The notes: generated from the letters alone by a model not told the origin. A DNA stretch of 64,000 nt from Calditrichales bacterium (GCA_015493745.1 WGCN01000216.1:1-64000), one strand, 5' to 3'; shown: positions 1-64,000, numbered from the stretch's first letter. A program made the numbers and translations.

Positions 1-98
1 ATATTGTTTTCATCAATATAAATTACATTTTTGATTTTACACTGTTGAAATGTAAAAGAAACTATTATAGTAAAAAGAAAAAACATTTTCTTATTCAT
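1..98 (-). CDS. N-terminus of a secreted protein or lipoprotein running off the left edge (partial)
   Basis: Minus strand reads MNKKMFFLFTIIVSFTFQQCKIKNVIYIDENN..., a signal-peptide-like start with a lipobox-like Cys; open to window edge. Confidence 0.5.
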   Translation of the reverse strand, partial: MNKKMFFLFTIIVSFTFQQCKIKNVIYIDENN

Positions 99-436
99 CT
101 TTTAGTCAAGTCCTAAATCTTGTGTAAATTCCTTTTTTTCATTCATGGTTTACCTTTCAAATCTTAAGAGCCTAACCTGATCTTAAACAGTATGCCGCAA
201 GTCTTGTAAAGTATAGGCAAAAGGCGACGGTATTACAAGAATAATTCTTGGTTACAGACGGAAAGACCTGTATAATCCTGCCGATTCTAAAATTATCCGT
301 TGATTTTTATTTCCTTGAGTGCGTTAACAGCCGCTCTTGTTTCCGCAATGGCCGCTATTCGATTTTTCCCCTTTTAATATGTTTTTTCTATAAATTTCCA
401 TTCCTCCGAAAAACCAAATAAAAGGAAAGGTATTTT

Positions 437-796
437 ATGGACCCGCATTTCTATAAAGTGCTGCATCTCAGCGGCATATTCTTATTGTTTCTGTCCCTGG
501 GCGCCTTTATCATGAAGGAAATGGCCGCCCCGGATGACAAGCGTTTTCAGCGCTTTATCTTTATGAATCACGGCATTGCCCTGGTCATCATTCTTGTGGC
601 CGGCTTCGGCAACCTGGCGGCGGATATGAGCCGCATGGCCAGCGGCTGGGTATTGGTTAAGATGCTGGTTTGGCTGGTTATGGCCGCCATCGTTATGCTG
701 ATACATAAGCTGCCCCGCCTGCGCCAGGCTATGTTTTATGTGGTTTGGGCCTTCGGCGTTCTGGCGGCCTATATGGCTGTTTTCAAACCATTTTAA
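437..796 (+). CDS. Small multi-pass membrane protein (SirB-like)
   Basis: 119-aa ORF with about four hydrophobic segments; RBS-like AAGGAAAGG upstream. Confidence 0.7.
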   Translation: MDPHFYKVLHLSGIFLLFLSLGAFIMKEMAAPDDKRFQRFIFMNHGIALVIILVAGFGNLAADMSRMASGWVLVKMLVWLVMAAIVMLIHKLPRLRQAMFYVVWAFGVLAAYMAVFKPF

Positions 797-811
797 TTAA
801 GGAAGGAAGCC

Positions 812-2518
812 ATGTCTGTTTTTGTAAAGCACGGTTTTTGGGTCTTGTTGCTCACCCTGATATCCTGCTCTCCGCAACCGGAGGCGGATCTGATCATTTA
901 CAACGCCGGGGTAATCACCCTTGATGATGCCCGGCCGACAGCCCGGGCGGTGGCCGTAAGCGGAGACCGCATCGCGGCCGTGGGCAGCGACAGCCTGATC
1001 CTGACCTATCGCACCGCAAAAACAGAGCTTATCGATGCCGGGGGGCAGACGCTGATCCCCGGCTTTATTGAAGGACACGCCCACTTTATGGGGCTGGGTC
1101 AGGCTCTTTTAACCATCGATCTGCGCGCCGCCCAAAGCTGGCCGGAGATTGTGGCCCTGGTCGACAGCGCCGTTCAAAAAAGCGACCCCGGCACATGGAT
1201 TTTCGGCCGCGGCTGGCACCAGGAAAAATGGCTGCGTCCGCCCGTGCCCCATGTTCAGGGCTATCCCCTGCACACATCCCTGAGCGCCGTTTCACCGGAT
1301 AACCCGGTGGTGCTTAGCCATGCCAGCGGTCACGGCATTATGGCAAACCAAAAGGCCATGGCGCTTGCCGGTGTAAACCGGGAGACGGCCACGCCCGACG
1401 GCGGCGTGATCCTGCGTGACGCCTCGGGGCAGCCCACCGGTATTTTTCTGGAAAATGCCGAAGCATTGATTTTACAAGCCTATCGCCGCCGGCAAGGGGA
1501 ACTGCCCGCCGATGCCCGCCGGGCCATGCGCCTGAAAATGTTGCGGGCGGCCACCGCTCACAGTCTGAAAAACGGCATCACCGGTTTTCACGATGCCGGG
1601 GCGTCCTTTGATGATATAGATTTTTTCCGGCAGGCCGCCCGTTCCGGCGAGCTGAAGACACGTCTGTGGGTGATGATCGCGCCCAATGAAAGGCTGACGC
1701 CGGACAAGCTGAAACGCTACCGCATGGTCGGCGCCGAAAACAACATGCTCACCGTCCGGGCCATCAAGCAATATGCCGACGGCGCCCTGGGCTCCCGCGG
1801 GGCCTGGATGCTGCAGCCCTACAGCGACCGGCCCGGAACCAGCGGACAAAACACCACGCCCATGGATTCCATCCTTAAGGTGGCCCGCCTGGCTTATGAG
1901 GCGGACTATCAGGTGTGCACCCACGCCATCGGTGATCGCGGCAACCGCGAGGTGCTGGATATTTATGAGCAGGTTCTGCGCGGCGATATTTCCCGTCGCT
2001 GGCGCATAGAGCACGCCCAGCATTTGGCCGTCGCGGACATTCCCCGCTTTGCCGACCTGGGGGTGATCGCTTCCGTGCAAACGGTACATTGCACCTCGGA
2101 CGGTTTGTGGGTGCCGGCGCGTATCGGTGAAGAACGGGCCCGGGAAGGGGCCTATGTCTGGCAAAAGCTGCTAAAAAGCGGCGCCCGGCTGGCCAACGGC
2201 ACCGATGCCCCGGTGGAGCGTCTTTCTCCCCTGAAAAACTATTATGCCGCCGTCACGCGCCGCCTTTCCGACGGCTCGGTCTTTTTTGGCGATCAAAAAC
2301 TGACGCGGGAAGAGGCTCTGAAGTCACTGACCCTGTGGAACGCCTATGCCGCCTTTGAGGAAAAGGAAAAGGGCAGCATCACGGCGGGCAAGCTGGCCGA
2401 TTTCACCCTGCTGTCCGCAAATCCGCTTACGGTTCCGGAAGAGAAAATTCCCGCCATCCGTGTGCTGATGACGGTGTTGGGCGGCTCGGTTGAATACAAA
2501 GCCCCCGGGCAAAACTAA
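812..2518 (+). CDS. Amidohydrolase family protein (YtcJ-like), predicted lipoprotein
   Basis: ISCSPQPEADLIIYNAGVITLDDARPTARAVAVSGDRIAAVG; GHAHFMGLG metal motif; HAIGDRGNREVLD; NGTDAPVE. Confidence 0.93.
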   Translation: MSVFVKHGFWVLLLTLISCSPQPEADLIIYNAGVITLDDARPTARAVAVSGDRIAAVGSDSLILTYRTAKTELIDAGGQTLIPGFIEGHAHFMGLGQALLTIDLRAAQSWPEIVALVDSAVQKSDPGTWIFGRGWHQEKWLRPPVPHVQGYPLHTSLSAVSPDNPVVLSHASGHGIMANQKAMALAGVNRETATPDGGVILRDASGQPTGIFLENAEALILQAYRRRQGELPADARRAMRLKMLRAATAHSLKNGITGFHDAGASFDDIDFFRQAARSGELKTRLWVMIAPNERLTPDKLKRYRMVGAENNMLTVRAIKQYADGALGSRGAWMLQPYSDRPGTSGQNTTPMDSILKVARLAYEADYQVCTHAIGDRGNREVLDIYEQVLRGDISRRWRIEHAQHLAVADIPRFADLGVIASVQTVHCTSDGLWVPARIGEERAREGAYVWQKLLKSGARLANGTDAPVERLSPLKNYYAAVTRRLSDGSVFFGDQKLTREEALKSLTLWNAYAAFEEKEKGSITAGKLADFTLLSANPLTVPEEKIPAIRVLMTVLGGSVEYKAPGQN

Positions 2519-5232
2519 ACGATAAAGCGCGTTTCGCTGACGGGCGTGCGGCAGTCCATGTCCTGCCCCCGGCTGCGATGATCGGCGATTTCGGCGGCCA
2601 CGCCCACCGTGCGTCCAAGAAGAAAAACCAGAAAACCGATATCCTGCATATCCTGTTCCTTCATACGCCCCTCGCGCCAGGGCCGCCACATCAGCTTTAG
2701 GGAGATGACGGCAATAACGGCGTCAATATTCACGCAATAGACATTGTTGCTGGCGCCCGCTTCGTACAGGGCCTTGACCAGCTCGTGGTAAAAATCCCAA
2801 AAGACATTTTCCACCCCCGCCGCGCGTAAATGGCGGCGGATATACTCTTCGCGGGGATCGATGTTGACGCGCTTGCCCTTAAACACCGGGTGGTTGATGC
2901 AGGGAATACGGCGATAGTTCATGACCCCCCGCAGCTTGGCTTCGTCCTTGTAGCGCTTGTAGGCTGCGGCCTGTTCTTTGGCCAGCTTTTGTATGCCTCC
3001 GGCGTCCGAAACATCGGCCGGATCATTCACCGGATTTTCCTTAAAGGCCTCCAGTAAAAACTGTATGGCCTCGTAGCCGCTTCCGCCGTGGGAAAGCCCG
3101 GTGTTGCTGAGGTAACCCATGAAGGCGGTGGAAATATGGTTGCGGGCGCTGACGCTTTCCTTGGCCCCCTTGGCGCTGATGGTACCCGGGCCGTTGGTCA
3201 GGGTCAGGGCCAGCAGGGCCTGAAATTCCCGCAACTGTTCGGGGGTGGGCGCAAGGTTGAACAGCGCCTGATAGGCCACTTCGGTAAAGGAACGGGTCAT
3301 GCCCGCCTCTTCCTTGCGCAGTTGCCGGAACAGGGTGTTTTCCCCGGGACGGGCGGCGGTAAGCCAGACCGTTTGGGCAATGACCATCAGGTAGGCAACG
3401 ACATCTTCCGCCGTCTGCCGGGCCATCTGTTTCAGCGCCAGGGCGGGATAGATAAAGTGTATGGCCAGCAGGGTAATCAAAAAAAGCGCTTCCTCTTCCA
3501 CCACCCCGCGCGCACAAATAGCCGCGGCTATTTGAAAAAGAACGCTCCGTCTGGGGCTGGCGGCCATTTCCTCCAGCAAGGCCTGGGCAAAGGGACCGCG
3601 GGCTTCCGCGCAAAAGGTCAGCTTTCCGGCCAGTGTTTCCGTCAGGGCTTCCGCCCGGCGCATATCGTAAAGATCGCGCACGGCGGCGGCCCCCAGGGTA
3701 TCCAGTAGTAAAACGGCATGGTTGCGTGCGGTTTTCATGGCCGGGTTGTCGCCCAGCACCGCCAGGGCGCCGGCCAGGGCCTGGTTGGGGGTGGCGCCGT
3801 TGGCCCGCGCCCGCTCGCTGACCTCCAGGGCAAAATCCGGCGGCAGGGAAAGATGGTTGAGGCAGCGGTTCAACAGACTAAGCTGGCTTACCTCGGGATG
3901 GCGGCCGCATAGGGCAAAGATGATATTTTCCTCATAGCTGAAATCGATCAACTCCACAATGGGCCGGCCGTGCAATTCCGCCACCCGGGTTTCCGGATCG
4001 ATGCGTGAGGCGGAGGAGGCGTTGCGCATGTTCCGGCGCATGGGCATGGCGCCCAGTTGCCGGTTGACCTGTTCGATCTGCCCGCGGTAGGGTTCCGGGG
4101 CCGTCTGTTTTTCCTGCTTCAGATGAACCGGCAGATGCAGGTGAAAATTGTTGACAAACCAGGGCTTCAGTCCCAGCGAGCCGGACGGTTCAAAATCGGC
4201 GGACATGTTGTTTTTGGCAAACACCGCCTCCATGGCCAGGGGAATGTGCTGGATGGAGGCCACGCGCACCCCCCGGGCCGAAACCTTTTGCGGATGGTCG
4301 GGGTCGAACACCTCGCAACCGAAATAGGAATCAAACCAGCCCTCCTTGGTCATGGCGTCATCGCCCGATCCGGCCAGGGCGCCGGCGTGGCCGCAGGCCC
4401 TGCTCAGGTTGGACTTCCAGCGGCCGGTAACGCAGACCACGATGGGTTTGTTAAAAGACAATGCGCCCGAGGCGATCAGATCCAGCGCCTGCTTTTCGTA
4501 ATAGCCGCCCGGCTCCACATAAAGGGCCACCGCCTTTGTGCGCGGATCGTTTTGAGCGGCAAATAAAAATTCCGTCAGGGCAAACTGGATGATCACATCC
4601 TTGCCCGAGCTGATGATGGTGGTGGTACCGAAGCCCCGGGTTTTAAGGTATTCGGCCATGGTGGTGCTGAAATTGCCCGAGTTGCTGTGGATGGCCACGC
4701 TGCCCTTGACCAGGGTTTCCTCCGGACTGTCGCCCCCCAGGGCCCCGCCCACGCGCACATGGTGCCAGGAATCGGCCACGCCCAGACAGTTGGCCCCAAA
4801 CAGATCGATGCGGTTGGCCTGACAGATGGCGCGGATCAGCCGCTGATCCTTTACCGAAACCTTTTCGGTGATGATGATAATTTTTTTCAGCTCTTTGTTA
4901 TAGTGGCACAGCTCGGTTACGCCGTTGTACACCGCCTCGGGCGGCAGATAGATCACGCCCGTATCGAAGCTGTGCTTTTCCATCACATCGGCCAGACGGC
5001 TGTAAACGGGAATATCCCCGACCGGGGACTTGAGCAGGCCCGAACGGCCGTATTGCACCCCGGCCACGATATTGCCGCCGCTGTAGGCGTGGGAAACCGG
5101 AGAGACCTTGCGGCTTTCGTTGCCCAGAATGTTCATAATGCAGACCCGGGTTTCCCGGGTGACGATCTCTTCCAGGGAGCGGACGCCCACATAGCAGCAG
5201 TCCAGAGGATGGATATCGGTTTTGTTTTTCAT
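2515..5232 (-). CDS. ATP-citrate lyase alpha-subunit-like protein (CoA-binding/ligase module plus citrate-synthase-like C-terminal module), divergent
   Basis: IHSNSGNFSTTMAEYLKTRGFGTTTIISSGKD; phospho-His motif CGHAGALAGS; C-terminal citryl-CoA-lyase-like NGPGTISAKGAKESVSARNHIST...LSHGGSG and NVYCVNIDAVIAV. Confidence 0.8.
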   Translation of the reverse strand: MKNKTDIHPLDCCYVGVRSLEEIVTRETRVCIMNILGNESRKVSPVSHAYSGGNIVAGVQYGRSGLLKSPVGDIPVYSRLADVMEKHSFDTGVIYLPPEAVYNGVTELCHYNKELKKIIIITEKVSVKDQRLIRAICQANRIDLFGANCLGVADSWHHVRVGGALGGDSPEETLVKGSVAIHSNSGNFSTTMAEYLKTRGFGTTTIISSGKDVIIQFALTEFLFAAQNDPRTKAVALYVEPGGYYEKQALDLIASGALSFNKPIVVCVTGRWKSNLSRACGHAGALAGSGDDAMTKEGWFDSYFGCEVFDPDHPQKVSARGVRVASIQHIPLAMEAVFAKNNMSADFEPSGSLGLKPWFVNNFHLHLPVHLKQEKQTAPEPYRGQIEQVNRQLGAMPMRRNMRNASSASRIDPETRVAELHGRPIVELIDFSYEENIIFALCGRHPEVSQLSLLNRCLNHLSLPPDFALEVSERARANGATPNQALAGALAVLGDNPAMKTARNHAVLLLDTLGAAAVRDLYDMRRAEALTETLAGKLTFCAEARGPFAQALLEEMAASPRRSVLFQIAAAICARGVVEEEALFLITLLAIHFIYPALALKQMARQTAEDVVAYLMVIAQTVWLTAARPGENTLFRQLRKEEAGMTRSFTEVAYQALFNLAPTPEQLREFQALLALTLTNGPGTISAKGAKESVSARNHISTAFMGYLSNTGLSHGGSGYEAIQFLLEAFKENPVNDPADVSDAGGIQKLAKEQAAAYKRYKDEAKLRGVMNYRRIPCINHPVFKGKRVNIDPREEYIRRHLRAAGVENVFWDFYHELVKALYEAGASNNVYCVNIDAVIAVISLKLMWRPWREGRMKEQDMQDIGFLVFLLGRTVGVAAEIADHRSRGQDMDCRTPVSETRFIV

Positions 5233-5241
5233 GAGGCCCCC

Positions 5242-6486
5242 TTAAACAGCGGATTTTTTTGTGGCCAGCCAGTTATCCATCTCCACGGCATATTGCACCA
5301 CATCGACGATGGAGGTGTCGTAGCCGAAGAAGGTGTAGGGCAGTTCCAGGCGGTCAAGGATGTCGCGGGCATAGGCCATGCCCTTGATCAGGTTGGGGCC
5401 GCCCCGTCCCACCACCACGTAAATATCCGGCCGGCCGCTTTGGGCGATGTGGTCGCGCAGGGCGTCGAACATACCCTTAAAGGTGACAAAGATGTCGGTG
5501 TTGTTGGCCTTGCCGCCGATGATCAGCAGCACATGGCTTTGGGCCAGCCAGTGATGAAAAACGATACGGGCGATTTTATACATTTTCTCATAGGGCGGAT
5601 TGCCGCCGAAATCGGTGGAGATGGTGGCCTTGTCGCCCAGGATTTCGGTGGAGGCGCTGTTGGCCCCGCCACCGAACATAAAGGAGGTTACCGTGCCCTG
5701 GGGGTTGATGATCACCACGTCGCTTTGTCCCTGGTAGGTGCGCAACTGGTTGATTTCCTCCTCAAAGGGAGACAGGTCGGTCTGAAAAACCTCGTCGGGC
5801 AGGTTAAGCCGTTTCCAGTGCGGATTGTCCTGATCAAACTGCGCCTTAAAGTCGCAGGCCACGGGGATGAGCCGGCCGTTGCGGTTTTCCATGCGGATGG
5901 GGTTGATCTCCAGCATGATAAAACCGTAATCGTTATACAGCTCCCACAGCTTGGGCAGAAAGCGGGCCAGGGGGCTGATGATCTCCCTCGGGGCTTTCAG
6001 GTTGGTCAGCGCGTCAATGATATGGTAGGCCTTCAGTCCGGTAATGGCGTCAAAGGAGGACTCAACGACCTTATCCGGCGGCAGTTCCTCGATATCCACC
6101 CCGCCGTGATGGGTCAGGGTAAAGTTGACCTTGCGCGTAAGAGTGGAGACGGACAGGTTGAAATAAATTTCATAGGAAGAGGGGATGAACTCCTCAAAGG
6201 TGACGCCGTTGGCGTGGATAACGCGCTCATGAAAGATATGGCTGGCAAAATAGAGTTTCTTTTTTGCCTCCACCGCCTCCAGCGCGCCGGAGACAATTTT
6301 AACCAGGCCGGCTTTGCCCTTTTTGCCCACGCCGCCGTAAAAAACGGGTTTGACTACACAACGGCCGCGCTTATGGATCAAGCGGTTAAGCTCGTCCAGG
6401 GTAGCGTCGGATGACAGAATTTCCGGTACGGGAAAATCGGCCAGCCGCAACAGCTCCGCTCCGAACTTCATGCCGGTAATCTGCAT
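5242..6486 (-). CDS. ATP-citrate lyase beta-subunit-like protein (ATP-grasp / citrate-binding domain)
   Basis: GRCVVKPVFYGGVGKKGKAGLV; FIMLEINPIRM; FGGGANSASTEILGDKATISTDFGGNP; adjacent to the alpha-like gene (9-bp gap). Confidence 0.82.
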   Translation of the reverse strand: MQITGMKFGAELLRLADFPVPEILSSDATLDELNRLIHKRGRCVVKPVFYGGVGKKGKAGLVKIVSGALEAVEAKKKLYFASHIFHERVIHANGVTFEEFIPSSYEIYFNLSVSTLTRKVNFTLTHHGGVDIEELPPDKVVESSFDAITGLKAYHIIDALTNLKAPREIISPLARFLPKLWELYNDYGFIMLEINPIRMENRNGRLIPVACDFKAQFDQDNPHWKRLNLPDEVFQTDLSPFEEEINQLRTYQGQSDVVIINPQGTVTSFMFGGGANSASTEILGDKATISTDFGGNPPYEKMYKIARIVFHHWLAQSHVLLIIGGKANNTDIFVTFKGMFDALRDHIAQSGRPDIYVVVGRGGPNLIKGMAYARDILDRLELPYTFFGYDTSIVDVVQYAVEMDNWLATKKSAV

Positions 6487-6673
6487 GATAGACCTCCTGA
6501 ATATAGGCTCTTCTGTTCATAATACAGGCAAGGATATTGCCTTTTACGCGGGGCTGACGAAAGCGGGAATAAACGACGATACGTCAATTAAGGGTTTTTG
6601 GGGGAAATATGCAAGCCCGGAATCCTTTAAAGGAAGTTTTTCCCGGCCGCCAATGTCCGGCGGCGGAAGGCCC

Positions 6674-7561
6674 TCAGCCTTCCGGGGTGACCTTGTTTTT
6701 TTCCGGGCTTTTAAAGGGAATCAGCAACAGGCTGCCCAGCCGGCTATGCTCCTTTTCCCGCATGTGGGTATCCAGGCCGTAAACCAGGCTTTGCGGCTCC
6801 GCCTCGGCATAGGTGCCGAACAGACGATCCCAGATGGAAAAAATATTGCCGTAGTTGGTGTCGGTCAGCGGCAGTTGATAGTGATGGTGAATCTTGTGCA
6901 TGTGCGGGGAGACCAGCACATAGCTGAGCAGTTTATCCAGCTGGCGGGGCACGCGCATATTGGCGTGGGTCAGTTGGGCGAACAGGGCGGAAAGGGTCTG
7001 GTACAGCATCACCACGCCCACGGGAACGCCGGCCACGAAGATGGCCAGGATGGTGAAGGCGGCGCGGAAAACACTCTCACCCGGATGATGACGCAGGGCG
7101 GTGGTCACATCCACTTTGGTATCCGTGTGGTGAATAATATGAAAGCGCCACATAAAGGGAACGCGGTGTTCCACCCAGTGTATCAGCCAGGCGCCAATAA
7201 AATCGAGCAGCAATACCCCTAATACCACATGCAGCCACAGGGGCAGGGGCAGCAGATAAAGCAGGCCGGACTGGTGCTGGCTGGTATAGTCGGCGGCGCT
7301 GATGATGACAAAGGCAAAGCCGAGGTTGACCAACAACGTGGTCAGCGTAAAAAAGATGTTCAGCAAGGCGTGCTGCCACTTGTTGTACTTAAACGCAAAC
7401 AGGGGCAGACTGTTTTCCAGAATCCAGAAAAAGGTAAAACCGGACACCAGAATAATGGTGCGCTGGGATGAGGGAATCTGTTCAAAAAAGTGAATGATAC
7501 TGTCCATGCGGCCTCCGGGAAAATGAAAAGCCAATGTAAAGGATGCCGGCCGGTTTTTCAA
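6674..7561 (-). CDS. Sterol desaturase / fatty acid hydroxylase family membrane protein
   Basis: His clusters HWVEHRVPFMWRFHIIHHTD and SPHMHKIHHHYQLPLTDTNYGNIFSIWDRLFGTY. Confidence 0.92.
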   Translation of the reverse strand: MKNRPASFTLAFHFPGGRMDSIIHFFEQIPSSQRTIILVSGFTFFWILENSLPLFAFKYNKWQHALLNIFFTLTTLLVNLGFAFVIISAADYTSQHQSGLLYLLPLPLWLHVVLGVLLLDFIGAWLIHWVEHRVPFMWRFHIIHHTDTKVDVTTALRHHPGESVFRAAFTILAIFVAGVPVGVVMLYQTLSALFAQLTHANMRVPRQLDKLLSYVLVSPHMHKIHHHYQLPLTDTNYGNIFSIWDRLFGTYAEAEPQSLVYGLDTHMREKEHSRLGSLLLIPFKSPEKNKVTPEG

Positions 7562-7570
7562 GCGGGACTC

Positions 7571-8164
7571 TTACCAGTGCAGCACGCCGTGTTTTATCTG
7601 ATACTTGATGCTGTCACGCAGGGACTCCAGCGGAAACAGTCCGGGGCTGAGCGCCCATTCGTGCAAAACCGAACGCATGCCGCCATAGATGAAGAAGATA
7701 AAGGCCCGGGGGTCGATTTGGATATGAATATATTGCTGGTCGATACCTTTTTGAATGATTTCGGCGAAGGCCTTGAGAAAATAGACATAGTGGGCCTTCA
7801 GCGAATCGCTTTCGTCCTTCAGCGCCGGCTGGTAACTGCGCACAAACAGCAGGGCCCGCTCCGGCTCGTTGCTGAAAACGGCGATAAACAGATCGACCAC
7901 GGCATCGATTTTTTCCAGGGGATCGGTTTGCGGATTATCGCGGATTTCCATGGTGCCGTCGGCCAGGGCCTGCCAGATGCTTTCCAGCAGGCTGTCCAGC
8001 AACTGCCGTTTGCTGTGAAAGCGGTGATAAAGGGTTTTGGTACTGACGCCGGCCTTGCGGGCGATCTCACGCATGGAAGAGGCTTCAAAGCCCTTTTCGG
8101 CAATAACGGTAACGGCGCTTTTTAAAATATGGGCGTCTTTTCTATCAAGATGTGGGCTGGACAT
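7571..8164 (-). CDS. TetR/AcrR family transcriptional regulator
   Basis: ILKSAVTVIAEKGFEASSMREIARKAGVSTKTLYHRFHSKRQLLDSL. Confidence 0.93.
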   Translation of the reverse strand: MSSPHLDRKDAHILKSAVTVIAEKGFEASSMREIARKAGVSTKTLYHRFHSKRQLLDSLLESIWQALADGTMEIRDNPQTDPLEKIDAVVDLFIAVFSNEPERALLFVRSYQPALKDESDSLKAHYVYFLKAFAEIIQKGIDQQYIHIQIDPRAFIFFIYGGMRSVLHEWALSPGLFPLESLRDSIKYQIKHGVLHW

Positions 8165-8368
8165 TCCGGGCTCCGGTGTTGATTTACTCCCGCTATCGAC
8201 CGGAATCGACAGCCTTTTAGCAAACGGAAGTTAAAACTAAACCTCCCGTGCCGCGGCTGACAACTTCCTTCCTTTTTTCCGATTCTCTTCCCATCTAATA
8301 AATATATTGCCTAAATTAGCCGAGAGTGGATTTCTTGTTGCAAAACGACCTAAAAGGAACGGATACTT

Positions 8369-9733
8369 ATGAAAAAGATGATACGCATAGCCAGCGGTCA
8401 GGGCTATTGGGGCGATCGCTGGGACGCGCCTATCGATCAGGTGCGCGAGGGCGAGGTGGACTATCTGGTGATGGACTATCTGGCCGAGGTGACCATGTCC
8501 ATTATGCAAAAGCAAAAATCGCGCGATCCCAACCTGGGCTACGCCAAGGATTTTGTTCCGCTAATGGAAAAGCTCTTGCCCCTGCTGGTGGAAAAGAATG
8601 TTACCCTGATCACCAATGCCGGCGGGGTGAACCCCGTGGGCTGCATGCTGGCCGTGCGGGCCATAGCCGAAAAGATGAACTTTACCGGTCTGAAGATCGC
8701 CGCTGTTTACGGTGATGACATTCTCGATCAACTGGATTCCCTGATCGCCTCCGGCAATCCCCTGAAAAACATGGAAACCGGGGAGGACCTTTCCACCGTA
8801 CGCTCCCGGGTGAGCAGCGCCAACGTCTATTTCGGCGCGCGTCCGGTGGTGGAAGCGCTGGAGCAGGGAGCGCAGGTCATTGTTACCGGGCGGGTCACCG
8901 ACACCGGTATCAGCCTGGCGCCCATGATCCACGAATTTGGCTGGGACTGGCGGGACTGGGACAAGCTGGCCACCGGTGTGGTGGGTGGCCATATCAACGA
9001 ATGCGGCGCCCAGGCTTCGGGGGGCAATTTTTTTGCCGGCTGGAAGGAGGTGCCCAATATGGAGCGCATCGGTTTTCCCATCGTGGAGGCCTATGCCGAC
9101 GGCCATCTGGTGGTCACCAAGCATGAATCCCTTGGCGGCGTGGTCAGTGTGCGTTCGGTAAAGGAGCAGTTGGTCTATGAACTGGGCAATCCCAAAGAGT
9201 ACATCACACCGGATTGCGTGGCCGACTTTTCCAGTATCCGCCTGGAGCAGGAAGGCCCCGACCGGGTACGGGTGTTTGATGTAAAAGGCACGCCCGATAC
9301 CCCCTTTTACAAGGTCTCTATATCCTATTTTGACGGCTATACCAGTATCGGTCAGTTGACCTACACCTGGCCGGACGCCCTGCAAAAAGCGCAAAAGGCC
9401 GATGAGATCATTCGCAAACGGCTGGAGTATCTCGGCGTTTCCTTCGATGATATCCATACCGAGTTTCTGGGGTACAACGCCTGTGGCGGTGATACCGCTC
9501 CGCCCATCGAAGACCCCAACGAGGTGGTGTTGCATATTGGCGTGCGCGGCCATAATTTTCGCGATATGACCACTTTTTCCAAGGAGGTGATACCGCTGGT
9601 GCTGACCGGACCACCCACGGTGACCGGCTTCGGCGGCGGTCGTCCCAAGGTACGCGAAGTGATCGCCTACTGGCCCGCCCTGTTGAAAAAGGAGACCGTG
9701 GAACCCAAGGTGCTGACCATTGAGGTCATCTGA
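8369..9733 (+). CDS. AtuA-family (DUF1446) protein
   Basis: IRIASGQGYWGDRWDAPIDQVREGEVDYLVMDYLAEVTMSIM; VTLITNAGGVNP; IVTGRVTDTGISLAPMIHEFGWDW. Confidence 0.9.
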   Translation: MKKMIRIASGQGYWGDRWDAPIDQVREGEVDYLVMDYLAEVTMSIMQKQKSRDPNLGYAKDFVPLMEKLLPLLVEKNVTLITNAGGVNPVGCMLAVRAIAEKMNFTGLKIAAVYGDDILDQLDSLIASGNPLKNMETGEDLSTVRSRVSSANVYFGARPVVEALEQGAQVIVTGRVTDTGISLAPMIHEFGWDWRDWDKLATGVVGGHINECGAQASGGNFFAGWKEVPNMERIGFPIVEAYADGHLVVTKHESLGGVVSVRSVKEQLVYELGNPKEYITPDCVADFSSIRLEQEGPDRVRVFDVKGTPDTPFYKVSISYFDGYTSIGQLTYTWPDALQKAQKADEIIRKRLEYLGVSFDDIHTEFLGYNACGGDTAPPIEDPNEVVLHIGVRGHNFRDMTTFSKEVIPLVLTGPPTVTGFGGGRPKVREVIAYWPALLKKETVEPKVLTIEVI

Positions 9734-9755
9734 TCCGTAAAAAAAAGGCAAAACC

Positions 9756-10094
9756 ATGAAAAAAGTACAATTGGTAAAACTGGCCCATGCCCGTTCCGGC
9801 GATAAGGGAGACACGGCCAATGTGGGCGTCATCGCCCTGAAGCCGGAATATTATCCCATCCTGGTAAAGGAGCTGACCGAGGAGCGGGTGAAGGCGCATT
9901 TCGGCCGCAATGTCAAAGGCAAGGTGGAACGTTTCGAAATGCCTAACATAGGCGCCCTGAATTTTTTGCTGCACAACGCCCTGGGCGGCGGCGGCACGCT
10001 TACACTAAAACATGACGCGCAGGGCAAGGTGGTCAGCGCCAATATCCTGCGCATGTATATTGACGTACCCGATGAACTGGAGGTGGAATCATAG
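9756..10094 (+). CDS. AtuA C-terminal-like / AtuA-associated small protein
   Basis: VQLVKLAHARSGDKGDTANVGVIALKPEYYPILVKELTEERVKAHF; located immediately after the AtuA-family gene. Confidence 0.85.
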   Translation: MKKVQLVKLAHARSGDKGDTANVGVIALKPEYYPILVKELTEERVKAHFGRNVKGKVERFEMPNIGALNFLLHNALGGGGTLTLKHDAQGKVVSANILRMYIDVPDELEVES

Positions 10095-10147
10095 AATTTT
10101 TTCAAACAGCACAGGTAAAAAGCAGCGAGGAAGAGCTGCAAAAAAAG

Positions 10148-10465
10148 TTGACCGTGGCCAATCTGGATAAATGGTGCGCGACCATTGAAGAGGTCTACGA
10201 AGTACATGATGACAACAGCGGCCGCGCCTATACCATTTGGGGCGATTTTCTAATTAAACGCCAGCTTATCGTGGGGGGCGTGCGCTTTTCCCTGCCGGAG
10301 TGCCCCAATATGATGGCCTGGACCTTGACCACCGGTTATGATCCGGCTCCGGAGGATATTGTGATTCATTGTACCATTGCCCGCAAGGATCAGGATGAGG
10401 ATTTTGTGGAGTCGCTGTACGATTTTGTGGACGACTGGAAAGCGGGTCTGGAAAAGGATTTTTAA
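10148..10465 (+). CDS. Hypothetical protein, third gene of the AtuA operon (start uncertain)
   Basis: Coding-like ORF directly downstream; the called start is TTG and the frame stays open upstream (IIEFFQTAQVKSSEEELQKKL). Confidence 0.65.
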   Translation: MTVANLDKWCATIEEVYEVHDDNSGRAYTIWGDFLIKRQLIVGGVRFSLPECPNMMAWTLTTGYDPAPEDIVIHCTIARKDQDEDFVESLYDFVDDWKAGLEKDF

Positions 10466-10537
10466 TCGTTTTCAGTGTGAGCGGCGATTACAGGGTCGGG
10501 CCGGTTGCGCTGAAGCGCGGGAAGTTGGCGGGCTTAT

Positions 10538-10565
10538 TAGCCCCACGGCTTGAAAGCCGTGGCTA
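10538..10565. repeat. REP-like palindrome
   Basis: TAGCC-CCACGGCT-TGAA-AGCCGTGG-CTA in non-coding DNA, 8-bp perfect stem with a 4-nt loop. Confidence 0.6.
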
Positions 10566-10705
10566 TGAAAGGGTTGGTACAAAAGAAACCGGGCTTTTAG
10601 CGGTGTGGTACTTGTAAAGGTTTATGAATTCTTTGTCTTCTGATGAAGCGCGGATTTCTCCGCCAGGGCTTGAACCATCCCGGTAGCTGAGTCTATCGAG
10701 CGCTT

Positions 10706-11467
10706 CTAATTGTAAAAAACCGGCCGTGTCTCCTTAAGAATTCCGCGAAAGCCGAAAGAAAGAGTTATACGGACACCGTTTTGCAGCAGAACGGGCGCGC
10801 CGCTGATACTTTCCGACCCCGGATCGGCGGTAAGCAGGGCCGCTTTTGTCAGGCTAAAGACATTATAGTGATATGAGAGCTCAAGGCTAAGGGGGATGCT
10901 GATGCGCGCCTCCTCGGACTCCCGGCGTAAAATATAATATTCCAGACGAAGACCGGCGGAAAGGGTTATGGCCGAGGCATAGCCGGAAAAGGCGGTTTTT
11001 TCATTATCGGCCAAATCACTCCAGCTTATTTCACTCAGTCCGTTTTCCTTAATATCCAAAATCACCTGACGCACCCCCAGGTTGATCCTTGGGATAAGCG
11101 AAAAACGTTCACGCCCGATAAGGGGATAACCCAGGCCAAGGGAGAAGTTAAGCATGCGCATGCGCGTGGACAGCTCTTTGCCCTCCCTGTAGTCATTGAT
11201 CAAATATTGCATGTCAAAATCATAATACTGCACCGCCTTTCCCATGGACTGTACCAGTCCCAGCCCCCAACTGTACTGCTGTTGGTTAACCCGGCCGGCG
11301 TCGACCGCGCTTAAGGGGCCGTTCAACTCCTGAATATTTTGATAGTCATAACGGCTGAAGGAAAAATCCAGACCGGCAAAACGGGCATTCTGGTTTGTGC
11401 TTTGTCCGGCACAGATGGCGGCCAGCAGAAACAGCAAAAGGGCAGGCTTATTCATACGGTTTTCCAT
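10706..11467 (-). CDS. Hypothetical outer-membrane/periplasmic beta-rich protein
   Basis: Signal peptide LLLFLLAAICAGQS; alternating aromatic/polar pattern typical of small OM barrels. Confidence 0.65.
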   Translation of the reverse strand: MENRMNKPALLLFLLAAICAGQSTNQNARFAGLDFSFSRYDYQNIQELNGPLSAVDAGRVNQQQYSWGLGLVQSMGKAVQYYDFDMQYLINDYREGKELSTRMRMLNFSLGLGYPLIGRERFSLIPRINLGVRQVILDIKENGLSEISWSDLADNEKTAFSGYASAITLSAGLRLEYYILRRESEEARISIPLSLELSYHYNVFSLTKAALLTADPGSESISGAPVLLQNGVRITLSFGFRGILKETRPVFYN

Positions 11468-11677
11468 AGTAAAGTAAATCTTGTGCCAATATATTAAATC
11501 ATATCCATATTCGTGTCATTGTTGTGAAAGATTATACCAGACGGTACACTTTTGTGCACATTCGTTCATGCTGCGTCCGCGGGGTTTTTTCTTTAAGATA
11601 CTGTTATTCAAGCGCTTAGGGCTTTTGGCATTCTTTTTGATTGTTTTAAGATTCGGACTATCGAAAAGGAGAACATC

Positions 11678-11980
11678 ATGAAGAAGCTCTCGTTTTATAT
11701 TGTGGCGCTGATTTTTTTAAGCGCGGCCTTTATGCCGGCCCGGGCGCAGGTTGTGGTAAAAACAAAACCGCTGCGGCCCAGGGTGGTTGTGGTTAAGCCG
11801 GCGCAGCCCGGTAGCAACTATGTATGGATTGCCGGACACTGGGTGGTAAAAAATCACCGTTATGTTTGGAAAAAAGGGCGCTGGGTTAAGGCCCGCCCGC
11901 ATCAAAAGTGGCTCAACGGTCATTGGAAAAAAAACCGCCGCGGCTGGGTTTGGGTACCCGGACGCTGGATGAAAATCTGA
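11678..11980 (+). CDS. YXWGXW-repeat-like secreted protein
   Basis: Signal peptide then tandem YVWIAGHW / YVWKKGRW / KWLNGHW / WVWVPGRW units. Confidence 0.82.
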   Translation: MKKLSFYIVALIFLSAAFMPARAQVVVKTKPLRPRVVVVKPAQPGSNYVWIAGHWVVKNHRYVWKKGRWVKARPHQKWLNGHWKKNRRGWVWVPGRWMKI

Positions 11981-12022
11981 AAATCCTCAAAGGCGGGACC
12001 CTTCCCGGCCTCCTCCTCAAAA

Positions 12023-12055
12023 AAAAAGGCTGTCTCTCACGGGACAGCCTTTTTT
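12023..12055 (+). terminator. Rho-independent terminator
   Basis: AAAAAGGCTGTC-tctcacgg-GACAGCCTTTTTT. Confidence 0.8.
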
Positions 12056-12092
12056 GTATTAAGAGAGTTTTCCGCGGTCGCGGCCCTTATCC

Positions 12093-14108
12093 TTACCAGA
12101 TACGCACCCGTTGATCCTCGGGCGTGAACAGCTTGTCCCCTTCCTTCACGTCATAGGTTTTATAAAACTCCGGCATGTTGGTAACAATGCCGTTGCAACG
12201 GTACTGCGAAGGCGAATGGGGGTCGGTTTTTAAACGACGGCGCAGTTCATCCGGACGATATTTACGCGCCCACACCTGGGCCCAGCCCAGGAAAAACCGC
12301 TGATCGCCGGTAAAACCGTCCAGCACCGGGGCTTCCTTGCCCTTCAAACTGTTTTGATAGGCGTGGTAGGCGATGGTCAGTCCGCCGAGATCGGCGATAT
12401 TTTCACCCAGGGTCATTTTTCCGTTCACATGCATGCCCTCGATGGGTGAAAACTTGTTGTACTCTTCCACCATCATTTCCGCTCTTTTTTCAAACTCTTT
12501 GGCATCCTCTTCGCTCCACCAATCGGTCAGGTTACCGTCGCCGTCGGACTTTCTGCCCTGGTCGTCAAAACCGTGGGTCAGCTCATGACCGATCACCGCG
12601 CCGATACCACCGTAGTTGACGGCATCATCGGCATCCATGTTAAAAAAGGGCGGTTGCAGGATGGCGGCCGGAAATACGATTTCGTTCATACTGGGGTTAT
12701 AGTAGGCGTTAACTGTTTGCGGATACATATGCCATTCATCCCTGTCCACCGGCTTGCCCAGCTTGGCCACCTCTCTTCTGTGTTCAACCATGTTGGAGCG
12801 GCGGATGTTGCCGATCAGGTCATCGGCCTTGATCTCCAGGGCGGAATAGTCCTTCCACTTATCGGGATAACCGATCTTTGTACCGAACTTGGCCAGCTTT
12901 TCCTTGGCTTTTTCCTTGGTGGCCGGGCTCATCCAGTCCAGCTCTTCCAGCCGTTGACGGAAAGATTCCTTCAGGTTTTCCACCAGCTCCTTCATACGCT
13001 GTTTGGCTTCGGGTTTAAAATACCGGCTGACATAGATCTTGCCGATCACCTCGCCCAGGGCGCCCTCGGTCAGGCTAACGCCGCGTTTCCAGCGGGGACG
13101 GTTTTCCTTGATGCCCCGGAGAGTGGCGCTGTAAAAGGCAAAGCTTTCATCCACAAATTTTTTGCTCAGATAGGGCGCGGCGGAACGGATCAGCTTATAG
13201 GTATAATAGGTTTTCCAGTCATCCACACTGTGACCGTTGTAGATTTTATCAAAGGCCTGCATATAGTCCGGCTGGCCGATGATAAGTTCTTCGAGGTTTT
13301 GAATTTCGCTGGTGGCCAGATAACGATCCCAGTCAAAATGGGATACCAGCTTGAGCAGTTGGTTTTTGCCGTATTTGTTATAGGTTTTCTCGCGGTCGCG
13401 GTTTTGCGTACGGGTCCAGTGCTTTTCGGCGATCTCTTTTTCGATGTTGTAAACGGTTTGCGCTTTTTGGGCGGCATCGTCGATACCGGCCAGGGTAAAC
13501 ATTGTTTCCAGGTGTTTCACGTAAGCTTCGCGGATGGCTTTAAAGCGATCGCCTTCGTTAAAGTAGTAATCCTTATCCGGCAGGCTGAGACCCGATTGCC
13601 AGAGATAGGCAATGTATTGCGTGGAATTTTTTTGATCCTGGCCGATCCAAATACCGAAGGGCTGCTGTACGCCGACCATGGAGAGGTAACCCATCAGCTC
13701 CGCCAGTTCCTTGCGGTTTTTTACGGCGGCAATGCGTTCCAGCTCCGGCTTTATGGGCTCCATGCCCAACTCCTCAATCCTTGTGGAATCCATGAAGCTG
13801 AGATAAAGATCACCGACCTTTTGCCGTTCCGTACCCGGCTGCTTGTCGCGGGCATTTGCCGCCTCCTCGATTATGGCCCGCAGATTCTTTTGCGCTTCAT
13901 CGGCCAGTTTGGAAAAGGAGCCGTAATTGGATTTGTCGGCGGGGATTTCAAACTCCTTCAGCCAGGTGCCGTTCATAAAACGGTACAGGTCGTCCTGTGG
14001 CCGCACCTTTTTATCCATGTGGGAAAGATCGATCCCGGAACTTTTTGGCGCTTGTTGGCAGGCGGAAAAAAGTATCAGGGCCGAAAGTATAAAAATGACG
14101 GGTTTCAT
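12093..14108 (-). CDS. M13 (neprilysin/PepO-like) zinc metallopeptidase, predicted lipoprotein
   Basis: VIGHELTHGFDDQGRKSDGDGNLTDWWS; ENIADLGGL; lipobox LFSACQQ. Confidence 0.95.
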   Translation of the reverse strand: MKPVIFILSALILFSACQQAPKSSGIDLSHMDKKVRPQDDLYRFMNGTWLKEFEIPADKSNYGSFSKLADEAQKNLRAIIEEAANARDKQPGTERQKVGDLYLSFMDSTRIEELGMEPIKPELERIAAVKNRKELAELMGYLSMVGVQQPFGIWIGQDQKNSTQYIAYLWQSGLSLPDKDYYFNEGDRFKAIREAYVKHLETMFTLAGIDDAAQKAQTVYNIEKEIAEKHWTRTQNRDREKTYNKYGKNQLLKLVSHFDWDRYLATSEIQNLEELIIGQPDYMQAFDKIYNGHSVDDWKTYYTYKLIRSAAPYLSKKFVDESFAFYSATLRGIKENRPRWKRGVSLTEGALGEVIGKIYVSRYFKPEAKQRMKELVENLKESFRQRLEELDWMSPATKEKAKEKLAKFGTKIGYPDKWKDYSALEIKADDLIGNIRRSNMVEHRREVAKLGKPVDRDEWHMYPQTVNAYYNPSMNEIVFPAAILQPPFFNMDADDAVNYGGIGAVIGHELTHGFDDQGRKSDGDGNLTDWWSEEDAKEFEKRAEMMVEEYNKFSPIEGMHVNGKMTLGENIADLGGLTIAYHAYQNSLKGKEAPVLDGFTGDQRFFLGWAQVWARKYRPDELRRRLKTDPHSPSQYRCNGIVTNMPEFYKTYDVKEGDKLFTPEDQRVRIW

Positions 14109-14278
14109 TGTACCTCCAAAAATGTGATAAGTATGGCCATTTGTATGCGTAAAAAGAAAGAGCGGGTTTCATCTTATGCAGAAAATAATATAATACATCC
14201 GGCGTATCGCCACAAAAAAATGACGGGCCGGGCATATGGAGGAAAAAGATCAGGACGGATAAGCCTGTCGCGCGCGCC

Positions 14279-14316
14279 AAAAAAAAGGCCGCTTTCCCTC
14301 AAAGGAAAACAGCCCC
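14279..14316 (-). terminator. Probable terminator downstream of the redoxin cluster
   Basis: On the minus strand GGGCTGTTTTCC-tttga-GGGAAAGCGGCC followed by a T-run. Confidence 0.55.
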
Positions 14317-14341
14317 TGTTTCATTTTAGGAAACCTGAAAA

Positions 14342-15115
14342 CTATTTCAGCAACAAGATGCGCCGCATTCGTTGAGTATGCTCCCCTTCCAGGCGCACAA
14401 AATAGACGCCGCTGCCCATCGCCTTTCCGCGGTCGTCCTTTCCGTACCAGCTCAGGCTGTAATTTCCGGGCGCAAAACGGGCGGCAACCAGAGTACGGAT
14501 CAGGCGGCCGTTTATATCGTAGATGCGCAGGTGGATGTTCTGCTCGCGGTCATTGCTAAAGGGTATCTCGGTTTTGGGGTTAAAGGGATTGGGGTAATTG
14601 GCCTTCAGTTCAAAAGAGCTTACCGCCGCTCCGTTTTCTTCCAGGCCGGTTGTGGAGAGCAAACCGTCGATGGTGCTGTTGATGGCCGAAATTTTATTGG
14701 TGCGGTCATAAAACTGAATCACACCCTGCTGATCGATGACGGTGCTTTTCTGATACTGCACGCCATAGTCGGAGGCCGTGGAGCCGCCATTGAGCAGACA
14801 ATCGTACTTGATGCCGGTTTGATTGATAAAATTCTGCACGCTGTTGGCCGAACCGTCCCAGACGTCGATACCCAGGGCCACAAAGTTTTGATCCTTGTAG
14901 CGGTCGGCAATTTTTGTTTGCGTATCGTTGCCTTCCTGCAGGCAGGTGGGGCAGGTGTTGCCAAACCAGTTGATATAGATGACCTTGCCCGAATGATCGG
15001 ACAGGGATACGGATTTACCGGCCACCGTATACAGCGTAAACGGCTTGGCCGTGCTGCCCACCACCTGGGCGGCGGAAAAGGTAAAAAGAGAAAGAAGTAA
15101 AATAAGGGTTCTCAT
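14342..15115 (-). CDS. Thioredoxin-fold protein with C-terminal T9SS type A-like sorting domain
   Basis: CPTC redox motif (INWFGNTCPTCLQEG); C-terminal NYPNPFNPKTEIPFS...LRIYDINGRLIRTL...GNYSLSWYGKDDRGKAMGSGVYFVRLE. Confidence 0.9.
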   Translation of the reverse strand: MRTLILLLSLFTFSAAQVVGSTAKPFTLYTVAGKSVSLSDHSGKVIYINWFGNTCPTCLQEGNDTQTKIADRYKDQNFVALGIDVWDGSANSVQNFINQTGIKYDCLLNGGSTASDYGVQYQKSTVIDQQGVIQFYDRTNKISAINSTIDGLLSTTGLEENGAAVSSFELKANYPNPFNPKTEIPFSNDREQNIHLRIYDINGRLIRTLVAARFAPGNYSLSWYGKDDRGKAMGSGVYFVRLEGEHTQRMRRILLLK

Positions 15116-15124
15116 GGTTTCCTC

Positions 15125-16582
15125 CTAAATACGGGTTGTGATCTGAAGTTCCAGACCGTTAAAGGGCAAAACACGGTAACAGATACCGCCGGTGCAGGCG
15201 TTGCCGCCCCGGCGCCTTCCGTAAAAAAGATTGAAAGAGGTGTGACTGTCCATCTGATAGTTCACAATCAGCGCCGGCCAGTAGATGATGGTATCGTCAT
15301 TGTATATTTCGATGGGGTCGTTGGAGCGTTCCATCAAAAAGGCCACGGAAAAATCGGGCGCGCGGCTTAGGGAAAGGGAAAAGAGCTGATTGGCCACCAC
15401 ATCCACCGGTGTAAAACGGCGCTTTAACTGTTGCAGTTGTATCTCCAGGGCCAGTCCCCATAGGGCCGTTATACTCCCCTCCACCTGAAAACCGGCCGTA
15501 TAGCGTTCCGTTTCTCCCAGCAGCTCATCCTGACTGTAATCGACAAAGGCCTTGCCCTGCCAGGTTTCATAAAAAAAGTATTGCAGATCGGCATAGTACT
15601 CATAAAAAACCGCTTCAAAGCCGGCGATCTGGTTGACGGCCCGGCTGGCATTCAGCGTTACCGTGTTGAAGCCCCCCACATTAAATAAAGCCTCGAGCTG
15701 AAAGCCGGTTTCACTGTTGGGTTCCGGGGAGTGGGTGGAGCGGTTCAGCAGGGTAAAGCTGTGCTCCTTAACCGTGGGCGGCGGCTCGTTAAAGCCCAGG
15801 GTAAACTTTTTATAATCCTTATATTCCAGACTCAGGGCCACGGCGTCCAGATAAAAATTAAAGGCGCCGTACAGGGCATAAGGCGTGCCTTCCCGCAGAG
15901 GATCAAAACCCTGTTGCTGGTTGTACTCCAGATAATAATCAAACATCTCCGCCCTGCCTTCGGAAAGCGCCCCCCAATAGCTTGTGGACTGCTTGTTGGC
16001 ATCGCTGCGTAAATAGACCAGACCGGGCCGCCACAGGGGGGAAACGTTATAAAGAGCCTGCACTCCCTGTACCAGGCGCGAACGTCGCTGCTCCCGGCCA
16101 TAGGCCGGAGGGATGATCAGGTCCAGCGGCCGGCCGTAAACCGCGCTGACATCCCAGCCGTTTTTTTCATAGCGCAGGTTCAGCCCCTCGATATCGCGGT
16201 AAAAGCCGTAACGCTGACGGGTGCCGGTATCCTCGTAGACCGTGCCGGGGATTTCGTACATGCGCAACAGGGAGCCGCGGCCGAACATTTCATAAAAATT
16301 TCCGATCTGCACGGTAAAACCGTTGTAGCTGTAACGCAGCAGCTTTTGAGATATTTTGTTATACTTGCGCCGGTCGTCAACGGCATAGCTTTCGGCGCGC
16401 AGCACCAGTTGGATATCCTGCCAGTTGGCCTGCAGGTTTAGCTGGTTATAAAGGTTGGATCGGTCGGACGGCTGTTGTTCGGGTAAATTGCCGATTTGAA
16501 AAACAGCCTGATTGGAGCCGGTCACCTGCGCGCGGATAAAAAGCGGCAGCAGGACAAACAGAATGAGGAGAGCTTTATTCAC
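15125..16582 (-). CDS. Outer-membrane beta-barrel protein (DUF6029-like)
   Basis: Start revised to GTG at 16582 (VNKALLILFVLLPLFIRAQ signal peptide), which overlaps the TAA of the upstream gene; repeated aromatic beta strands; MFGRGSLLRMYEIPG. Confidence 0.75.
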   Translation of the reverse strand: MNKALLILFVLLPLFIRAQVTGSNQAVFQIGNLPEQQPSDRSNLYNQLNLQANWQDIQLVLRAESYAVDDRRKYNKISQKLLRYSYNGFTVQIGNFYEMFGRGSLLRMYEIPGTVYEDTGTRQRYGFYRDIEGLNLRYEKNGWDVSAVYGRPLDLIIPPAYGREQRRSRLVQGVQALYNVSPLWRPGLVYLRSDANKQSTSYWGALSEGRAEMFDYYLEYNQQQGFDPLREGTPYALYGAFNFYLDAVALSLEYKDYKKFTLGFNEPPPTVKEHSFTLLNRSTHSPEPNSETGFQLEALFNVGGFNTVTLNASRAVNQIAGFEAVFYEYYADLQYFFYETWQGKAFVDYSQDELLGETERYTAGFQVEGSITALWGLALEIQLQQLKRRFTPVDVVANQLFSLSLSRAPDFSVAFLMERSNDPIEIYNDDTIIYWPALIVNYQMDSHTSFNLFYGRRRGGNACTGGICYRVLPFNGLELQITTRI

Positions 16583-17072
16583 CGCCGTCCTCCAGAAAAG
16601 CGTCCAGTTTTTTTCGCAGTTGTTCGCCGTCGCCGGGGCGGAAACCGATATGCGTATAGAGGATTTCATTCTTCTCGTTGATGATAAACAGGGTGGGATA
16701 GGCGTTGACGTTCAGCCGGGCGGTAACGATGCCGTTGGGGTCCAGCAGAATGGTGTAATTTATGCGGTACATGCGGGCGAAAGGTTTTACCTTGCTGCTG
16801 TTGCGGGGACTGTCCGTGTTGATGCTCACCACCTTTACCCCCCTGCTTTCATAATCGCGGGAAATGGCCGCCAGCTTGGGAATGGCTTTCAGGCAGGGTT
16901 TGCACCAGGTGGCCCAAAAATCGACCAGGGTCAGCTTTTCTCCCCGTACCATGGAAAATTTTTTGGTCTGGCCGTTGATATCCTTCAGCTCAAAATCGGC
17001 GATCTCTCCCGCCCGGGCGGAGAAGCCCAAAAGCATTACCAAAAAAGTCAATCTTAAAAAAAGGATTTTCAT
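16575..17072 (-). CDS. TlpA-like thioredoxin family protein
   Basis: VDFWATWCKPCLKAIPKLAAIS; signal peptide. Confidence 0.93.
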   Translation of the reverse strand: MKILFLRLTFLVMLLGFSARAGEIADFELKDINGQTKKFSMVRGEKLTLVDFWATWCKPCLKAIPKLAAISRDYESRGVKVVSINTDSPRNSSKVKPFARMYRINYTILLDPNGIVTARLNVNAYPTLFIINEKNEILYTHIGFRPGDGEQLRKKLDAFLEDGGE

Positions 17073-17076
17073 GGGT

Positions 17077-17589
17077 CTATTCCTTTAACAGTTCATCTAT
17101 TTTTTGTTTGATGGCGGCCACGTCGGCGCCGGCTTTTTCATAAACTTTCCGTCCCTTTTGATCAATAAGAACGGAATAGTCGTTGGGAGCGCCATACAAT
17201 CCTCCCACCCCGCTGCCGGTCAGACCCAGGGGAAAAGTGGCGCCGGTTTGTATTTTAAAGTTGGATAACTGACCGATGGTGCCGTCCCATACATCAATGC
17301 CGATGACCACCACGTCATCGTCACTGTACCCTTTTTGTATCTGCTTTTCCACATTGGGGGAACTGGCGATGCAGGGGGGGCAACTATATCCAATAAAAAA
17401 GAGATAAACCACCTTTCCTGCCTGCCCGGAAAGCTTAAAGGTGCCGTGATCGAGTGTTTCGATGGTAAAATCCGGGGCGGCGGCGGCTTTAATTTCACCA
17501 CGGGTCGCCGTATTGGAAGCCGGATTACTGCATGCCTGGAAGGAAAAAAAGGCCAATATGAGAAAAATTAATGTTTTCATGCGGATCAT
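17077..17589 (-). CDS. TlpA/AhpC-like redoxin lipoprotein
   Basis: Lipobox FFSFQAC; GYSCPPCIASSPNVEKQIQ. Confidence 0.9.
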   Translation of the reverse strand: MIRMKTLIFLILAFFSFQACSNPASNTATRGEIKAAAAPDFTIETLDHGTFKLSGQAGKVVYLFFIGYSCPPCIASSPNVEKQIQKGYSDDDVVVIGIDVWDGTIGQLSNFKIQTGATFPLGLTGSGVGGLYGAPNDYSVLIDQKGRKVYEKAGADVAAIKQKIDELLKE

Positions 17590-17846
17590 CCCCTGTTTTG
17601 GTTTAAAACAGACTAAAGCTCAACATTCACAAAACATTCACGTTTTATCGAAAAAAGGCCGGGAAAAAGATTCAAGTCCGCCCTCTTTGCTACGATTTCA
17701 CTAATCCACACGGTGGTATCCGTGCGATAAAACCGTCGCGGAATAATTATCACAACCGGTTTGCAACTTTTTTGTTATTTTTCACCCTCACGGCAAAAGG
17801 GCAGACAAACCGCCGTGTTTATCAATGACAAACGCATTAAAATTGT

Positions 17847-19208
17847 ATGGGAGGTCTTGTGTCTCGACTCATGGTTTCGGTTTCCGGTATTCGCGGCGAG
17901 GTGGGCAGTACGCTCACGCCGCAGGTAATTTCAAAATATACGTTGGCCTTCGGCTCCTGGCTTGAGGGCGGCACGGTGATCGTCGGCCGCGATTCCCGCG
18001 TTTCCGGCCCCTTTGTGGCCGATATCGTCAAGGGCTGTCTGCTGGCCTGTGGCTGCACGGTGATCGATATCGGCATTGTGCCCACGCCCACGGTGCAGAT
18101 GGCCATAGAACATCACCACGCGGACGGCGGCATCGCCATAACCGCCAGCCACAACCCCATTCAGTGGAACGGCTTAAAGTTCATGGATGGCAACGGCCGT
18201 TTTCTGAGTCCCGATAACGCGGCGAAGGTCTATGCCCTGGGCGACGCCGGGAAATGGAGCCTAAAGAACTGGGACGGGCTGGGTTCCGAAAGCGTGGACG
18301 GGCAGGCCAACGCCCGTCATGTCCGGGCCGTGCTGGATTTGGATTATATCGATGTGCCGCTGATCCGCTCCAAAAAGTTTAAGGTAGCGCTGGATACGGT
18401 TAACGGCGCGGGCGGGTTGATCATACCCCAACTGCTGGAAGAGCTGGGTTGCGCATATACGCTCATTAACGGCGAGCCCAACGGCCGCTTTGCCCATACC
18501 CCCGAACCTCTTCCGGAAAACATCACCGGGCTGTGTGAAACCGTTATCCGTGAAAAGGCCGACGTCGGTTTTGCCGTGGACCCGGATGTGGATCGTTGCG
18601 CCATTGTGGATAACACCGGCAGCCCCCTGGGCGAGGAGTACACCCTGGCTTTGGCCACCAAACTGATCCTTTCGCAAAAGATGGGCCGGGTGGTGGTGAA
18701 CATGTCCACCTCGCGCGCCTCGGAGGATATCGCCAATTATTACAACTGCATGTTCAGCCGCAGCAAGGTGGGTGAAATAAACGTGGCCGAAAAGATGCTG
18801 GAAATGGAAGCCATTATCGGCGGCGAAGGCAACGGGGGGGTGATCCTGCCCGAATTGCATCTGGGAAGGGACGCGCCGCTGGCCGTGGCCCTGACCCTGC
18901 AGCACATGGCTGTTTTTGACGGCACTCTGCATGAGCTCTTTTTATCCCTGCCACAGTATAAGATGGTTAAGGCCAAGGTCTCCATCGAGGGCATGGACCC
19001 CGATCAGGTACTGCAACGGATAGCGGAAAAATATAAGGATGAAAAGATCAACCTGCTGGACGGGGTGAAGATCGATTTTGAGGATTCCTGGGTGCATATG
19101 CGCAAGTCCAACACCGAGCCGATCGTGCGCGTGATGACCGAAGCGCCCACCCGGGAAGAGGCCGAAGCCCTGGCCGCGCGCTTTATGAAGGAGGTCACCT
19201 CCGTCTGA
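17847..19208 (+). CDS. glmM: Phosphoglucosamine mutase / phosphohexomutase
   Basis: TASHNPIQWNGLKFM; DPDVDRCAIVD; GGEGNGGVI; RKSNTEPIVRV. Confidence 0.9.
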   Translation: MGGLVSRLMVSVSGIRGEVGSTLTPQVISKYTLAFGSWLEGGTVIVGRDSRVSGPFVADIVKGCLLACGCTVIDIGIVPTPTVQMAIEHHHADGGIAITASHNPIQWNGLKFMDGNGRFLSPDNAAKVYALGDAGKWSLKNWDGLGSESVDGQANARHVRAVLDLDYIDVPLIRSKKFKVALDTVNGAGGLIIPQLLEELGCAYTLINGEPNGRFAHTPEPLPENITGLCETVIREKADVGFAVDPDVDRCAIVDNTGSPLGEEYTLALATKLILSQKMGRVVVNMSTSRASEDIANYYNCMFSRSKVGEINVAEKMLEMEAIIGGEGNGGVILPELHLGRDAPLAVALTLQHMAVFDGTLHELFLSLPQYKMVKAKVSIEGMDPDQVLQRIAEKYKDEKINLLDGVKIDFEDSWVHMRKSNTEPIVRVMTEAPTREEAEALAARFMKEVTSV

Positions 19209-19240
19209 CCTGCCCCTTTCCGCAAGGCGTTTTATCAACA

Positions 19241-19275
19241 GGAACCCCGTTACCACGCCGCGGGGTTCTTTTTTT
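19241..19275 (+). terminator. Rho-independent terminator after glmM
   Basis: GAACCCCG-ttaccacgccg-CGGGGTTCTTTTTTT. Confidence 0.8.
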
Positions 19276-19369
19276 ACCTTTTTTATTTTCCGCTGTTTTT
19301 TTTACTTATGGCGCTTCCTTCGTAACTTAATCCGACTGCTGTAAAGAATGATATAACGAAAGGATCGCC

Positions 19370-20095
19370 GTGATTATCCATGGGAGACAACCCGTTTGGG
19401 AAGCCCTGCAAGCCGGACACACCATCAACACCCTCTACCGGGTTCCGGGCGCCGGGGCGCGTATCATCAATGCTATACTGGAAAAGGCCGAAAAGGCATC
19501 GATCCCCGTTAAAACCGTCAATCGCGACGCCCTGCAAAAGCTGACCGGGCCGGTGGTCAACCAAGGGCTCGCCGCCGACATTGCCCCCCTGTCCATCGGT
19601 GATATGTATAAGCTGGATCAGGCCGTGACCTCAGGCGGACAACCGTTTATCGTCATCCTGGATCAGATTCAGGATCCGCATAATGTGGGTGCGATAATCC
19701 GTACGGCCGAGGTGGCCGGGGCCACCGCCCTGGTGCTGGGCGCCAAGGGCAGCCCGGAAATAAACGCCACCATCGTCAAAACATCCGTGGGCGCCGTTTT
19801 TCACCTGCCCCTGTTCCGTGTGGAGCGCATGGATACATTAATTGAACATTTCAACAAAGAGAACATTTATACGTTATCACTTAAGGAGGGCGGCAGCTCT
19901 CCGATGTACGAACTGAACCTGCGACAGCCCGTGGCCCTGGTCATTGGCAACGAAGGAGCGGGGGTGCGCAAGAACATCAGCCGTTTGTGCCGCGGGGTGC
20001 TGACCATCCCCCAATTCGGGCGCATCGGCTCGCTGAACGCTTCCGTGGCCGCGGCCATCGCCCTGTTTGAGGTTGTCCGACAAAGGCAGGAGTAG
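19370..20095 (+). CDS. rlmB: TrmH-family rRNA 2'-O-methyltransferase (RlmB-like)
   Basis: IHGRQPVWEALQAG; DQIQDPHNVGAIIRTAEVAGA; VIGNEGAGVRKN; SLNASVAAAIALFEVVRQR; GTG start. Confidence 0.93.
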   Translation: MIIHGRQPVWEALQAGHTINTLYRVPGAGARIINAILEKAEKASIPVKTVNRDALQKLTGPVVNQGLAADIAPLSIGDMYKLDQAVTSGGQPFIVILDQIQDPHNVGAIIRTAEVAGATALVLGAKGSPEINATIVKTSVGAVFHLPLFRVERMDTLIEHFNKENIYTLSLKEGGSSPMYELNLRQPVALVIGNEGAGVRKNISRLCRGVLTIPQFGRIGSLNASVAAAIALFEVVRQRQE

Positions 20096-20099
20096 AACC

Positions 20100-20594
20100 A
20101 TGAATAGATATCTTCTTGTTTTTATCAGCCTTATCCTTTTTGCCGGATGGGCCCCGGCCCAACAGTATTGGGATATCGCTACCTATGACGGATCGCCCTA
20201 TGCCAATGTGTCCGTCAGGGATTTGCGGGGCGACACGCTTGTCGTCAGCGCCATGGGCCGGGAACATGAGCTTTCCATTTTTCGCATAGCTTCCATGAAA
20301 ATGGAAACGCCTTCTCACACGGGTAGCGGCCTGTTACTGGGCGCCTTGGCCGGGGGCGCTGTCAGCGCCACCCTGCTGACGACCTCTTCCACCAATGCGC
20401 CGGTGGATGCGGGTATATCCGACCTGGGAAACGGTCTGATTATTGTGGGCGGCGTTGTTGCCGGAGGCCTTTTGGGCGGATTTATAGGCAGCTCCCACGA
20501 AAAAACCCTTTCCTTTCCCCGGGAGATGAGTCCCGAAAAACGTCGCCGGCGTTTTGAACGTTTTCTTAAAAATATCCAGCAAACCAAACCGTAA
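20100..20594 (+). CDS. Hypothetical secreted protein with glycine-rich hydrophobic segments
   Basis: Start revised to ATG 20100 (MNRYLLVFISLILFAGWAPAQQ signal peptide); two Gly-rich segments. Confidence 0.65.
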   Translation: MNRYLLVFISLILFAGWAPAQQYWDIATYDGSPYANVSVRDLRGDTLVVSAMGREHELSIFRIASMKMETPSHTGSGLLLGALAGGAVSATLLTTSSTNAPVDAGISDLGNGLIIVGGVVAGGLLGGFIGSSHEKTLSFPREMSPEKRRRRFERFLKNIQQTKP

Positions 20595-20614
20595 GACCGC
20601 CGTGAGGAGAACTG

Positions 20615-22156
20615 ATGTACCATATTTTGTGGGCCGATGACGAAATAGAACTGTTGCAGGCGCATGTGCGCTTTTTACAATCCCGGGACTACCGGGTCAC
20701 CACCGTTACCAACGGGGATGACGCCCTGGCCCGTATTCAGCAAACTTCCTTCGATCTGGTTTTGCTGGATGAAACCATGCCCGGCAAGGACGGTCTGACC
20801 ACCCTGAATGAGATCAAGGATTATAACCCGCAAATCCCGGTGATCATGATAACCAAAAACGAGGAAGAGAGCCTGATGGAAGAGGCCATCGGCAAGCGTA
20901 TTGACGACTATCTGACCAAGCCGGTCAATCCCAGCCAGATATTGATGGCCTGCAAAAAAATCCTGCAAAAGAAAAACATCATCATCGAAAAGCGCAGCCA
21001 AAGCTATGCCTCGGAGATCAGCAAGCTTTCCATGAATTTGATGACCATAGAAAGTCCCGACGACTGGATCAACCACGCCCTGAAAATCTCCCGCATGGAT
21101 ATGGAGCTGGACGCGGCCACCGATTCCGACTTCCGGCAGATTCTCTACGATCAGCGCAAGGAGAGCAACCGCGAGTTTGGCCGTTATGTGGAAAAAAACT
21201 ACCATCACTGGATATACGGAAAAAAGGAGGGGCCGCGCCTTTCGGTGGATGTGGTGCCCGACCATGTGATTCCGCGCCTGAAGAAAAAAAAGAAAACCGT
21301 GCTGGTGATTATCGACTGCATGCGCATGGATCAGTGGTTTATGCTGGAGCCCTTTTTTTACGAGCATTTTAATGTGAACACGGAGTACTTCTTCTCCATC
21401 CTGCCCACGGCCACGCCTTTTTCGCGCAACGCCATCTTCAGCGGCCTTTTTCCGGTGGAAATCGAAAAGGCCTACCCCGAACTGTGGTCGCTGAACGAGG
21501 ATGACGAGAGCCTGAACCGTTATGAAAAGGAGCTGCTGGAACTGCAACTGAAACGGCAGCGGGTAACGGCCCAATCCAAATATGTTAAAATCATGAACAA
21601 TGATGACGCCCGTAATTTTGAAAAGAATCTGGACAGTTACATGGACAGCGACCTGTTGGCGGTGGTCATAAATTTTGTGGACATCCTGGCCCACAGCCGT
21701 TCCGATCTGCCCATCCTCAAGGAGATTGCCCCCAACGAGGCGGCCTACCGCTCGCTGACCCGCTCCTGGTTTGAGCATTCGCCCTTTGTCTCCATTTTCA
21801 ACAAAATGGCCGGATACGACGCCGATATCATTGTCACCTCCGATCATGGCAGCGTACGCGGTTTGCGCGCCTCAAAAGTGATCGGCGACCGCGAAACCTC
21901 CACCAGTCTGCGCTATAAATACGGCCGCAGCCTTAAGGTGGATAAAAAGCAGGCGGTCTACCTGAAAAACCCGGAAGAGTGGAAACTGCCCAAACGCGGC
22001 CTGAACACCACCTATATTATTGCCAAGGAAGATTATTATTTCGTCTATCCCACAAACTATCATAAATATCTGAACCAGTATAAGGACAGTTTTCAGCACG
22101 GCGGCATTTCCCTGGAAGAGGTGATCCTGCCGCTGATAACGCTGAAGGCCAAATAG
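20615..22156 (+). CDS. porX: PorX-type regulator: CheY receiver domain fused to PglZ/alkaline-phosphatase-superfamily domain
   Basis: HILWADDEIELLQAH...FDLVLLDETMPGKDG...DDYLTKPVNPSQIL; VLVIIDCMRMDQW; TATPFSRNAIFSG; VTSDHGS; QHGGISLEEVILPL. Confidence 0.93.
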   Translation: MYHILWADDEIELLQAHVRFLQSRDYRVTTVTNGDDALARIQQTSFDLVLLDETMPGKDGLTTLNEIKDYNPQIPVIMITKNEEESLMEEAIGKRIDDYLTKPVNPSQILMACKKILQKKNIIIEKRSQSYASEISKLSMNLMTIESPDDWINHALKISRMDMELDAATDSDFRQILYDQRKESNREFGRYVEKNYHHWIYGKKEGPRLSVDVVPDHVIPRLKKKKKTVLVIIDCMRMDQWFMLEPFFYEHFNVNTEYFFSILPTATPFSRNAIFSGLFPVEIEKAYPELWSLNEDDESLNRYEKELLELQLKRQRVTAQSKYVKIMNNDDARNFEKNLDSYMDSDLLAVVINFVDILAHSRSDLPILKEIAPNEAAYRSLTRSWFEHSPFVSIFNKMAGYDADIIVTSDHGSVRGLRASKVIGDRETSTSLRYKYGRSLKVDKKQAVYLKNPEEWKLPKRGLNTTYIIAKEDYYFVYPTNYHKYLNQYKDSFQHGGISLEEVILPLITLKAK

Positions 22157-22276
22157 ACGACGGTTAAATTTATTCGGTTTGAACCGTTCCGCTTAAAGCG
22201 ATATATTAACGGTATAAGAATAAAACAGCATTATGTTATGCGTCTCTAAAACAGTTCCCCAAAAACGGAGGCCGGC

Positions 22277-23479
22277 ATGTTTAGATCACTGAGAATCCTT
22301 GCGCTCACCCTGCTGCTCGCCCTTTCCGGCGCTTATGCCCAGGGTACATCGATATTCACCTTTTTGCTGGTGCCTCCCGCCTCCGGACTGAACGGGCAGG
22401 CCGGGGCCTATACCGCCCTGCCCACAACGGATTTCCTGGGCGCCTTTTTCAATCCGGCTCAACTGGGCAACTTTGGCCGGGAAAAAAATATCGCCTTTCA
22501 GTCCTATACCCGGAAAACCGACTGGCTGGCCGGGCTTTCCCTCTCCGATGTGACTTTTGACAGCCGCGGCCTGGCCCTGGGCTACAATTTGGAAAGTATC
22601 TTTCCCGATATGCCCCTGAGCCTGGGGTTTGCCTATTACAGCGGCACACTGGACCTGGGCACAAATATCATAACCGATAATAACGGCACGGTCATCGACC
22701 GTTTGGACGCGCGCGAATATTACAGCGCCTGGGCCTTTGGCGTCGGCATCGATTATGTTCTGCGCTTTAACCTGGGCTATACCCTTAAAAAGGCCACGTC
22801 GGACGTGTTCCCGGAAAAAAGGAATGCGGATGTTTACGATATCGGCGCGCAGGCCATCCTGCCGGTGATGGCCATGTGGGACGAACCGTATACGGTTTTT
22901 AACGGTCAGAAGGTTTCTTTCGATGTGGCCCTGGGTCTGGCCCTTGTCAATAACGGTGACGCCGTTAATACCTCCGGCAGCGTTGTTCCCGAAAGACTGG
23001 CCCGGGAAGCGCGCATCGGCTATGCGTTTACATGGGGACTGGACAAACAGTTTGAGGGTTTTTCCATACAAACTATAAAAATCAGCTGGTCCTCGGAAGC
23101 CCGCGATGAACTGGTACAGGCGGGACAATACACGGCCTTTCCGGGTAATATCGATATTTGGGACAATATGATTCTGGGTAAAAGCAGTGCCGATATAACC
23201 GTGCACAGCGGTTGGAGCGTGACGGTTCTTGAAATGATTCGTTACCAGCGGGGGCACTATAAGGGGGGCGGCTTTCCGGAATTTGTAAAAACCGGCGGCC
23301 TTTCCCTGAGCTCCAGGGGGCTGGTCAACGGCCTCAGCCTGTTGCTGGAACTGCCCGCCCTGCGCACGGCCAACGACCATTTTGAAGTGAACTATTTTTA
23401 CAGCTGGTATACGGGCGGCAATGAAGCGCTGAACGGCACCGCTTTTTCGGGGATAAACCTTTCCATTCACGGTTTTTAG
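22277..23479 (+). CDS. PorV/FadL-like outer membrane protein
   Basis: Signal peptide; AGAYTALPTTDFLGAFFNPAQLG resembles the PorV/PorQ N-terminal pattern; C-terminal Phe. Confidence 0.7.
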   Translation: MFRSLRILALTLLLALSGAYAQGTSIFTFLLVPPASGLNGQAGAYTALPTTDFLGAFFNPAQLGNFGREKNIAFQSYTRKTDWLAGLSLSDVTFDSRGLALGYNLESIFPDMPLSLGFAYYSGTLDLGTNIITDNNGTVIDRLDAREYYSAWAFGVGIDYVLRFNLGYTLKKATSDVFPEKRNADVYDIGAQAILPVMAMWDEPYTVFNGQKVSFDVALGLALVNNGDAVNTSGSVVPERLAREARIGYAFTWGLDKQFEGFSIQTIKISWSSEARDELVQAGQYTAFPGNIDIWDNMILGKSSADITVHSGWSVTVLEMIRYQRGHYKGGGFPEFVKTGGLSLSSRGLVNGLSLLLELPALRTANDHFEVNYFYSWYTGGNEALNGTAFSGINLSIHGF

Positions 23480-23560
23480 CGATATCGAAATATCTACAAA
23501 ACGATTCTTTGGTTTTGATGTCTTAGTGTGAGAATAAAATCGGTTTGTTATGTGGGTATG

Positions 23561-25417
23561 TCAGGCCTTCATTGCCGTGCGGCGCAGGGCGTTGATGTGT
23601 AACTGCGTGGTATGGCTGATGCGCGGCAGGCTGATGCGGAAGGTGGTGCCGGCGCCTTCCCTGCTTTCAAACTCAATCTCCCCGTCATGGGCCTCGATGA
23701 TATTGCGGCAGATGGCCATGCCGATACCGCCGCCGTCATGTTTGGTGGTAAAATAGAGCTCAAACAGCCTTTCCTGCACTTCCGGGGTCATGCCGCAGCC
23801 GTCGTCCTTTATCCGCACCTCCAGATGGGCGCCGTTCATTTGCGTGCCCATGGTGACCGTGCCGCCGTTATGGATGGCCTGAAAGGCGTTGAGCACGATA
23901 TTGAGAAAAACCTGCTTCAACTGGTCGGGGTCGCCGTAAATCTTTTCAATCCCGTCGGAAAAGTCCGTATCGATCTTTATGTTGCGCTCGATAGCCTGCT
24001 GGCTGACCAGGGTGATCACATCCTCCAGCACGGCGTTGATATTGATGGCGTTCAGATCGGTCTTTTTGATACGCGCCAGATTAAAGAACTGGTTGATGAT
24101 GCGGTTGAGCCGCTTGACCTCGTTTTGCAGCACATCCAGTGATTTGTTCAGGGCTTCCTTGTTTTCAATTTCCACATCCTCCAGACGCATATTGAGGATC
24201 TCGGCATGGATGGCCATGGAGGAGAGCGGGTTTTTTATCTCATGGCTGATGGAGCTGGCCAGGCTGGCGATAACGCCGAACTTCATCGACCGCTGCAGAT
24301 TGTTTTGCAGCTCATTGAGCAGCTTCTGATCCTTGATGGTCAGCAGCATGCCGCTGACGGCGTTCTCCTCGCGCAGGAGAAAGGTGGTCACCCGGGCCAG
24401 CACATTACGGCCGTCCGGCAGCCACAGGTTCAGCTCATGGCCGAAGGCGTTCTGCTCATTCTTAAAGCTGCGCTCCACCAGGGCCTGCAGCTCCGTGTTC
24501 ATCTGCTTGATCTGATGGAAGTGGCTTTCAAACAGCATCTCCACGGGACACTGAAACAGCTCCACCGCCACCTCGTTATAACCGACCACATCGCCGCCGG
24601 CGTCCAGCAGAATAATGCTTTCATCCACGGCCTGCATCAGGGCGTGAATGCGTTTCTCGGTCTTCTTATAGCTTTCCTTCATCACGTTCACCTGTTCCAG
24701 CGACTTATCGATGCGCGAGAAGGTATCGGTGAATTCATCCTTGCGTTCGTAATTGATGCGGTAGCTGTAATCCCCCTGGGCGATGTTTTCGGCCATGGCC
24801 TCGATCGATTCCAGCGGCTTGGTATAGGCGCGGGAGATAAAGTAGATGGAAAAGCCGATCAACAGCAGCATCACCAGGCCAATGGGTACGAATATGTAAA
24901 ACATATCGCCGAAGACATTCTGAATCTCCTTTTGCGAAAGCACCAGGCGCAGGTAGCCATGAACGGCGTTTTTCTCGCGCATCAGCGGCAGGATCACATC
25001 CACCACGCGGATGGAATCATCCCATGTTTTGGTGATTACCTTGGGTTGGTTGCCCTGCAGGTTTTTCAGCTCCTCGGGCGAGGTGTATTCGCGTCCCTCC
25101 ACGGCGCGGTCGCTGCTCAGCAAAATGCGCATCTTGTCGCTGATCAGCAGAATGTGGATGATATTACCCTCTTCCGAGGTGAGCGAGCGCATCAGGCGGC
25201 GCAGACGCCGTTTTTCACCGGGGGTCAGCGATTCCAGATCCTTGTCGGCGGCATTGGCCAGTATATCGCTCACCGAATCGCCGATCAGCAGGGCCGTGCG
25301 CCGGATCAGATCCTTACCCAGATCCTGATAGGTATTGTAGATTAAAACCCCGGCAAAGGTTAGAATCATTATAAAAAGGATCAGGGTCAGTATAATGCGT
25401 TTATAAACGGTTTTCAT
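23561..25417 (-). CDS. Sensor histidine kinase (two TM, HAMP, PAS, HisKA, HATPase)
   Basis: SSISHEIKNPLSSMAIHAEIL; LKQVFLNIVLNAFQAI; IKDDGCGMTPE; GGGIGMAICRNIIEAHDGEI. Confidence 0.95.
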   Translation of the reverse strand: MKTVYKRIILTLILFIMILTFAGVLIYNTYQDLGKDLIRRTALLIGDSVSDILANAADKDLESLTPGEKRRLRRLMRSLTSEEGNIIHILLISDKMRILLSSDRAVEGREYTSPEELKNLQGNQPKVITKTWDDSIRVVDVILPLMREKNAVHGYLRLVLSQKEIQNVFGDMFYIFVPIGLVMLLLIGFSIYFISRAYTKPLESIEAMAENIAQGDYSYRINYERKDEFTDTFSRIDKSLEQVNVMKESYKKTEKRIHALMQAVDESIILLDAGGDVVGYNEVAVELFQCPVEMLFESHFHQIKQMNTELQALVERSFKNEQNAFGHELNLWLPDGRNVLARVTTFLLREENAVSGMLLTIKDQKLLNELQNNLQRSMKFGVIASLASSISHEIKNPLSSMAIHAEILNMRLEDVEIENKEALNKSLDVLQNEVKRLNRIINQFFNLARIKKTDLNAININAVLEDVITLVSQQAIERNIKIDTDFSDGIEKIYGDPDQLKQVFLNIVLNAFQAIHNGGTVTMGTQMNGAHLEVRIKDDGCGMTPEVQERLFELYFTTKHDGGGIGMAICRNIIEAHDGEIEFESREGAGTTFRISLPRISHTTQLHINALRRTAMKA

Positions 25418-25422
25418 GCAAG

Positions 25423-26583
25423 CTACCTGCTTTTTCCCCGGGCTGAAATGGGCACGATCTGCACAGATTCACCATCGGCGAGATGATAGAAATCATAAAG
25501 ATTAGCCACCACACAGGCATGGTTGGGAGCGATCAGCAGCGGCGAACCGATGGCGATCTCCTCCGGTCGTTCCAGTCCGATAATGCCGTGTTCCTCCGAA
25601 AGCCGTGTCAGCGTACCCTTTACGTTCATGGGTTGTCCATAACCTTTCACCAGATGCATGCCGTGGGCGCCCGTTTCCGTGTTTAAGGCCTTGCTGCCCG
25701 CGTCGCAGACGATTTGTGCCGGGCCGGGCTGCGCTATCACGGTGGCCAAAACATACAAAGCAAGCTGCTCCGCCCGGCAGGAGCCCAGGGCATGTTGAAT
25801 CCGGTCGTAAAAAATATAGTTTCCGGGCCGCACCTCCGTAACGCCTTTATGGCGAATCACCTCTTTGGCCGTTGGTGTTGAACCCACGCTGATTGTAGCA
25901 ATTTCAATGCCGATCTTTTTTAAACGTGCGGCCGCGGCGGTTACCGAGGCCGCTTCGCGGGCGGCAATGTCCTTTATTTCCCTCGGGGATCGCGCGCCGT
26001 AAGCCTGACCGGCATGGGTAAAAACCCCTTCCAAAGTCAGGGCGGGACTTTGGCGGATCAGGCGGGCCACATCCACAAGCAGGTCGCTCTCCGGCTCAAT
26101 GCCACAACGGTGGAAACCGCTGTCTATCTCGATACGCACCTCCAGCGGCGGCCCCGGCGATGAAAGCATCTCTTCCAGCAGGGTAACCTGCCGGGGATGG
26201 TCGATACCGAGGATCAGGCGGGCCCTTTGCCGGACTTTATTCAGCATGGGCGCCTTGGCCTTTTGCGTAAGCTGATTGGCCATGAAAATATCATCAAAAC
26301 CTTCGCCGGCAAACAGCTCCGCCTCGCTCAGCTTGGCCACGGTAAGGCCCCGGGCGCCCAGTTCCCTTTGCCGCCGGGCGAGAACGGGGGCCTTATGGGT
26401 TTTTATATGCGGCCGCAGGGCCACGTGACGGGCATCGGCCGCGGCCTGCATCCCGCGCAGGTTTTTATCCATCCGCGCGGCGTCAATCAGCAGCGCCGGG
26501 GTGGAGATGCTTTCATGCAGCCGGCTAAGAGAGGGGAACGGCATGGTTAAAAAATACCGAGTTTTCTCTTTATCCGCTTCCAT
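25423..26583 (-). CDS. D-threonine aldolase / D-serine dehydratase-like PLP enzyme (AR-like N-terminal domain)
   Basis: STPALLIDAARMDKNLRGMQAAADARHVALRPHIKTHKAPVLARRQ; VCDAGSKALNTETGAHG; LSEEHGII; PNHACVVANLYD. Confidence 0.92.
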   Translation of the reverse strand: MEADKEKTRYFLTMPFPSLSRLHESISTPALLIDAARMDKNLRGMQAAADARHVALRPHIKTHKAPVLARRQRELGARGLTVAKLSEAELFAGEGFDDIFMANQLTQKAKAPMLNKVRQRARLILGIDHPRQVTLLEEMLSSPGPPLEVRIEIDSGFHRCGIEPESDLLVDVARLIRQSPALTLEGVFTHAGQAYGARSPREIKDIAAREAASVTAAAARLKKIGIEIATISVGSTPTAKEVIRHKGVTEVRPGNYIFYDRIQHALGSCRAEQLALYVLATVIAQPGPAQIVCDAGSKALNTETGAHGMHLVKGYGQPMNVKGTLTRLSEEHGIIGLERPEEIAIGSPLLIAPNHACVVANLYDFYHLADGESVQIVPISARGKSR

Positions 26584-26999
26584 AAGCCTTCACCCAGAAA
26601 CTGGTTGGCCAGGGTCAGTGTGTTTTGTATGGAAGCCAGCACATCACTGGAACCGGCCCAGTGTTCATAGAGCAGGTCGCTGTCATTGTTGTTGATGAAG
26701 TCGTTGAGAATATAGGCGGCCAGGGCCACATCGTCCAGATAACCGACCGGGCCGAGTATCACCTCCGGTAACAGATCGATGGGGGAAATGAAGTAGGAGA
26801 TGGCCAGAAAAAGCTTGGCCTTTTTATTGTTATCCACCCGCTTATCCAGGGAAAGCCGCACCAGCAGATGAAAAAAGTCGGGAGCCAGCAAAAGAATATC
26901 GCCGTATTGAATATGGTTTCTTTCCAGGTAGTTGGCGATCTTTATCCGTAGCTGCTGATAAAAGTCCGCCTGTTGCTTATTCATCTCTTCATTTTCCAT
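26547..26999 (-). CDS. YkvA/DUF1232 family protein
   Basis: KAKLFLAISYFISPIDLLPEVILGPVGYLDDVALAAYILN. Confidence 0.9.
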   Translation of the reverse strand: MENEEMNKQQADFYQQLRIKIANYLERNHIQYGDILLLAPDFFHLLVRLSLDKRVDNNKKAKLFLAISYFISPIDLLPEVILGPVGYLDDVALAAYILNDFINNNDSDLLYEHWAGSSDVLASIQNTLTLANQFLGEGLWKRIKRKLGIF

Positions 27000-27008
27000 G
27001 ATACACCT

Positions 27009-27773
27009 CTAAAAGTTACGTTCACGTTTTATTTGGTCGTAGGCGCTGTTTATTTCAGCCATCTTCTCATTGGCAATTTTTATAAAATCCTCGGGCACGC
27101 CCTTGGCCTGCAGGCGATCCGGGTGATACTCGCGTACCAGTTTGTGGTAGGCCTGTTTAATTTCTTCCGGCGAGGCCCCCCGGTCAACACCTAAAATTTT
27201 ATAGGGGCGGTCATCCTCTTTTACATACAGGGCACGGATATTTTGATACTGCATGTGGTTAAAGCCAAACACGGTGGCCACCTGTTGTAAAAAATTTTCC
27301 TCATTGGGGTGCAGCTCGCCGTCGGCCAGGGCGATTTTAAACAACAATTCCAGCATCATGTCCAGCACCTCGTGCTGGTAGCCGATGAGCTGCTTAAACT
27401 GCAGGGCAATAGCCGTGGCCTCTTCCGGGCTGTTTTTGGCCTCGTTAAAGATACGGGCGATATTGCGCCGCTCATCCGCCTCCAGTCCCAGATCAAAGCT
27501 CAAAAAGCGGTCAAAGGCTTCGATCTCATCCCGTGTAACGCGGCCGTCGGCCTTGGCCATTTTTGCCGCCAGAGAAGCCAGTCCCGTATAAAACAGCACC
27601 TGTCGGTCAAAGGTGTCTTCCACTTCCGGCCAGTCCTCGCCGCTGGGCATATATTGCCGTCGTTTATTATCCGTATCCCAGGCGTGTCCCAAAACCCCGC
27701 CCAATATGGCCCCGATGGGACCTCCCAGTGCAAATCCCAATCCCGCGCCGAGCGCTTTTCCCAAAAATGCCAT
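27009..27773 (-). CDS. DjlA-like co-chaperone (TerB-like plus C-terminal J domain)
   Basis: Gly-rich N-terminus; TerB-like [18 protein letters not shown] domain [31 protein letters not shown]. Confidence 0.92.
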
Positions 27774-27861
27774 TCCCTGATCCTTATTTTTCTTTTGATT
27801 GAATGTTAATAAATTTTAGTTTAAAAACGAATCGCAATATTAATTCTATACTCGCGGGGCC

Positions 27862-28731
27862 ATGAAAGGTTACATCTATTTAACGCTGCTATTCGTCACG
27901 GGCATGTGGGCCGCAAGTCCCCGCCCCACGGATATCTGGGTTGTCCGGGACGCCAGGGCCCTGCAGCTATACGACAAATACCGTCAGCCCGTTCCCCAAA
28001 GCCGCCTGGCTCTTTATCCGCCTTACAGCCCCTGGATGATTGTGGAACGGGATGTTGTGCTGGCCGACGGTTTCTCGCGGGTTAGCCGGGTAACCGATTT
28101 TGATGAAACCTTTTCCATTGCCCTGAACGACTCCGGCAATCCACGACTCCGTTACGGAACATCTTTATTTTTTTTCAGGAATTGTTTTCCGGAAAAGGAC
28201 ACCCTGCGAACGCGCGCCTCCGGCCCGGTGCGCGCCGGGAATATTTCCGCCAACCCCCGGCAGGCCCTGACCGGCGGAGAGTACCTCCCCCCCGGTGAGG
28301 TGATCCGTCTACTGTTTCGATACAAGGGCTATCTTTATGCCTGGCAGTTCAGCCGGCAACGGTATATCTGGATTGCCGGCGCCTCCCGCCGCTATCTTGA
28401 AAAAACAACCCTTGAGTCCCGGCCGCGAAAACGACCCACGCTTTTTATACGTGACCTGAAAAAGCGCGTCCGGGAGTATAATACAAAATACCGCCTTCTG
28501 GCGGAACATCTGCAAAACAAAGGGGCCGCCCCGCGTCCCGTGCCCCGCTGGATACTGATCCGGGAAGAAAAGCTGTGGCGCCTGACCCTGGAAAGACCGG
28601 AACTGGCCGCTCCTTTCCGGCAAACCGTTCGTCTTTTCTTAAAAGAGATGGCCTCCTGGGTGGAAAGCTACGGCTATACCGTAAACAGACAGCCGGCGCA
28701 ACTTATTATCATGGAGCGGCACAGTGGTTAA
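27862..28731 (+). CDS. Hypothetical secreted protein
   Basis: Signal peptide YLTLLFVTGMWA; overlaps the next gene. Confidence 0.65.
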   Translation: MKGYIYLTLLFVTGMWAASPRPTDIWVVRDARALQLYDKYRQPVPQSRLALYPPYSPWMIVERDVVLADGFSRVSRVTDFDETFSIALNDSGNPRLRYGTSLFFFRNCFPEKDTLRTRASGPVRAGNISANPRQALTGGEYLPPGEVIRLLFRYKGYLYAWQFSRQRYIWIAGASRRYLEKTTLESRPRKRPTLFIRDLKKRVREYNTKYRLLAEHLQNKGAAPRPVPRWILIREEKLWRLTLERPELAAPFRQTVRLFLKEMASWVESYGYTVNRQPAQLIIMERHSG

Positions 28732-29839
28732 AATAGCAGCCCGGCACCTGGTTTCCCTGCTGGTGGTCACCCTGATTCTGGGGGCCTTGATCGTCAACCT
28801 GAACCGCCCGCAAGCCGATCCGCGCCAAAAGGCGCTGAATGAGTGGCTGCAACTTTCTTTTCTGCATGCGGACGATCCGGCCGACCGGGTGCTTTTAAAG
28901 GAAATGCTGGACTATTTTGAGCCGGGAAAGGAGGCTGCTCACCGTCAACTGGTGGAGGATCTGGCAGCGGAAAGCAAGCGGCGGCGTCTGGAGATGGCGC
29001 GGGGGGGTACGGAAAAAAAAGTTCTGGATGCTCAAACCGCGGGTCATATCTTATACATGTTTCTCATGTTCACGCTGATTTTTATCTGCGCCCTGCTGAT
29101 CAGCTATTACGGGGCGCTTACCCTGGGCACGCTGCGGTTTATCTATCAACGGCAACAAAAACCCTCCGCTTTCCGGCGTTGGCTTACCGCCCTGCGTGCG
29201 CGTCCCGATCACTGGCAAGCGGAAACGGCCTGGGTTTATGCCCGTTCTTTGTTAAAACCGGGCGTCATCATTGTGGGCCGCTTTTTCGCCTATGCGGTTT
29301 TGTTTTCTCCGGCTTATGTGCTGGCCTATTCCTTTAAAAGCCGCTTTGACTCGGACATGTTTCTTTTTGTTATCCTGCTGGGGGTGATTTCCAACGGCAT
29401 GCTTATCACGTATACCCATAAGTTTTATACCTTTCTTGACAGTGAAAGCCGCAAAGGCTTTGTCGATCTGGCGCGTGTTAAGCAGATGCACGACAGCTAT
29501 GCTTTTAATAAAAAAAACGGAATCTCCCGGAAACAGCTTTTGCACTGGAACAAGCGTTTTCCCGGACATGTCCTGGGTGTTATTTATGAAAATGCCCATT
29601 ATCAGTATACGCAAACCCTGAAGGAACAGGCCGCTTATCTGATCAGCAGCCTGATCATTACCGAAATGGCCCTGAATGTACAGGGGCATCTCAGTTACAG
29701 CATGCTGCAATATCTCTACTACGGGGATTATGCGCCCGTGGCCCTGATTGTATTGTGTCTGTTCTGGCTGGTAAAGTTAACGGAGCTGGTTGTGGATCTG
29801 GTTGCCTTTCGCCGGGATAAAAAGCTGGGCTATAATTAA
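28724..29839 (+). CDS. Membrane protein resembling a divergent peptide-type ABC transporter permease (BPD_transp_1-like)
   Basis: EQAAYLISSLIITEMALNVQGHLSYSMLQYLYYGDYAPVALIVLCLFWLVKLTELVVDLVAFRRDKKLGYN resembles the DppB C-terminal pattern. Confidence 0.6.
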   Translation: MVKIAARHLVSLLVVTLILGALIVNLNRPQADPRQKALNEWLQLSFLHADDPADRVLLKEMLDYFEPGKEAAHRQLVEDLAAESKRRRLEMARGGTEKKVLDAQTAGHILYMFLMFTLIFICALLISYYGALTLGTLRFIYQRQQKPSAFRRWLTALRARPDHWQAETAWVYARSLLKPGVIIVGRFFAYAVLFSPAYVLAYSFKSRFDSDMFLFVILLGVISNGMLITYTHKFYTFLDSESRKGFVDLARVKQMHDSYAFNKKNGISRKQLLHWNKRFPGHVLGVIYENAHYQYTQTLKEQAAYLISSLIITEMALNVQGHLSYSMLQYLYYGDYAPVALIVLCLFWLVKLTELVVDLVAFRRDKKLGYN

Positions 29840-29935
29840 GGCGGGAAAAGCAGACCTCACAGCGGGAACAGGACTAAAAAGCCCCCGGATAAGATGACAC
29901 CCCTGTTCCGGGTATTGAGGCAAAACTACCCGGGA

Positions 29936-30409
29936 TCAGCCTTTACCTCGCCCGCGCTCCTGTGTCAGCACCTCATCAATCCGGTCGTTATCCTCAACAC
30001 CGTGTTCGTCGGTTTTGTCATATTTACTGCCGTAACCTTTGTTTTGCCGGATTTGATTCAGCTCGTTTTTCTTGGCATACAGTTCGCTCAGTTTTTGCGG
30101 ATCAAGCCCCACCAACTGACACTTGCTGACCCAAAAGTGCAGCTCATCGATCAGCTCGATACGCACATGATCCCAGTTGATGCTGTCCTTGTCTTTCCAC
30201 CATTTCCAGGGCAGCTCCTGTTCCAGTTCAATCGATTCGTGAATTTGGGCCCGGTTATAGTTTAGCAGCCAGGCCACGCGGTTTTTTATGGTCTCCTTGT
30301 CATTACGGCTCTGATCGCACAACTTATCGTAATCCTGACCGTGGCGTTCGCGCAGAATACGTTTGTTCAACTCATATTGTTTTTTAAAAATATCATCCAA
30401 CAGACTCAT
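29936..30409 (-). CDS. dUTP diphosphatase-like (all-alpha, dimeric dUTPase/MazG-like)
   Basis: Start revised to ATG 30409 (MSLLDDIFKKQYELN); ESIELEQELPWKWWKDKDSINWDHVRIELIDELHFW. Confidence 0.75.
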   Translation of the reverse strand: MSLLDDIFKKQYELNKRILRERHGQDYDKLCDQSRNDKETIKNRVAWLLNYNRAQIHESIELEQELPWKWWKDKDSINWDHVRIELIDELHFWVSKCQLVGLDPQKLSELYAKKNELNQIRQNKGYGSKYDKTDEHGVEDNDRIDEVLTQERGRGKG

Positions 30410-30410
30410 G

Positions 30411-31892
30411 TCAGCCTCCGTTTTTTGTATCGTTAAAACCACGGGCCTTAAGTACCAGCCGCGTTTTAAGCTTATGTAAATCTTCTTCCAGCCCCACGGG
30501 ATACTGGTGGGGGTTGACAAAGCGTTTTATCCCTTTGTGAAAATGTTTTAACTGTTGCCGGGCATGCCGGCGAATGCTATGGATATCGGGAACCTGATAG
30601 ACACAACGACCCCGGCGAAAGATGGGTTTTAATAAATCCTCATGTTCAAAGGAAGCGTCAAACTTTTTACGGCGGGTGATATCAAAGGGATCGACGATGA
30701 CCGTTTGCTTGTTGATGCCGCTGATTTCGTCATAGATGGCATCTCCGGCATATTCCCCCTGTTTTTTGTAACGCCGCACCTGCAACATACCGGGATTGGA
30801 TATTTTAACATTCTGTTCGGAAAGCTTAATCTTGTATTCCCATTCTCCTTTTTCCGACTTCAGGGCATTTAATTTGTATACCCCTCCCAGGGCGGGCTGG
30901 TCATAAGCGGTGGCCAGTTTGGTGCCCACGCCCCACACGGTGATGCGCGCACCCTGCGCTTTAAGGGATTGAATGATGTTTTCATCCAGATCGTTACTGG
31001 CGTAAATGCGGCTGTCCCTGAAGCCGGCTTCATCCAGCATGTGCCGGGCCTGAATGCTCAGATAGGCCAGGTCGCCGGAATCGAGGCGGATGCCCATCAG
31101 CTTAAAGCCCTTTTTCTTTAACCGCTTGCCGGTTTCGATGGCTTTTTTTACTCCTTCGAGGGTGTTGTAGGTATCCACCAGGAAAACGCTGTTATCGGGT
31201 AAAACATCGCCATACACATCAAAGGCTTCCTGTTCGCTTTCAAAGGTCATAATCCAGCTATGGGCATGGGTGCCGCGCACGGGAATATCAAACAGGCGTC
31301 CCGCCAGCACATTGGATGTGGCCGAACAACCGCCGATATAAGCCGCGCGACTGACGGCCAGTCCGCCGTCTATGCCATGTGCCCGTCGCAAGCCGAACTC
31401 CAAAACCGGTTCTTCCCCGGCGGCCTGTACCACACGGGAGGATTTGGTGGCAATCAGCGATTGAAAATTAATCAGGTTGAGCAGGGGTGTTTCTATAAGC
31501 TGGCACTGGATGATCGGTCCGCGGACACGCACCAGCGGTTCATAGGGAAAAACAATCGTTCCTTCGGGTATGGCTTCCACATCGCACTCAAAGCGGATGC
31601 CGGCCAGGTATTGCAAAAAGGCATCTTCGAAAAAAGGCCGGCTCTCATCATCCTTCAAACCGGCCAGATACTCCAGGTCGTCGGCATGGAAGGTGAAATC
31701 CTGCAAATATTCTATCACATACTGTAAACCGGCGGCGATGGTATAGCCACCGTTAAAAGGATTGCTGCGGAAATTGAGACTGAAGACACTTTCCAGGTCT
31801 TTCTTTCCGGACTTCCAGAAGCCATAGGCCATGCTCAATTCGTAGAAATCGGTCAGGAGGGAGAGCGACGTTTTGTAGATATCTTTAAGCAT
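30411..31892 (-). CDS. pncB: Nicotinate phosphoribosyltransferase
   Basis: LTDFYELSMAYGFWKSGK; FGLRRAHGIDGGLAVSRAAYIGG; GIRLDSGDLAYLS; WGVGTKLATAYDQPALGGVYKL. Confidence 0.96.
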   Translation of the reverse strand: MLKDIYKTSLSLLTDFYELSMAYGFWKSGKKDLESVFSLNFRSNPFNGGYTIAAGLQYVIEYLQDFTFHADDLEYLAGLKDDESRPFFEDAFLQYLAGIRFECDVEAIPEGTIVFPYEPLVRVRGPIIQCQLIETPLLNLINFQSLIATKSSRVVQAAGEEPVLEFGLRRAHGIDGGLAVSRAAYIGGCSATSNVLAGRLFDIPVRGTHAHSWIMTFESEQEAFDVYGDVLPDNSVFLVDTYNTLEGVKKAIETGKRLKKKGFKLMGIRLDSGDLAYLSIQARHMLDEAGFRDSRIYASNDLDENIIQSLKAQGARITVWGVGTKLATAYDQPALGGVYKLNALKSEKGEWEYKIKLSEQNVKISNPGMLQVRRYKKQGEYAGDAIYDEISGINKQTVIVDPFDITRRKKFDASFEHEDLLKPIFRRGRCVYQVPDIHSIRRHARQQLKHFHKGIKRFVNPHQYPVGLEEDLHKLKTRLVLKARGFNDTKNGG

Positions 31893-32039
31893 ACTTTCCT
31901 CGTGTGGATCGACTGAAAATAACCAAAGGCTCTGTTAATGCCAAACAATTTGTTATGCTTTTGTGGTATTTTCGTCAGGCGGACCGCTTAATGTGGAGGC
32001 TCTTGGTAACAGGAGACAAAAGGCGCTTTTTTCTTGTTT

Positions 32040-32226
32040 GCTGCTTTTTACACAGGCCGGCCGCGGCACGCCGGTGTTCTGTTGGCTCCCGGATGAGGAG
32101 TACCCCGGCTACACCCGCCGTCCGCATAAAATGGCCCTCCCGGCGGAAAAAGGGCCTCACCGGCTGACATTGATTGACGACAGCGGCCATGAACGGCGCC
32201 TCGCCGTTGAGGTGATTAATGAATAA
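32040..32226 (+). pseudogene. Remnant of a PBP1C-like C-terminal domain
   Basis: TPVFCWLPDEEYPGYTRRPHKMALPAEKGPHRLTLIDDSGHERRLAVEVINE resembles the C-terminal domain of PbpC; no transglycosylase/transpeptidase ORF upstream. Confidence 0.5.
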
Positions 32227-32591
32227 GATGACGCGTTTTCATGCTTGGGCGCCCCTCCCTTCATTTCCCTTAAGCGGGATGCTTTGACGAAGCCCGTTTA
32301 AAACAGAATGCTGAGCATCAGGCTTTGGCAGGTCAACACATCGTTGTACTCCCGTTCTCCGGGGACTGTTTTGCCATACAGGAAGCAGTGTTGTTGAATA
32401 TCTTCCTCAGAGTACTTTTGATTTATTTAATGTTCGGGTTGGGCTAAATTTTATAAATTTTCGGTTTTCAAAAACCGGATAAAAAAAGGAAAAGGAAAAG
32501 CTGTCTGAAACTAAATCCATCTATTCCCGCAATTCATTGCGAAAATTCAAGGGTTTTGCTATATTTGCGCTTTCGCAAAACCAAGGCTGTA

Positions 32592-33218
32592 ATGAAGAAT
32601 ATCGCCGTATTAGCTACCGGGCGTGGTACAAATTTTAAAAGCCTGTGCCGGGCCGGGCTACAGAAACAATTTCCCGGAAAAATAGCCTTGCTTGTCGCCG
32701 GAAGGGAAAATATCGGCGCATTGGATGTTGCGGAGGAGTTCAATATCCCGCGTTATGTGCTCGACCCCAAACACTTCCCCTCACAGGAACAGTACAATAC
32801 AGAGCTGGAAGCGCTTTTATCCCGGTTTGATATCCATTGGATCGCCCTGGCCGGCTGGCTGCGAAAAATAGCTGCGGAACTGATAGAAAAATACCCCAAC
32901 CGGATCGTGAATATTCACCCGGCCCTGTTGCCCTTTTTTGGCGGCAGGGGCATGTATGGCATGCATGTCCACCGCGCGGTGTGGGAAAGCGGCATGCTGG
33001 TCTCCGGCGCCACCGTGCATTTTGTTGATGAGCAGTACGATCATGGAGCCATTATCATGCAGCAATGCGTGGCCCTGAGCCCCGAAGATAAGGCGGATGA
33101 TATCGCCCGGAAAGTGTTACGCGCGGAGCATGAGCTTTTTCCCAAAGCGCTGAAACGTGTTTTAAGTACCCCGTACACGGTAAAGAATAATCGCGTCTAT
33201 TTTAAACCAGGAGCATAG
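32592..33218 (+). CDS. purN: Phosphoribosylglycinamide formyltransferase
   Basis: Start revised to ATG 32592; IAVLATGRGTNFKSL; IVNIHPALLPFFGG; GATVHFVDEQYDHGAIIMQ. Confidence 0.95.
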   Translation: MKNIAVLATGRGTNFKSLCRAGLQKQFPGKIALLVAGRENIGALDVAEEFNIPRYVLDPKHFPSQEQYNTELEALLSRFDIHWIALAGWLRKIAAELIEKYPNRIVNIHPALLPFFGGRGMYGMHVHRAVWESGMLVSGATVHFVDEQYDHGAIIMQQCVALSPEDKADDIARKVLRAEHELFPKALKRVLSTPYTVKNNRVYFKPGA

Positions 33219-34754
33219 ATGTCCCGTAAACGCGCCTTAATCAGTTTAAGCGATAAGCAAAACATCGAAGAAGTTGCCCGGGCCCTGATACGGTTCGATT
33301 ATGAAATCATCTCTTCCGGCGGCACCTTTCGTTTCCTTCAGGACTGCGGTATTCCGGTTACCCCCGTTGACGAAGTGACCGGTTTTCCCGAAATACTGGA
33401 CGGACGGGTGAAAACCCTGCACCCGCATATTCACGGCGGCATTCTGGCCCGGCGGGAAGCGGCGCATATGCGGCAACTGGCCCAACATAAAATTGAACTC
33501 ATTTCAACGGTTATCGTTAACCTATATCCCTTTGAAAAAGCCACGGCCCGGGAAGATATAAGTCTGCCGGAAGCAGTGGAACAGATTGATATCGGCGGAC
33601 CAACCCTGTTGCGGGCGGCGGCAAAAAACTTTCATTGGGTAACCGTGTTGAGCGATCCGGATCAGTATCCGGCCTTTCTGGAACAGTTGCAGGCTAACGG
33701 GGGCGACACGGACGAGGCTTTCCGTAAACAATGCGCCGTACGGGTATTTCAAACCCTGGCCCGCTATAACGCCTCGATCGCGGATTATCTGAATGAGGAA
33801 AAAGAATTGCCGCAAACCTATGTGATGAGCGGAATAAAAGAACAGGCCCTGCGCTATGGGGAAAACCCCCACCAGCGGGCAGCCTGGTATAAGGTGGTAA
33901 ACAAATCCTCCCTGGGCGATATCAGACAGCTTCATGGCCGGGAACTCAGCTTTAACAATTTGCTGGATATTCAGGCGGCTTTGAACATCGTCGCCGAGTT
34001 TGAATCGGCGGCCTGCGTGATAATTAAGCACAACAATCCCTGCGGTATCGGCACGGCGGAAAATCTTTCGGAAGCACACAAACTGGCCCGCTCCACCGAC
34101 CCGGTGTCATCCTTCGGGAGCATCATCTCCTTTAACCGCGTTGTGGATGCGGCCCTGGCCGAAGAGCTGGCCTCCTTTTTCACCGAGTGCATTGTCGCGC
34201 CCGGTTTTGAAGAAGACGCTTTGCAGCGTTTGCGCAAAAAAAAGAATCTGCGGCTGTTAACCTTTAATCCGGATCGCTTTTCCATGCCGGAGTGGGATGT
34301 TAAGGTCTTAAGCGGCGGATTTCTGGTGCAGGAGACGGACAGGCGCGGGGACGATGTGCGCCGGGCGCGGGTGGTTACCAAGAGGACGCCGACGGAAGAA
34401 GAATGGCAGGCGCTGGATTTCGCCTGGAAAACGGTACGGCACGTAAAGTCCAACGCCATAGTCTTTACCAACGCCCGGCAAACCCTGGGTATCGGCGCGG
34501 GGCAGATGTCGCGGGTGGATTCCACGGAGATAGCCATAAAAAAAGCACAAAACGCCGCTTTAAGCTTAAAGAATTCCGCCGTCGCATCCGATGCTTTCTT
34601 TCCTTTTAAGGATGGCGTGGAGGCCCTGATTGCGGCGGGAGCCACGGCGGTAATACAGCCCGGCGGTTCCATCCGGGATGAAGAGGTGATCGAAGCGGCG
34701 GATAAGGCGGGAATCACCATGGTTTTTAGCGGATCACGACATTTTAAACATTAA
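33219..34754 (+). CDS. purH: Bifunctional AICAR transformylase / IMP cyclohydrolase
   Basis: ALISLSDKQNIEEVARAL; GRVKTLHPHIHGGIL; IDIGGPTLLRAAAKN; RYGENPHQRAAWY; FPFKDGVEALIAAGATAVIQPGGSIRDEEVI. Confidence 0.98.
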   Translation: MSRKRALISLSDKQNIEEVARALIRFDYEIISSGGTFRFLQDCGIPVTPVDEVTGFPEILDGRVKTLHPHIHGGILARREAAHMRQLAQHKIELISTVIVNLYPFEKATAREDISLPEAVEQIDIGGPTLLRAAAKNFHWVTVLSDPDQYPAFLEQLQANGGDTDEAFRKQCAVRVFQTLARYNASIADYLNEEKELPQTYVMSGIKEQALRYGENPHQRAAWYKVVNKSSLGDIRQLHGRELSFNNLLDIQAALNIVAEFESAACVIIKHNNPCGIGTAENLSEAHKLARSTDPVSSFGSIISFNRVVDAALAEELASFFTECIVAPGFEEDALQRLRKKKNLRLLTFNPDRFSMPEWDVKVLSGGFLVQETDRRGDDVRRARVVTKRTPTEEEWQALDFAWKTVRHVKSNAIVFTNARQTLGIGAGQMSRVDSTEIAIKKAQNAALSLKNSAVASDAFFPFKDGVEALIAAGATAVIQPGGSIRDEEVIEAADKAGITMVFSGSRHFKH

Positions 34755-35807
<1,053 letters not shown>

Positions 35808-35825
35808 TAAGATGATGTTGGTTTA

Positions 35826-36617
35826 ATGAATCCATTTCTACAGTTTGTATCACATTTCAGGCAGGCCCTGTTGTTGTGGCTTTACATCGTGCTCTCATTT
35901 TTACTGATCCTGTCCAGTGAAAGCAGAGTGGCCGAGGGACTGCGTTCCACCAGCCTGCATTTGATCGGTACATTGGATGAAATGGCTTCTTCGGTTGGCA
36001 ATTATTTCTATTTAAGCGAGGAAAACCGGCAACTGCGTAAAGAGAATACACGCCTGGCCTATGAGAATTTTCAATTGCAGGACGCCCTGCTGGAAAACAT
36101 CCGCCTACGTAAAATCCTGCGGTTTTCCTACAGTGTGGATTATGATCTTTTACCGGCCAAGGTAGTGGGCTTCAGTCCGCAAAGCCAGATAACGGGCCTG
36201 CTGCTTTCATCGGACAATATGCAATCGATAAAAAAAAACAGCGCCGTGATGACCGCCGACGGCCTGGTAGGTAAAATTGTAAAACTCAGCGGCCGGTTTG
36301 CCATTGCCCAAATCCTTTTTGATGCCAATATCCGTGTAAGCGCCCGCGTGCAGCGTAACCGTGAACTGGGTCTCATCAAATGGGATGGTGCCAGGGGCCT
36401 GTTGTTGGATCAGGTGGCCAATACGGTGCGGATCGAGGTGGGTGATGTGGTTTATACCTCGGGGATGAGTCAAATATATCCCCCCAATATAAAGATCGGT
36501 GTGGTCAGTGAGGTACAGGAACAGGAAAATGTACTTTTTCAGCGTATCCGGGTTATCCCCAGTGTAAACTTTGACGCTTTGGACGAAGTGCTTATCTACA
36601 GGGAGATGCCCCGGTGA
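35826..36617 (+). CDS. mreC: Rod shape-determining protein MreC
   Basis: Position after mreB; coiled-coil LRKENTRLAYENFQL; GDVVYTSGMSQIYPPNIKIGVV. Confidence 0.95.
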   Translation: MNPFLQFVSHFRQALLLWLYIVLSFLLILSSESRVAEGLRSTSLHLIGTLDEMASSVGNYFYLSEENRQLRKENTRLAYENFQLQDALLENIRLRKILRFSYSVDYDLLPAKVVGFSPQSQITGLLLSSDNMQSIKKNSAVMTADGLVGKIVKLSGRFAIAQILFDANIRVSARVQRNRELGLIKWDGARGLLLDQVANTVRIEVGDVVYTSGMSQIYPPNIKIGVVSEVQEQENVLFQRIRVIPSVNFDALDEVLIYREMPR

Positions 36618-37105
36618 ATCAGGAAATCCGCTATGCGTTAATAATCGGTACGCTGTACGGTCTGGGCGCCATACTTCTGCAAAGCCTGTTGGTTCCCTTT
36701 ATTGAAATTTCGGTAAGCCGGCCCGACCTGGTTTTGGTGATGGTTTTACTTTTGGCGCGCCGTTTCGGCAGCACTTCCGGAAGTACCATCGGTTTTGTTT
36801 TGGGAATCATACAAGACGCGGTAACGGCCATGCCCATAGGTCTGTCTGCCCTGCCCAAGGCGATAGCCGGTTACAGCGCCGGTAAAATGAGCCTGTTTAA
36901 ATTTGAAGGCCCGTTTGCCTATTTGTGGTATATCCTTTTTATTTTCATCCATGAATTTATTTATTACTGGCTGATGCATTACAAGATGGATGCTTCATTT
37001 TCATTTTTAATATACTCCCGTGTTTTTCCTAACACGATATACACTTCCGCCATGCTCTGGGTTGTCAATCTGTTTACCGCCAAGTCCCTGGCCAGAGAGA
37101 TATGA
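36614..37105 (+). CDS. mreD: Rod shape-determining protein MreD
   Basis: Small polytopic protein in mreBCD context, overlapping mreC. Confidence 0.9.
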   Translation: MNQEIRYALIIGTLYGLGAILLQSLLVPFIEISVSRPDLVLVMVLLLARRFGSTSGSTIGFVLGIIQDAVTAMPIGLSALPKAIAGYSAGKMSLFKFEGPFAYLWYILFIFIHEFIYYWLMHYKMDASFSFLIYSRVFPNTIYTSAMLWVVNLFTAKSLAREI

Positions 37106-38973
37106 GTTCTTATTTTTCCGGCGATCGCATGATTAAAAAAAATATATTAACCGTATTAATCATTTTTTTCTTTGCTGTGTTGTGGCTGGGCTTTTTTAAC
37201 CTGCAGGTCGTTAAGCAGGATACCTATCTGCAAAAGTCGCTCAGCAACAGCGTGCGTAAGGATGTGCGTTTGCCGGTGCGCGGGCTTATCCGGGATCGAA
37301 CGGGACGCATACTTGTGGACAACACGGCCGCCTATGCCGTGGCGGTCATCCCCAAGGTTGTTAAACCCCCGGTTCTGGACACGGTGATCACCTTTTTAAA
37401 TTTGAACAAGAAGAAGGTTCTTAAAAAGATCAGACGCCGCGCCGGTTTTCGTCCGGTAACCATTGCCCGGGATGTTGACCGGAAGAAGTTAATCTATCTT
37501 GAAGAAAACCGGCTGCATTTTCCCGGTGTTATTACCCAACTGGAGCCCAAACGGTTTTACCGTGACTCGGTGAACTCTCCGCATCTGTTTGGCGCCATCG
37601 GTGAGGTGAGCGTGGAAGACCAGAAACGCAATCCCTTTTATGAAAATGGCGAGCTTATAGGAAAATCCGCCCTGGAAAAAGAGTATGATGCCGAATTGCG
37701 CGGCGTGGCCGGTGTTGAATACAAGATGGTGGATGCTTCCGGACAGGAGCTGGGATATTTAAACAGTGAGTTCAACGTGGAGCCGCAACATGGCAGCGAT
37801 ATCTACCTGACGATGGATTACAACATGCAGGCCTTTGCCGAATCCCTGATGACGGGGATGCGGGGTTCCCTGGTGGCTCTGGATGTCCGTAACGGCGGTA
37901 TACTGGCCATGGTCAGCAAACCCGATTATGATCCGCGCCTGCTGGCCGGGAAAATAGATACCAAAACATGGAACCGGCTGCTCAACGATGATGGCCATCC
38001 GCTCTATAGCCGCGCCATACAAAGCGTTTATCCTCCGGGTTCCACTTACAAAATCGTTACCGCCCTGGCGGCCCTGCAGGAGAAGATAATCACACCGCAA
38101 TGGAAGGTCTTTTGTCCGGGATACTTTAAACTGGGCCGGCGCACCATACGCTGCTGGAATGCCGGAGGGCATGGTGAAGTGGATTTGTATGGCGCCATAC
38201 GCGGCTCCTGCAATGTCTATTTTTATAAACTGGGTCTGAAGATCGGTCTTGATGTTTGGGAGAAATACAGTAAGCTGTTTGCTTTTGGCAAAAAAACCGG
38301 TATCGACCTGCCGAATGAGTCCAGCGGACTGGTACCCAGTACCGCCTATTTTAATCATCGCTACGGAAAAAACGGCTGGACAAGAGGCAACCTGGCCAAT
38401 CTGGCCATCGGACAGGGAGAATTGCTGGTAACACCACTGCAAATGGCCCAGTTTGCCATGATTCTGGCCAACCGGGGAAGTTATTACCGTCCTCATCTCC
38501 TGGATCATACCTATAATTTTGCCGATAAGTCGGTTTCGTACTATCCGGTGGAACCCCATTATGTTCAGGGGATTTCCAATGAGAACTATGATGTGGTGCT
38601 GGAGGGTATGCGCCGGGTGATGGATGGCGGCACGGGATGGCGCGGCAAGGTCCCCGGGATTGAAATGGCCGGAAAAACAGGTACGGCACAGAACCCGCAT
38701 GGCGAGCCCCATGCCTGGTTTATCACCTTTGCTCCGTATAAAATCCCGGAAGTGGCCCTGGCGGTTATTATTGAAAACGGCGGCGGCGGCGGAGCCAATG
38801 CGGCGCCGGTGGCCCGTATGTTTCTGGAAAAGTATTTCTTCAACCGTCTTATTCCACGGCCGGCGCCCAAAAAGAAAGTTGAAGAAGAACTGGCCCCCAT
38901 AGACAGCCTTATATTGCCGGTGGAGATACCGACTCCCATTTTGATGGTACCAAGCATGGAGGATAGTTTATAG
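37102..38973 (+). CDS. mrdA: Penicillin-binding protein 2
   Basis: VRLPVRGLIRDRTGRILVDN; YPPGSTYKIVTALAAL; MAGKTGTAQNP. Confidence 0.96.
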   Translation: MSSYFSGDRMIKKNILTVLIIFFFAVLWLGFFNLQVVKQDTYLQKSLSNSVRKDVRLPVRGLIRDRTGRILVDNTAAYAVAVIPKVVKPPVLDTVITFLNLNKKKVLKKIRRRAGFRPVTIARDVDRKKLIYLEENRLHFPGVITQLEPKRFYRDSVNSPHLFGAIGEVSVEDQKRNPFYENGELIGKSALEKEYDAELRGVAGVEYKMVDASGQELGYLNSEFNVEPQHGSDIYLTMDYNMQAFAESLMTGMRGSLVALDVRNGGILAMVSKPDYDPRLLAGKIDTKTWNRLLNDDGHPLYSRAIQSVYPPGSTYKIVTALAALQEKIITPQWKVFCPGYFKLGRRTIRCWNAGGHGEVDLYGAIRGSCNVYFYKLGLKIGLDVWEKYSKLFAFGKKTGIDLPNESSGLVPSTAYFNHRYGKNGWTRGNLANLAIGQGELLVTPLQMAQFAMILANRGSYYRPHLLDHTYNFADKSVSYYPVEPHYVQGISNENYDVVLEGMRRVMDGGTGWRGKVPGIEMAGKTGTAQNPHGEPHAWFITFAPYKIPEVALAVIIENGGGGGANAAPVARMFLEKYFFNRLIPRPAPKKKVEEELAPIDSLILPVEIPTPILMVPSMEDSL

Positions 38974-38977
38974 CCTT

Positions 38978-40183
38978 ATGCGTTTAAAGATCGATTATAA
39001 TATTGCCATATTGGTGGCCTTGTTGCTTACAATCGGCCTGATCGCGGTATACAGTGCCACAAGTTCCGGTTCGGGTGAAAGTCTCTATTTTCAGCGGCAG
39101 GTAATGTATGCGGTTACCGGCTTTTTAATAATGTTGATAATGCCTTATGTTTCTTTCCGTTTTATCGAGCGGGCTTCGTATCTGTTTTATGCCCTTGCCA
39201 TATTGATGCTGGTACTGGTTTCCGTGATCGGGGTAAAGGGTTTCGGCGCGGAACGCTGGCTGGCAGTGGGACCGGTAAAAATCCAGCCCTCGGAGTTTGC
39301 AAAAATGGCCACGGTCATGGCCGTGGCCCGGTATCTTTCCGATCGCGGTGTGAATGTAAACCGGCTGAAGGCTTTTTTTACGGTTACGGTCATCATTATG
39401 GTTCCCTTTCTGCTGATCATTAAACAACCCGATCTGGGGACGTCTCTGGTTTTTCTGGCGCTTTATCTGCCCTTGCTGTTCTGGGCCGGACTAAACGGGT
39501 TTGCGCTTTTTTTAATTATTTCCCCGGTCATAACCGTGCTCACATCTTTTAATAACTGGGTTTTGTTAGTTTGGCTCATCTTAATCTCAGGATTTTTATA
39601 TTTCAGCCGAAAAAAATGGTTGATTCTCATAACGATTGTCAGTGTGCATGTGGGGATTGGTTTTGCCACGCCCTATATGTGGGATCAGTTGCATGATTAT
39701 CAGAAAAACCGAATAGAAACATTTCTAAACCCGGAACACGATCCGCGCGGCGCCGGATATCAGATTATCCAAAGTCAGGTGGCTATCGGATCGGGCGGCG
39801 TTTGGGGAAAAGGATTTTTGAACGGTACGCAGACCCATTTAAAGTTTCTGCCGGCCCAACATACCGATTTTATATTTTCGGTCATAGCCGAAGAATGGGG
39901 ACTGGTTGGCGTCACGGCCGTGCTTTTACTGTTTCTGATATTGCTCATCTATCTGATCGGCCTGGCGTCAACGGTTAAATCCCGTTTTGCCAGTATGACC
40001 CTGGTGGGAGTGACGGCGATATTGTTCTTTCATATTTTTGTTAACATTGGTATGACGGTCGGGGTGGCTCCCGTAACGGGCCTGCCCCTGCCCCTGATCA
40101 GCTACGGGGGGTCTTTTTTACTATCCACTATGCTGATGCTGGGAATTGTCCAAAATTTATCATACAACCGTTATCAGATGTAA
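38978..40183 (+). CDS. rodA: Rod shape-determining SEDS protein RodA
   Basis: AVGPVKIQPSEFAKMA; FLPAQHTDFIFSVIAEEWGLVG; GLPLPLISYGGSFLLSTMLMLGIV. Confidence 0.97.
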   Translation: MRLKIDYNIAILVALLLTIGLIAVYSATSSGSGESLYFQRQVMYAVTGFLIMLIMPYVSFRFIERASYLFYALAILMLVLVSVIGVKGFGAERWLAVGPVKIQPSEFAKMATVMAVARYLSDRGVNVNRLKAFFTVTVIIMVPFLLIIKQPDLGTSLVFLALYLPLLFWAGLNGFALFLIISPVITVLTSFNNWVLLVWLILISGFLYFSRKKWLILITIVSVHVGIGFATPYMWDQLHDYQKNRIETFLNPEHDPRGAGYQIIQSQVAIGSGGVWGKGFLNGTQTHLKFLPAQHTDFIFSVIAEEWGLVGVTAVLLLFLILLIYLIGLASTVKSRFASMTLVGVTAILFFHIFVNIGMTVGVAPVTGLPLPLISYGGSFLLSTMLMLGIVQNLSYNRYQM

Positions 40184-40272
40184 CTGCTTAATAATATTTG
40201 AATTATTATATTGATTTATGTATTGTGTTTTATAATTTTCAATAGCACATGCTATAGGAGGCAAAAGTAAAA

Positions 40273-41124
40273 ATGAAACTATTTTCCAAGATATTAATGT
40301 TGTTTGTACTGGCATTTTTTTCAATACAATGCGCCGGTTCCGCCGACCAGATGGATGATGAAGGTGAATACACCGATGAGGAGCAGCAACAAAAGGAGCT
40401 CGATGATATCGAAGCTCTTCTGGGTATCTCACCGTCTGACCAGGACAGCAACGCCGATCAGCCGCAAACGGTAGAGGAGACGCCCCGTCAAAATACCCCC
40501 CCGGCGGATGATACGGAAAAGCTCGATCTGCTGGATACCAATGAATCCATACCCGCCGATCAGGGGGGGGCCGCCCTGAGCAGCATGGAAAAGAAAAAGC
40601 TGGAAAAAGAGATCAAAAAGCTGAAAAAGCAGCTAAAGCAAAAAGATAAAACCATTTCCAACCTAAGTGCCGAACTGACGGTTAAAGAGGAACAGCTCAG
40701 TAAAAAGAGCAGCTATTCTCCGATGACGATGGGGGCCGTGGGCGATGTTTCCATGGATGAGTATCAGCAACGCTATGATGAAGCACGCCAGGCTTTTGAA
40801 AGCCGGAATTATCAACAGGCGATACAGTTGTTTGAGTCCCTGCTGGCGGCGAGCAGCACACATCCCCTGGCCGACAATGCCCAATACTGGATCGGCGAAA
40901 GCCAGTTTATGCTGCGCCAGTATGATGCGGCCATAATCTCCTTTGAGAAAGTCTTTACCTTCAGTAATTCCAATAAAAACGCCGACGCCCAGTATAAACT
41001 GGGATTATGCTATATGCTTAAAGGGGATAAAACAAAGGCACGCGATGAGTTTAACCGCCTTATTGAAGAATACCCGAAAAGTAACTATGTCGGAGCCGCC
41101 AAACGCAAACTGGCCCGGCTGTAA
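40273..41124 (+). CDS. YbgF/CpoB-like lipoprotein: coiled coil plus TPR
   Basis: Lipobox AFFSIQC; LEKEIKKLKKQLKQKDKTISNLSAEL; YDEARQAFESRNYQQAIQLFESLL...NAQYWIGESQF. Confidence 0.88.
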   Translation: MKLFSKILMLFVLAFFSIQCAGSADQMDDEGEYTDEEQQQKELDDIEALLGISPSDQDSNADQPQTVEETPRQNTPPADDTEKLDLLDTNESIPADQGGAALSSMEKKKLEKEIKKLKKQLKQKDKTISNLSAELTVKEEQLSKKSSYSPMTMGAVGDVSMDEYQQRYDEARQAFESRNYQQAIQLFESLLAASSTHPLADNAQYWIGESQFMLRQYDAAIISFEKVFTFSNSNKNADAQYKLGLCYMLKGDKTKARDEFNRLIEEYPKSNYVGAAKRKLARL

Positions 41125-41144
41125 AGCCAGGCGCTTTGCCGGGG

Positions 41145-41369
41145 CTAGTGGTTAAGCAGAGTTTCTATACGTTCCAGGGAATAGGATCTTTCATAAAGAT
41201 CGATTATCCTGTTTAAACGGCGAAAGGCATAGGGTGTAAGCTTTTGCCCTTTTCCGTCTTTAACCGGTACGATCCATCCCCGGTTAATGAACTTGGCGAC
41301 CAAATCCTGACTTACGGCCAGTTGATCCGCGGCTTCATTTAAGGTATACAGGTTCTGTGATTCCATCAT
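41145..41369 (-). CDS. Small MerR-like helix-turn-helix protein
   Basis: YTLNEAADQLAVSQDLVAKFINRGWIVPVKDGKGQKLTPYAFRRLNRIIDL. Confidence 0.7.
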   Translation of the reverse strand: MMESQNLYTLNEAADQLAVSQDLVAKFINRGWIVPVKDGKGQKLTPYAFRRLNRIIDLYERSYSLERIETLLNH

Positions 41370-41470
41370 TTCCTCCCGTGATTTGATGGTTTATTATAAC
41401 TATCGGAGGGGCACCGTCCCCTTTTAATAAAAAGTTGCTGAATCTGAAAAAATCAACTTTACCGAAATAT

Positions 41471-41513
41471 AAAAACCCCCGTGGAGACTATCTCCGCAGG
41501 GGTTTTGTTTTTT
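41471..41513. terminator. Strong hairpin terminator, possibly bidirectional
   Basis: AAAAACCCCCGTGGAGA-cta-TCTCCGCAGGGGTTTTGTTTTTT. Confidence 0.75.
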
Positions 41514-41537
41514 GCGCGCCCGCTGATCAGTTTTCGA

Positions 41538-42578
41538 TCATTGACCGGTCAGGCTGGATTTAATTTTTTGGGCAATTTCCATAAAGGCCTGGCTTTGGGG
41601 GCTGGTGGCATCGGCGGCAACCACCGGTTCACCCTTGTCCCCGCCGATCCTTATTTCGGCATCAAGGGGAATTTCCCCCAAAAGATCGGTTCCGATACGC
41701 TTGCACTCCCTGTCCACGCCACCATGGGCAAAAATATCACTACGGCCGCCGCAGTGCGGGCAGACAAAATAACTCATGTTCTCGATAATGCCCATGATCG
41801 GTACGTTCACCTTGCGGAACATCTGTACTCCCTTTACGGCATCCAGCAGGGCCACATCCTGGGGGGTGGAAACGATAACGGCGCCATCCAGGGCCACGCT
41901 TTGGGAGAGCGTAAGTTGTGCGTCTCCGGTTCCGGGAGGCATATCGAACAGAATAACATCAAGACCATCCCAGTCCACATCGGTCATAAGCTGTTGCAGG
42001 GCCCGCGTAACCAGCGCGCCGCGCCAAATTACCGGATCATTGGAGTCCACCAAAAAACCCAGGGACATCAGCTTTACGCCGTATTTTTCTATGGGAATCA
42101 GGCGCTTGCCGTCAAAAGCGGGTTGCTCTTCCACGCCAAGCATCAACGGAATGCTGGGGCCGTAAATATCGGCGTCAAGCAGTCCGACCTTCATGCCCTG
42201 TTTGGCCAGGGCTACCGCCAGGTTGACGGCCACGGTGGATTTTCCCACGCCGCCCTTGCCGCTGGCCACGGCGATCTTATACTTAACATTGTTCAGATAA
42301 CTCATTTGTTGCGGGGCCTGCTGGGCCGGCTTTGCTTCCTGAATTGTAATTTTAGGATCGATGGTCACTCCCGGATAGGCGGTGCTCAATACTTCCTGAA
42401 CCTCCCGGGTCAAAGTGTCGACCACCTTGGAATCCTGGGTTTTTAATACCAGAACCACGGTGATCTTGGTATCGGTAACCACAATGTCGTTTACAATGCC
42501 GAAGGAAACGATATCCCGGCTGAACCCGGGGTAATTTATCTGTTTTAATTTTTCGGTAACTTCTTGCTGAGTAGGCAT
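41538..42578 (-). CDS. Mrp/ApbC family Fe-S cluster carrier P-loop ATPase (N-terminal DUF59)
   Basis: IAVASGKGGVGKSTVAVNLAVALAKQG; LLDADIYGPSIPLMLG; FVCPHCGGRSDIF. Confidence 0.97.
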   Translation of the reverse strand: MPTQQEVTEKLKQINYPGFSRDIVSFGIVNDIVVTDTKITVVLVLKTQDSKVVDTLTREVQEVLSTAYPGVTIDPKITIQEAKPAQQAPQQMSYLNNVKYKIAVASGKGGVGKSTVAVNLAVALAKQGMKVGLLDADIYGPSIPLMLGVEEQPAFDGKRLIPIEKYGVKLMSLGFLVDSNDPVIWRGALVTRALQQLMTDVDWDGLDVILFDMPPGTGDAQLTLSQSVALDGAVIVSTPQDVALLDAVKGVQMFRKVNVPIMGIIENMSYFVCPHCGGRSDIFAHGGVDRECKRIGTDLLGEIPLDAEIRIGGDKGEPVVAADATSPQSQAFMEIAQKIKSSLTGQ

Positions 42579-42659
42579 AACAGAGACTCCTTTATGATAA
42601 AAAAAAATGCCTGACAGGTATTCCCGTCAAGCATTGAATGTTTTTTAGACGAAGATGGA

Positions 42660-43322
42660 TCAGATGACCACTTCCAGATCGAGGATGTTGTCCCGGTCCA
42701 GGTTCAATTCAATTTCCTTGGGAATATCCAGTTCGATATCATTGATCAAATTTAGATGCACTTTAAAGGTTTTGGTTTCCAGGTTTTTTTCGATCAGCTT
42801 GCCCGAGCCATTAATAACACCACCCTTATTACGGTCATAATAACTGATAAGGATGGACTCGTTTAAATCCAGGGCGTCAAGTATTTCCAGAAGCTCTCCC
42901 TGATCCTTGGGTTCGAGGATCATTTCATCCACATCTTCCTCAACGCTCTTGATATCACCGTCGGTAAAGTAAAAGTCAATAGTGCCGCCGCCCCCTTTAA
43001 CAAAAACAAGTTTGTCATCGAGGTCTTCCTTGATATTGCGCTCCAGATTTACCACACGTCCCGTAAAGTATTCATCACGGATATCGACAATTTGAACGGT
43101 AATCGGTTTGTTTTCCGGTGTGCCGTCATATTCCACGCGGGTAATGTTAACCTTTTTTCCTTGTCCTATTTCCTTGATGACTTCCTTTAGCTTTTCCGGT
43201 GTCATGGCTCCGGGGCGAATATTGACTTTCTTCTTGGATTTAAAAAGATTAAAAAAGCTTTTCGCGGAGATGCGTTCTCCTAAAAAAGAAATCCGGGTCT
43301 GATTTTTATAGTATGCCTGCAT
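42660..43322 (-). CDS. Conserved hypothetical acidic, beta-rich protein
   Basis: 220-aa coding-like ORF; no family recognised. Confidence 0.65.
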   Translation of the reverse strand: MQAYYKNQTRISFLGERISAKSFFNLFKSKKKVNIRPGAMTPEKLKEVIKEIGQGKKVNITRVEYDGTPENKPITVQIVDIRDEYFTGRVVNLERNIKEDLDDKLVFVKGGGGTIDFYFTDGDIKSVEEDVDEMILEPKDQGELLEILDALDLNESILISYYDRNKGGVINGSGKLIEKNLETKTFKVHLNLINDIELDIPKEIELNLDRDNILDLEVVI

Positions 43323-43502
43323 TAAGCCCTCCGATATTCACAGTGCAAATGTAAAAATAGACATACGCGGCTTTAAAATCAATAAACTTCTTTCAACGGA
43401 AGTTTTGTTTTTTGTATATATGGAATGTTTCTATTACTTTAACATAAGATTTGGAAATCCGCCGATCGCGCTTTGCTATTAAACTTTCAAAGAGGAGGGA
43501 TT

Positions 43503-44084
43503 GTGGCTTTTACCTTACAGCCGGGATCGACAGCGCCCGCGTTTTCCTTGCCGGCAACAGATGGTAAAATTTACCGTCTGTCTGATTTTTCCGCCAACCC
43601 GCTGCTGGTTGTTTTTTTTACCTGTAATCACTGCCCCTATGTTATCAACTCCGATGAGATTACCCGCCGCACAGCAGAGGACTTTGCCCCCCGGGGGGTG
43701 CGTTTCGTCGGCATCAACTCCAACAGTAAAAACACCAATGCCGATGATGATTTTGAACATATGGTGGCGCGCATGGAAAAATACCGCTTTCCCTGGCTTT
43801 ACCTTTACGATGAATCCCAGCAGGTGGCCCGGGCCTACGGCGCCCTGAGAACGCCGCACTTTTATGTTTTTAACGAACAGCGAAAACTCATCTACACCGG
43901 CCGGGCCGTGGATAATCCCCGTGAACCCTCTAAAATAAAACAGCATGACCTGCAGCGGGCCCTGGATGAATATCTTTCGACGGGACAGGTTTCGGTTCCG
44001 GTAACCAACCCCGTCGGTTGTAATGTAAAATGGGAAGGGCAGGACAAAAACTGGATGCCCCCGGAGGCGTGCGACCTGCTGTAA
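43503..44084 (+). CDS. Thioredoxin/AhpC-TSA family redoxin
   Basis: Start revised to GTG ([21 protein letters not shown]); [26 protein letters not shown]. Confidence 0.92.
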
Positions 44085-44283
44085 CCGCTGAAAAAACAGC
44101 GCCCCGGCCCATTGTTAACATAATCTGTGAGCGGGTATTCTTTTAAGTGATAACTTTCCGCATAACCGTTTTATTTTTAACGGCGCTATAATTATATTTG
44201 CAACATCTTTCCGGCTCCAGCGTACCTCGGAAAGTTTCATTGTTTATTATCATCAACCCAACCCCTATTTATGGAGGAGAACC

Positions 44284-47200
44284 ATGCGCCTCATTTTTCT
44301 ATTGCTAACGCTGGTTTCATTTCTTTTTGCTCAGGATGAAATGCGACTGTTGCGCTTTCCGGCCATTCACGGCCAACAAATCGTTTTTACTTTTGCCGGA
44401 GACTTGTATACGGTACACGCCGATGGCGGTACCGCGCGTAAGCTCACCAACCATGACGGCTTTGAAATGTTTGCCCGCTTTTCACCCGATGGTAAAACAC
44501 TGGCTTTTACGGGACAGTATGACGGCAATACCGAAGTGTATATCATGCCCGCCGAAGGCGGCGCGCCGACCCGCCTGACCTATACGGCCACACTGGGCCG
44601 CGATGACGTGGCGGATCGCATGGGCCCCAATAATATTGTTATGGACTGGAAAAACGACGGTTCGCAGATTGCTTTCCGTTCACGCATGCGTTCGTTTAAT
44701 TCCTTTAACGGTTCCCTGTATCTGGTCGATCTCAAGGGCGACCTGCCGGAGCAAATCCCGGTTATCCGCGGTGGTTTTCTCTCCTTTTCTCCGGATGACT
44801 CTAAGATGGCCTATAACCGGGTCTTTCGCGAATTCCGTACCTGGAAACGGTACCGCGGCGGCATGGCCGACGATATCTGGATTTTTGATTTTAATAGCCA
44901 TCAACTGACCAATGTAACCAATAATCCCGCTCAGGATATCATACCGATGTGGATCGGCGACAATATCTACTTCTTGTCCGACCGTGATAAACGCATGAAT
45001 CTTTATGTCTATAATTTAAAGAGTAAGGAAACCCGTCAACTGACCCATTATAAGGAGTTTGACATAAAGTTTCCCTCCAATGACAGCCGTTTTATCGTTT
45101 ATGAAAACGGTGGATATATTTATAAATTCGATACACAGAGCGAAAAGGCGGAAAAGGTCACCATCCGTATCGCCGAGGATTTTCTCAGCGCCCGCCCGGA
45201 GCTGAAAAGTGTCAGTAAAACCATTGCCAACTATGAAATCAGTCCCGATGGCAAGCGCGCTTTGTTCGGGGCCCGCGGTGATGTTTTTACCGTTCCGGCC
45301 AAGGAAGGCATAACCCGTAACCTGACCCAATCACCGGCGGTACATGAGCGCGCGGCCAAGTGGTCGCCCGATGGCAAGTGGATCGCCTATATTTCCGATA
45401 AAAGCGGCGAGGATGAAATCTATATCCAGGCACAGGATGGCCTGTCCCCGCCGGTAAGGATTACAACGGACGGGAATACTTATAAATATACCCTGTACTG
45501 GTCACCGGACAGCAAAAAGCTGCTCTGGGGTGACCGCCGCCAGCGGTTGCGCTATGTGGATATCCGGGACAAAAAGATTGTCGATGTGGTGCAATCCAAA
45601 GTATGGGAAATCCGTGAATACGACTGGTCGCCCGACAGCCGGTATATCACCTATACCCTGCCCGAAGCGGAAGTAATGAACCGTATTTATATCTACTCCC
45701 TGAAAAGTAAAAAAAGCCTTCCGGTAACCGACGGTTGGTACAGTTCCGGCAACCCGCATTTCAGCGCCGACGGCAAGTACCTTTATTTTACCTCCAACAG
45801 GGATTTTAATCCCGTTTACAGCCGTACCGAATGGAATCATGCCTATACCGATATGGCCCGGGTCTATCTGATCACCTTGTCGGGCAAAACCGCCTCACCT
45901 TTTGCTCCGCAAAATGACGAAGTGAGCATAAAAAAATCCAAAAAGGAAAAAGAGAAAGAGGATGCTTCCTCAAAAGTATCCATAGATTTTAAGGATATCA
46001 GCGGACGTATTATCGGTTTGCCCGTAAAGGCATCGAATTACTTCAGTCTGGGTTCGGTGGCAGGCAAGGTCTTTTACCAGCGCCACGGCCGGGGGGATGA
46101 AAAAACCCACCTGTTGGTGTATAGCCTTAAGGATAAAAAGGAGACCGATCTGGGGGCCGTGGACGGGTATGAAATTTCCGCCGATGGCAAAAAGATGCTG
46201 GTCAATGCCTCCGGGGCTTACGCTATCATGGATATACCTTCCGGACCGGTAAAGATGGATAAAAAACTGAACCTGGCGGATATGCAGGTTTGGGTAAATA
46301 AAAAACTGGAATGGACGCAGATTTTTAACGAAGCCTGGCGCCAGATGCGCGAGTTCTTTTACGCTCCCAATATGCATGGGGTAGACTGGAAAGCGGTTCA
46401 TGACAAGTATGCCCAATTGTTACCCTATGTAAAACATCGCAACGATCTTACCTATATCCTGGGTGAGATGGTCGGTGAACTGAATGTGGGGCATGCCTAT
46501 GTGGGTGGCGGTGACCGCCCCAAGCCCAAACGCATAAAAATGGGGCTGCTGGGAGCGCAGGTGGTGAAGGATAAAAGCGGCTATTTTAAAATCACCCGTA
46601 TTCTTAAAGGACAAAACTGGAAAGAGGCCACCCGCTCTCCCTTAACCGAAGTGGGTGTAAATGCCCGTGAAGGGGATTTTATTTTAGCGGTTAATGGTGT
46701 TTCCACCAAAGGGCTGAACAACCTGTTTACCGTTTTGCAAAACACCGCCGGCAAGGAGGTGATTATTAAGCTGAACAGCACTCCCGCCCTTAAAGGGGCC
46801 CGGGATGTTATTATAAAACCCCTTGCCGATGAAGCGCCTCTTTACTATTACAACTGGGTTCAGGAAAATATCGAAAAGGTCAATAAGGCCACCGGCGGAA
46901 AAGTGGGTTATGTCCATATTCCCGATATGGGGGTAAACGGTTTAAATGAGTTCGCCAAGCATTTTTATCCGCAATTGCGCAAAAAGGCATTGATCGTTGA
47001 TGTGCGCGGAAACGGCGGTGGTAATGTTTCCCCCATGATCATTGAGCGCTTAAGGCGTGAAGCGGTCATGATAGACATTGCCCGCAACTCCATCCCGGAA
47101 ACCGATCCGGGACAGATGATCTATGGTCCGATGATTGCCCTGGCCGATGAATTCTCCGCTTCGGACGGTGATATTTTTACCTATCGCTTTAAGGCGCATA

Positions 47201-47502
47201 AGCTGGGCAAAGTGGTGGGTAAGCGTACCTGGGGCGGTGTGGTCGGCATCCGCGGCAGCCTGCCCTTTGTTGATGGCGGCAGTCTTCATAAACCGGAGTT
47301 TTCACGCTATGACCTGCAGGGAAAACAATGGATAATGGAAGGCGTGGGCGTGGAGCCGGATATTTTTGTCGATAATGATCCCTATAAAGAATATATGGGC
47401 GAAGACCAGCAGCTTAACCGGGCCATAGAGGAAATATTGAAAGAACTGAAAACCAAAGAGAAAACAATTCCTCCGGTACCGCCTTTCCCCGATAAACATT
47501 AA
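44284..47502 (+). CDS. Tricorn protease homolog (WD40/PD40-like beta-propeller, PDZ, S41 core)
   Basis: Signal peptide; HDGFEMFARFSPDGKTLAFTGQYDGNTEVY; VGHAYVGGG; VDVRGNGGGNVSPMII; DEFSASDGDIFTYRFK. Confidence 0.96.
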   Translation: MRLIFLLLTLVSFLFAQDEMRLLRFPAIHGQQIVFTFAGDLYTVHADGGTARKLTNHDGFEMFARFSPDGKTLAFTGQYDGNTEVYIMPAEGGAPTRLTYTATLGRDDVADRMGPNNIVMDWKNDGSQIAFRSRMRSFNSFNGSLYLVDLKGDLPEQIPVIRGGFLSFSPDDSKMAYNRVFREFRTWKRYRGGMADDIWIFDFNSHQLTNVTNNPAQDIIPMWIGDNIYFLSDRDKRMNLYVYNLKSKETRQLTHYKEFDIKFPSNDSRFIVYENGGYIYKFDTQSEKAEKVTIRIAEDFLSARPELKSVSKTIANYEISPDGKRALFGARGDVFTVPAKEGITRNLTQSPAVHERAAKWSPDGKWIAYISDKSGEDEIYIQAQDGLSPPVRITTDGNTYKYTLYWSPDSKKLLWGDRRQRLRYVDIRDKKIVDVVQSKVWEIREYDWSPDSRYITYTLPEAEVMNRIYIYSLKSKKSLPVTDGWYSSGNPHFSADGKYLYFTSNRDFNPVYSRTEWNHAYTDMARVYLITLSGKTASPFAPQNDEVSIKKSKKEKEKEDASSKVSIDFKDISGRIIGLPVKASNYFSLGSVAGKVFYQRHGRGDEKTHLLVYSLKDKKETDLGAVDGYEISADGKKMLVNASGAYAIMDIPSGPVKMDKKLNLADMQVWVNKKLEWTQIFNEAWRQMREFFYAPNMHGVDWKAVHDKYAQLLPYVKHRNDLTYILGEMVGELNVGHAYVGGGDRPKPKRIKMGLLGAQVVKDKSGYFKITRILKGQNWKEATRSPLTEVGVNAREGDFILAVNGVSTKGLNNLFTVLQNTAGKEVIIKLNSTPALKGARDVIIKPLADEAPLYYYNWVQENIEKVNKATGGKVGYVHIPDMGVNGLNEFAKHFYPQLRKKALIVDVRGNGGGNVSPMIIERLRREAVMIDIARNSIPETDPGQMIYGPMIALADEFSASDGDIFTYRFKAHKLGKVVGKRTWGGVVGIRGSLPFVDGGSLHKPEFSRYDLQGKQWIMEGVGVEPDIFVDNDPYKEYMGEDQQLNRAIEEILKELKTKEKTIPPVPPFPDKH

Positions 47503-47521
47503 AAACGTTTATTCCTTATAT

Positions 47522-47555
47522 AAAAGCCATCGTAAAACGACGATGGCTTTTTTTG
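47522..47555 (+). terminator. Rho-independent terminator
   Basis: AAAAGCCATCGT-aaaacg-ACGATGGCTTTTTTT. Confidence 0.82.
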
Positions 47556-47666
47556 TAGGTTAAAAAATAAAACCGATTTACAAAAAAATCAGGAACCGAA
47601 TAAAAAAAACAATGTTTTGCTTTGCGGGCTACTTCCTGTATGAAAATATTTTGTAGATTGTTTGCC

Positions 47667-48833
47667 ATGCGTTACCTGATACTATTATTGCTTCCCCTGA
47701 TTCTTCTGGCCCGGCCGGGAAAAGATCCCTGGCATCCTCCGGAAACGGAAAAACTGCTTTGGATGCTCGATGATATCTATAACCTCGACTTTGACGGCTA
47801 TAAGCAAAAACAGCGGCTTTACCTGGCGGCTCACCCCGACAGACCCGAAGGGGTGTTTATAGAGGCCATCGCCCTGTGGATGCGGATTTTAACCGATATT
47901 TACAACCCGGAATATGACGGTATTTTTGTCAGCGCGCTGGATAGCCTGACCGATAAACTGGAAGAGTTTAAAGAAGATGAACATCTGGCGGAGGTGGCGG
48001 AGTTTTACATAAATGCCGCCGTCGGCTTTAAGGCCATTATGCATGTAACACGCCAGCAGTGGTTTTCCGCCGCCCTGGAAGGGCGTAGGGCCATAAGTGG
48101 CATCGAAAAGGCCATAGACGGCCGCTGGACGAATGCCGACGCCTACTTTGGCAGCGGGCTTTACCTTTATTATGCCGATATCATTCCTACCCGTTATCCC
48201 TTGCTGAAACCGCTTTTGCTTATCTATCCCGACGGTGACAAGGAGCGGGGCCTGAAAGACCTGGCCTATACGGCGGAAAACGGTCTGTTTGCCCGGGTGG
48301 TGGCGGCCTATATGTATAGTCTGATTCTGTATACCCGCGAAAAACGAACCTCCGATGCCTATAAGATCATGAGCGGCCTCTCCATGCGCTATCCGCAAAA
48401 TCCCATCTTTATGATGTGGCAGGCCAGCATGGCCATAAAGCTGGGCAATACCGACGAGGCCCTGCGTATTATGAAGGTTTATGAAAAGCGCATACGGGAG
48501 AAGCAGCCCTTTTATCCCGCGCATAAACAACGCATTGTGCAATTTCGCTATGGGCAAATTTATAGCCGCCGACAGGAATATGAAAAAGCCATCGCCCATT
48601 ATAAAAAGGCCCTGAAACCCATACCCGGCCTGCTGGGTGAGCGCCTGGAACGCTATGAAGTCTACAGCCGCCTGCAGATGGGCTACGTTTACGAACGGAT
48701 GAAAAGGGACGACCTGGCCCGGGAACAGTTTGAGCGGGTACTGCAAATGGGGGATTATCAGCAAAGCAGACGCTGGGCGCGGCAACATCTTAAAAAGATT
48801 GAGCAACGGCGGAAAACAGGCGGGAGCAGATAA
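47667..48833 (+). CDS. TPR-containing secreted protein
   Basis: Start revised to ATG 47667 (MRYLILLLLPLILLARP signal peptide); TPR-like YSRRQEYEKAIAHYKKALKPIPG. Confidence 0.75.
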   Translation: MRYLILLLLPLILLARPGKDPWHPPETEKLLWMLDDIYNLDFDGYKQKQRLYLAAHPDRPEGVFIEAIALWMRILTDIYNPEYDGIFVSALDSLTDKLEEFKEDEHLAEVAEFYINAAVGFKAIMHVTRQQWFSAALEGRRAISGIEKAIDGRWTNADAYFGSGLYLYYADIIPTRYPLLKPLLLIYPDGDKERGLKDLAYTAENGLFARVVAAYMYSLILYTREKRTSDAYKIMSGLSMRYPQNPIFMMWQASMAIKLGNTDEALRIMKVYEKRIREKQPFYPAHKQRIVQFRYGQIYSRRQEYEKAIAHYKKALKPIPGLLGERLERYEVYSRLQMGYVYERMKRDDLAREQFERVLQMGDYQQSRRWARQHLKKIEQRRKTGGSR

Positions 48834-49031
48834 CCACAAGCGGTTGTATTTATTGGTAAAAATTCGATCGCATGTAACAACTGAACCAGGGTTTACGTAT
48901 GGTTTCTGATACCGCTAAGGCTGTTATTCTTTCCGTCTTTCCCTGCCGGGATATAGTGACCGGTGGTATGGATAGCAGTAAAGTATAAACCGCACCGTAC
49001 CTGTCCGGTGTGCCATTGGAGGATCATCCCG

Positions 49032-50135
49032 GTGAAGAAAAGTTTGGATGGAATCATAACAGGATCGGTTTTTGTCATTTTTTTGCTTTTATTAAATGCC
49101 TGCGCACCGGATGACGAATACCGGCAGCAATCACACCGTGATTTTTTAAAAGAACATCGTTTCAATATTGGCCAGCAAACCTTGCTATTCCGGGATACCC
49201 TGCGGCAACGGCCCCTGAAAACCGAAATATGGTACCCGGCCCGGGATACCAGTGGCGGTAACGCAAGCGCGGAATACCCTTTTAAACTTCCCCCGGTTTC
49301 CTTTAATGCCCGTCCGGTGGAAGGACGTTTTCCCCTTATTATTCTTTCACATGGCACGGGGGGAAACCGTTTCAGCCAAATGTGGCTGGCGGCGGAACTG
49401 GCCGGGGAGGGTTTTGTGGTTGCCACCGTTGATCACTGGGGTAACACACATGACAATAAAATCCCGGAATCTTTTATAAAAATTTGGGAACGTCCCGCTG
49501 ATGTAAGCTATCTTCTAAACCGTCTTCCGGGAGAGAGCCTGCTGGGAAGATATATTGACACCTCAGCTATCGGCGTAGCCGGCTTCTCCCTGGGGGGATA
49601 TACCGCCCTGGCTCTGGCGGGTGCGGAAATAGATTACGGACAGCTCCGTCTTTTTTCCAAAACGGATGAGGGACAGATCGAGTTTAATGTCCCTGAACTG
49701 GGAGACATCAGCTCCCTGTTAAATGAAGATTTTATAAGAAAGGCCGGCCGGGAGGGTCTCCATTTAAAAGATAACCGCATAAAAGCTTTTTTTGTAATGG
49801 CACCGGCATTGGGTCAAGGCTTTACGGAAATGCGGCAAATGGCGGCGGTGGACAGGCCTGTTTTTATTATTGGTGCCGTGGCGGATGAAAGAACCCCGGT
49901 GCAAACAAACGCCTATTATTATCATCAACTTATCACGGGATCCCGGTATGCCGAAATCGACGCTCCGGCGGGCCACTATGTTTTTATGAATGAAGCCCGG
50001 GCATTTTTAAAACGGCAGGCGCCCCGCGTTTTTAAAGATGCTCCCGGTGTAAACAGAATGGAAATACATAAAAAGGTTGCCAGGCAGGCTCTTGGCTTTT
50101 TTAACAAATATCTAAAACAGGTCGGGGAAAGGTAG
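49032..50135 (+). CDS. Alpha/beta hydrolase lipoprotein (dienelactone hydrolase / PAF-acetylhydrolase-like)
   Basis: Start GTG 49032; lipobox LLLNAC; LIILSHGTGGNRF; IGVAGFSLGGYTALALAG; APAGHYVFMNEA. Confidence 0.88.
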   Translation: MKKSLDGIITGSVFVIFLLLLNACAPDDEYRQQSHRDFLKEHRFNIGQQTLLFRDTLRQRPLKTEIWYPARDTSGGNASAEYPFKLPPVSFNARPVEGRFPLIILSHGTGGNRFSQMWLAAELAGEGFVVATVDHWGNTHDNKIPESFIKIWERPADVSYLLNRLPGESLLGRYIDTSAIGVAGFSLGGYTALALAGAEIDYGQLRLFSKTDEGQIEFNVPELGDISSLLNEDFIRKAGREGLHLKDNRIKAFFVMAPALGQGFTEMRQMAAVDRPVFIIGAVADERTPVQTNAYYYHQLITGSRYAEIDAPAGHYVFMNEARAFLKRQAPRVFKDAPGVNRMEIHKKVARQALGFFNKYLKQVGER

Positions 50136-50225
50136 AAAATGGGTATGACCTGTCTTTTCCGGCTTTTTAGGAGTATCTCCGTTTAAAAGGAATGTGATAT
50201 ATAAATGCTGTTTTGGGGAGGAAAA

Positions 50226-50822
50226 ATGAAAAATCTTTTTGATAAAAGCATACTGCTGGTACTTACCGGCATCACCTTTATCGGCGGTTATGCTTTTTTA
50301 AGATACGCCTATAAGGTAACGGACAGCACCCCGTTTACACAGGAGATTGTCCTGATCATCCTCGGCACGGTGGCCACCATACTCATTACAGCGCTGCTGT
50401 TGCGCAAACAATCGGCCGTGGAAATTGAAAAAGAACAGAGCATCAAGTTTATTGACCTTAAGACACGTACCTACGAAGATCTTATCGCTAAAATCGAAGA
50501 GATGACCCTGGGGCGTGATATCACGGACAGCGATGTGGTACGTTTACAGTTTATTACCCACCGTCTGGCCATATTTTCTTCTCCCCAGGTATTGGAAGAG
50601 TTTCAGCGCTTTTTGGAAGTGCTGATTCAAAAGACCCGCGATGGAAAAATCAGCCGGGATGATTCGGTTTCCCTGGCGGAAAGCCTGGCTAACCTTACCG
50701 TGAAAATCCGCGCCGATCTGATCGGAGAAATGGATTCAAGGGAGAATTACAGCAAGGACAAAATCCGCAAGCAAATCCTGATGAACTCCAGCGAGTCCAT
50801 GGAGCTGCTTATTAAGGGGTAG
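50226..50822 (+). CDS. Hypothetical membrane-anchored protein (two N-terminal TM)
   Basis: ATG at 50226; ILLVLTGITFIGGYAFL and EIVLIILGTVATILITALLL. Confidence 0.65.
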   Translation: MKNLFDKSILLVLTGITFIGGYAFLRYAYKVTDSTPFTQEIVLIILGTVATILITALLLRKQSAVEIEKEQSIKFIDLKTRTYEDLIAKIEEMTLGRDITDSDVVRLQFITHRLAIFSSPQVLEEFQRFLEVLIQKTRDGKISRDDSVSLAESLANLTVKIRADLIGEMDSRENYSKDKIRKQILMNSSESMELLIKG

Positions 50823-52203
50823 CCTCCGGCTTCGTCTTTTGAACAAGAGTCCTGTGCCGGGCGATAAAGACCAGCAGGGCACTAAACAGCAATCCGGGAA
50901 TAAATGCGCGAAATCCCAAAAAATATCCCCCGTTGTATTCCGCCAGCAAATGCCAGCCTATGGTAAAAACGGATGACAGCAGCATGAGGGGAAAGATAAA
51001 CTTGCGGTCTATTGGCAGGGCGGGGAAGAGAGCCAGCAGAATCGGCCATATCAACGGCGGTATAAAAAGCGTTCCCAGCACAAACCACAGTTGTACCACC
51101 GAGGGAATCCAGACGATAAGCATCAAAGCCAGGGCCACACTGATGATCAGTCCCATTTTTGTGTAAAAACGTACTTCCAGATCACTCTCTTTACGGTTGA
51201 GCTGTGCCAGAATATCCCGGCCGATCGTTTGGGCCGATAAAAAGCTATAGCTGTCCACGGTAGACATGGTTACGGCCAGCAGAGCGGTAAAAAACAGCCC
51301 TTGCAGCAGCGGAGGCAAAACGGTTTCGGCCAGCAGCGGATAGATCATTAAGGGTTCGGAACCGGGGAAATAGACGGCGGCGTAAAGCGCGGTGGACAGG
51401 GTCAGCATATCGAACACAAACCAGAAGCCTATGGAGACTAACACCCCGTTCCGGGCGGTTTTTATATCCCGCGAGGCGGCTACCCGTTGATGAAAAGAAG
51501 GGTCGATGAATGTCCAGCTGGCGATAAAAAACCAGACCAGCATTTCCTGGAGAGAAAGCCCGCCGGTGACCGATTTTAAACGCGGGGAGAGCTGGCCCCA
51601 CATCTGTTGCGGAGAACCGTAAAAGTACCAGAGATAGGCCAGCAGGATGATAAAACCGCCATACATAAGCGCAAATTGCAACTTATCGGTTTTTACCACG
51701 GAGCGAAAGCCACCCCGGTAAATATAAGCCATGGAAAAGAGGGTTCCCGCCAGGGTGGAAACCAGCATGGACCAGCCCAGCAAGCGGCTGATAATGACGG
51801 CTGTACTAAGAATGTAGGGTGCCGGTGAGGTTAAAAAAAGGATGAGCAGGCTGCCCAGGGCCCCGGCTTTTTTACCGAAGTGGCGATAGAGCAGATCGGG
51901 AATGGACAGGTACGAGGCCCGCCGTAAGCGGGGAACCAGGAAAAAAGCAAACAGGGCCGCAAAAAAGTAATAGGGCAGGCCAAACACAAACCAGGTGGAA
52001 ATACCGTTTTCGGAGGCAAATTCTCCGATACCCAAAATACCGCCATACCAGGTGGTGACCAGCGTGGCCACCATCGCCGGCAGGGTCAGGGTGCGGTTGC
52101 TGAGCAGATATTCTTCCTGGGAATCGTCTCTGTTTTTGGCCTTCCAGCCCAGATAGGTCAGCAACAACAGATAGGCGCCAACGACCATAAGATCGGGTCT
52201 CAC
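50812..52203 (-). CDS. Sodium:solute symporter (SSS) family transporter, candidate thiamin transporter
   Basis: Polytopic, SSS-like; GWKAKNRDDSQEEYLLSNRTL, TMSTVDSYSFLSAQTIGRDIL; 3-bp gap after the ThiN gene. Confidence 0.9.
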   Translation of the reverse strand: MRPDLMVVGAYLLLLTYLGWKAKNRDDSQEEYLLSNRTLTLPAMVATLVTTWYGGILGIGEFASENGISTWFVFGLPYYFFAALFAFFLVPRLRRASYLSIPDLLYRHFGKKAGALGSLLILFLTSPAPYILSTAVIISRLLGWSMLVSTLAGTLFSMAYIYRGGFRSVVKTDKLQFALMYGGFIILLAYLWYFYGSPQQMWGQLSPRLKSVTGGLSLQEMLVWFFIASWTFIDPSFHQRVAASRDIKTARNGVLVSIGFWFVFDMLTLSTALYAAVYFPGSEPLMIYPLLAETVLPPLLQGLFFTALLAVTMSTVDSYSFLSAQTIGRDILAQLNRKESDLEVRFYTKMGLIISVALALMLIVWIPSVVQLWFVLGTLFIPPLIWPILLALFPALPIDRKFIFPLMLLSSVFTIGWHLLAEYNGGYFLGFRAFIPGLLFSALLVFIARHRTLVQKTKPEATP

Positions 52204-52206
52204 GTA

Positions 52207-52842
52207 TCAGTCCCATTGCCTGTAGAGCAAAATTTTACCGGAACCGATACTGATATGGGCCGGTTTTTCGCGGATAACATTGCTGACGCCAATAAAGGAG
52301 GCGTCAAGGGATTCCGTCCGTACGGGGTATTTAAATCCCTGGGTATGCACCCCCGCGGCACCGCTTAGGGTAAACAGGGAAACGGTGGTTCCCGGCGGAT
52401 CCTCCAGCGTATGCCGCCCCTCGCCCAGAAGTGTGAAACATCCCCGGTTGTCATAAATCCACAGGGGCCACTCTTCTTCATGATTATTGACAATGATCAG
52501 GTTAGCCAGGCTATGATCGGCGCGTCCCCCCAGCGCACCGATGATCATAACCCCGGCCGGATCGAGATCCTGCACATAGGCCAGGGCCTTCTGCAGGTCG
52601 GTTTGATTTTGATCCGGCACACGAATAATATTTTCCGTCTTCAAGACACGGGCATGCTCAGGATTGTATGAATCCAGATCACCGATAAGACGGTCAGGAG
52701 AGATGTTGTAATGATGGCAGTGGGCCAGTCCGCCATCAACGGCAATGATAAAATCGGCCTTGCGCCGCACCCGCTCTACCAGGGCCTTGCCCGGCCGTTC
52801 ACCATTGGCGATCAGAAGAATATTCTTTTTATTCAAAGGCAT
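52207..52842 (-). CDS. thiN: Thiamine pyrophosphokinase
   Basis: Start revised to ATG 52842; FIIAVDGGLAHCHHYNISPDRLIGDLDSY; DQNQTDLQKALAYV; IIGALGGRADHSLANL. Confidence 0.94.
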   Translation of the reverse strand: MPLNKKNILLIANGERPGKALVERVRRKADFIIAVDGGLAHCHHYNISPDRLIGDLDSYNPEHARVLKTENIIRVPDQNQTDLQKALAYVQDLDPAGVMIIGALGGRADHSLANLIIVNNHEEEWPLWIYDNRGCFTLLGEGRHTLEDPPGTTVSLFTLSGAAGVHTQGFKYPVRTESLDASFIGVSNVIREKPAHISIGSGKILLYRQWD

Positions 52843-55285
52843 AGCGCAGGCCCCCGAAGAAGTTCCGTACGGCCCCCGGAAAAAAGGCGTTTCCTTCGCC
52901 ATAGGACCAGTAACGGTTATCCAGCATATTGTTAACCTGGAAGTACAAGGTTATCGATCCGGAAGGGAGCAGATTGCGGAAAGTGTAGCTGCCGTTGAAG
53001 TTGAGCAGGGTATAAGCCTCTACACGGTTTTGCTCATTTTTAAAATTATCCGTGTATTGCGCGCCCACATATTTGGCCAACAAACTCAGATAGACCCCCC
53101 GCTCCCGGTAGGTCAAACGGCCGTTGGCCACCAGATCGGGAAACCCGGCGATGGGATTTTCGCTAAGATCGGTCTTCTGCCCGCTGCTGTTAAACACCGC
53201 ATAGGTAACCAGCTTGTTGCGGCTGTAGGAGACATTCCCGCTAAAAGCCAGTTGCGGCATGATGTTCCAGCGTCCGGACAGTTCAAGGCCGTAATGAAGG
53301 GTGCGTTCGGCGTTGCCCGTGCGTGGCTGACCAAAACGATCCAGTCCGCCTTTTTTTACGATCTCATTGAGAAAATCCATATAGTATACGTTAACATTGA
53401 TGTTGCCCCACTCCTGCAGCAACCGGTAACCGATATCGATACCGCTGAGCGTTTCCGGCTTTACCAGCGGACGGCTAAAGTCGTAGGTACCGTCATCCTT
53501 AAGCTCGAATTCGGGGAGTACCGCGCCCCAGGAGGCGGGCGTGCTGGCTTCTCCGGCGTCATACAGGTTTTTTAACCGCGGTTCACGCGAGGTGCTGTAC
53601 AGGCTGAAATAGGCCCGGCTGTTTTTGTTTATGACCATATTCAGCCCCATGCGCGGATTGATGAACAGATAGGGTACGTTGAAAGAGTTTCCGACAAAGG
53701 CCTCGTCAAAAATGCGGTAGTTTTTATAGGTCAGCTGCATATCGGCCTGAATGTTAATCCTGTCCGACCAGCGGTAATTCTGATGATAATAAAGAGAGGC
53801 AATTTCCTTGCCGCCGCGATAGGAATAGTAACGTCGGGCGTCATCACCTGTCACGGAAGCCGGCAACCCGCTTCCCTTTTGCAAGCGGCCCCAGTGCAGG
53901 GAACGATGATAGCGCAGCTCGGCGCCGATCAGTATTTCGCCCTGGCGGTTGTTCAGTTTTACCTGTGGCAGCCAGCCGATCTGACTGTTTTCCACCCAGG
54001 CACGGATCAGGGCATCCCCGGGGATGGTCAGGGTACTGTCATACCCGTAAGCCGGTGTCAGGCGGAAATATTCCGGCGTACCCCAACTGCCGTCATAATC
54101 AAAATATCCGGCCCCATTAATGTAAAAGAGGGTATTGTTAAGCTGCCATTCTTTATTAATCTGCCATTCGTGCAAAAGCTCCACATGGGGCTGGCTGAAG
54201 GATTCGGTTTCGTCGGAGCGGCGCTCGCCAAAATAAGCCACCTTTTTTCCGGTGGAGTCCACGCCGAAATAGCTCCAGTTGGCCCGGCGCAGCTTATCAT
54301 CATTGTTGACAAACCGGGGCAGACCGTTGTAAACCAGCCCGTCGCGAATCGGACCGCCGTAAAAATGGAGGCGCAGGCTGCTGTTTTTATCATAACGGGC
54401 GGCGCCGATAAAAAAGCTTTTAAAATCCACCCAGGCCCGGTCCCGGTAACCGTCGCTGGTAATCTGCGAAGCCCGGCCGTAGATCAGGTAATGATCCGCC
54501 ATCAGCCCGCTGTTAAAATAGAAAGACTTCTTCTCCGTATTGAAGGAGCCGCGGCCAAAATCGGCCTTCAGCTTAAGGGTGGGGGAGAAATGGTCGGTTT
54601 TAATGTTAATGGAACCGCCGATGGCGGCCGGACCGTAAAAGGCATTGCCCGCGCCGCGCTGGCTTTGTATGGATTGAATGTTGGCACCCAGATCGGGAAA
54701 GTTGACCCAGTAAACATTGTGATCCTCGGGATCGTTTTGCGGCACGCCGTTGATCATTACCGCGATGCGGCGCTGATCGAAGCCGCGTATGGAAAGATAG
54801 TTGTAGCCGATGCCGTTGCCCCCTTCGGAATAAAAGGTGGTGGAGGGCAGCTCGGCCAAAAGTTCGGGAATATCCTGGGTGGTGTAACGCCGGCTCAGCT
54901 CTTCCTTGCGGATTTCGCTGTAGGTGGTACTGCTGGCCGGATCGTTTACCTGGGTAGCGACGGCGGTAACAATGGGTCCGTCCAGAATACGCCGGCTGAG
55001 CATGATGGTTAGGGAGGTGTCACGCCGGGTCTGGATTTCAACCTCCTTTTCTGCGTAGCCCACATAACTGGCGATCAGATAGTGCTTTTTCCCGGCAGGC
55101 AGTTGTAAACGGAAGGCGCCCCGCAGATTGCTGGACGTCCCCACGGCGGCGTTTTTAAGATAAAGGTTTACCCCCTCCAGCGGCTCATGGTTTTCCGCCG
55201 AAAGAACCTTGCCACTGACCACCACTGTTTGGCTCCAGCCGAACGAAATCGTAAGCAGGCATAAAAAAATTATCGATTTACTCAA
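52829..55285 (-). CDS. TonB-dependent outer membrane receptor, probable thiamin uptake
   Basis: Carboxypeptidase-like N-domain SGKVLSAENHEPLEGVNLYLKN; plug FYSEGGNGIGYNYLSIRGFDQRRIAVMINGVPQNDPEDHNVYWVN; start revised to TTG 55285. Confidence 0.93.
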   Translation of the reverse strand: MSKSIIFLCLLTISFGWSQTVVVSGKVLSAENHEPLEGVNLYLKNAAVGTSSNLRGAFRLQLPAGKKHYLIASYVGYAEKEVEIQTRRDTSLTIMLSRRILDGPIVTAVATQVNDPASSTTYSEIRKEELSRRYTTQDIPELLAELPSTTFYSEGGNGIGYNYLSIRGFDQRRIAVMINGVPQNDPEDHNVYWVNFPDLGANIQSIQSQRGAGNAFYGPAAIGGSINIKTDHFSPTLKLKADFGRGSFNTEKKSFYFNSGLMADHYLIYGRASQITSDGYRDRAWVDFKSFFIGAARYDKNSSLRLHFYGGPIRDGLVYNGLPRFVNNDDKLRRANWSYFGVDSTGKKVAYFGERRSDETESFSQPHVELLHEWQINKEWQLNNTLFYINGAGYFDYDGSWGTPEYFRLTPAYGYDSTLTIPGDALIRAWVENSQIGWLPQVKLNNRQGEILIGAELRYHRSLHWGRLQKGSGLPASVTGDDARRYYSYRGGKEIASLYYHQNYRWSDRINIQADMQLTYKNYRIFDEAFVGNSFNVPYLFINPRMGLNMVINKNSRAYFSLYSTSREPRLKNLYDAGEASTPASWGAVLPEFELKDDGTYDFSRPLVKPETLSGIDIGYRLLQEWGNINVNVYYMDFLNEIVKKGGLDRFGQPRTGNAERTLHYGLELSGRWNIMPQLAFSGNVSYSRNKLVTYAVFNSSGQKTDLSENPIAGFPDLVANGRLTYRERGVYLSLLAKYVGAQYTDNFKNEQNRVEAYTLLNFNGSYTFRNLLPSGSITLYFQVNNMLDNRYWSYGEGNAFFPGAVRNFFGGLRYAFE

Positions 55286-55321
55286 GCGTTTCCATCCTTT
55301 GGCATCCCTGCCGGTTGATAT

Positions 55322-55353
55322 AAAAAAAGCCATCCCGAATCGGAATGGCTTTT
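55322..55353 (-). terminator. Terminator hairpin, expression platform of the TPP riboswitch
   Basis: Minus strand AAAAGCCATTCCGATTCGGGATGGCTTTTTTT, between riboswitch and revised start. Confidence 0.85.
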
Positions 55354-55365
55354 AAAGAGTTTTTA

Positions 55366-55440
55366 ACGCTCCCTCCGCCGGTATTATCCGGATCAGGTTG
55401 TAAGGGTATGTTCTCAGTCCGCCAGACGGACACCCCTGCA
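55366..55440 (-). promoter_or_regulatory. TPP riboswitch (THI element)
   Basis: Minus strand GGGGTGTCCGTCTGGCGGACTGAGAACATACCCTTACAACCTGATCCGGATAATACCGGCGGAGGGAG. Confidence 0.95.
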
Positions 55441-55494
55441 TGGATTTTTATTTGTGCAAATTTACAAAGAATATTTCAGAATGCAAGCATACAG

Positions 55495-55935
55495 CTATTT
55501 ATCAAGAGCCTCCTTTACCGCCTTTAACTCACTCAGGCGTTTTTCAATCTGCTCCTCCAGGCGCTCGATTTGCCGGCGGATACTTTCCTCTGCTTCTATC
55601 CTGGGCTTACGCCGTTCGCGGGCGGCAATATCATTTATGGCCAATTGAATCAATTCGATCTGATTGTTGTAGTTTTTGATTTCATCAATCAGCATGGGCA
55701 GGGTTTCATGCGTCCGCAGCCGCTCCGGATTGTTTTCCTGCAGAAAGGGGTAGACGGTGGTGCCCAGCAGCATAAACTTCTTGTCGCGCGCGCTTTCCAA
55801 CTGATGTTTTTCAAAGCGCAGCTTGGCAATTTTACCGTAATCTTCGGCAATGTCCTTAAGGGTAATGGCATTGCTCTTTACGGAAATATAGTTCTCCCCA
55901 AAACTTTTCTTCAATTTTTCCAGAATTTCTTTCAT
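55495..55935 (-). CDS. Hypothetical coiled-coil protein
   Basis: RRQIERLEEQIEKRLSELKAVKEAL; coding-like. Confidence 0.65.
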   Translation of the reverse strand: MKEILEKLKKSFGENYISVKSNAITLKDIAEDYGKIAKLRFEKHQLESARDKKFMLLGTTVYPFLQENNPERLRTHETLPMLIDEIKNYNNQIELIQLAINDIAARERRKPRIEAEESIRRQIERLEEQIEKRLSELKAVKEALDK

Positions 55936-56086
55936 TTATCAGGCTTCCTTTTCGATTTTATTAAAGCGCTCTTTTGTACGCTTCGTCTTGTTTGATTATA
56001 TTTTACAAAATATATGGGATAAAATGTATTTTTGTTAGCCGGGTTCCGTTTCCCGTCAATTTTTATGTTTACTATCCGGGGAAGAT

Positions 56087-57832
56087 ATGAAGTCAAAAAA
56101 AACCATTCTGGTTGTGGAAGATGAAGAACCGATCCTGCTGGCCCTGCAACGTATTCTTGAACTCAGCGGGCAATATGAAGTGATAACCGCCGGGGATGGT
56201 GAACAGGGGCTGGATGCCCTGAAGCGCGTTGTGCCCGATATGATCATTTCCGATATCAGCATGCCCAATATGAACGGTCTCGATTTTTGTAAGCGCGTGC
56301 GTGACAATCCCATAACGGAGTCCACCCCCTTTATCTTTCTTACCGCCAAAAAAGAAAAAATGGTGGAGGGTATCTCCGCCGGTGGCGATGATTTTCTGCT
56401 CAAGCCGTTTAGCGTGGATGAGGTTCTGGTTAAGATCGAAGCTATTTTCCGCCGGGTAGCCAAATCTAAAATTCAGGCTCTGCAGCATAAGGGCCTGATC
56501 GAAGATATCCCCGTGGATAACATTCTTGAGCTGTGTCTGAAGGAAAGTATTTCCGGCGAACTGATTTTACAAAGCGAGGGTAAGGTGGGAATTGTTCGCC
56601 TGGCCAATGGCGATATCCTTGGTGTGGAGATTGAAGACGCCCGTGACGATGCCGCCCTCGATATCTTGCGTCTCTGGAAAAAGGGAACCTTTGTTATCCG
56701 TCCCTCGGAAATAAAGATCGGTAAGGATATACATACCCATCACGCGGAAGTGGACTTGAGCAAGGCCGTTGAAATCAGTGATAATATCTGGTGGGTCGGC
56801 GCGGCCCACACCGACAGCCGGGGACAAAAGAACAGTTATCTGGCCATATACAAAACAGACCGCCAACCCATACACCTTTTGGTGGATCCGGGATCGCCCA
56901 TTCATCTCAATGAAATCACGCATAAGACGGGACAGGTGATCGGTGACGCTTCGCGAATTAATCTTTATTTGCTGTCCGCCGGTAGTGCCGATGTGGCCCT
57001 GAACAGCATGTTTGTGCGTAAAATGAATCCCCGGGCCATCTGTATTACCAGCCGGGTCGCCTGGGAGCAGCAGATACGCCATTTCGAGATACCCGAGGAA
57101 AGTGTTAAAAAAATAAATCTTACCGGAATATATAAATTAAAACTGGCTTCGGGAAACCGGCTGATTATTTTACCGGCACCCTTTTCACCGCAGCCCGGTG
57201 CCTTTATGACCTATGACCAGAAGCGGCGTATTCTGTTCAGTGGAAACCTTTTTTCCTCATACACCGCGGGAAGTGACCGGACTGCCGCCTATCTTTATGC
57301 CGTGGAGGAGGACTGGAACGGCATGTTGCGTTTTCATCTGGAGCGGTTTCCCTCGGCAACGGTCATACATTCCCTTTTGGCGATGATCGCCACCCTGGAT
57401 CCCGCGCCCCGGGTTATCGCCCCACGATACGGACGGCTGATACGCGAAGAACAGATGGATTACTTTACCGACCGTCTGGCCGGCATGGACTGGGGCTATA
57501 ACAGCAAAAACGCCTATCAAAACAAGGAAGACCGGCTGGTCATTCAGGCGGCCAATAACGTATTGGAACAGGTTCAGGATGAAATGTCTCTCGATGAGGC
57601 CATTGCCAAACTGCAAAGCGATGATTATATGGCCGGTCATGTGCTGTTTAAGGGAACGCAAATCGAACGTTTATTATGCGAGGGGGCGGTCTTCTACCCG
57701 GCTTTTATCCGTATACTTTCGCAAGACCTCTCCGAGGCCGCCGCCAACAAGATAAAAACGACGGCGTTGAAGGCCGCTTACAATCTGGGCCTGCAACTGC
57801 CCGACCTGGCGGAAAAGGAGTCGCCGGTCTAA
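56087..57832 (+). CDS. Response regulator: receiver, DUF4388-like, and ODP/flavodiiron-like metallo-beta-lactamase-fold domain with degenerate metal site
   Basis: ILVVEDEEPILLALQRIL, MIISDISMPNMNGLDF, FLLKPFSVDEVL; LCLKESISGELILQSEGKVGIVRLANGDILGVE; WWVGAAHTDSRGQKNSYLAIYKTDRQPIHLLVDPGSP; RRILFSGNLFSSY. Confidence 0.82.
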   Translation: MKSKKTILVVEDEEPILLALQRILELSGQYEVITAGDGEQGLDALKRVVPDMIISDISMPNMNGLDFCKRVRDNPITESTPFIFLTAKKEKMVEGISAGGDDFLLKPFSVDEVLVKIEAIFRRVAKSKIQALQHKGLIEDIPVDNILELCLKESISGELILQSEGKVGIVRLANGDILGVEIEDARDDAALDILRLWKKGTFVIRPSEIKIGKDIHTHHAEVDLSKAVEISDNIWWVGAAHTDSRGQKNSYLAIYKTDRQPIHLLVDPGSPIHLNEITHKTGQVIGDASRINLYLLSAGSADVALNSMFVRKMNPRAICITSRVAWEQQIRHFEIPEESVKKINLTGIYKLKLASGNRLIILPAPFSPQPGAFMTYDQKRRILFSGNLFSSYTAGSDRTAAYLYAVEEDWNGMLRFHLERFPSATVIHSLLAMIATLDPAPRVIAPRYGRLIREEQMDYFTDRLAGMDWGYNSKNAYQNKEDRLVIQAANNVLEQVQDEMSLDEAIAKLQSDDYMAGHVLFKGTQIERLLCEGAVFYPAFIRILSQDLSEAAANKIKTTALKAAYNLGLQLPDLAEKESPV

Positions 57833-57854
57833 GCGGAAACGGGACAGGTTTTTT

Positions 57855-58481
57855 TTATCGGGACAAGGAAAATAAACGGTGGAATTCCTCTTTTCCCTTG
57901 TTCGTCAGATAGGGATAAAGCTCTCCCGCGATAAGCTGTGCGTAGGCGGCCACGGTGTCCCGGTCGATTGTTTTTTCAACCGCTTCCGCCGAAGCCATCC
58001 AAAAGTCCGCCAATATCTGAAAGCGTTTGTACAAGAGCCGATGTTCACCGGCAAAGGACGCGTCACGCATCAGGCCCCCGTGAACCAGGCCGGCGAAGAT
58101 AAGCTTAAACTGCTTCTCTCTTTTTTGGCTCAGTTTTCCGTAATGTTGGCGGATGGTGCCGTTTTCACGCATAATGTGCACAAAGTCGAGCAGGAAAAAG
58201 CGGTATTCATAAAAAGAATCCATTATCCGGTTCATAATTTCAAAAAGCTGTTCCAGAGGACTCTCTTCCCCGGCACTCTTTTCCATTTCCATGTCTATCC
58301 TTGCCACCAACTGAAAATAGAGGGCCTCGATGATTTCGTCCCGCTTTTTGTAATGATAATTTAAGTTACCCTGGCTGATACCCATCTCTTTGGCTATGGC
58401 GCGCAGGGTTACCCGCGGCAAGCCCTGCCGGTTAAACAGGGTCAGGGCGGTGTGCAGAATTTTTTCCCTGGTATCTTTCAT
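57855..58481 (-). CDS. TetR/AcrR family transcriptional regulator
   Basis: ILHTALTLFNRQGLPRVTLRAIAKEMGISQGNLNYHYKKRDEIIEALY. Confidence 0.95.
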   Translation of the reverse strand: MKDTREKILHTALTLFNRQGLPRVTLRAIAKEMGISQGNLNYHYKKRDEIIEALYFQLVARIDMEMEKSAGEESPLEQLFEIMNRIMDSFYEYRFFLLDFVHIMRENGTIRQHYGKLSQKREKQFKLIFAGLVHGGLMRDASFAGEHRLLYKRFQILADFWMASAEAVEKTIDRDTVAAYAQLIAGELYPYLTNKGKEEFHRLFSLSR

Positions 58482-58498
58482 GGCGGGAATATAATAAA

Positions 58499-58546
58499 TT
58501 TTAGTATTATTGACCTAATCATTTTATTTTAGTAGCTTTGACCTAA
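58499..58546. promoter_or_regulatory. Tandem operator-like repeats in the TetR/DUF2867 divergent promoter
   Basis: TTTTAGTA-TTAT-TGACCTAA (58499-58518) and TTTTAGTA-GCTT-TGACCTAA (58527-58546). Confidence 0.6.
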
Positions 58547-58559
58547 AACAAGGAGAGTC

Positions 58560-59063
58560 ATGTTTAACGGAATACTAAAAGCCGAGATACCGGCCGCGAG
58601 TGTTTGTGCTGACTATCTTACCGGCGTTGATTACCGGGATGCCTTTTGCGCCCGCCTCGCCGACAGCGCCCGGCCCATCGGGGATATCTATGTCGCCCTG
58701 TTTGCCCACAGTCCGGGATGGATAAACGCCCTGATGGCCGTCAGAAATAAACTGGCCGGCTTTCTGGGGCTGGATGACTACAATAACGCGGCCTCCATCA
58801 CCCGGGAGGGACTTAAGGTCGGCGCCAGGTCCGGTCTTTTTTTGATATATGCCATCGGGGAAAATGAAATTATTGCCGGTGAGGATGACCGGCATCTTAA
58901 CTTCAGGGTGTCTGTTTATAAGCAAAACGACGAGGTGGTAATCAGTACAATGGTTAAATACAACAACCGCCTGGGACGCCTGTATATGAGGCTGATCCGG
59001 CCATTTCACAAAATGGTTGTAATGGCCATGCTGCACAAAGCCATAAAGGAAAAGAGAATATGA
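58560..59063 (+). CDS. DUF2867-like protein
   Basis: [17 protein letters not shown]...[10 protein letters not shown]...[30 protein letters not shown]. Confidence 0.75.
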
Positions 59064-60184
59064 AGATCATGATAATCGGCGCCGGTGTTGCCGGCCTGAC
59101 CAGTGCCCTGGCCCTGCGGCAACAGGGGTTTACGGTTGAAATTTATGAAGGCGCTCCCGCCTTTCGCGAGGGGTCGGGAATCAATCTGGCTCCCAACGCC
59201 ATGCAGGTGTACAGGCGTCTGGGTTTGTATGATGATATCTTACAACATTCCTGTGAAACCCGGATAATGAAGATAACCGATAAGAACTTTAAAACCATCT
59301 CCTCGGTTGGCTTTGACAGCACGGAGCAGCGTTATGGGGTAAAAAATGTGGCCATACACCGGGCCGTGTTGCATAAGCTGCTGATAAAAAAGCTGGCCGA
59401 CACCAGGCTGCATATGGGAAAAAAACTGCATGATTTAAGGGAGCATGGCGAGGGCGTTCAGTTAGATTTTACGGACGGAACATCCGATAGCTGTGATTTG
59501 CTGATAGGCGCCGACGGCATTCACTCGAGGGTGCGTAAAACTCTCTTCCCCGGCTCCCGGCTCAGGGATGCCGGTCAGTTGTGCTGGCGAGGGCTTTCCG
59601 CCGCCAAAACAGACGGTTGGTTTGAGCATGAACTCAATGAAATCTGGGATGGGAAGGGGCGTTTTGGTTTTGTACCCGTGGCCGCCGGTACGGTTTATTG
59701 GTACGCCCTTATCAATAAAAAAGGCCAAAAGGGCGACACACGTTTTCCGCACCGGCTTTTTTCCGCTTTCAATCCAACCGTCAGTGATTTTATTGCCCGG
59801 ACAGAACCGGAAGAAATTCTTTTTAATGAAATATGGGATCTGAAGCCTTTAAACCGCTGGTACCGGGGGCGGGTATGCCTTGTGGGGGATGCGGCGCACG
59901 CAACGACACCCAATATGGGGCAGGGGGCATGTCAGGCCATCGAAAGCGCCCTGGCCCTGAGTTTATGTTTAAAAAGGGAGATGTCTTTGGAACGGGCTCT
60001 GGCCTGCTATCAGGCCCTACGCATAAAAAAAGCCCACCTGGTTACCCAAACCAGCCGGCAGGTTGGCAGGCTGGCCCAAACGGATAATCCCTTGCTCTAC
60101 ACGCTGAGAAACCTAATGGTTCCGCTCATCCCGGATCGTTTGACGGAACGGCAGAACCGGAGAGTGTTTGATCTGAATTTTTAA
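59060..60184 (+). CDS. FAD-dependent monooxygenase (PHBH/TetX-like class A)
   Basis: [66 protein letters not shown]. Confidence 0.95.
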
Positions 60185-60310
60185 AGACCACCGGTGAAGG
60201 CCGTCCCGGTTCATAAAGGATGGCCGGGGATTTGGCGATCTGAATTTCTACCGTTATATTATCCCTTCGGATACTAAAACAGGATACGCCCGACCGGGCA
60301 ACATCGTAAG

Positions 60311-61633
60311 GTGGCAGATATGACGAAGATAAAAAAGCTCAGTTTAATTGAGGTCATTTCCATGGCCGTGGGCACCATGATCGGGGCCAGTATTTTTTCC
60401 ATTTTCGGTTTGGGCGCGGGTATTGCCGGACAGGATCTGCCCGAAGCCTTTTTACTTTCCGCCTTTTACGCCCTGGTTGTGGCTTACTCTTATGCCTATT
60501 TGGGCTCTAAAATCATCTCCAATGCCGGGCCCATTGCCTTTATCCTTAAAGGTTTTGGGGATAATATCATCACCGGTGCCCTGAGCATTTTGATGTGGCT
60601 GACCTATGTGGTTTCCATATCACTTTTTGTAAAGGGTTTTGCCGGTTATTTTCTTCCGTTGTTTCATTTTCAGGCCGGTGGCTGGCACGCCGGTGTGGTG
60701 GAAACGGTACTGATTCTCTTTTTTACCGCGCTGAATTTTGGCGGCAGCAAGGCCGTGGGTAAGGCGGAGTTTTATATCGTACTTACCAAAATTACCATTT
60801 TGCTCATTTTTATACTGGGCGGTTTTATGACCATAAAAGGATCGCTGGTTCAACCGCTTGTGGATCAGACCCATCTGGGCGGCCTGCTTAACGCCTCGGT
60901 GATTTTCTTTTTATCCTACATGGGCTTCGGGTTGATCACCAACGCTTCCGAAAGCATGGACAACCCGCAAAAGAATGTCCCCCGGGCCATCTTTATCAGC
61001 ATTCTTTTTGTTATGATCATCTATGTACTCATATCGCTGGTTACTATCGGCAACCTGCCATTGGAGGAGATTGTCAGGGCGCAGGAGAATGCCCTGGCCG
61101 AGGCGGCACGGCCCTTTTTAGGCTCCGCCGGGTTTTTACTTATCTCCGTCGGCGCTCTCTTTTCCATCTCTTCCGCTTTGAATGCCACCCTGTTCGGTGG
61201 TGCCAATATTGCCTATTCCCTGGCCAGGGATGGCGAACTGCCGGAGGTTTTTGAACGCAAGGTTTGGTTTGGCTCAACGGAGGGCCTGTTTATTACAGCG
61301 GGACTGGGCTTGATCTTTGCCCTCTTTTTTAACCTGAATGCCATTGCCTCCATCACCAGCACCGTGTTTACGGTTATTTATATCTTTGTTTTGATTTCCC
61401 ATTTCAGGATAAGCAAACAGGTAGGGGGCAACCGGGTATTGATCACTTTTAACCTAATCGTTCTGACGGGGGTTTTCCTGGCCTTGCTACGCTATCAGTG
61501 GCAGACGCAAATCGACACCTTTTATGCCACACTGGTTATTTTTGCCGCCGCGTTGTTGATTGAATATCTGTATCGCAGGATGAAAGGACGGATATTTCGG
61601 GAAGGGAATCCGGATGGCGCACCGGATATGTAG
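60311..61633 (+). CDS. APC-family amino acid permease
   Basis: SLIEVISMAVGTMIGASIFSIFGLGAGIAG; polytopic; FLSYMGFGLITNASESMDNPQKNVPRAI. Confidence 0.93.
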   Translation: MADMTKIKKLSLIEVISMAVGTMIGASIFSIFGLGAGIAGQDLPEAFLLSAFYALVVAYSYAYLGSKIISNAGPIAFILKGFGDNIITGALSILMWLTYVVSISLFVKGFAGYFLPLFHFQAGGWHAGVVETVLILFFTALNFGGSKAVGKAEFYIVLTKITILLIFILGGFMTIKGSLVQPLVDQTHLGGLLNASVIFFLSYMGFGLITNASESMDNPQKNVPRAIFISILFVMIIYVLISLVTIGNLPLEEIVRAQENALAEAARPFLGSAGFLLISVGALFSISSALNATLFGGANIAYSLARDGELPEVFERKVWFGSTEGLFITAGLGLIFALFFNLNAIASITSTVFTVIYIFVLISHFRISKQVGGNRVLITFNLIVLTGVFLALLRYQWQTQIDTFYATLVIFAAALLIEYLYRRMKGRIFREGNPDGAPDM

Positions 61634-61653
61634 GAAAAGACCGCCCGTGACGG

Positions 61654-62064
61654 CTATCCTCTTTTTCCGTTTACCAGCCGCTCAATCAAGGCCTTGTCGG
61701 CCTCGGGGAAGTTAAAACCTTTCAGCTCGTGCAACTCCACCCAGCGATAGTCGTCAATCTCATCGGGGATAACGGTTTGCGGCTCGCGACTCAGGTTGCA
61801 GGTGTAAAAATTCAGGCGTACCGTCTTTTCGGGGAATTCGGCGATCTCCTGCCAGAAGAGTTTTCCCACCCGTACATCCAGGCCGGTCTCCTCGCGTATT
61901 TCACGTACCAGGGCCTGTTGATCATTCTCTCCCTCATCCACCTTCCCGCCGGGGAACTCCCACATACCGCCCAGATGCACATGGGCCGGTCGCTTGGTGA
62001 TAAGAAGCTGATCCTTGCTGTTGCGGATAATGGCCGCCACCACGGCCAGCGGAGGACGGGTCAT
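61654..62064 (-). CDS. NUDIX hydrolase, MutT-like
   Basis: Nudix box GKVDEGENDQQALVREIREETGLDV. Confidence 0.95.
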   Translation of the reverse strand: MTRPPLAVVAAIIRNSKDQLLITKRPAHVHLGGMWEFPGGKVDEGENDQQALVREIREETGLDVRVGKLFWQEIAEFPEKTVRLNFYTCNLSREPQTVIPDEIDDYRWVELHELKGFNFPEADKALIERLVNGKRG

Positions 62065-62552
62065 CAGTTATAGCGTGCCTGTAATTGTAGAATGGCCTGT
62101 TGGGCCGGTTGATAGCGTTCGTTCTCCCCCAGGGCCAGGCGGTATTCCCGCATCGCTTTGTCCCATTGCCCCTTAAACTCGTAAACACGGCCAAGATTTA
62201 CATGGGGGTAGCAATAATTTTTATAACTTTTGCATCCCAAAGCCTTTTTTAACCAGGGGACGGCTTCTTCATAGCGCCGCAACTGAATCAGATAGGCGCC
62301 GATATCATTATAGGGGTTGCCGTAGTCTTCGTCCAGTTCTATGGCCAGCTTGCAAAAGGTAATGGCTTCCTCAAAAAGGTTTTTAAGGCTGTAGACCCAA
62401 CCCAAAAAGGTATAGGCCTGGGCGGTAGGATGAAATTCGATGGAGCGGCGATAAAAGTGAGCGGCACGATCCAGATGGCCTCCCTGCTGCAGCAGAAAGC
62501 CCTTTTCAAAATAGTCGCGGGCCAGCTCGGTTTTATCGCGGGTTTTGCTCAT
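62064..62552 (-). CDS. TPR repeat protein
   Basis: DRAAHFYRRSIEFHPTAQAYTFLGWVYSLKNLFEEAITFCKLAIELDEDYGNPYNDIGAYL. Confidence 0.88.
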   Translation of the reverse strand: MSKTRDKTELARDYFEKGFLLQQGGHLDRAAHFYRRSIEFHPTAQAYTFLGWVYSLKNLFEEAITFCKLAIELDEDYGNPYNDIGAYLIQLRRYEEAVPWLKKALGCKSYKNYCYPHVNLGRVYEFKGQWDKAMREYRLALGENERYQPAQQAILQLQARYN

Positions 62553-63598
62553 TATCTCAAAAGCTCCGATACGGATCGTTTTTGGTTGATATGGTAAATT
62601 ACCTTGGCAAACAGCGGGGCGATGGAGACTTCGTCATACCAGGGATTCGCCTTTACGAATTCCGGGCCGTGGAAAACGGCATCCGTCCCGATGATGCGCT
62701 CAATTACATGTTCCTCGTACGCTTTTGAAAAAAGTTCAGCGGCGTAACCGTTAAAAAAGGGCAGGGAGCAGGTTATGTATATTTTATCCGCCCCTTTGTC
62801 CTTCAAAAGTTTGGCCGCATTAACAATGGTGCCGCCGGTACTGATCATGTCGTCGGGCAGCAGCACGTTTTTACCCTGTACGTCGCCCACCAGGCGCATG
62901 CTTTCCACCACGCTGGCCTTGCTGTAATCGCGTGCCTTGTCCACAATCGCCAGATCACACTGCATGGTTTTGGAGTAAAAGCGGGCCTTTTCGGCGCCCC
63001 CCACATCGGGGGCGGTGATCATCAGGTTTTCCACATTGTAGTTATCCTGAAAATGTTTGATCAGAGTGTGTGAAGCGTGCAGGTCTTCCATGGTGGCATG
63101 GGTAAAAAAGCCCATAACCGCTTCGGCATGTACATCGAGGGTGATAACGCGGTTGGCCCCGGAGGCCTCCAAAAACTGGGCGATCTGTTTGGCGGTGATC
63201 CCTTCGCGGGTTTTCTTACGTTCCTGGCGGCTGTAGGCATATTGCGGGATAACGGCGGTGATGGAGTCGGCATCCGACTGATAGGCGGCGTTTATGGCCG
63301 TCATCAGGGCCATCAGGTTGTCGTTGATCGATTTTTCGGATTTGGGATCGTCAAAGCACTGTACGATATAATGGTCGTCGCCGCGAATATTTTCGGTAAT
63401 CACCGTCTTGATCTCGCCGTTGGCAAAGGTGATCTCACTGGAGTGGGTCAGGCGTATATGATGTTTGGCTTCATCATCGAAAGAGCTTGAGTTAAGCATG
63501 TTTATAATGCGTTCGGCGAAGGCTTTGCCGGAGTCGCAGGCCATGATACTGAGAGCGCCGCGCTCTCCTTTTCGTTTATACAGGCCGTTATCTTCCAC
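62552..63598 (-). CDS. prs: Ribose-phosphate pyrophosphokinase
   Basis: VIPQYAYSRQERKKTREGITAKQIAQFLEASGANRVITLDVHAE; APDVGGAEKAR; NVLLPDDMISTGGTI. Confidence 0.93.
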   Translation of the reverse strand: MEDNGLYKRKGERGALSIMACDSGKAFAERIINMLNSSSFDDEAKHHIRLTHSSEITFANGEIKTVITENIRGDDHYIVQCFDDPKSEKSINDNLMALMTAINAAYQSDADSITAVIPQYAYSRQERKKTREGITAKQIAQFLEASGANRVITLDVHAEAVMGFFTHATMEDLHASHTLIKHFQDNYNVENLMITAPDVGGAEKARFYSKTMQCDLAIVDKARDYSKASVVESMRLVGDVQGKNVLLPDDMISTGGTIVNAAKLLKDKGADKIYITCSLPFFNGYAAELFSKAYEEHVIERIIGTDAVFHGPEFVKANPWYDEVSIAPLFAKVIYHINQKRSVSELLR

Positions 63599-63609
63599 GG
63601 GGTGGCTCC

Positions 63610-64000
63610 TTACACAATGGGTTGATATGTGGGAAAGGTTTTTTGAATGACATCAAGCATCACGGGTTGTATATGATCGTTTCCGGCGGCAATATACGAA
63701 TTATTGAGATATTTGTCATCTCCCCAAAAATCCGTCACCCGGCCGCCCGCTTCCTGTACCAGTAGCGCCCCGGCCGCCACATCCCAGGGCTTAAGACCGA
63801 TCTCCCAGAAACCATCGAAAATACCGTCGGCCACCAGGGCCAGATCCAGGGCTGCCGCGCCTAAACGGCGCACGCCCACGCAGCGGCTGAACATCTCCTG
63901 AAAAAGCGACATATACTTTTCCAGCAAACCCCGTGTTTTAAAGGGAAAGCCGGTGGCCAGAAAGGCCTCTTCCAGGTGGCGGGTTGAGGAGACGTGGATG
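63610..64000 (-). CDS. Inositol monophosphatase family protein (partial, runs off the right edge)
   Basis: Frame open to edge: STRHLEEAFLATGFPFKTRGLLEKYM...CVGVRRLGAAALDLALVADGIFDGFWEIGLKPWDVAAGALLVQEAGGRVTDF. Confidence 0.93.
   Translation of the reverse strand, partial: IHVSSTRHLEEAFLATGFPFKTRGLLEKYMSLFQEMFSRCVGVRRLGAAALDLALVADGIFDGFWEIGLKPWDVAAGALLVQEAGGRVTDFWGDDKYLNNSYIAAGNDHIQPVMLDVIQKTFPTYQPIV

Follow-up and report, generated by a model that had tools for sequence, protein, structure and literature searches.

A putative type II ATP-citrate lyase from a Calditrichales bacterium carries an invariant His-to-Asn exchange and a probable degenerate duplicate of its lyase module

In the present study, we describe an aclB-aclA gene pair in a 64,000-nucleotide stretch of Calditrichales DNA (hereafter, the window), and with considerable confidence we explain it best as a type II ATP-citrate lyase (ACL). 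Judged from sequence, the most likely activity of the enzyme would be reversible, ATP-dependent citrate cleavage. Family identity, an operon, two homologous modules, residue invariance and, in one clade, the substitution of the pair for citrate synthase were observed here. From profile comparison and structural models, we conclude that the stretch by which the large subunit exceeds known ACLs is probably a second, degenerate copy of the lyase module.

The open frame spans positions 2515-5232 of the minus strand and encodes a 905-aa, ACL-alpha-like protein, the large subunit AclA (P0001). Upstream on the same strand, after a gap of nine bases, lies the gene of the AclB-like small subunit (P0002; 5242..6486, 414 aa) in the same operon, with an ATP-grasp and a citrate-binding domain; all features below are likewise on the minus strand. 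The acyl-CoA-synthetase-homology (ASH) part of AclA (residues 23-330; 4243..5166) comprises CoA-binding and ligase domains, followed by two citryl-CoA-lyase/citrate-synthase-homology modules, CSH1 (residues about 401-640; 3313..4032) and CSH2 (residues about 641-905; 2518..3312). Pfam finds CoA_binding, Succ_CoA_lig and Citrate_synt, the last at 637-885, and the citryl-CoA lyase models of NCBIfam match twice (411-580 and 648-896). In both subunits, the ASH half most closely resembles citryl-CoA synthetase, the closest solved relative of the AclA part being the synthetase small subunit 6hxq_A. The phospho-histidine H282 in CGHAGA (4387..4389), noted in a preliminary description that read the protein as ACL-alpha-like, occurs in 81/81 aligned sequences, and the roughly 620 residues said to follow it were counted as 623.

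Among 192 genomes searched, relatives and three distant families have complete homologues, 904-920 aa long. A scan of GTDB genome contigs gave at least 80 loci, on which an alignment of 81 sequences was built; they include Nitrospina, Magnetococcales, Desulfobacter latus, Geothrix, Geobacter, Spirochaetia, Ignavibacteria, Melioribacteraceae and Planctomycetota, with homologues that match the window AclA in length and layout. Its nearest relatives among the GTDB loci listed are labelled Calditrichia or Calditrichota. AclB precedes AclA on the same strand in nearly all loci with sufficient contig room. A search of viral contigs found no relatives, and a sequence search of the PDB returned no type II ACL structure.

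The name 'type II ACL' was reportedly proposed by Hugler and Sievert in 2011 for tubeworm symbionts, and we know of no type II ACL that has been purified. Primers for the type II acl large subunit have been printed (PMC3522073); they translate to VAKEEWF and NGFEAIA and match residues 294-300 and 718-724 of the window AclA, where the peptides read TKEGWF (295-300) and SGYEAIQ (718-724), NGFEAIA itself being found in several relatives. Magnetococcus MC-1 cleaves citrate with postulated type II genes only (PMC6783814), and two Nitrospina genes with 'very low similarities' to ACL have been assumed to be functional (PMC3578206). Full-length homologues lie at a Magnetococcales locus (L080) and two Nitrospina loci (L087 and L091). 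Together with the primer-peptide match, these homologues place the protein in a known family. By its sequence, therefore, it is the large subunit of the named type II ACL, an enzyme that is biochemically undemonstrated and termed 'postulated' in the literature. Compared with the type II ACL of Magnetococcus MC-1 and tubeworm symbionts, nothing essential differs: the aclB-aclA pair, an AclA of about 905 aa, the primer-site peptides and the Magnetococcales homologues agree, and the window protein is the Calditrichia member. Neither PMC3522073 nor PMC6783814 mentions a second CSH module or a His-to-Asn change; as far as the searchable literature shows, the duplicated module and the fixed exchange are undescribed.

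The active site of CSH2 was read from an alignment that places the C-terminal module alongside the CSH modules of six type I AclA proteins and a single citryl-CoA lyase. N680 (3193..3195) stands under the His of ADHGP, H781-P782 (2887..2892) under the His-Arg of GIGHR, D837 (2722..2724) under the Asp of NVDG, and the C-terminal R895 (2548..2550) aligns with the Arg of the type I YRHP motif. The substitutions that the preliminary description had drawn by eye, namely Asn for the lyase-motif His, CINHPV for GIGHRV with His kept and Arg lost, and NIDA for NVDG with Asp kept, are thus all borne out by this alignment. In human ACLY, H900, R976, R1065 and D1026 have been named (PMC10115795); N680 corresponds to H900, the lost Arg to R976 and D837 to D1026. 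N680, H781, P782 and D837 are identical in 81/81 aligned homologues from many phyla, and H282, H715 and R895 likewise never vary. Because they are identical throughout, the changes are not a sequencing accident, and His-to-Asn and Arg-to-Pro are a family trait. At the N680 position, His occurs in type I AclA (6/6), in citrate synthases (10/10, an invariant column) and in stand-alone citryl-CoA lyases (23/24, the sole exception being Ala), so that N680 differs from nearly all lyases, ACLs and citrate synthases checked.

The preliminary description was right that about 280 extra residues exist and saw no obvious identity in them; the latter part no longer holds. When the profiles of CSH1 (residues 395-648) and CSH2 (640-905), with 54 sequences each, were compared, they matched over 200 collinear columns with 97.5% probability and P=6e-12. 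Against a profile of type I CSH modules and citryl-CoA lyases, CSH1 gave P=1.5e-5 over 198 columns, and CSH2 gave P=2e-11. The AlphaFold model of the C-terminal half of AclA has a pLDDT of 90.7 and a pTM of 0.92, and CSH1 modeled alone has a pLDDT of 91.4. The best structural match of the CSH1 model is the citryl-CoA lyase 6hxp (probability 1.00, E=1.1e-3; 252 columns on a 256-residue target), and the other matches listed are nearly all CSH modules or citrate synthases. A PDB profile search with CSH1 gave chance matches only (S100 proteins); the module was identified by structure and profile-profile comparison, not by sequence search alone. In the CSH1/CSH2 profile alignment, Pro and Leu occupy the N680 and D837 positions, and CSH1 hence lacks the catalytic set. 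It is also weakly conserved: across the 81 sequences, mean conservation is 77% for residues 21-300, 45% for 401-645 and 66% for 646-905. CSH2 keeps HGG and the motifs around H781, D837 and R895 strictly, whereas CSH1 has decayed.

The citrate-pocket motif of AclB, ANNT (N328-N329-T330; 5497..5505), corresponds to N346-F347-T348 of human ACLY, and R361 (5404..5406) to R379 by alignment. N328, T330 and R361, the counterparts of N346, T348 and R379 in the alignment, occur in 62/62 sequences and differ in SucC, which has Leu at R361; N329 is also present in all 62 sequences and is common to type II ACL and citryl-CoA synthetase, an enzyme that acts on citrate. Of 86 genomes sampled at family level around Desulfobacter latus, 13 have type II AclA. 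Full-length citrate synthase occurs in 0/13 of these, one having a 128-aa remnant, and a citrate-synthase-family match occurs in 69/73 of the genomes lacking type II ACL; other Pfam citrate-synthase matches in the 13 are the type II protein itself. Fisher tests of this exclusion gave 2.7e-12, and 0.004 within the genus, both ignoring common descent. The 13 genomes have type II AclB and no type I AclB (scores of about 50 bits versus 190-300 for type I). Desulfobacter postgatei reportedly runs its TCA cycle with ACL (PMC12743299). Furthermore, genes for isocitrate dehydrogenase or fumarate reductase/succinate dehydrogenase lie near the type II pair in several lineages. With Re-citrate synthase falling outside the count, the simplest reading is that members of the Desulfobacter-type clade form citrate by means of type II ACL and that citrate is therefore the substrate of this enzyme.

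In the mechanism that we propose, AclB and the N-terminal half of AclA would work as a citryl-CoA synthetase: ATP would phosphorylate H282, the phosphate would pass to citrate, and CoA would then give citryl-CoA. CSH2 would use H781 and D837 to split citryl-CoA into acetyl-CoA and oxaloacetate, or to join them in reverse; the hydrogen bond to the thioester carbonyl, normally donated by His, would possibly come from the N680 amide. Having lost its catalytic residues, CSH1 is probably a structural partner of CSH2 within an intrachain pseudo-dimer, and a pair of AclA chains could in this way restore the core of four modules present in type I ACL. The product of citryl-CoA synthetase is cleaved by a separate lyase. 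The Phe347 position of ACLY is Asn in type II AclB, as in citryl-CoA synthetase, which favours cleavage in CSH2; by this analogy, we infer that CSH2 is the site and N680 the substitute donor. On the other side of the balance for the type II ACL explanation, N680 is unusual and ANNT lacks Phe347, a residue with a catalytic role in ACLY (PMC10115795).

Against a lyase role of CSH2 stands a model of human ACLY (model 2) in which the CSH module is allosteric and the ligase half, with a moving Phe347, is the site of cleavage (PMC10115795). Transferred to the window protein, this model would leave an allosteric or structural role to both CSH modules and assign cleavage to the ASH part, which we consider unlikely. 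This model would accommodate N680 and P782, which alter residues named for ACLY (H900 and R976), and the ligase-domain Glu E123, aligned with E599, is invariant in a six-sequence alignment. However, E123 occurs in plain succinyl- and citryl-CoA synthetases too, and it was set aside as not diagnostic; Phe347, to which model 2 assigns a role, is replaced by Asn; and the strict conservation of H781, D837, R895 and HGG next to a decayed CSH1 fits chemistry in CSH2. The same His-to-Asn and Arg-to-Pro changes might also signal a changed substrate, as the preliminary description had suggested, the lyase or whole enzyme then acting on a branched 3-hydroxyacyl-CoA or on a tricarboxylic acid other than citrate. 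In favour of this, the window contains a divergent AtuA-type gene at a distance of about 1.9 kb. This proposal did not fare well. The citrate-pocket residues of AclB are invariant and N329 is common to citryl-CoA synthetase, the Desulfobacter-type clade has the pair instead of citrate synthase, MC-1 cleaves citrate with type II genes only (PMC6783814), and clustering of flanking genes showed no conserved AtuA neighbour. A substrate other than citrate thus appears very improbable.

A further alternative concerns the architecture: residues 391-905 could form one enlarged citrate-synthase domain, in which 401-640 would take the place of the citrate-synthase N-terminal half. In Foldseek, the two-module model can be aligned along its entire length with full-length citrate synthases (E 5e-8), and a G-x-x-I-x-x-L cap opens both CSH1 and the citrate-synthase N-terminal half. 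Superposition on citrate synthase is nevertheless poor (rmsd 7-12 A), CSH1 alone covers nearly all of citryl-CoA lyase (252 columns/256 residues), and its profile matches the citrate-synthase N-terminal half with P=0.006 as against 6e-12 for CSH2. With such weak profile support, the equation of CSH1 with that half was rejected, and a single enlarged domain seems to us a doubtful description. Should citrate synthase itself have originated from two such modules, the two descriptions may both apply, and we hypothesize an evolutionary link between CSH1-CSH2 and citrate synthase. As a tentative suggestion, type II ACL could cleave citryl-CoA with Asn in place of a near-universal His, and CSH1-CSH2 could be a surviving analogue of the duplication and fusion that turned a lyase-module tetramer into dimeric citrate synthase.

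Type I ACL (Chlorobium AclBA and human ACLY) shares with the window pair the phospho-His ligase half, a C-terminal CSH and the N, T and R of the citrate pocket. It has, however, a single CSH right after the ligase half, whereas the window protein has two (401-640 and 641-905), and the ADHGP His, the GIGHR Arg and Phe347 of type I are Asn, Pro and Asn in type II. In the tree, type II is a clade separate from type I; the grouping of type II with citryl-CoA synthetase was flagged as long branches meeting and was not relied on. In Hydrogenobacter, whose synthetase (6hxq) is, among solved structures, closest to the ligase halves and whose lyase (6hxp) is the best match of CSH1, the two are separate proteins, whereas the window AclA is fused into one 905-aa chain with two lyase modules. 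Citrate synthase has a homologous fold, and its place is taken over by type II ACL in the Desulfobacter-type clade; it is a stand-alone protein of about 430 aa with an HADHE motif, unlike the ATP-dependent type II enzyme with its CoA-ligase fusion and an Asn for the motif His. The AlphaFold and phylogeny checks proposed in the preliminary description have given a CSH1 model that resembles citryl-CoA lyase and a type II clade apart from type I, and its interpretation as a whole is partly supported.

The window's genome also encodes a canonical citrate synthase, a different gene, and since this is present, the function proposed for type II ACL is not forced there. It further encodes two 2-oxoacid:ferredoxin oxidoreductase pairs and a pyruvate-type enzyme; judging from these genes, a reductive TCA cycle is possible. 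Genes flanking aclBA are conserved among close relatives only, and the AtuA, TetR-regulator and fatty-acid-hydroxylase genes were dropped as functional clues for this reason. The other neighbours of the Calditrichia operon give no hint of citrate metabolism.

Our study indicates that type II ACL is widespread in likely carbon fixers. Its layout corrects annotation, as members score weakly with citrate-synthase models and some fall below the cut-off. The universal His-to-Asn exchange, the lost Arg and the decayed second module bear directly on the disputed question of a catalytic versus an allosteric CSH module in ATP-citrate lyase, and the swap with citrate synthase provides a genetic system for probing the role of CSH.

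The His of the ADHGP motif in the lyase module is present in 23 of the 24 stand-alone citryl-CoA lyases. The exception, a lyase encoded at L143 / L130:2796-3593, carries Ala (CIDAG) at this position, and its gene adjoins citryl-CoA synthetase genes. Stand-alone genes of the citryl-CoA-lyase type, about 265 aa in length, were also observed in genomes G007-G017 and G019, which belong to the same order as the window's genome and to a different family; the window's family has type II ATP-citrate lyase (ACL) instead.

The gene pair at L131:533-3905 (G183:C40) is another ATP-citrate-lyase-like layout. Here, a 416-aa SucC-like protein is followed by a 714-aa fusion protein, in which a SucD-like domain (residues 1-302) is joined to a module of citrate-synthase length (residues about 354-706). 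This layout is perhaps the intermediate described for Planctomycetes (PMC5459899).

In the window, AtuA (acyclic terpene utilisation) and a protein with an AtuA ferredoxin-like domain are encoded at 8369-10094, and the TetR (7571-8164) and fatty-acid-hydroxylase (6674-7561) genes are divergent from the AtuA genes.

In L046 from Geothrix and in other Holophagaceae loci, type II aclBA is followed directly downstream by a citrate synthase gene, which is encoded on the other strand. G219, a genome of the Desulfobacter latus family set that also has type II ACL, retains a 128-aa remnant of the citrate synthase C-terminus (G219:C1:3021914-3022243). This remnant looks like the decay of citrate synthase after its replacement.
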